Origin: a virus
Direction: 5' to 3' (one strand)
DNA length: 26,964 nt
Virus record (IMG/VR): IMGVR_UViG_3300031602_000032
Location: 1 to 26,964 of that record
The position numbers were made by a program, and so were the translations under genes. Positions within the stretch are counted from its first letter, which is position 1. Every line of letters begins with the position of its first letter. The notes beneath the pieces were generated by a model. The model was not told where the DNA came from. It worked only from the letters and a program-made list of their open reading frames with translations, and did not search any database. Shown piece by piece: positions 1 to 26,964 of this stretch.

Positions 1-46
1 CCTGCCTTGCCATTCACTGTAGTTATATCAGACAACTTGCATGTTA

Positions 47-106
47 ACATTAGCTTTTCTGCATAGATTACATTAGCTCTGACTACATTAGGGTAGTCTA
101 CATTAG
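47..106 (+). repeat. Four ACATTAG direct repeats
   Basis: ACATTAG occurs at 47-53, 70-76, 85-91 and 100-106. The last three are preceded by T and lie exactly 15 nt apart, so they form short tandem units of the kind TACATTAG plus seven variable bases. They lie in gene-free DNA. They could be binding sites for a replication or regulatory protein, but no partner can be named. Confidence 0.6.
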
Positions 107-327
107 GGGACGGGGGTGGGTATCAGCGTGTGTCATAGTAGCGGTACCTGCTTAGATACAAAAAAAGAGTCAAATTAGAGGTTAATTCATTACTAATTAA
201 TCCTTAGTTAGTGAGTACTAACCTGTTGTTAATTAAAGCTATAAAGACTATTCTGTTATAACTAAATGATCTAAGTAAAGGGCTAACAAAGTAGTGCGAC
301 CTGCGGGGGATTACATTGTGGTAGGGA

Positions 328-393
328 GTCCCGCCATGCTGTTGCATGAGTCCCGCCAGAGTTGTCTCTGTGTCCCGCTGGAGATAGCAATGA
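328..393 (+). repeat. Three GTCCCGC repeats with exact 22-nt period
   Basis: GTCCCGC starts at 328, 350 and 372. The first two copies continue as CCA and the third as TGG. The 22-nt step is close to two turns of B-DNA, which would place bound proteins on one face of the helix. The first copy is also part of a GGGAGTCCC palindrome at 324-332. The role is unknown; iteron or operator is inferred from spacing only. Confidence 0.55.
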
Positions 394-528
394 ACTACAA
401 TGTAGTCTATATGAACTACTATTTAGTTTATAATGTACACTGGAGTATACAATGTATAGTCTAGTGTACACTAAGGAGGCATCTGTGTAGACTTAATGTA
501 GGGTAGAAGTTGAACCGATGTAGTTCAT
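390..528. repeat. ATGAACTAC boxes, two direct and one inverted
   Basis: ATGAACTAC is present at 390-398 and 411-419 and, inverted (GTAGTTCAT), at 520-528. The first copy overlaps the near-palindrome ACTACA-A-TGTAGT at 394-406. These boxes sit between the 22-nt repeats and the first promoter. A regulatory role is possible but not shown. Confidence 0.4.
434..473. repeat. TGTACACT pair and nested palindromes
   Basis: TGTACACT occurs at 434-441 and 465-472; the second copy is the core of a perfect 12-bp palindrome, TAGTGTACACTA (462-473). Between them lies TATAC-AAT-GTATA (446-458). A perfect Shine-Dalgarno-like AAGGAGG follows at 473-479 but leads to no reading frame. Palindromes of this size suit a dimeric repressor or activator; this is inference. 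Confidence 0.4.
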
Positions 529-550
529 AAGAATATAGTTAATATATGTC

Positions 551-579
551 TTGACTTTTACAACAAAGTATGATACCCT
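551..579 (+). promoter_or_regulatory. Sigma70-type promoter P1 upstream of the packaging genes
   Basis: TTGACT at 551-556, a 17-nt spacer ending in TGA, then TACCCT at 574-579. The -35 and the extended -10 (TGn) match two other promoters in the window (4809 and 15672) in sequence and spacing. The -10 is weak (TAnnnT only). It would drive the terminase-portal genes through a leader of about 130 nt. Confidence 0.6.
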
Positions 580-684
580 CTATTCCTACTATATAGGACT
601 GAACAGAACCACAGGGTAACGGTGCATTCTGATAACCATTCTTCTTGTGATAAACACAATCTCTGTACTCGGTTCCACTCTATA

Positions 685-710
685 TAGAACTAAGTAGTTC
701 TAACTAGGTG
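685..710 (+). promoter_or_regulatory. Leader hairpin and ribosome site of the first packaging gene
   Basis: TAGAACT (685-691), loop AAGT, AGTTCTA (696-702) form a perfect 7-bp stem. AGGTG at 706-710 lies just after it, with proper spacing to the ATG at 718. The hairpin is close enough to influence ribosome access or RNA stability. TATATAGAACT also recurs as TATATAGGACT at 590-600. Confidence 0.45.
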
Positions 711-717
711 TTTGTTT

Positions 718-1107
718 ATGAATGTTGAAAGTGACGAGATAAAGAAGAAGGTTGTTAAAAAAGGACGACCAACTAAAGCTGCCATTGCTGCTAAGAAGAA
801 GGGCAATAGGAATGCTGTTGGTAGACCGAAGGGTGACGCTGCTAGAATCAATGAACTCAAGGCTAGGTTGTTAGCAACGAGTGGTGATAAGGTTATTAAT
901 AAGGTTATAGCTATTGCGTTGGAAGATGGTCATCCAGTTCAGAGTGCAGCCCTTAAGATGTGCATGGATCGTGTGTTGCCTATTTCTTATTTTGATAAGA
1001 AGAATGAACAAGGAGGTCGCAATGCGGTTTCTATTACAATTACTGGTATTGGTGGTGCTTCTGTTACCAGTGGCGAAACCATCGATGGGGAATATGAAGA
1101 TGTCTGA
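718..1107 (+). CDS. Probable terminase small subunit
   Basis: A 129-residue basic protein, first gene of the packaging module and followed by the large terminase one gene later. The N-terminal 40 residues are Lys/Arg-rich with two GRP cores (KKGRPTK near 14-20 and VGRPKG near 34-39), which resemble AT-hook DNA-binding elements. A compact helical part follows (about 42-95) ending in a MCMDRVLPISYF stretch, a pattern I associate with small packaging proteins upstream of phage TerL. Its expected role is to recognise phage DNA and regulate the large terminase motor. The upstream TTG at 712 extends the frame by two codons, but ATG 718 is better spaced from AGGTG. The call rests on gene position and the DNA-binding look; another DNA-binding protein is possible. 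Confidence 0.6.
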   Translation: MNVESDEIKKKVVKKGRPTKAAIAAKKKGNRNAVGRPKGDAARINELKARLLATSGDKVINKVIAIALEDGHPVQSAALKMCMDRVLPISYFDKKNEQGGRNAVSITITGIGGASVTSGETIDGEYEDV

Positions 1108-1600
1108 AGATCAACCTAACCACGCAGCAGAAGTATACAGTCTATTAAAGGCTAAAGGATTAGACCCTGATGCTATTGCAGCAGTGATGGCTAATATTGA
1201 TGTGGAGACAGGTGGGCGTTACCAGCATGATACCCAACAACAAGGGGGTAATGGTTATGGCTTGTTCCAGTTTGACTATATGAAGCCTTACTACAATCAG
1301 TGGTTAATTGATAATGAACAAGAAGATAGTAAGTCTTCTCAGATAGACTTTGCATTAGGTTCCATTATGGGTGATAAGCCTATGCAGGTACGTAAGAATG
1401 CTGACTCTGGTTGGGTACAAGCGATGAATGAGAATGATCGTAAAGAGTTGAAAGCAGAGATGGAAGATCCCATGTTCGCAACCACTCTATCTAAGTCATT
1501 CTCTGATTTGTATGAGAAACCTTCCAAGCCTCACATGATGCGTAGGATGTGGTCAGCCTTTAAGTTCTCCCCTGAAGACTACGAGACATTGCCTGAATAA
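1100..1600 (+). CDS. Lysozyme-like peptidoglycan hydrolase (phage tail lysozyme type)
   Basis: A 166-residue protein. Residues 25-60 read as a phage lysozyme-like core: a hydrophobic helix, then NIDVETGGR with a candidate catalytic Glu36, then a Gly-rich GGNGYGLFQF loop, the usual Glu-plus-GYGxxQ layout of the phage tail lysozyme family. No signal peptide or membrane helix is visible. I chose ATG 1100 over ATG 1094 because GGGGA at 1087-1091 is 8 nt upstream of it. The gene overlaps the small terminase end by 8 nt and shares one base with the TerL start. It would cleave the cell wall either from the particle during entry or as the lysis enzyme. No other endolysin candidate is seen, and the holin-like genes lie 14 kb away, so both roles remain open. 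Confidence 0.65.
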   Translation: MSEDQPNHAAEVYSLLKAKGLDPDAIAAVMANIDVETGGRYQHDTQQQGGNGYGLFQFDYMKPYYNQWLIDNEQEDSKSSQIDFALGSIMGDKPMQVRKNADSGWVQAMNENDRKELKAEMEDPMFATTLSKSFSDLYEKPSKPHMMRRMWSAFKFSPEDYETLPE

Positions 1601-2853
1601 TGACTGCACTAAATGTAGAACTCCTACCTTGGCAGCAAGATGTATACGAAGATCAGACACGCTTCAAGGTTGTAGCTGCTGGTAGACGTTGTGGTAAGAG
1701 TAGACTTGCAGCATGGTTATTAATAATCAATGCTCTGTCTGAAGGTAAGGGTAACGTGTTCTATGTTGCTCCTACTCAGGGGCAGGCTCGTGACATCATG
1801 TGGGATACCTTAATGGATCTAGCCCACCCTGTCATCCAGAGCAGTCATATCAACAACCTAGCCATTAAGCTAATCAATGGGGCAACAATAAACCTCAAGG
1901 GTGCTGACCGTCCAGAGACTATGCGAGGAATCTCCTTGAAGTTTCTTGTTATGGACGAGTATGCTGACATGAAGCCTGAGGTTTGGGAACAAATACTACG
2001 ACCTGCTCTAGCTGACCAGAAGGGACACGCTCTATTCATTGGAACACCAATGGGACGTAACCACTTCTATGATCTATTTAGGCATGGACAAGGTGATGAT
2101 CCATCCTTTGAGAGTTGGCACTTCACAAGTTATGATAATCCTAAGCTAGACCCAGAAGAGATTGAGAGTGCTAAGTTAAGTATGTCCTCATTCGCTTTCC
2201 GTCAAGAGTTTATGGCTTCCTTCGAGGCTGGTGGTGGTGCAATCTTCCAAGAGGATTGGGTTACCTTTGATACAGAGGAACCTGATGATGGTGATTACTA
2301 CATCTCAGTTGACCTTGCAGGCTTTGCTGATATAGCTAAGGCTCAGAACTCTAAGCAACGTAAGTTGGACACAACATCCATCTCTGTTGTTAAGTGTGGC
2401 CCTGATGGTTGGTGGGTTGATAATATTATCTATGGACGCTGGGACGTAAAGAAGACAGCAGAGAAGATCTTTCAAGCTGTCCGTGATTACGAACCAATCT
2501 CTGTAGGTATAGAGAAGGGAGCATTAAAGAATGCTGTATACCCTTATCTAACTGACCTAATGAAACAAGAGCAGCAGTTCTTTCGTGTTGAAGAGTTAAC
2601 TCACGGCAACAAGAAGAAGACTGATCGAATTGTTTGGGCCTTACAAGGGAGATTTGAGCATGGTAACATTACTCTTAATGAAGGAGATTGGAATACGGAA
2701 TTTCTTGACCAGTTATTTCAATTCCCTAACCATTTGGTACACGATGATTTAATAGATTCTTTGGCATACATAGATCAACTTGCAAAAGTTAGCTATGCTT
2801 ATGATTATGAAGAAGACGATTACGAATATATGGACGCTATAGCGGGATACTAA
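1600..2853 (+). CDS. terL: Terminase large subunit (packaging ATPase and nuclease)
   Basis: A 417-residue two-domain packaging motor. Walker A is AGRRCGKSR at 27-35, Walker B is FLVMDE at 115-120 with catalytic Glu120, and the coupling motif FIGTP is at 146-150. The C-terminal nuclease domain starts near 230: the first metal-binding Asp is in ISVDLAG (Asp238), a central acidic residue is in VGIEKG, and the last is in the HDDLIDSLAY segment near the C-terminus. All key motifs are present and the length is usual for the Terminase_6 type. The enzyme docks on the portal, pumps DNA into the prohead with ATP and cuts the concatemer. The start overlaps the previous stop (TAATG) with no clear Shine-Dalgarno site, so it is probably translationally coupled. 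Confidence 0.95.
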   Translation: MTALNVELLPWQQDVYEDQTRFKVVAAGRRCGKSRLAAWLLIINALSEGKGNVFYVAPTQGQARDIMWDTLMDLAHPVIQSSHINNLAIKLINGATINLKGADRPETMRGISLKFLVMDEYADMKPEVWEQILRPALADQKGHALFIGTPMGRNHFYDLFRHGQGDDPSFESWHFTSYDNPKLDPEEIESAKLSMSSFAFRQEFMASFEAGGGAIFQEDWVTFDTEEPDDGDYYISVDLAGFADIAKAQNSKQRKLDTTSISVVKCGPDGWWVDNIIYGRWDVKKTAEKIFQAVRDYEPISVGIEKGALKNAVYPYLTDLMKQEQQFFRVEELTHGNKKKTDRIVWALQGRFEHGNITLNEGDWNTEFLDQLFQFPNHLVHDDLIDSLAYIDQLAKVSYAYDYEEDDYEYMDAIAGY

Positions 2854-2856
2854 ACT

Positions 2857-4800
2857 ATGTCAGATGAAAATGAACTACTAATTGAAGAAACAGCCGAAGC
2901 TTGGATCATGGATAAATGTGAGAACTGGCGCGATCACTTCCAATCCAACTACCAAGACAGGTTTGACGAGTACTATCGTCTATGGCGTGGTGTTTGGAAA
3001 GGTGAAGACTCATTACGCTCCAGTGAACGCTCCCGTCTAATCAACCCTGCGTTACAGCAGGCTGTTGAGAGTTCTGTTGCAGAGGTTGAGGAGGCTACAT
3101 TTGGTCGTGGTCAGTTCTTTGACATACATGACGATATGAATGACCCACAACGTCAGGACATTGAGTACTTGAAGAAGAAACTTACGGAAGAGTTTGCATT
3201 AAACAAAGCCCGTCAACACATTTCTGAATGTATTATTAATAGTGCTGTGTTCGGAACTGGTATTGGTGAGATTGTATTGGAAGAAGCTACTAGACGTAAG
3301 CCCTCTATCCAGTCTGCACTAGAAGGAGCAACGCATACAGTTGGAGTACATGAGACTCAGGAAGTAACCTGCTCTATTCGACCAATTATGCCACAAAACT
3401 TCTTAATCGACCCAACTGCCGCCTCTATTGAGGAAGCTTTAGGTGTTGCTATTGATGAGTTTGTACCGCTACACCAAGTAGAAACATTAATTGAACAAGG
3501 TATTTACGCAGATGTTGAAATCGGTTCCACCAGTAATCTCTCCTTCTTGGAAGCGGATCAAGAGATTAGTGCTTATGATGAGGATAAGGTACGCCTTACT
3601 AAGTATTACGGCTTACTACCACGTCACTTACTTGAGAGTTACCTTTATGACGAAGATGAGGAAGTAATCTCCCTATCTGAAACACTATCTGATAATGGCT
3701 CTAGCTATGTAGAGGTTGTTGCTGTCATTGCTAATGGTGAACACATCCTTAAGTTGGAAGAGAACCCTTACATGATGCAGGATCGTCCTGTTGTTGCATT
3801 CCCTTGGGATGTTGTTCCTAGCAGGTTCTGGGGACGAGGTGTTTGTGAGAAGGGTTATAATAGTCAGAAAGCTTTAGACACAGAGTTACGTGCTCGTATT
3901 GATGCATTAGCCTTGACAGTCCATCCTATGATGGCTATTGATGCTTCTCGTCTACCTCGTGGTGCAAAGATGGAGGTGAGGCCAGGAAAGTCAATTCTTG
4001 TTAATGGTAATCCTAACGAAGTACTAAAGCCTTTAAACTTTGGTAGCGTAGATCAGATTACATTCTCCCAAGCAGACCAGCTTCAGAGAATGGTTCAAAG
4101 TGCAACAGGTGCTATTGATAGTGCTGGGTTTGCAGGATCTATTAATGGTGAGAGCAGCCCCACTGCTGTCTCTATGGGACTAGGTGCTATCATTAAGCGT
4201 CATAAGCGTACCTTAATTAACTTCCAAGAGTGCTTCTTGATTCCGTTTATTCAGAAAGCTGCTTGGCGGTACATGCAGTATAACCCTGACCAGTATCCAG
4301 TAGGTGATTATAAGTTTATCCCTTCTAGTTCTTTAGGCATCATTGCCCGTGAATATGAAGTGTCTCAGTTGGTTCAGTTGTTACAGACAATGCCTGCAGA
4401 TTCTCCTATGTACCCAGAGATCATACAGTCTGTCATTGATAATATGAACCTTTCTAATCGTGAAACTTTAATAGCTAAACTTAAGGAGGCAAGTGTACCA
4501 GATCCAGTAGCCCAACAAGCTGCAGAGATGGACAACCAACAGAAGCAGGCTTACATCGCTGTACTTCAAGGGCAGGCACAGGAATCCGCAGCACGAGCGT
4601 CCAAAATATCTACCGAGACTGAACTCTTGCCCATCGCTGCCGAGACTGACCGACTTAAAGTACTTACTACTAACCTTCAAGATGGTGATCAGGACGAGAA
4701 AGAGTTCGCTCAACGTGCAAAGGTAGCAGAGTTAGTACTGAAAGAACGAGAGATAGTCAGTAAAGAAACTATCGTTAATAAGCAAATGTCAAATAATTAA
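2857..4800 (+). CDS. Portal (head-tail connector) protein
   Basis: A 647-residue protein directly after TerL, of podovirus-portal length. The N-terminus is rich in aromatic and charged residues with a WRDHFQSNYQDRFDEYYRLW segment near 23-42, then a VEEATFGRGQFF stretch typical of portals in this type of phage. A helical, Gln- and Glu-rich C-terminus (about 550-647) probably forms the barrel or coiled coil at the head interior. As a dodecameric ring it would sit at one capsid vertex, bind terminase during packaging and the adaptor afterwards. The start is three bases after the TerL stop. The assignment rests on position, length and family resemblance, not on a catalytic motif. Confidence 0.85.
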   Translation: MSDENELLIEETAEAWIMDKCENWRDHFQSNYQDRFDEYYRLWRGVWKGEDSLRSSERSRLINPALQQAVESSVAEVEEATFGRGQFFDIHDDMNDPQRQDIEYLKKKLTEEFALNKARQHISECIINSAVFGTGIGEIVLEEATRRKPSIQSALEGATHTVGVHETQEVTCSIRPIMPQNFLIDPTAASIEEALGVAIDEFVPLHQVETLIEQGIYADVEIGSTSNLSFLEADQEISAYDEDKVRLTKYYGLLPRHLLESYLYDEDEEVISLSETLSDNGSSYVEVVAVIANGEHILKLEENPYMMQDRPVVAFPWDVVPSRFWGRGVCEKGYNSQKALDTELRARIDALALTVHPMMAIDASRLPRGAKMEVRPGKSILVNGNPNEVLKPLNFGSVDQITFSQADQLQRMVQSATGAIDSAGFAGSINGESSPTAVSMGLGAIIKRHKRTLINFQECFLIPFIQKAAWRYMQYNPDQYPVGDYKFIPSSSLGIIAREYEVSQLVQLLQTMPADSPMYPEIIQSVIDNMNLSNRETLIAKLKEASVPDPVAQQAAEMDNQQKQAYIAVLQGQAQESAARASKISTETELLPIAAETDRLKVLTTNLQDGDQDEKEFAQRAKVAELVLKEREIVSKETIVNKQMSNN

Positions 4801-4808
4801 AATAATAC

Positions 4809-4837
4809 TTGACTTTAAGGGAGATCTGTGATAGACT
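4809..4837 (+). promoter_or_regulatory. Sigma70-type promoter P2 upstream of the head genes
   Basis: TTGACT at 4809-4814, a 17-nt spacer ending in TGA (extended -10), and TAGACT at 4832-4837 (4 of 6 to TATAAT). It shares CTTGACTTT, spacing and TGn with P1 and P3. It lies in the 97-nt gap after the portal and would drive the scaffold-capsid operon. Confidence 0.7.
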
Positions 4838-4856
4838 CCCTATTACTTAACACAAC

Positions 4857-4871
4857 TGAGAATCATTCTCA
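4857..4871. promoter_or_regulatory. Fur-box-like palindrome downstream of P2
   Basis: TGAGAAT-C-ATTCTCA is a perfect 7-1-7 inverted repeat. It agrees with the Fur 7-1-7 consensus TGATAAT-N-ATTATCA at 13 of 15 positions, and the two differences are symmetric. It begins 19 nt after the -10 box, so it would lie at about +14 to +28 of the transcript, a place where a bound repressor could block initiation. In RNA it could also fold as a 6-bp hairpin with a TCA loop; no U-run follows, so it is not an intrinsic terminator. Confidence 0.5.
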
Positions 4872-4897
4872 ACTGCGTCCTATCAAGGAGAAACGCA

Positions 4898-5152
4898 ATG
4901 TCAACAGAACAAGATCCCGAACTACAGAAGTATTTTGAAAGTTTACTAGATACTTTTATATCAGAGGGATGGAGATTCTTACTAGAAGATTTCACTGGGG
5001 CTGAAGAGTCCATCAGAGATATTATGCAATGTAAGGATGATAAAGATTTGTACTACAGGAAGGGTCAGCTTGATGTAATAGGCAGACTCCTCGCTTTTGA
5101 AACCAGCATCAAGAATTCATACGAGGATTTCCTTAATGATTCGAGTGTTTGA
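4898..5152 (+). CDS. Small conserved phage protein of unknown function
   Basis: An 84-residue acidic, helical protein with an excellent ribosome site (AAGGAG at 4885-4890). The segment YYRKGQLDVIGRLLAFETSI near 49-68, following a Trp- and Phe-rich first half, resembles a small protein I recall between portal and scaffold genes in related podoviruses. No catalytic motif or membrane segment is visible. As the first gene after P2, just ahead of scaffold and coat, it probably takes part in head assembly or late expression, but no role can be assigned from sequence. It overlaps the next gene by 17 nt. Confidence 0.8.
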   Translation: MSTEQDPELQKYFESLLDTFISEGWRFLLEDFTGAEESIRDIMQCKDDKDLYYRKGQLDVIGRLLAFETSIKNSYEDFLNDSSV

Positions 5153-5372
5153 TTTTGAATGTAGTGCATGTGGGTACATAGATGAAGTATTTGTGAAATC
5201 CGATAAACGGATAAGTCACTGCTCCAAATGTAGCCAACAGTCTCACAGGCTTCTTGCCGCACCTCTTAATAAGTTAGAACCCCACTCAGGCGACTTTGCT
5301 GGATCTACTATTAAATGGGCTAGGCAACGCCAAAAGCAAATAGAGACTGAACGTAAACGTGAATCTTCATAG
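5136..5372 (+). CDS. Small zinc-ribbon protein, FmdB-like
   Basis: A 78-residue protein with two cysteine pairs, FECSACG (Cys9, Cys12) and CSKC (Cys29, Cys32), separated by about 16 residues. This layout, starting almost at the N-terminus after RVFDFEC, matches the FmdB-type zinc-ribbon family. A basic Arg/Lys/Gln-rich tail follows, which could contact nucleic acid. ATG 5136 is chosen over upstream in-frame starts because GAGGA is correctly spaced and the ribbon then begins at residue 4. It overlaps the previous gene and is followed by a 52-nt gap before the scaffold, with a GAAGT-A-ACTTC hairpin just after the stop codon. Phage members are of unknown function; a regulatory or assembly role is possible. 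Confidence 0.75.
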   Translation: MIRVFDFECSACGYIDEVFVKSDKRISHCSKCSQQSHRLLAAPLNKLEPHSGDFAGSTIKWARQRQKQIETERKRESS

Positions 5373-5424
5373 AGAAGTAACTTCACATAATCTTTCCACA
5401 ATACTATTATAGTACGGAGCATAC

Positions 5425-6207
5425 ATGGCAAACTTTTTAAGTGACGAACTTGAACCTCAATTATTAGATGGAGAGGAATTCTCCCAAGTTGGTGTCGAAG
5501 AGGAACCTAGTCCAGAGATGGATAATCAGGAAGAAGAAATCCCTCAGAAGTACCACGGTAAATCTAATGCGGAACTTATCCGAATGCACCAAGAAGCTGA
5601 GAAGCTCTCTGGTCGTCAAGGTAATGAAGTAGGTGAATTGAGAAAGCTGGTGGACGATTACGTAGTTAATCAAACAGTCACTAAGGCACCTGAAGAAAAG
5701 CTAACAATAAGTGATGTCGATTGGATTGAAAACCCAGACGGATCTGTTGATAGAAAGATTGATAACCATCCCGCAATCAAGAAAGCTGAAGAAGCTTCTC
5801 TTAGGTTCAACCAGATGGAAGTCATGAATAGGATCTCCACTGCACACCCTGATTTTCAGGAGATTGTAGCAGATGATTCTTTCCAAGATTGGATAGGCAA
5901 ATCTCAAGTACGTATTAAGAAATTAAAACAAGCTGATCAATTTGACTTTGATGCTGCTGATGATCTATTCACTACATGGAAAGAACGCCAAGAACTAATA
6001 GGCCAAGCTAAAGCTGGTGCTGATATTGAGCGTAAGAACTCATTGAAGTCAGGCTCTAACGGTGGTGCTCGTGGTTCAGGTGAGGGATCTAAAAAGAAGT
6101 TCTTCAAGCGGTCTGAACTTTTACATATGATGCAACATGACCCTGACCGATATTTAGCTAATAGTGAAGCAATAACGCAAGCCTATGCTGAAGGTAGGGT
6201 TCGATAA
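5425..6207 (+). CDS. Capsid scaffolding protein
   Basis: A 260-residue hydrophilic protein directly upstream of the coat gene. The first 45 residues are strongly acidic. The middle carries IPQKYHGKSNAELIRMHQEA and SGRQGNEVGELRKL (about 39-75), a helical pattern I associate with scaffold proteins of podoviruses. The C-terminus is basic with KKKFFKRSELLHMM near 222-236, suiting the usual mode in which a scaffold's basic helix binds the coat protein. It would guide prohead assembly and then leave. No protease gene is seen nearby, so removal is probably by exit rather than cleavage. The ribosome site is CGGAG eight bases before the ATG. Confidence 0.85.
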   Translation: MANFLSDELEPQLLDGEEFSQVGVEEEPSPEMDNQEEEIPQKYHGKSNAELIRMHQEAEKLSGRQGNEVGELRKLVDDYVVNQTVTKAPEEKLTISDVDWIENPDGSVDRKIDNHPAIKKAEEASLRFNQMEVMNRISTAHPDFQEIVADDSFQDWIGKSQVRIKKLKQADQFDFDAADDLFTTWKERQELIGQAKAGADIERKNSLKSGSNGGARGSGEGSKKKFFKRSELLHMMQHDPDRYLANSEAITQAYAEGRVR

Positions 6208-6225
6208 TAGTTTAAGGAAAACATT

Positions 6226-7137
6226 ATGACTACTTCTGTATATCCCGCCCAAGGTGGCGTAACAAATAACACAACTGCTGCTAACTTTATTCCTGAGTTG
6301 TGGAGTGATGAAATCATCGCTGCATACAAAAAGAATCTAGTTATTGCTAACCTAGTAAACAAGATGCCTATGTCTGGTAAGAAAGGTGATACGTTATATA
6401 TCCCTACTCCTACTCGTGGCTCTGCTTCTGCTAAGGCTAGTGGCACCGCAGTTACAATCCAAAATGAAACTGCTGACAAAGTAACTATCACCATTGATAA
6501 GCACTTTGAATACTCACGCATGATCGAAGATATTACTGACGTACAAGCCTTGGCTTCTATGCGTAAGTTCTATACTGATGATGCTGGCTATGCTCTTAGT
6601 AAGAAAGTTGAAGACGATATCTTTACCTTAGGTAAGTCTGCTAATGGTGGTAACGGAACTACTTGGGCTAAGGCTCAGAAGATCTCTGCTGCTGGCGTAC
6701 TTTCTGATTATGCTGGTACTGGTGCTTTAGCATTTAACGATGCTGGTTTCCGTAACTTGATTCAGAAGCTTGATGATCTTGATGTTCCTATGGATGGTCG
6801 TTCTTTGATCCTTCCTCCATCAGCTCGTAATTCTATTATGGGTATTGATCGTTACACTAGCTCTGACTTCGTTGGCGGTCAAACTGTTGTTAATGGTAAG
6901 ATTGGTAACTTGTACGGTGTTGATATCTTTATCAGCAACAACTGTCCTGTAACTGGAACTGACAAAGTTGGCTTGTTCATGCACAAAGATGCTTTTGTAT
7001 ATGCCGAGCAAATGGCTGTTCGTTCACAGACTCAGTACAAGCAAGAGTTCTTGGCTGATCTGTTCACCAGTGATACCATCTACGGTACTGGCGTTCTTCG
7101 TAACACCTCTGCTGTCGCTATTGCGCTTCCTGCGTAG
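6226..7137 (+). CDS. Major capsid protein
   Basis: A 303-residue protein following the scaffold, with a strong ribosome site (AAGGAAAA) and even, Ala/Thr/Gly-rich composition typical of abundant coat proteins. Recognisable parts are the N-terminal FIPELWSDEIIAAYKKNLVIANLV, then GDTLYIPTP and a VTITIDKHFEYSRMIED strand, then PPSARNSIMGIDRY, as in HK97-fold coat proteins of this phage class. The C-terminal VRSQTQYKQEFLADLFTSDT segment is also characteristic. It forms the icosahedral shell. A terminator follows, consistent with need for a high level of this transcript relative to the fibre genes downstream. Confidence 0.9.
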   Translation: MTTSVYPAQGGVTNNTTAANFIPELWSDEIIAAYKKNLVIANLVNKMPMSGKKGDTLYIPTPTRGSASAKASGTAVTIQNETADKVTITIDKHFEYSRMIEDITDVQALASMRKFYTDDAGYALSKKVEDDIFTLGKSANGGNGTTWAKAQKISAAGVLSDYAGTGALAFNDAGFRNLIQKLDDLDVPMDGRSLILPPSARNSIMGIDRYTSSDFVGGQTVVNGKIGNLYGVDIFISNNCPVTGTDKVGLFMHKDAFVYAEQMAVRSQTQYKQEFLADLFTSDTIYGTGVLRNTSAVAIALPA

Positions 7138-7161
7138 TACACTGGCTGAATAGCCATCATG

Positions 7162-7202
7162 AGGGAACTGCTTAGTAATTACTAGGGAGTTCCCTTTCTT
7201 TT
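7162..7202 (+). terminator. Intrinsic terminator after the capsid gene
   Basis: AGGGAACT (7162-7169) pairs with AGTTCCCT (7188-7195), followed by TTCTTTT. The 18-nt loop itself contains the perfect palindrome TAGTAATTACTA. A separate small hairpin, TGGCT-GAAT-AGCCA, lies at 7143-7156 right after the capsid stop. Because no promoter is evident before 7218, the terminator is probably leaky and sets the ratio of coat to downstream proteins. Confidence 0.7.
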
Positions 7203-7217
7203 ACTTAAGGAAAGATC

Positions 7218-7847
7218 ATGTCAAAATTCACAGAGAAGAGAGCATTAAAAGCACAGATTGCTGCAGCTAAGAAAGCTGGTAAGTCTACTCAAACAATTGG
7301 CCGTTTACAATACAAGCTGAACCAACTCAGCAAAGACTCTAAAGGCACCGCCGTTAAGACTAAGTCAGGCGTTGTTAAAACTAAGACAGGTGTACTACGT
7401 CAAACAGATTCTTCTAAGAAGAAGCGTGTAGTAGCCAAGCGTACATCCCCACTAACAGGGCACCCTAATGCTACCACTGTAGTTAAGGCAGCTCCAAAAG
7501 CAACTCCAAAGGTAACTTCTACTAAGAAGGTAGTTAATAACGGAAGTCCACATCGTGGAAATAAGGCTGGCACTACTAATCCTAATCTTGGAGGTTCTGT
7601 TGTACGTAAGCGTAATGAACCTATTAAGAAGAAGACTGCCAGTAGTAGTAACGTAACTGTCACCCCTCTAGCATCTACTAAAATAACAAAGAGTAAGACA
7701 CCTTCAACTGGTACCTCTCCTTCATATACATTCAACATGAAAGAGGATTATTCTAAAGTGCCCCGCATCACAGGTAAACTGCCTGAGAAGAAGTTCCAAA
7801 CTAAGCGAGAGCAGTTAGAAGCATTCCGTAGACGTTTAAATAAATAG
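7218..7847 (+). CDS. Highly basic, low-complexity protein of unknown function
   Basis: A 209-residue protein very rich in Lys, Arg, Thr, Ser and Pro. Residues 1-35 may form a helix (EKRALKAQIAAAKKAGK). The middle (about 40-165) has runs such as VVKTKTGV, KKKRVVAKR and VRKRNEPIKKK and looks disordered, like a histone H1 tail. The last 40 residues end in a basic helical stretch (TKREQLEAFRRRLNK). The ribosome site AAGGAAAG is good. It sits between the coat and fibre genes, so it may be a DNA-condensing internal head protein or a head decoration, but nothing in the sequence proves either. Codon use looks like that of its neighbours. Confidence 0.75.
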   Translation: MSKFTEKRALKAQIAAAKKAGKSTQTIGRLQYKLNQLSKDSKGTAVKTKSGVVKTKTGVLRQTDSSKKKRVVAKRTSPLTGHPNATTVVKAAPKATPKVTSTKKVVNNGSPHRGNKAGTTNPNLGGSVVRKRNEPIKKKTASSSNVTVTPLASTKITKSKTPSTGTSPSYTFNMKEDYSKVPRITGKLPEKKFQTKREQLEAFRRRLNK

Positions 7848-7857
7848 GGAATAAGAC

Positions 7858-9471
7858 ATGAGTCTATACAGAGGAAGTGGTGGTGTAGGAAGTTCTAACA
7901 CTGATGCCACCATCACAGCAGTAACACAAAAAGCTTTAGAGGCAGCTAACTCTGCTACAGCTTCCTCTGTATCAGCCGCTAATTCTGCGTCTAGTGCTGC
8001 AGAGATTACAGGATTAATAACAACTACAACAACACTTCCTGCAGGCGCATCATCTACGTCCGTGTACAATTCAGTTACAGGTGTACTAGCCTTTGGCATA
8101 GCCGCAGGAGGAACTGGTGCTACTGGACCAACTGGTGCTGATTCAACTGTTGCAGGACCAACTGGACAAACTGGATTAACTGGATCTCGTGGTCCTATAG
8201 GTGCTGAAGGTGCTGATTCAACTGTTGCAGGACCAACTGGAGCTACTGGGCCAACTGGATCGGTAGGCTCAGATGGACCTACTGGAGCTACTGGTGCTAC
8301 TGGTGCTGATTCAACTGTTGTAGGACCAATTGGAGCTACTGGACCTATAGGATCCACTGGTGCTACTGGTGCTACTGGTGCTACTGGTGCTACTGGTGCT
8401 GATTCAACTGTCGTAGGACCAACTGGATCTACTGGACCTATAGGAACTACTGGTGCTACAGGACCCACTGGACCAACTGGTGCTGATTCAACTGTTGCTG
8501 GCCCTACTGGCCCTATAGGAACTACTGGTGCTGCAGGAGCTACTGGTGCTACTGGTGCTGATTCAACTATTGCTGGTCCTACTGGAGCTGCTGGAGCTGA
8601 CGGGGCATCAGCCCTTAATGGTGTAGAGGATAGTGAAGAATATACAGCTACGTCAGGACAAACCACTTTCTCTGTTACTTATGATGTAGGTTATGTAGAG
8701 GTATATCTAAATGGTAGTCGTCTAGATAACTCAGACTACACTGCAACTAATGGTACTTCTATTGTCTTAGACAGTGGTGCTGCTACAGGTGACACAGTAT
8801 TCATCCATTCGTTTGGTACATTTGTACTTTCTGACCATTATAGTAAGACGGCTGCTGATGCTCTACTGCTAGGAAAGGTGGATGATTCACAAGTACTGAC
8901 TAACGTACCAACAGGTGCTTTATTTACTGATACTAATACAACTTACTCTGTGGGCGATGGGGGTCTGACTCAAGTCAACTTCACAACAGCCGATAATACT
9001 AAGTTAGATGGTATAGCTGACTCTGCTAACAATTACACACTTCCTTCAACACTTCCCTCGTCTATGCTTACAGGAGCACTACCAGTAATTAGTGGTGCCT
9101 CCTTAACAGGAGTGGATGCTAGTCTTCTAGGGAGTGAGGCAGGTTCTTACTATGATGATAGAACCATAAATGCCTTAGGTAGTATCTCAGGTGCTACTAC
9201 AATTGCGTTAGGAAGTGGTACAAATGTTACTGCAACAATAACTGCTGCAACTACATTATCAATAACCCAAACTACATCCAGCTCAGTAAACACTGTCACC
9301 TTATACCTTGTAAACGCAGGTGCTTATGCAATCACTTGGCCTACAGGTACTGTTTTTAACCGTAACTCTTCACCTATTCTATCTAGTACTGGCGACACGA
9401 TAATCGTTTTAGAAAGCTATGACAATGGTACTAGTTGGTCAGGTGTGCAGGTGTGGAGAGACACAGCATGA
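7858..9471 (+). CDS. Collagen-like tail or surface fibre protein
   Basis: A 537-residue structural protein. Residues 1-83 are an Ala/Ser/Thr-rich helical anchor. Residues 84-249 are collagen-type Gly-X-Y triplets (GATGPTG and similar), interrupted six times by a GADST(V/I)(A/V)GP module whose four extra residues break the triplet register. The C-terminal part (about 250-537) is a beta-rich fibre with [35 protein letters not shown] and a closing [13 protein letters not shown]...YDNGTSW domain, as in many aquatic phage fibres. It should form a homotrimer and bind the host surface or decorate the particle. It is the first of two collagen-like genes here and overlaps the next gene by 4 nt (ATGA). 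Confidence 0.8.
8107..8607 (+). repeat. Collagen Gly-X-Y coding repeat with GADSTV modules
   Basis: Short DNA repeats of the type GGTGCTACT and GGTGCTGATTCAACTGTT recur through this stretch. They encode Gly-X-Y triplets and six GADST(V/I)(A/V)GP modules. The near-identity of the modules at DNA level makes this a likely site of slippage or recombination, and it also explains the long Pro/Val/Ala-rich open frame on the other strand. Confidence 0.8.
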
Positions 9472-10838
9472 GTCGTAATGTACTTGCTAGTGGTAGTTTT
9501 CTAACTACCTTCGATACGTCTTGGGCGACTTCTTTTGCGACGAACTTTTCCACGAATACATCGTACACTACTAATCGTATTACGTCCTTTCTAACAGCAT
9601 TCAATACGATTACAAGTTATTCAACCTCTTTCAACACCACATTTAGTACCTTAGTTCCTACCAACACTAGTAGAGCAACCAACAGGACTACAACTTATGT
9701 AACAGCCTATCCTGCAGTCTATGGAAACACTAGTAGAAGTACCAATAGAACCACAACTTATGCAACGCTCTATCCTGCAATCTACGCAAATACTAGTACA
9801 GGCACCGCCAGAACCACAACTTATTCAACGGCCTACCCTGCAACCTATAGGAACACTAGTGTCTCAACAAGCTGGACTACCAGTTGGAATACATTAGTAC
9901 CTGCTGTTAATAGGTCAACTTCCCAAAGCACTAGTAAGACCACTAGTCGAGCCACTGCTAGGACAACTTCAGTGAGTACCTCAAGGGCGACCACGGTCAG
10001 TACGTTAGTTACTGCAGCAAGTTCGCACTCTACAAGTAGAAGTACGAGTAGAAGTACTAGCTTTAACACTACCCAAACAGGTATGGCAGGGTTTAAATAT
10101 TATTACAATGCAAGCTGTTCTGGGTTCAAGAATCAAATACTCAACGGGTGTGTTGGTGGAACAAAAACCTTTGGTGGCTGTTATTGCATCAATACACCGA
10201 CTGGCAATGGTTACTTATCAATACAGTATTGCCCCTCATCATCATGTACTAAAAGTACCTCCCGTACGACATCTTTTACAACGACATGGACAACTTCTGT
10301 CGCTGCTTCTTATAGAAATACTAGTAGGACAACCGCTTTTCCTACTTCTTTCTCAACCAGCTTCACAACTTCTTTTTCAACGTCATATGCAACGTCATGG
10401 AGTACCTTAGTTACAGCAGCATTCTATCGAGGTACATCAAGATCTACGAGTCGCACTACGAGTTGGAGTACTCAAACTGCTGCAGGATATAACCAGAACA
10501 CGTCACGTACTACAGGTTGGACTACAACGTTTAGTACCCAAACTGTTGCAGCACGTTACCTTAATACCTCTCGTAGCACCGCTTTTAATACGGTTTGGAG
10601 TACTCAAACTGCTGCAGGATATAACCAGAACACCTCACGCAGTACAGCTTTGACCACTACGTTTAGCACAGGGGTTCCTGCCAACACTAGTAACGTGACT
10701 TCAAACGTCACTACATTAGCAACCCAAACTAGTAGGGCATCTTCACGTCAAACGACTTTTGCAACATCACATACTACTAACACTGGGAACTCAACGAGTC
10801 GCACGACTACGTTCTCAACCTCAAACTACACAGGATAA
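9468..10838 (+). CDS. Thr/Ser/Arg tandem-repeat protein with Cys-rich insert, probable virion fibre
   Basis: A 456-residue protein of extreme composition: Thr and Ser at about every second residue, with regular Arg and aromatic residues. The N-terminus repeats roughly every four residues ([12 protein letters not shown]). Then come about 21-residue units beginning NTSR and running through TNRTTTY to YPAVY. After a TSRST-rich stretch, a different domain with six cysteines interrupts at about 205-260 ([29 protein letters not shown]). A second array follows, with 22-residue units ([15 protein letters not shown]). There is no membrane helix or signal peptide. The pattern suggests an elongated beta-structure or fibre and is mucin-like. 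I know no function for it. It overlaps the collagen fibre gene by 4 nt and precedes a chaperone-like and a glycosyltransferase-like gene. Start ATG 9468 follows GGAGAG. Confidence 0.75.
10463..10633 (+). repeat. 39-bp exact direct repeat within the Thr/Ser repeat gene
   Basis: An identical 39-bp stretch occurs at 10463-10501 and 10595-10633, 132 bp apart, which is 44 codons or two 22-residue units. A diverged copy lies between them. Exact identity at DNA level over a protein repeat points to recent duplication or gene conversion. Confidence 0.8.
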
Positions 10839-10842
10839 CATC

Positions 10843-11340
10843 ATGCTCTACTTACGATTTGGCCCAGATAACCAGCCCATAGAGTTCCCAATTGAGGAAC
10901 GGGTACTAAGGGCTACCGTCACAGCAACACTGCCAGCGATGCTAACTGATGAAGCCCTTCTACCTTTTGGGTATGCACTTCTTTATCCAACAACTAAGAA
11001 CATCCCACAGGCCACTAAGACGCATAGGCTTGCTATAACAGATTGCGTTCGCGATGACACTATTGGTGTATGGGTACGGGTGTATGGCTTAGAAGAAATT
11101 GATAACGAGCATCTCAAAAGTGTACGGCTTGATAATAAATGGGAAGAGGTCAGATTCAACCGAGACAACATGATGAGAATACTTGAGTGGCGTATTTCAA
11201 GATGCTTACGTGAGACTAGGTTAGGCATAGAAACAACGGACGAGATAGGCGAGCTTGATGCCATGATGCAACAGCTAGCAGATCTCACAGAGGTGGAAGA
11301 CCCCTTCTTAATTAACCTAAGCACAATTGTAATGCTATGA
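10843..11340 (+). CDS. Tail-fibre assembly chaperone-like protein
   Basis: A 165-residue protein. The N-terminal part (RFGPDNQPIEFPI, then TLPAMLTDEALLPFGYALLYPT) and the later WEEVRFNRDNMMRILEW segment (near 100-116), followed by an acidic helical tail, resemble phage tail-fibre assembly chaperones, in which a W-x-x-x-R-x-x-R-D pattern precedes a helical end. Such proteins help fibres trimerise and usually lie immediately 3' of the fibre they serve, as here after the Thr/Ser repeat protein. The RISRCLRETRLGIETTDEIG part is unusual for the family. ATG 10843 follows AGGATA; upstream in-frame codons overlap the previous gene. The match is from memory of the family pattern, so confidence is moderate. 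Confidence 0.5.
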   Translation: MLYLRFGPDNQPIEFPIEERVLRATVTATLPAMLTDEALLPFGYALLYPTTKNIPQATKTHRLAITDCVRDDTIGVWVRVYGLEEIDNEHLKSVRLDNKWEEVRFNRDNMMRILEWRISRCLRETRLGIETTDEIGELDAMMQQLADLTEVEDPFLINLSTIVML

Positions 11341-12245
11341 AGTTCGCACAAGAGCTAATGACTAGTAAAACCGTCCAGCATGGCAAGATTGGAGATGCTG
11401 TTAGGTCTGGGAGAAACCAATGGGCTGAAAGCATGGAGCACTTGATAAGGTCAAAATCACCATACCCTTGCTCTTATGATGTATCCCAGACGCAAGACAC
11501 TAGGTTCAGTGAATATACTTATACTGAATTACTAGGAGGGGTGTGGGTAGCTACTCAGAGTGTTGAGATAAATGCCCGTATTATGAGTTTGGAATCCTCT
11601 AGAAAGAGTCAAGTCAAGCTGAGTCAAATACAAGATAGCATTACTGACAAATATGAGTCTGATGGAGGAGAGCATAAGCACAGTGGTGCGAAGAAGGTTG
11701 TCTTTATGCCTGGTCACAACATGATGGATTGCGCCTCTGTTGAGATGATACACAGGCTGGTTCACGAAGACCCTGAAGTGGTTATTAAACCGCACCCTAT
11801 TACTAATGACGAGTCTCTTAAATTTCTAGGTACTCGATTTGGGTGGGACAAGATTGCCAGTAGAGAAGTGAGTGGTAACAAGATGATGGCTGAGGCAGAT
11901 GTTGTATACACAACAAGTGCTTCAGAGTTCTCCTTGTCTGCAACAGCTTTAGGAAAAGAAGTAGTGAACATTTCCAACTTTTTCAATGAAGCTGTAGGTG
12001 CTTATTATCCTATATCTAGAGTTCTATTCATGGCTCATAAAGAGTCTGTAGCTAAGGCACAAGAAGTACTGTGTAATTTATTATCAGGGCAGGCTGGAAT
12101 CATAATGCCTTTTGTAGAAGATGTTGAATCGACGCTAACTAACTACTATCAGTACTCTTTGGACATTAAAGGGATGTACCAAGATTTTAGGGACAAGAGC
12201 CAGAAGAATCCAGCCAAACCAACAAAGGTCGAGAATCATGGGTAA
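11337..12245 (+). CDS. GT-B glycosyltransferase-like protein (capsule/CDP-glycerol transferase type)
   Basis: A 302-residue protein. The C-terminal half has hallmarks of the GT-B nucleotide-binding domain found in capsule-polysaccharide and CDP-glycerol-type transferases: VVIKPHP at 149-154, then an acidic helix, MAEADVVYTTSASEFSLSATALGKEVV at about 184-210 (the serine-rich loop, Glu197 and the A-x-G-K turn). The N-terminal half (1-110) is less recognisable, with a VVFMPGHN strand near 120. It would transfer a sugar or sugar-phosphate group to an unknown acceptor in the cytoplasm. The gene is embedded among fibre genes (ATGA overlap with the chaperone-like gene), so the acceptor could be a fibre or a host surface polymer. 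It is not a typical T4-type DNA glucosyltransferase by motif. Confidence 0.55.
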   Translation: MKFAQELMTSKTVQHGKIGDAVRSGRNQWAESMEHLIRSKSPYPCSYDVSQTQDTRFSEYTYTELLGGVWVATQSVEINARIMSLESSRKSQVKLSQIQDSITDKYESDGGEHKHSGAKKVVFMPGHNMMDCASVEMIHRLVHEDPEVVIKPHPITNDESLKFLGTRFGWDKIASREVSGNKMMAEADVVYTTSASEFSLSATALGKEVVNISNFFNEAVGAYYPISRVLFMAHKESVAKAQEVLCNLLSGQAGIIMPFVEDVESTLTNYYQYSLDIKGMYQDFRDKSQKNPAKPTKVENHG

Positions 12246-12405
12246 GAATCCTCAAGTTGCTAAAAGAATCGCGATATGTCAATCGTGTGAGCATCTCAAT
12301 CCCCTAGCCATCTGCAACAAATGTAAATGTTTCATACCAGCAAAGGTTAGGATCATGGGAGCCAGTTGTCCAATACTAAAGTGGACTGCCGCTACTAAAC
12401 CATAA
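12238..12405 (+). CDS. Small Cys-rich protein (phage zinc-finger type)
   Basis: A 55-residue frame that overlaps the end of the preceding gene by 8 nt. It reads AKRIAICQSCEHL, then CNKCKCFIPAKVR, then ASCPILKW, giving Cys14, Cys17, Cys26, Cys29, Cys31 and Cys44 and a closing CPxxKW. This R-x-x-x-C-x-x-C...C-x-x-C-x-C...CPxxKW pattern is one I recognise from small proteins of T4-like and aquatic phages, probably zinc binding, function unknown. It may be too short for automated callers but has the conserved cysteine layout and a proper ATG in an overlap context. Confidence 0.75.
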   Translation: MGKNPQVAKRIAICQSCEHLNPLAICNKCKCFIPAKVRIMGASCPILKWTAATKP

Positions 12406-12446
12406 GATATAACATAACTTAAACCATATTAAGGTAGGAACACAAA

Positions 12447-14831
12447 ATGAGCAAAGCAAGAGATATAGCAGATGGTGCAGGTTCTGTAGGAGCTACTGGA
12501 GCTACGGGTGCAGCAGGCGCTGATGGAGCTGATGGAGCTGACGGAGCAGTTGGCCCTGCTGGTTCAACTGGTTCCGCTGGCGCTACTGGCTCTGCTGGAG
12601 CTGATGGTTCAACAGGCTCTGCTGGTGCAACTGGACCTGCTGGTTCAACTGGATCTACTGGTTCCACTGGTGCTACTGGCTCTGCTGGAGCTGACTCAAC
12701 TGTCGTAGGGCCTACTGGCTCTACTGGTCCTGCTGGCTCTACGGGTGCAACAGGCTCTACTGGTGCTGATTCAACTGTAGCTGGTCCCTCTGGCTCTACG
12801 GGTGCTACTGGCCCTTCTGGATCTACTGGTTCCACAGGAGCTGCTGGTTCCACTGGTGCTACTGGCTCTGCTGGAGCTGATGGTGCTACTGGCTCTGCTG
12901 GAGCTATAGGTCCCGCTGGTTCTTCTGCAAACCTTACAGCCGTATCAGTAAGGAACACAAGTAAAGCTAAGACTGCTGTGGAAGGAATGACGTGGCTTAC
13001 TAATGCAGATAAGACTTTGTATAATACAGCAACGCAAACATACACTCAGGATAATAATGGCTACTGGCAGAACATACGCCCTTACTCCTCCTCTACAACC
13101 TACCCCGCTGGAGATCCTTCTTATAAGCGGAATGCTGTGCCCATGTATATGCTTAGTGGAGATGCAGAATATCTAGGTGATCCTACTAAGGTGCAGCCAC
13201 ATAATTATAATCACTATTCTAATGCTGCACATAAAGGTGCAAACTACATATATGGTGGTCCAGTAAGTGGAGCAGGTACAGTTACACCTACCCGACTAGT
13301 AGACCCTAATCCCGAACCTTCATGGAGAACCTCTGGATTATCCTATCAGTATCTATCAGGTAGTACTGAGGATGAAACAGGTAAATGGGGTAAGAACGTA
13401 GTAGGTGCAGGAGCAATAATCTCCTATTGCATAGTCCCTAATGGTACTACCTTAACTTCCGACCATGATGGAAATGCTGGTGTATCTGACTTTACGTTAC
13501 TAGGCTTTAACCCTAGAGCTGATCTTTTGGCAGTATTCCAAGAGATGTCTAGTGAGTGTAATGTTAAGTTTGTGGAGAGGGATTTTGATCCAGATAACCC
13601 ACTATCTCCTGATATGATAATAGGGTGTCTCCCAGCATTATCAGGTGCTATGGCCCATGCATACACTCCTAGAGTACCTACCCCGATAGTAGATAGTTCT
13701 AATGTAAATGACGAGTATACAACAACTTGGTCAGGCAACATAATGTTCAATAGTTTTGAGACTCAACACCTTGCACTACCAACCACACCCTATTCTATGT
13801 GGTATTCAGATTCTGTTGGAGGAACTCAATCTGCTAGTAAATATAATTTCAGATTAGCATTTAGACACGAGTTAACCCATGCTATGGGCTTTATGCATAT
13901 CCCAGATACAGATAGTGTTGTATACCCATTTATTGATCAAGGACAGTCAGACTACTACTTCTCTCATGGGGACATAGCAGGACTTCAGTACTTGTATGGT
14001 GTACCTCTAGTAGGGTCTGTAGGCACTGAGATAAAGACTAGTATAAACTCAGTTGAGAAAACAATTGCAACATTCACAGAGAACGAGGTGTTTCTAGGGG
14101 AAGGTGTTTATGTTAATCAAAATTCTCTAGCAGGTGATAAAGGTCTAGGAGGTTCAGGAACTGGCGCTACTGGTGCTACTGGCCCTGCTGGTCCTACTGG
14201 TCCTACTGGTCCTACTGGTGCTACTGGTCCTGCTGGATCCTCTTCACACAAGTCAGGTAGAGCCTATGTAGTGGCTTCTAATAGCGCCACTATTGCAGTG
14301 AACACAGCATCAATGCCTGCGGGTCTAAAGACAATGTCCTTAATAGGAAGTGTTGCAGGAGCTGCTGGTGTTATTGACTATAGCAGTGTAAATAATTACA
14401 CCTTTAGTGGTTATGGAGCATACTCGGAAGCGGCACCTTCAGTTAACATGAACTGGCTTACTAGTGGTGATAATATCACTAACGCTACAGGTCAGTATGA
14501 GACAACAACAGATAAAGGAGTCTACCTAGTAACTGGTGAAGTGACTATATCTGCTAGTACGGACATAGGTAATGTAAGAGTCTATGTGATTAATGCAGAT
14601 TGGGGTTTGCAAGATAAGAAGTATAGCTATGGTGGAGAAGGTAATCTTATATTTAATGCGACTACCTCTGACTACCGCAGGACATTTGCTACTACAATGC
14701 ACTCTAACAGGATTGGGTTACCAATTCAGTTCCGCTTAGTCGTTGAGACACTTCCTAGCGTAGTAGTAACTTATAACATACACACAGGCGCTGCCTTATT
14801 TGGTGTGACTAAGATAATGGATCTACCTTAA
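12447..14831 (+). CDS. Collagen-like fibre with embedded metzincin protease domain
   Basis: A 794-residue mosaic. Residues 10-157 are Gly-X-Y collagen triplets with two GADSTV(A/V)GP modules. Residues about 160-545 form a zinc-protease-like domain: an [12 protein letters not shown] strand, [32 protein letters not shown], then [11 protein letters not shown] at 474-484, a full HExxHxxGxxH zinc site, and [12 protein letters not shown], as in serralysin/matrixin (M10-like) metzincins. The usual Met-turn methionine appears to be Val (SVVYP, 490-494). Residues 570-598 are a second collagen segment, and about 600-794 a beta-rich head like C1q or fibre-tip domains. It should trimerise and present protease units on the virion. 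The ribosome site is AAGGTAGGA. There is no signal peptide. Confidence 0.8.
12474..12922 (+). repeat. Collagen Gly-X-Y coding repeat of the protease fibre
   Basis: Tandem nine-base units such as GGTGCTACT, GGTTCAACT and GGAGCTGAT encode collagen triplets. Two GADSTV modules are shared with the 8107-8607 array. A shorter array of the same kind lies at 14155-14240. The repeats give a long open frame on the opposite strand that is not a gene. Confidence 0.8.
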
Positions 14832-14876
14832 TATCTAATACACTGTTAAAACTTATATTCATTCGAGATAAATAAT

Positions 14877-15152
14877 ATGGAAGTTAATGCTAGATTTGAT
14901 AGATTGGAAGCTAAGATTGATAAACTAGCTGATGCTATGGTTAAGCTTGTTGAAATCGACACTAAGATCGATGGCTTACTAACACATAATAACACTCAGG
15001 ATAGTAGACTGAACAAGCACAGTGAGGAGTTAGATGAGCATGCTGTTAAGTTAGCTGTAGTGTCTAAGTCTAGTGGTGCTAATGAATGGTTTGTCCGCCT
15101 CCTGATAGCTGCCTTGGTTACAGGTGCGGCATTCATGATGCGAGATTCATGA
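14877..15152 (+). CDS. Coiled-coil protein with C-terminal membrane anchor (XhlA/holin-like)
   Basis: A 91-residue protein. Residues 1-65 form a heptad-rich coiled coil (RFDRLEAKIDKLADAMVKL), and residues 70-88 a single membrane helix (WFVRLLIAALVTGAAFMM). This order, soluble coiled coil then a tail anchor, resembles haemolysin XhlA and some small holin-partner proteins. It is followed at once by a zinc-ribbon microprotein (ATGA overlap) and a three-helix membrane protein, so a lysis role is plausible. Only a weak ribosome site (CGAGATA) precedes ATG 14877. The family link rests on architecture alone. Confidence 0.55.
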   Translation: MEVNARFDRLEAKIDKLADAMVKLVEIDTKIDGLLTHNNTQDSRLNKHSEELDEHAVKLAVVSKSSGANEWFVRLLIAALVTGAAFMMRDS

Positions 15153-15229
15153 GATGTTATATATGTAGTTCTTATGATGTAGCGGTTGGCTCCAAAGTGT
15201 GTAGAAACTGTAAGAAGAAAGGGACATAG
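15149..15229 (+). CDS. 26-residue two-CxxC zinc-ribbon microprotein
   Basis: A tiny frame that starts in an ATGA overlap with the preceding stop and ends one base before the next ATG. It encodes MRCYICSS, eight other residues, then KVCRNCKKKGT: Cys3, Cys6, Cys18 and Cys21, a compact Cys-x2-Cys-x11-Cys-x2-Cys knuckle with a basic tail. The perfect fit between two genes, the coupled start and the spaced cysteine pairs argue that it is translated. The size makes this uncertain. A zinc-stabilised regulatory or partner peptide is the likeliest kind of function; none is known to me. Confidence 0.55.
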   Translation: MRCYICSSYDVAVGSKVCRNCKKKGT

Positions 15230-15230
15230 T

Positions 15231-15665
15231 ATGTTTGGATTACCAGTTGAAATGATCACCATGATCGTAAGCGTTGTAGGAGGCGCTGTGATGAAGATGT
15301 GGTCACAGAGTCAGAAGGATAAGGCTGACCAGCAGAAAGCTCTTATACAGCGTTTCTCGGCCTCTGAGGACAGTGTAGCTGCGGCTCGTGCCTATGATAC
15401 ACCTAACTCCCAATGGATAAGACGTTTCCTAGTTATGTCCTTCATGGGTATGGCTATGTTTATTCTTATAGCTCCTATCCTTGATCTACCTACAGTGGTT
15501 CCTGTTGAAGTGACTACTGGATTTAAGATTCTATTCTTTGACTTCACTAATACAGTGACTGAATGGAAGACATTGAGTGGTATGGTCACTCCTGAGTGGT
15601 TACCTCATGCTATTATGTCTGTTGTTGGTATGTACTTCGGACAATCAATAGCAGCTAGACGTTAA
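15231..15665 (+). CDS. Three-helix membrane protein, probable holin
   Basis: A 144-residue protein with three hydrophobic segments: 1-24 (PVEMITMIVSVVGGAVMKMW), about 62-82 (RFLVMSFMGMAMFILIAPIL) and about 117-138 (LPHAIMSVVGMYFGQSIA). Between the first two lies a charged stretch (SQKDKADQQKALIQRF). This matches the layout of three-transmembrane holins of the gene-transfer-agent type found in many marine phages. As a holin it would make the lesions that let the lysozyme reach the wall. ATG 15231 is chosen because AAGAAAGGG precedes it and the first helix then starts at the N-terminus; an upstream TTG start would add a shadow of the microprotein gene. Confidence 0.65.
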   Translation: MFGLPVEMITMIVSVVGGAVMKMWSQSQKDKADQQKALIQRFSASEDSVAAARAYDTPNSQWIRRFLVMSFMGMAMFILIAPILDLPTVVPVEVTTGFKILFFDFTNTVTEWKTLSGMVTPEWLPHAIMSVVGMYFGQSIAARR

Positions 15666-15671
15666 TTTCTC

Positions 15672-15700
15672 TTGACTTTTTGAATAAAATATGGTATAAT
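15672..15700 (+). promoter_or_regulatory. Sigma70-type promoter P3 upstream of the tail genes
   Basis: TTGACT at 15672-15677, a 17-nt spacer ending in TGG (extended -10), and a perfect TATAAT at 15695-15700. It is the best of the three promoters. The -10 box ends one base before the ATG of the next gene, so a normal transcription start (about 15706-15708) would fall inside that gene. Confidence 0.8.
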
Positions 15701-15701
15701 T

Positions 15702-16346
15702 ATGAATTACTTAGATGCAGTTAACAAAGTTCTTAAGCGTTTACGTGAACGTACAGTCACATCAGTCTCTGATAATGATTATAGTGAACTCATTGGAATG
15801 TTTATTAATGATGCAAAACGTGAGGTAGAAGAAGCGTGGGATTGGTCAGCACTACGAACCTCTGTTTCTGTTACAACCTCTTTAGGTGGTTTTAACTACG
15901 AGTTAAATAGCACACAGAATAGTATTAAGGTTCTTGATGCTATGAACGTGAGTACCAATTCATTTATGACGTATCAAACAGCTCACTGGTTTGATAAGCA
16001 GTTCCTTTCCTCAGATGTTGCTAGTGGTTCCCCAACACATTATACTTTTAATGGGGTAGGTGCTGATGGGGATACGTTGGTAGATATATTTCCTAAGCCT
16101 GATGGGGTTTACTCATTACGGTTTAACGTAGTGGCCCGCACTATGGATCTCGAAACAGATGCAGATAGAATATCAGTTCCTCCTCATTCGGTAGTTATGT
16201 TGGCATATGCTAAAGCCATTGAGGAGAGAGGTGAAGATAATGCCCAGACAGGAAACACTGCTTTCTTTAATGCTAACAAAGTTATGAATGATGCAATTCA
16301 ACTTGATGCTAATAAACACCCTGAAGAACTAATTTGGTATAGCTAA
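15702..16346 (+). CDS. Head-to-tail adaptor (tail tubular A / gp4-like)
   Basis: A 214-residue protein. The N-terminal MNYLDAVNKVLKRLRE, then FINDAKREVEEAWDWSALR (about 33-51), is the typical start of podovirus tail-adaptor proteins. It is followed by the SVTTSLGGFNYELN strand region and the PPHSVVMLAYAKAIEERGED helix (about 166-185). It binds the portal and starts the tail. The conserved first residues support ATG 15702, although no Shine-Dalgarno site is present because the promoter occupies that space. Translation from readthrough mRNA, or leaderless initiation, is therefore implied. It shares one base with the next gene (TAATG). Confidence 0.8.
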   Translation: MNYLDAVNKVLKRLRERTVTSVSDNDYSELIGMFINDAKREVEEAWDWSALRTSVSVTTSLGGFNYELNSTQNSIKVLDAMNVSTNSFMTYQTAHWFDKQFLSSDVASGSPTHYTFNGVGADGDTLVDIFPKPDGVYSLRFNVVARTMDLETDADRISVPPHSVVMLAYAKAIEERGEDNAQTGNTAFFNANKVMNDAIQLDANKHPEELIWYS

Positions 16347-17887
16347 TGAAGCAATTAATAACCACTACAATAGCCGCCCCAGGATTCTATGGTTTAAACA
16401 CACAGGAAAGTAGTATCACTTTAGCCAGTGGTTTTGCCTTAACTGCCTCGAACTGTGTCATAGATAGTTATGGTAGGTTAGGTGCTAGGAAGGGCTGGGA
16501 ATATCGTACAGTAGGAAGTACTAATGTTAACCTTAAAGGGATACATGAGTTCATAGATAATGCAGGGACACCTGAGTACATCTCATGGGGGGATAACAAA
16601 GTATACACAGGTGTTACCACTCTGTCTGAGAAGACTCCCATCACTAACAGTAGTATCTCAGCAGACAACTGGCAGGGCGTTACATTAAATAATAAAGCAT
16701 ACCTGTTCCAACGTAGTCATGATCCTTTGATTAAGGAATCAGGAACTGTAACTGTACAGAGAATGCTCGACATCACTGGTGCAGCAGCGGTACCTCAAGC
16801 CAACTGCGCCTTAGCTGCTTATGGTAGATTATGGGCTGCTGATATCTCAGGTGATAACCATACAGTACACTTCTCAGCACTTATGACAGTTGCAGATGGT
16901 GGTGTTAAGTGGGGAGGTACTGATGGTAGTGGTTACTTAGACATTGCTAAGGTGTGGACTAAAGGAGGTGACTCTATAGTGGCACTAGGTGCTTTCAATG
17001 GTTACCTAATCATCTTCTGTAAGGACTCAATTGTAATCTACGGGGATACAGATACTAATAATAATTATCTAACGCCAGCCACTCTACGTCTAGTGGAAGT
17101 GATTGAAGGGGTTGGTTGTATATCTCGCGACTCAGTACAGAACACAGGTACTGATCTTATGTTCTTGTCTAAGACAGGTGTTCGTTCTCTTAGTCGTGTG
17201 ATACAAGAGAAGTCTACCCCTATTGGGGATATATCTAAGAATGTAAGGGATGACATTACTACTGCTATTGCTAATGAAAATGCTGCTAGTATTAAGAGCG
17301 TGTACTCACCAAGTAATGCATTCTACTTATTGAACTTTAGTGACAGTGGTACTATATACTGCTTTGATACAAGAGCCATACTAGAAGATGGGTCCGCTCG
17401 TGTCACTAAGTGGGAGAACATGTCTCACAAAGCAATGATAACAACCTATGATAATAAGGTATATATTGCACAAGATAATGGCATTGCTGAGTACTCCTCC
17501 TACCATGATAATGGCACTACCTATCGTATGCGCTATTATACTAACTACTTTGACTTTGACCAACCTACAACAGTTAAGATATTGAAGAGTATTGGTATCA
17601 CGTTGATTGGAGGGAGTGGCCAGCCTTTTATTATTTATTCAGGAACTGACTACACTGACCAGCATTCAGCTTATGCGGCAACTGTTAAGCAGACAGCTTT
17701 ATATGAGTATGATGTAGGTGAATATGGTGAGGCTGAGTTTACAGGAGGTGGTGGGACTGACCGTATCAAGCTTTCAATAGGGGGCGCAGGTGCTGTAGTT
17801 CAACTTGGTTTTGAAACGGACATAAGTGGTGATGAAGTTTCTATTCAGAAATTTGATTTATATATTAAACAAGGTAGGACTTTATAA
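16346..17887 (+). CDS. Tail hub/nozzle protein (tail tubular B / gp10-like)
   Basis: A 513-residue beta-rich protein directly after the adaptor. The opening PGFYGLNTQESSITLASGFALTASNCVIDSYGRLGARKGW is characteristic of podovirus tail-hub proteins, and repeated blade-like strands (NGYLIIFCKDSIVIYGD, GCISRDSVQNTGTDLMFLSKTGVRSL) suggest a beta-propeller as in the P22 gp10 and T7 gp12 families. It closes the portal channel and forms the short tail tube. No catalytic motif is seen. It is translationally coupled to its neighbours by single-base overlaps at both ends. Confidence 0.8.
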   Translation: MKQLITTTIAAPGFYGLNTQESSITLASGFALTASNCVIDSYGRLGARKGWEYRTVGSTNVNLKGIHEFIDNAGTPEYISWGDNKVYTGVTTLSEKTPITNSSISADNWQGVTLNNKAYLFQRSHDPLIKESGTVTVQRMLDITGAAAVPQANCALAAYGRLWAADISGDNHTVHFSALMTVADGGVKWGGTDGSGYLDIAKVWTKGGDSIVALGAFNGYLIIFCKDSIVIYGDTDTNNNYLTPATLRLVEVIEGVGCISRDSVQNTGTDLMFLSKTGVRSLSRVIQEKSTPIGDISKNVRDDITTAIANENAASIKSVYSPSNAFYLLNFSDSGTIYCFDTRAILEDGSARVTKWENMSHKAMITTYDNKVYIAQDNGIAEYSSYHDNGTTYRMRYYTNYFDFDQPTTVKILKSIGITLIGGSGQPFIIYSGTDYTDQHSAYAATVKQTALYEYDVGEYGEAEFTGGGGTDRIKLSIGGAGAVVQLGFETDISGDEVSIQKFDLYIKQGRTL

Positions 17888-18594
17888 TGAGTGATTATAC
17901 AAAACTTGTAGACTTTGCTGTTAAAGATGGCTATGTCGTAGGTACAGCAGCTAAGAGAATTAAAGGTACTGAGATTAACACTGAGTTCCAGAACATTTCA
18001 TTATCCATAGCTACTAAAGCTAATAAGAATAATGCTGTTCTGTCAGGTACTCCTACAGCACCTACTGCAGCAGCTACTGTTGCTAATAACCAGCTAGCCA
18101 CTACATCCTATACTACTTCTGCTATAACTGCAGCGACAACAGTGGCTGTAATCAATAATATAGCATATCCAGTAGGATCTGTTTACACCTCAGTTGTTGC
18201 TACTAATCCTAGTATACTACTTGGTATAGGTACATGGGTTGCCTTTGGTGCAGGCCGTACCTTAGTAGGTATAGACACTACAGACATTCTGTTTGACGTT
18301 GTAGAAGAGATAGGTGGTGACAAGACTCACATCATATCTGAGGCTGAACTCCCTACTCACAGCCATACAGTGTTCTCTGACGAGACTGTAGCGCCAAGTA
18401 CGACTGCAAGTAACATAACAGCAACCTCAGCAGTGGCTAAGTCAACAGGACAAAGTGCCTCTTATGAAGGCTACATCACCAGAGAAGGAGCCTATGCAGC
18501 TACGTTAGGTAAATCCAGTGAAGTTGGTAGTGGTACTGCACATAATAACCTACAACCATATATCGTGGTTTACTTTTGGAAGAGGACAGTATAA
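17887..18594 (+). CDS. Short tail fibre / collar-domain protein
   Basis: A 235-residue protein. Residues 1-90 are a helical, Ala/Thr-rich stalk with the VLSGTPTAPTAAATVANNQLATTSY repeat-like linker seen in phage fibres. Residues 95-235 have the T4 gp10/gp12-like receptor tip: AYPVGSVYTSVVATNPS, GTWVAFGAGRTLVGID, GGDKTHIISEAELPTHSHT and the ending HNNLQPYIVVYFWKRT. The two His in the HSH motif may bind a metal, as in short tail fibres. It sits with the tail tube genes, so it is likely part of the permanent tail and involved in receptor contact. Confidence 0.75.
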   Translation: MSDYTKLVDFAVKDGYVVGTAAKRIKGTEINTEFQNISLSIATKANKNNAVLSGTPTAPTAAATVANNQLATTSYTTSAITAATTVAVINNIAYPVGSVYTSVVATNPSILLGIGTWVAFGAGRTLVGIDTTDILFDVVEEIGGDKTHIISEAELPTHSHTVFSDETVAPSTTASNITATSAVAKSTGQSASYEGYITREGAYAATLGKSSEVGSGTAHNNLQPYIVVYFWKRTV

Positions 18595-19451
18595 TGTTAG
18601 GACTTATAAGTGGCTTACTAGGTGCTGCTGGCTCATATCAGGCACAGAAGAAGTTAGGACAGGCTGGCGACAAGATGTTCGAAGCTGGCGACAAAGCATA
18701 TGAAGCAGGGACATATAAACCTTATGGTGTTACATCTGGTTTAGGTTCCACTTCCTTTGCAGATGGGCAGGCAGGCTTTGAGTTAGATCCTCGCTATCAG
18801 GCACAACAAGATTCAATGATGGGGCTAGGTAGTCAAGCATTCGGTGCAGCAGGTGGTGATTATAATGCACTAGCTGACCGCTTCTACAATCAGCAGCGTG
18901 ACTTAGGTGCTAGTACTCGACAAGCAGAAGCAACTCAGCTTGGTGAGAGTATGTTTGGTTCTGGTTCTAATGGTCTTCGTATGGGAGCTGCCTCACTAGG
19001 AGGTACTGGTAATCAAGCTATCTCCCCTCAAGGATTTGAGTTTGCACAAGCCTTTGCACAGCAGGACTCTAAGGATAGGTTTGATGCATTTGATAAGGCA
19101 CAAGATCAAAGACTACGTGACCTAGATATAGGTACTGGTATGTTAACCGCATCACAAGGCTTAGATTATGCTGGCCTAGAGCAGCAGAGGTTAGGGGGCA
19201 TGCTTGGTCAAATGCAGTCTGGCGCTAACAATGCTGCAGGTACTAACATGATTGGTGCATACGGTACTGGTGCTGGGTTCATGGCTGATCGTGGTCGGTC
19301 TATGGCAGGTGGTATGCAAGGGTTAGGTAGTTCATTAGGTAGTTGGGGTACTAGAAATAGGGCATTAACAACTATGCCTACCCAGAGGTACATGGATACC
19401 ACTGTAGGAAATAATAGAATTAATAGTTATGCTGCTATGGCGGGGAGATAA
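18594..19451 (+). CDS. Internal virion (ejection) protein, small
   Basis: A 285-residue Gly/Ala/Gln/Met-rich protein. The first 15 residues are hydrophobic (MLGLISGLLGAAGSY) and could insert in a membrane. The rest is low-complexity and helical, with repeats of GTG, AQ and GMQG type. In podoviruses, Ala/Gly-rich proteins placed between the tail hub and the large C-terminal structural gene are internal core proteins that are ejected with DNA. Position and composition support the same role here. There is no enzyme motif. ATG 18594 shares a base with the previous stop; further upstream codons would overlap the fibre tip. Confidence 0.6.
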   Translation: MLGLISGLLGAAGSYQAQKKLGQAGDKMFEAGDKAYEAGTYKPYGVTSGLGSTSFADGQAGFELDPRYQAQQDSMMGLGSQAFGAAGGDYNALADRFYNQQRDLGASTRQAEATQLGESMFGSGSNGLRMGAASLGGTGNQAISPQGFEFAQAFAQQDSKDRFDAFDKAQDQRLRDLDIGTGMLTASQGLDYAGLEQQRLGGMLGQMQSGANNAAGTNMIGAYGTGAGFMADRGRSMAGGMQGLGSSLGSWGTRNRALTTMPTQRYMDTTVGNNRINSYAAMAGR

Positions 19452-19455
19452 TATA

Positions 19456-20337
19456 ATGGCAAGCGATGTAATGAGTTTATTTGGTTTAGACCCTAGTGTC
19501 ATCCAACAGCAGCGTGTCCAAGGTGGTGTAGATCAAGCGTCACGTATGAATGCTGACTATGCTATTGGTGCAGCAGGTGGTGGTATGTTAGGTGCTGGTA
19601 TTAATTCTGCCTTTGGATTACAAACACCAGAGATGCAACAAGCACAGAGTGTACAGGATGGACTACAAGGCGCTGACTTAGAGACTGTTGCTGGTATGCG
19701 TAAAGCTGCTAGTAAGTTGATGATGAATGGTGACTATGCACAGGCTATGGCTCTACATGCTAGGGCTTCTGAGATGGAGGCTTCTAATACTGAAGAGCTT
19801 CGGTCACAGCAACAGCATGATCTAGGCTCAACCCACCAAGTTGTCGTAGGGCAGACTGAAGGTGATGGCATGGGTAATGGTATAAAAGATATTAAACATA
19901 CAGTGACCTATCTACCTGATGGTCGTGTTGAAGATGCTACCTTAGGTAAGGTGTTTGAGACTCGTGCTAAATGGATTGAAGCCTTAGGTGGGTCAGGTAG
20001 GGGTGCTTCAGTTGTTACTCCAACTCCTAATTCACAAGATGTACTAGATGCCCTTAAGAATGGGAAACTTCCTGATAACTCAACCGCAACAGCAGAGCAG
20101 GTATTAGGAACTGAAGTATCGCCTGAGATTACTAAAGCTAATGATGCTAAATTACAACAGCATATCAATGCACTTAAAGCTCAGATATCAGAACTACCTG
20201 CTACTATGCAAGGCTCTCCTAGAGTTATACAGATCCAAGAAAGGATTATGGAGTTAAGGAAGCAGCAGTCTTCAGCACCATTCCCTTCGTCAGGAAGTGA
20301 AAGCTCTTATGGCTCAGGCGCTTCAAGTTCTTATTAA
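19456..20337 (+). CDS. Internal virion (ejection) protein, medium
   Basis: A 293-residue protein with a Gly-rich hydrophobic stretch at about 32-50 (YAIGAAGGGMLGAGINSAFG), then helices rich in Gln, Met and Ala, a central KHTVTYLPDGRVEDATLG strand region (about 146-165) and a Ser/Gly-rich end. The layout resembles DNA-ejection proteins of P22- or T7-like cores. ATG 19456 is chosen for its ribosome site (GGGGAGATA). It is five bases downstream of the preceding gene. No function beyond a structural or ejection role can be read. Confidence 0.6.
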   Translation: MASDVMSLFGLDPSVIQQQRVQGGVDQASRMNADYAIGAAGGGMLGAGINSAFGLQTPEMQQAQSVQDGLQGADLETVAGMRKAASKLMMNGDYAQAMALHARASEMEASNTEELRSQQQHDLGSTHQVVVGQTEGDGMGNGIKDIKHTVTYLPDGRVEDATLGKVFETRAKWIEALGGSGRGASVVTPTPNSQDVLDALKNGKLPDNSTATAEQVLGTEVSPEITKANDAKLQQHINALKAQISELPATMQGSPRVIQIQERIMELRKQQSSAPFPSSGSESSYGSGASSSY

Positions 20338-20346
20338 GGAAGTATT

Positions 20347-22302
20347 ATGATTACCATAAAGCATAAGAAGTATGGTGACATTACATTTGCTGATGGAACC
20401 TCAAGGCAAGAGATTGCTAATTATTTAGTGGAGGCTGACTCCATTGGAGGAGAGCAGTATGGTACACTTGAGACATTAGGTACACAAGCAGGTAGGTCAA
20501 TGGGTTCTTCCATTCGCCAGATTAAAGATTGGGTAGGGATAGGCGATGAACTCTCACAGTATGAAGACGAGCTAGCTGAATACAAGTCTCGTATTATGAT
20601 GGAACAGTCTCCCGCCACATCAGTAGTAGGTATGCTTGCTGGTGGTGTTCTTGATCCTGTTACTATTCCAGCCATGGCTCTTAAGCCTTTAACCTTCGCC
20701 TCTAAAGTTGCAACCTTTGGTGCTAGAGGAGCTGCTCAGGGTGCTGCTGGTGGTGCCTTAGAGCCTATCTATGACCAGTATGGTGACTCCACTGTACTCA
20801 ATATCATGGCAGGAACAGCCCTTGGTGGTGGCCTAGGCGCGGGTATAGGTAAGTTACTTACTAAGTCTATACCTAAGACTGATGCAGCTACTGAGCAGGC
20901 TTCAGATACATTACAAGAAACATCAGAACGTACTCTAACCAACCTAGCTAGTTCTCTAGATGAAACCCCTGTACGTACTCCACAACAAGCCTTAGATAAA
21001 GTAGCAGCAGAGATGGAGTTAGAGGCTGCAGGTGCTCCTACGTCTGCTAACTTAGGTATAATGAGGAGAGCAGTTGAGTCCTCAAAGTCTAAGATTGCTG
21101 CACTAGATGCTGTCATTAATAGGATGAAAGACCCTACTGGTAAGGCACCCTTAGGCGCACGTAATGCTGCCCGTAAGGTAGCTGCTCAGAAGATAGAAGC
21201 TCAGAAAGAATTACAAGGATTAGAATCTAAATATTCAGAAGGTAAGACACTACGTAAGGCAGCGGAGAATCTAAAGAAGGTTAAGGAAGGTAAGGTTGTA
21301 GGTATTGAGGGCTTTGCTGCTAGACTAAAAGCTGCAGTGCCTATACAACGTAGTCCCTTAGCTCAGGCAGTTAACCAAGCAACTCCCCAACGTGCTCAAA
21401 TCAATCCATTCAATACTAACACCTCTCGTATATTAGGTACTGACGATGCTGCTGATGTTAAGTATAATAACAAGACGGGTAAGTTCGAGTCAGTGGATGA
21501 AGCGCCCATCAACATTAGAAATACTTATGGTGTAGGTGATGCTGTCGAGGGGTTACCAGAACCTAGAGCAGGTGGCTCTGCTGGTGTTTCATTTGGTACT
21601 CGTGTAGGTGCTGAACTACTTCCAAGAACTGCAGGTAAGCCTGAAGTAACAGGTAAGGTAGTAGCTGGTAAGTTTACTGGCGAGAACGCTAAGACAAGAA
21701 TCAACATCAAAGAGAGTAGAGAGAGTACAGAGGCTAGAGAAGCGGTGCAACGTAGGCTTGATAGAGGTGAGGAGCCTACTCCAGTAGAAACTGCTAAGTT
21801 GTCTGAGGCTGATGAAGCTGCAAAGGCATTGGAGGATTATAAACTATTCGTCCAGAAGCTAGCAGGTTCACGATCATTAGATACAGCAGCACTCCGTGGC
21901 TTCCTTAAAGGTAGGTATACTTTCAAAGGTATTGAGAAGGAAGCAGCAGCTCTATTGAAGAAGCATGGTATAGAAGACTTCGAGGATATGGTAAACTACA
22001 TCCTTGATGATAGTAAACGAATCTTCTCTGCAGCAGAAATGGAGATGCTAAGTCCTCTGTTTGGTTTAGCCGAGCGTAAGCTTTATAATGCAATGGAAAT
22101 GGTTCGACATACAGAAGGGATGTCAGACGATATGATAGCTGTACTTCATAGTGAGATTAATATGTACTACGGTATACAGGCATGGAACAAAGGACAAGGA
22201 TCTAAAGTGTCTGCTGCTCTGAACCATCGTAACAAGATGCTCAAGGATATTGCAGAAGATCGTCAGATAGATTCCCTATGGGCAGGAGTTAAATGTAAAT
22301 GA
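20347..22302 (+). CDS. Large internal virion protein, first part
   Basis: A 651-residue protein. Residues 1-30 (YGDITFADGTSRQEIANYL) match a small N-terminal domain often seen in phage internal proteins. Residues 95-170 hold Gly/Ala-rich hydrophobic helices (VGMLAGGVLDPVTIPAMAL and MAGTALGGGLGAGIGKLL), suitable for membrane passage. Coiled-coil-rich Lys/Glu/Ala stretches fill about 180-320. It should be carried in the head or core and help form the ejection channel. It ends with ATGA overlapping the next gene. In other podoviruses this position is commonly held by one very long protein, so this and the next gene may be the two halves of such a protein. AAGGAAG precedes the ATG. Confidence 0.65.
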   Translation: MITIKHKKYGDITFADGTSRQEIANYLVEADSIGGEQYGTLETLGTQAGRSMGSSIRQIKDWVGIGDELSQYEDELAEYKSRIMMEQSPATSVVGMLAGGVLDPVTIPAMALKPLTFASKVATFGARGAAQGAAGGALEPIYDQYGDSTVLNIMAGTALGGGLGAGIGKLLTKSIPKTDAATEQASDTLQETSERTLTNLASSLDETPVRTPQQALDKVAAEMELEAAGAPTSANLGIMRRAVESSKSKIAALDAVINRMKDPTGKAPLGARNAARKVAAQKIEAQKELQGLESKYSEGKTLRKAAENLKKVKEGKVVGIEGFAARLKAAVPIQRSPLAQAVNQATPQRAQINPFNTNTSRILGTDDAADVKYNNKTGKFESVDEAPINIRNTYGVGDAVEGLPEPRAGGSAGVSFGTRVGAELLPRTAGKPEVTGKVVAGKFTGENAKTRINIKESRESTEAREAVQRRLDRGEEPTPVETAKLSEADEAAKALEDYKLFVQKLAGSRSLDTAALRGFLKGRYTFKGIEKEAAALLKKHGIEDFEDMVNYILDDSKRIFSAAEMEMLSPLFGLAERKLYNAMEMVRHTEGMSDDMIAVLHSEINMYYGIQAWNKGQGSKVSAALNHRNKMLKDIAEDRQIDSLWAGVKCK

Positions 22303-24461
22303 AACTAAGTGATAGCTGTTCCACATCTAATCAACAGATGGCGGTTCAATCCTCCAGACTAAGTGAGTTTGATACTAGTGTTAAGAATGAGTTCTATAGG
22401 AAAGCACTAGCTCGTAATGATAAGAGTGATAGCCTATCAGGTATAGGACTAGACCTAATGATCAACGGTATGTTATCAGGCATGGGTACTCCCACAGTTA
22501 ACGTCCTGTCCATGATGATTCAGTCTATTCTAAAACCTACGATTGCGTCTATTGGTCTATTTACTGACTCTATTAAACTAACTAAAGGTGGGAGAGAATG
22601 GAACCAAGTTGCCTCCATGTGGCATGCTTCTGTTGATAGCTTCGCACAAGATGCAGTGTACTTCCGAGAAGGGTTTCGTAAAGGTTATTCATTAGAACGT
22701 GATATTAATGAACGTCAGTTAGGTATGACAAAGAAGGACTTCCGTACATTCCTCAAGGAGGAGATGGGAATCGAAGATCCTAAGGCTTTAAATATTGAAC
22801 AAGCTGAAGACATCATGTTGGATATGCAGGACTACATGCATAACACCATAGGTAACACTAAGTTTGGTAAGATGTTTAATGGTAAAGGAGAGACACTAGT
22901 TCGCTGGCCTACTAAGATCATTGTAGGTATAGACGAGTATGGTAAGGCGAGATTCCGTAGACAGTCTATGTTCCAGATGGCAGCTAAGTTTGCTAAGGAA
23001 GATACAGGGCATGGGATGGGTACTTATGACGAGTTGTATGTTAAGTACAAGAAAGAACTATTTACAGATGCATCAACAGACTTAATGTGGGACAAACGGA
23101 TTAAAACCTTTGTTGCTGAACGTCGGTTAGGTCAGGAGAAAGCTGGCATCAAGGTAGATGAGCCAGAGGATGTACTAAAGGAAGCTCGTTTAGCTATGTC
23201 CCTTGTACGTGATGATGCTTTATACAATGCATTCCAGCAGAAGTTAGCGGGTACTCCTCGTAAGGTTCAGCAACTGCGTCACGATCATCCAGCATTTGCT
23301 ATCTTTGTTCCCTTCATCAAGACACCTTGGAACATCATTAAGGAAGGTTATAGTTATATTCCTATAATCCCTGCCATACGTGCATCGTACACTACGAAGG
23401 AAGGTATCAGGAAGGAAGCATTTAACCTAGCAGCTAATGTGATACCTCTACATGGGCCACCAGCTAAGATGTCCTATGACGAACTCCTCCCTAGACAGAT
23501 CATAGGCATGACCATGTTCGCTACCATAGGGACTATGTTCGATGAAGATACTATTACTGGAAGTATGCCACGTAGTCCGAGTGAGAGACAGCGTTGGGCT
23601 GATGCTGGTATTAAACCTTATGCTATTAAGATTGGAGATGTATGGGTAGGTTATCATCGCTTTGAACCTATAGCCACACCACTAGCTATGGCTGCTGATT
23701 TGTTTACTCTGGTTAAAGAGTATTCAGATGATGATGATATTAATACAGACGAGTTTAATACGCTTCAGGCAAACCTTCTAGTGATGGTTAAGAGTAATTT
23801 ATCTTCTAAATCTTTCCTTGAAGGTATGCATACCTTAGTAGGTGCTATAGTAGATCCTAATATAACTATTCAGAATGGGTTAATAGAGACTATAGCTCGT
23901 CCCATGACACCTGCTATTCTAGCACAAGCTGCTAAGATGATGGATGGATATGATCGCCAAACAACTGATGTGTGGGATAGGTTACAAGCTCGTATACCTA
24001 TCTTCCGTGAGCAGCTACCTAAGAAGTTTGGTGTATATGGTGATGCTAAGAAGATGGACTTCTCAACAGCACTAACTAGTGTTCCAATCTTTGACTCTAG
24101 TAATATGTCCCCTGTCCAGCAGGAGATGATGCGAGTTAAGTGGGACAAAGGAGGTGTGCAGGGTAAGTTCAAAGGTGTCTCACTCACAAGTGATCAGTTA
24201 GGTCAACTACGTCAACTTAATGCTGAACTATTGACTCCTCACTTAGAGACTATCATTAACACCCCCGCTTACCAAGCAAGTTCTGATAGCATGAAGAGGA
24301 AGAGGTTAGATAGTTTAGCAAGGAAGACTCGTAAGTCTGTAGGTCAAAGGATGTATCATGAACTCTCTAAGTCCGACCCAGAAATGGCTCGTAAGTTCTT
24401 GTCTGCTTACTACACAAGAATGGGATTAGCAGATCAGATGCCAGACAGTCTCAAGGATTAG
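22299..24461 (+). CDS. Large internal virion protein, second part
   Basis: A 720-residue protein with a hydrophobic region at about 50-90 (MINGMLSGMGTPTVNVLSMM and LKPTIASIGLF). Further in, HPAFAIFVPFIKTPWNIIKE (about 330-350) is a pattern I associate with large internal proteins of aquatic podoviruses. The C-terminus is helical and basic. It starts in the ATGA of the upstream gene. The stop codon TAA directly precedes ATG 22299 in its frame, and another TAA lies at 22290, so the proteins are not joined by simple readthrough. GGGCAGGAG lies 11-19 nt upstream and could serve reinitiation. Last gene of the rightward late block. Confidence 0.65.
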   Translation: MKLSDSCSTSNQQMAVQSSRLSEFDTSVKNEFYRKALARNDKSDSLSGIGLDLMINGMLSGMGTPTVNVLSMMIQSILKPTIASIGLFTDSIKLTKGGREWNQVASMWHASVDSFAQDAVYFREGFRKGYSLERDINERQLGMTKKDFRTFLKEEMGIEDPKALNIEQAEDIMLDMQDYMHNTIGNTKFGKMFNGKGETLVRWPTKIIVGIDEYGKARFRRQSMFQMAAKFAKEDTGHGMGTYDELYVKYKKELFTDASTDLMWDKRIKTFVAERRLGQEKAGIKVDEPEDVLKEARLAMSLVRDDALYNAFQQKLAGTPRKVQQLRHDHPAFAIFVPFIKTPWNIIKEGYSYIPIIPAIRASYTTKEGIRKEAFNLAANVIPLHGPPAKMSYDELLPRQIIGMTMFATIGTMFDEDTITGSMPRSPSERQRWADAGIKPYAIKIGDVWVGYHRFEPIATPLAMAADLFTLVKEYSDDDDINTDEFNTLQANLLVMVKSNLSSKSFLEGMHTLVGAIVDPNITIQNGLIETIARPMTPAILAQAAKMMDGYDRQTTDVWDRLQARIPIFREQLPKKFGVYGDAKKMDFSTALTSVPIFDSSNMSPVQQEMMRVKWDKGGVQGKFKGVSLTSDQLGQLRQLNAELLTPHLETIINTPAYQASSDSMKRKRLDSLARKTRKSVGQRMYHELSKSDPEMARKFLSAYYTRMGLADQMPDSLKD

Positions 24462-24469
24462 AAACAAAG

Positions 24470-24497
24470 AAGGGGACAATTAAGTCCCCTTTATTTT
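24470..24497. terminator. Bidirectional terminator between convergent gene blocks
   Basis: AAGGGGAC (24470-24477), loop AATTAA, GTCCCCTT (24484-24491) form a perfect 8-bp stem. On the plus strand it is followed by TATTTT; on the minus strand it is followed by TTCTTTGTTT-type sequence. It lies in the 59-nt gap between the last late gene and the last minus-strand gene and so should end both transcripts. Confidence 0.85.
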
Positions 24498-24520
24498 GCC
24501 TTGAATTTCCCTAGGAAACT

Positions 24521-24901
24521 TTAGCCTGACCACACTTCCTCGTACCCTTCTCTATCCATCCAATCCTCAACCATCATATCAATACAATGACGAGCCTTGG
24601 CTAAGTCCTGTAAGGCTGTTCCCTTATCCTGATACCTAGTGACATACTTAATAGCTGTATGCTGTAAGGCATTCAAGTTGTTAGCCATTGAATAGGTCAT
24701 TGGTTGGATCTCTAGCTTGGTGTAGTGATCTCCTCCTACCTGTGTATCAGAAGCAAGGGAGTAATTCAACTCATCTTCCTCAGGCTCCACTTCCTCAGGA
24801 ACTCCCCACTCATAAGGGGTTAAGGGTTCACTCATAGTGGGTTCAATCTTAGCCTCATCAGCCTCTTGTTTAACCTGATCCCATACTCTAGCTCTGATCA
24901 T
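24521..24901 (-). CDS. DUF3310 protein (phage nucleotide-kinase-like family)
   Basis: A 126-residue protein. An acidic N-terminal part (to about 60) is followed by the DUF3310 signature: VGGDHYTKLEIQPMTYS, then LQHTAIKYVTRYQDKGTALQDLAKARHCIDMMVE (about 65-112). This family includes the T7 gp1.7 type linked to nucleotide metabolism. ATG 24901 is chosen because GGAGGA precedes it with good spacing; the longer frame from 24961 would lie inside the neighbouring small gene. It is the last gene of the minus-strand block and overlaps its upstream neighbour by 14 nt. Confidence 0.8.
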   Translation of the reverse strand: MIRARVWDQVKQEADEAKIEPTMSEPLTPYEWGVPEEVEPEEDELNYSLASDTQVGGDHYTKLEIQPMTYSMANNLNALQHTAIKYVTRYQDKGTALQDLAKARHCIDMMVEDWMDREGYEEVWSG

Positions 24902-25064
24902 ATTGTTTGTCCTCCAATTGTTCTTCAAGGTCTGAGAACTTATTAATAATAATGTCCTCATACCTCTCTACTATTGTTGCACTTTCAAGTTGTAAGAGTT
25001 CCACCAGTAAGGTTTCATCCAACGCTTGTAAGTGTTCTTTCAACTCTTCGAGTGTCATTGACAT
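24888..25064 (-). CDS. 58-residue acidic helical protein
   Basis: A small frame reading MSMTLEELKEHLQALDETL, then a Leu/Glu-rich helix and ERYEDIII, ending LEDKQYDQS. AAGGA lies eight bases before the ATG. It overlaps the metallophosphoesterase end by 50 nt and the DUF3310 start by 14 nt, filling what would otherwise be a gap. The sequence looks like the small all-helical early proteins common in podoviruses. No function can be given; a host-takeover or partner role is only a guess. Confidence 0.65.
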   Translation of the reverse strand: MSMTLEELKEHLQALDETLLVELLQLESATIVERYEDIIINKFSDLEEQLEDKQYDQS

Positions 25065-25812
25065 ATCGTTTCCTTAAGTAGTTCATGCTAATAGGCATCT
25101 CGTCAAAGCTCCCATCCTGTACATCGTTCATCATCCATAACCCACGCCATGATCCATTGGTCTGAGGTGTTAGATACTCTTCATCATGTTGATAGAAGAT
25201 ACCAGCAAACAGGCCAGTCATGTTCTTACCGTCAGCTCTACGTGCATAGGCTATGTCTCTATCCTGTACATGTCCCATAACGCAGCTCATATGCTTCTTG
25301 GTGAGAAGTAACTTAGCTGATGACACTGGCCTACCCATCACACCTGATGTGAAGTAGTGGCAATACGCCACACCATCCACCACAATAGGATCTAAGAAGT
25401 CCTGTACTTCCCAACCCTTAAGGTTAAGATCATTATAACTAATGAGTCCGTCTAGCTTGGAGTCATTCTCAGTGGCACGTTCAATACGATACTCATGGTT
25501 ACCCATAATAAATATCATACGTGGGTTCCACTGCTTCTTCTTGTTACGGATTAACCTCCACTGCTCCTGTAGTATAGGCTTCATAAAGGCTGCCATAGCT
25601 GCATTACCTGCTTCTATGTCCTTAGTGTAGCGTCTACCTTCAAAGCTCTTCTTACCTACGTCATAGGAGCTTAGAGAGGGCATGTCCCAGTGATCACCTA
25701 GATGTATAATAACATCAGGCTTAGTATCAATGGCATACTTACTAGCCCAGATCAAATGCTCATAGGTAGTATCAGGTTTAACCTGTGTATCAGGTATGAT
25801 TAGATGTTTCAT
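25015..25812 (-). CDS. Calcineurin-like metallophosphoesterase
   Basis: A 265-residue phosphoesterase-fold protein. Motifs in order are PDTQ (Asp8, Gln10), GDHWD (Asp40, Asp43), GNHE (Asn105, His106), CHYF (His152) and GHVQD (His181, Gln183). Two usual metal-binding histidines, those of D-x-H and of the final G-H-x-H, are Gln here. It may hydrolyse phosphodiesters or phosphomonoesters of nucleotides or DNA ends; the substrate is unknown. It lies next to an HNH protein and an exonuclease, which suggests a DNA-processing context. The start shares ATGA with the HNH gene. The fold call is secure, the activity less so because of the substitutions. Confidence 0.8.
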   Translation of the reverse strand: MKHLIIPDTQVKPDTTYEHLIWASKYAIDTKPDVIIHLGDHWDMPSLSSYDVGKKSFEGRRYTKDIEAGNAAMAAFMKPILQEQWRLIRNKKKQWNPRMIFIMGNHEYRIERATENDSKLDGLISYNDLNLKGWEVQDFLDPIVVDGVAYCHYFTSGVMGRPVSSAKLLLTKKHMSCVMGHVQDRDIAYARRADGKNMTGLFAGIFYQHDEEYLTPQTNGSWRGLWMMNDVQDGSFDEMPISMNYLRKRYVNDTRRVERTLTSVG

Positions 25813-26210
25813 TTGTTCTTCTTCCTAGTTAAGGTTCTAACTTCACGTTCATCACGAGTCTTAGTTCCATGACAAACCCAGCACAGGACTTGATAACCAT
25901 CTGCCTCTAAGAACATACGACTTATGTATGTATCCCAATCCACGAACCCGATTGAAGGATCAACGACAGGGTTGATATGATCCACTGCAGCATTGTTTCT
26001 CCTACGACCAGTACCAACAGGTGGTAGAGTAGCAGGACCAACGACACCACAGCAAGCACAACGATACCTCCCTGTAGAAACTCTAGCAGATTTCTTAACA
26101 TCAGTTTTAACTCCCCACTTACCATGTGCCCCACGTAGAGCAGAGGTTATGAAGGATTTATGTCTGGCTTCTGTCCATCGTCCGTTGTTGCGGGTCTTGG
26201 TGGTTGCCAT
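25809..26210 (-). CDS. HNH endonuclease-domain protein
   Basis: A 133-residue basic protein. A zinc site is formed by YRCACCG (Cys51, Cys54) and CWVCH (Cys110, Cys113). The HNH core has VDHINPV (Asp77, His78), WDTYISRMF and the closing CHGTKT (His114). The N-terminal RWTEARHKSFITSALRGA is typical of a phage HNH family I associate with podovirus replication modules. It would nick or cut DNA, possibly in replication, recombination or host DNA breakdown. It overlaps the exonuclease gene by 64 nt and the phosphoesterase by 4 nt. A free-standing homing endonuclease is possible, but the tight overlaps suggest a resident gene. Confidence 0.8.
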   Translation of the reverse strand: MATTKTRNNGRWTEARHKSFITSALRGAHGKWGVKTDVKKSARVSTGRYRCACCGVVGPATLPPVGTGRRRNNAAVDHINPVVDPSIGFVDWDTYISRMFLEADGYQVLCWVCHGTKTRDEREVRTLTRKKNK

Positions 26211-26878
26211 ATTTCATCATCCTCTCTACGTAAGTATAAGAGTATACCATTCTCGATGGCCCTCTCTTCACTGCCTAGTTTCTCAACACATATATCATAC
26301 ATCTCTAACTCAGTCTTACCTCGTAGTAACTTGTCAGACTTCTTATCACCTAGGCCACGTACACCCACGATGTTGTCTATCTTGTCACCAACTAAGAACT
26401 GCTTATAGAAGTTGAGGAGTCCTTCTTCCTCAGTAATATAATATTTATTCTTCTTAACAAAGTTATAATGCCAACCTTTGAACTGGTCGAAGTCTTTGTC
26501 TAGAGATATGGAGATGGACTTGTCTCCTTCTTGTGTTGCCCTTATTGCTATACGATCATCAGTCTCTTCACCACTCGTCACAATGGCACCGAGGTCACTT
26601 ACGAAGAAGTCCCTCAGTGCTTGTAGGTGCTTAGGCTTCTCTACATCCTTACGATTACCTTTATATACTTCGGTAATAGCATAGTCAGTTCGGAAGTTAC
26701 CCTTGCCTGTCAGGTAGTACTCAACGGAATGCGTAGCCTCTTCTAGATCCATCACTAGATCTTGGATGATGCCATGCATATACGACTTGAGTGTCTGACA
26801 GGCGACCTTTTGTGACTCGTTGTTACAAGCAAAACCAATGCGATAGCATAGTATGTCTGCATCAACGAGTAAGATCAT
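26147..26878 (-). CDS. 5'-3' exonuclease / flap endonuclease (PIN-like)
   Basis: A 243-residue nuclease of the FEN/T7 gp6 type. Metal-binding acids are Asp6 and Asp8 (LVDAD), Glu104/Glu105 with Asp107/Asp108 (GEETDD) and Asp127/Asp129 (SLDKD). YKGNRK (72-77) is the DNA-binding basic motif, and VGDKIDNIVGVRGLGDKK (163-180) is the helix-three-turn-helix with two more Asp. All expected residues are present. The enzyme removes RNA primers, degrades host DNA and makes ends for recombination. The C-terminal 20 residues are Pro/Asp-rich and lie in the HNH overlap. The start shares ATGA with the gene to its right. Confidence 0.9.
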   Translation of the reverse strand: MILLVDADILCYRIGFACNNESQKVACQTLKSYMHGIIQDLVMDLEEATHSVEYYLTGKGNFRTDYAITEVYKGNRKDVEKPKHLQALRDFFVSDLGAIVTSGEETDDRIAIRATQEGDKSISISLDKDFDQFKGWHYNFVKKNKYYITEEEGLLNFYKQFLVGDKIDNIVGVRGLGDKKSDKLLRGKTELEMYDICVEKLGSEERAIENGILLYLRREDDEIWQPPRPATTDDGQKPDINPS

Positions 26879-26964
26879 AGCTCAGGGATATCCTCAAAGC
26901 TAGTTGTCATGCTCTCGTAACGAACAAGGTCATTGACTCGTGCCTTAGACAATCCTAAGCTAAC
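26875..26964 (-). CDS. 3' end of an unidentified minus-strand gene (partial)
   Basis: The last 29 codons of a frame that enters from the right edge and ends in the ATGA shared with the exonuclease start. It reads LGLSKARVNDLVRYES and then MTTSFEDIPEL. This is too short to name. In related phages replication genes such as DNA polymerase lie just upstream of the exonuclease, so a replication protein is likely by context only. Confidence 0.55.
   Translation of the reverse strand, partial: VSLGLSKARVNDLVRYESMTTSFEDIPEL

Follow-up and report, generated by a model that had tools for sequence, protein, structure and literature searches.

The open reading frame at positions 9468 to 10838 of IMG/VR virus record IMGVR_UViG_3300031602_000032 encodes a threonine-rich repeat protein split by a cysteine-rich domain, and it raises the question of what such a chain builds and what it does for the phage that carries it. 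The whole record of 26,964 bases was analysed and is referred to here as the window. It contains tailed-phage genes for the large terminase, portal, capsid, an SU10-type adaptor and a collagen-like fibre. The ORF is a real gene, and its ATG at 9468 overlaps the stop codon of the upstream tail-fibre gene (ATGA). The features of this region are:

7858..9471, + strand: collagen-like tail-fibre gene (Pfam Collagen, 2.8e-14; PHROG tail fibre families)
9468..10838, + strand: array protein, 456 aa, threonine-tetrad array, proposed hairpin fibre
9504..10070, + strand: N-terminal arm, approximately residues 13–201; 188 residues from first to last chain Thr
10071..10256, + strand: central insert with six-Cys domain, residues 202–263, proposed tip or knob; Cys conserved in homologues L002 and L004
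10257..10835, + strand: C-terminal arm; 191 residues from first to last chain Thr
10843..11340, + strand: tail assembly chaperone-like gene, 165 aa; 45% identical to its L002 homologue; PHROG tail fibre, E 0.01
11337..12245, + strand: glycosyltransferase-like enzyme with predicted GT-B fold, 302 aa; PHROG 26179 (unknown function); KxHP and SE motifs invariant; may modify the array

Sequence organization of the array protein

Threonine makes up 28.1% and serine 17.8% of the array protein, with 5.9% arginine and 12% aromatics, and the chain contains a single Asp and no Glu. There are 69 Thr-Thr pairs at a lag of four residues where 35.3 would be expected (z 7.7; reached in 0 of 2000 shuffles), and lags of 8, 18 and 22 are likewise far above chance. 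The main unit is composed of four residues, [S/T/N]-T-[S/T]-[R/F/Y/W], in agreement with the near-four-residue Thr/Ser steps described in a sequence-only reading of this DNA. The 21–22-residue units of that reading are found in both arrays as a higher-order unit over the tetrad, the NTS units beginning at residues 66, 87, 108 and 129 (step 21) and at 344, 366 and 388 (step 22). The Cys-rich domain that it placed between the two arrays is also present, spanning approximately 44 residues at mid-array with Cys at positions 217, 228, 238, 240, 255 and 260. All four Thr codons are freely used in the gene (45/28/24/31), which indicates that the regularity is held at the protein level through selection on the protein pattern; the same codon use rules out a DNA minisatellite as the origin of the array. 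The array protein does not exhibit a significant match with Pfam, PHROGs or the PDB (no PHROG entry at 0.1, and only sub-threshold chance matches in Pfam). AlphaFold2 prediction of the monomer gave a mean pLDDT of 31 and hence did not establish a fold.

Homologues of the array protein

Searches with the full-length array protein using tblastn and phmmer returned no homologues, probably because low-complexity filters mask this sequence. The first homologue, L002, was reached through a fragment query; its array protein of 492 aa is 59% identical along its length and retains both the repeats and all six Cys, so that relatives with conserved repeats, a check named in the sequence-only reading, do exist. 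A third array protein of the same type is encoded by L004. The gene neighbours are conserved among the window, L002 and L004, with a shared fibre C-terminal domain encoded before the array and genes for proteins of 163–165 and 301–302 aa after it. The array protein of L008 and its relatives occupies the equivalent position; it is strongly diverged and has a Cys-rich centre of its own. Cultured phages with array homologues, recognized by position and composition, are Lullwater, BL199, Cr30 and the KVP40 group; the array proteins of distant phages were grouped through position, composition and architecture, and alignment was not the basis. Nearly all of these homologues, in uncultured viruses and cultured phages alike, are annotated as hypothetical proteins, and QZI87587.1 (MYOV011v1_p0320), the array protein of Vibrio phage 6E35.1a, is labelled a putative cell wall mannoprotein. 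The open-access literature yielded no paper on these Thr repeats, and the work found there on virion glycosylation concerns mostly animal viruses. In Caulobacter phage Quill_5.2 (L011 5837–6480) a frameshift apparently divides the array gene when it is compared with Lullwater gp41, the array gene at NC_047860 37073–37720.

Equal arms and a variable insert

The arms on the two sides of the insert are matched in length throughout most of the family. The insert was defined as the longest interruption in each array protein and was considered clear in the 31 proteins where its length was 1.4-fold or more that of the next gap. The lengths of the N- and C-terminal arms of these proteins correlate with r 0.948, and the insert lies within 0.45–0.55 of the array in 26 of 31. 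With one hand-picked protein per clade (20 proteins) the correlation is r 0.978, 17 fall within 0.45–0.55, and none of 10000 random placements matched this result. The arms measure 188/191 residues (N/C) in the window, 205/209 in L002, 147/143 in L004, 254/254 in L061, 256/256 in L071 and 294/293 in L036, and the lengths range across the family from about 45 to 290 residues. The insert is also central (0.49) in L245, a record from which the enzyme discussed below is absent. Unequal arms or an ill-defined insert are found in L021, L034, L046, L197 and Lullwater.

The arms are also related by the order of their threonines. Of 25 proteins, 21 show significant mirror symmetry of their Thr positions around the insert, versus 9 of 25 in the direct orientation; the same mirror tests on aromatic (8/25) and basic (5/23) residues performed no better than the direct orientation. 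An inverted DNA duplication was considered as the origin of the mirror and rejected, as it would yield reverse-complement codons and not a reversed peptide. The simplest reason for matched arm lengths is antiparallel pairing with the insert at the turn, and the sequence data point to an antiparallel hairpin in which the two arms would pair as strands and the insert would form the tip.

The insert itself may be a loop of 5 residues or exceed 120 residues in length and is often Cys-rich, and its mid-array position hardly varies. By sequence comparison, inserts change faster than arms between relatives. The arms of L061 and L068 are 68–70% identical and their short inserts are barely alike, and where L061 carries a 13-residue loop, L071 carries an insert of 90 residues. 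The centre is thus more changeable than the arms, which bears on the earlier question of whether the Cys insert swaps independently of the arrays, and this variability is as expected of the tip or knob that the same reading had suggested for the Cys domain.

Linkage of the array to a glycosyltransferase-like gene

A BLAST search (tblastn) placed homologues of the 302-aa enzyme in the Caulobacter phages Lullwater (gp42), Quill, BL199 and Cr30, in Stenotrophomonas phage DLP6 and in KVP40-like phages of Vibrio. One or two genes before the enzyme, the Caulobacter phages and those members of the KVP40 group that were examined encode a Thr/Ser/aromatic repeat protein. A profile scan of viral contigs identified 53 enzyme loci, and 42 distinct loci were left by taking those with enough flanking sequence and removing near-duplicates. 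An array ORF lies just upstream of the enzyme on the same strand in 36 of these 42 and downstream in 2; the loci share ancestry, and the counts are therefore not independent trials. Inspection showed arrays in L021, in L040 and in the record of L194 that the automatic threshold had not recognized, and L069, which it accepted, is doubtful.

The linkage was also observed from the side of the array. A DNA pattern for the array class, blind to the enzyme, retrieved 14 true viral arrays, and the records of 10 of them contain the enzyme (with one duplicate pair). A generic probe for Thr every 12 bases, used as a negative control, retrieved other repeats (TPTP, VTGN and similar) with the enzyme in 0 of 78 loci. 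In bacterial genomes the array-class probe matched for the most part short stretches of near-perfect repeats, and the enzyme was not found. The array records without the enzyme are L245, L281, L290 and L310, which are 21–39 kb in length and are possibly fragments; the enzyme occurs without a typical array in DLP6 and L067. In the DLP6-like phages (L013, L019, L069) the place of the Thr array next to the enzyme is taken by a coiled-coil ORF and a very large, repetitive protein of surface type. In the KVP40-like phages (L434, equal to KVP40 129338–135775, and L014, L015 and L016) the genes for the array (KVP40.0254) and the enzyme (KVP40.0256) lie close before queC, and nicotinamide phosphoribosyltransferase-like and radical SAM genes also follow the pair.

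Predicted fold and donor of the enzyme

The enzyme is confidently predicted to have a GT-B-type fold by an AlphaFold2 model built with 33 relatives (pLDDT 90.6, pTM 0.88), in which the 302 residues form essentially one GT-B unit. Structural comparison of the model with VIA-align gave moderate and tied scores: an NDP-sugar enzyme aligned over 148 residues with Z 10.2, the CMP-Kdo transferases KpsC, WbbB and KrkA over 199–220 residues with Z 9.1–9.7, and polysialyltransferase 5wcn over 132 residues with Z 9.0. Pfam matches among 33 family members are weak but agree with this: GT52 at 6e-4 (one member), Capsule_synth at 6e-3 and polyST at 0.05 (two members, weakly). A further weak sequence match is to KpsC at 0.03. 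No TPR domain is found among the Pfam matches of these members at E 0.1. The residues K105, Y106, G126, N128, K151, H153, P154, E197 and G254 are invariant in the 33 sequences and include a (K/R)XHP motif, K151-x-H153-P154. KxHP is the cytidine-binding motif of sialyl- and Kdo-transferases, which are CMP-sugar enzymes (PMC12887879, PMC2169525).

The retaining beta-Kdo transferases KpsC (GT107), WbbB (GT99) and KrkA (GT140) thus resemble the phage enzyme in a near full-length GT-B-like fold and in KxHP, at 9–12% identity. The QXXXD motif, which carries the catalytic Asp that serves as nucleophile in Kdo transferases, is however not conserved in the 33 sequences and is replaced at the corresponding strand end by PGxN, in which G126 and N128 are invariant. 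The bacterial sialyl- and polysialyltransferases (GT38, GT52, GT80) have the HP motif in common with the enzyme but act on glycans and not on protein, and none of the invariant or nearly invariant columns in the alignment of 33 sequences corresponds to their D/E-D/E-G motif. Since neither QXXXD nor D/E-D/E-G is conserved, the enzyme is not filed in the Kdo-transferase or sialyltransferase families. By analogy with them it most likely works in a similar manner, and transfer of a CMP-activated sugar is predicted.

A donor made by the phage was rejected as a general rule, as NeuB is encoded in 0 of 44 phage records and a CMP-sugar synthetase in 1 of 44. These figures indicate that the donor would be the host's, with CMP-Kdo as the candidate that Gram-negative hosts would most widely offer. 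Only 4 of 34 records contain genes of the epimerase family. In L008 (6109–9749) the module is directly followed by genes for a sugar 4,6-dehydratase and a sugar C-methyltransferase, together with two related possible glycosyltransferase genes, one of which has a weak Galactosyl_T match.

Comparison with known glycosylation systems

FlmG and Maf transfer CMP-activated ulosonic sugars in the cytoplasm to Thr/Ser of flagellin (PMC7591256). FlmG contains a domain of GT-B type and is an enzyme of Caulobacter, the host of Lullwater and Cr30 (PMC7591256). It differs from the phage enzyme in possessing an N-terminal TPR domain that binds the acceptor, and the likeness proposed between the two would be one of function. 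From gene linkage, we infer that the phage enzyme moves a sugar onto Thr/Ser of a protein acceptor. The proposal that the array is a natural O-glycan acceptor, made earlier from its mucin-like composition, is accordingly strengthened as an idea by the linked glycosyltransferase-like gene, with glycosylation itself still to be read as putative.

A comparable arrangement is found in the serine-rich repeat adhesins of Gram-positive bacteria, in which a repetitive Thr/Ser acceptor is encoded beside its own glycosyltransferase. These adhesins differ from the phage pair in their repeat, in their enzyme and in their location in the cell wall instead of a tail operon, and we know of no equal-arm symmetry in them. 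Mycobacteriophages encode glycosyltransferases that act on virion proteins. Phage tail fibres share with the array gene its position in the tail operon, and the open-access literature yielded no description of a fibre in which equal, mirrored Thr arms flank a swappable tip.

Tail-operon setting

The C-terminal region of approximately 110 aa of the collagen-like fibre (ending in QVWR) is common to the genes that precede the array in L002 and L004, and the product of this fibre gene is proposed as the attachment partner of the array protein. The chaperone-like protein of the window has no Pfam match itself; its positional homologue in L008 matches PF16778 (Phage_tail_APC) at 4.6e-6, with 26.8 bits against a cut-off of 26.6. 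Arrays are fused to, or located beside, baseplate genes in L290, L245 and L281. Together, the operon, the chaperone gene and these baseplate-linked arrays suggest that the array protein is located in the tail. In L290 (1915–7434), from a T4-like phage, a protein of baseplate type continues at its C-terminus into a Thr array of approximately 1060 residues, in a 39-kb record without the enzyme.

Proposed model and alternatives

The explanation favoured here, at slightly better than an even chance, is that the array protein is a tail-associated hairpin fibre with a variable tip and with Thr/Ser residues O-glycosylated by the partner enzyme. The array protein would be made along with the fibre and chaperone gene products, and prior to assembly the enzyme would O-glycosylate the arms on Thr/Ser in the cytoplasm of the host, most likely with a CMP-activated sugar of the host such as CMP-Kdo or a nonulosonic acid. 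The sugar coat would give a soluble, stiff and protected fibre. The equal N- and C-terminal arms would pair antiparallel over their whole length. Both termini would dock on the tail as the base of the fibre, adjacent to the product of the upstream fibre gene, and the exposed tip that contacts the host receptor would be formed by the central insert, which in the window is the six-Cys domain. Counted against this explanation are the low pLDDT of the array monomer, the enzyme and array exceptions, the members with unequal arms or an ill-defined insert, the need for a donor from the host, and the partial-length likeness of the enzyme to NDP-sugar GT-B enzymes.

The sugar is the part of the model that the symmetry evidence does not require, and the arms could instead pair as a bare Thr/Ser beta structure, with the enzyme modifying, for example, host surface sugars or another tail protein. 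The array records without the enzyme, the presence of the enzyme without a typical array in DLP6 and L067, and the location of the KVP40-like pair beside a queC/NAMPT gene cluster are consistent with this reading, which we nevertheless regard as rather unlikely. The enzyme follows the array in several unrelated phage groups despite differing carriers (standalone, with a YYRGG domain, or with a collagen-like neighbour), and tracking of this kind fits an enzyme and its acceptor better than an enzyme of the host surface. If the arms were glycosylated and yet disordered, the protein would be a mucin-like shield or sticky brush, in which the repeats serve as acceptor sites and the insert as a spacer. 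The low-confidence monomer prediction, the high Thr/Ser content and the near absence of acidic residues would suit a brush, but it offers no reason for near-equal arms over about 45 to 290 residues or for mirrored Thr positions, and the strict four-residue spacing with an aromatic or Arg at one position implies a fold; we consider it improbable. The sequence-only reading had suggested a beta-solenoid or an elongated trimeric fibre, in which the Cys domain would be an inserted receptor-binding or cross-linking knob. Regular repeats and the tail context agree with this, and phage fibres usually trimerise. A solenoid, however, gives no reason for an insert at the midpoint whatever the array length, and the equal, mirrored arms point to an antiparallel hairpin instead, so that a solenoid is not supported and this explanation appears the most doubtful of those considered. 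A trimer of hairpins is possible.

In its widest form, the glycosylated hairpin would represent a new kind of viral fibre across unrelated tailed phages, composed of equal, mirror-matched arms of Thr/Ser tetrads zipped antiparallel, coated by an enzyme of a new GT-B family and ending in an exchangeable tip; this is advanced tentatively, at a little under an even chance. It would give a function to an essentially unannotated gene pair in KVP40, Caulobacter phages and many uncultured viruses, and would reveal a fibre architecture with arm lengths matched within one chain. It would also add a system of protein O-glycosylation that is carried by phages and acts on a simple repeat of four residues. 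Host recognition could then be sought at a new site, the exchangeable tip, and the model is directly testable in cultured phages.

A second fibre gene in the window

The window also encodes a collagen-like tail fibre at 12447–14831 with an internal Peptidase_M10 (matrixin) domain (3e-8). Its 11-residue zinc motif is that of a metzincin-type protease, located here inside a phage fibre.
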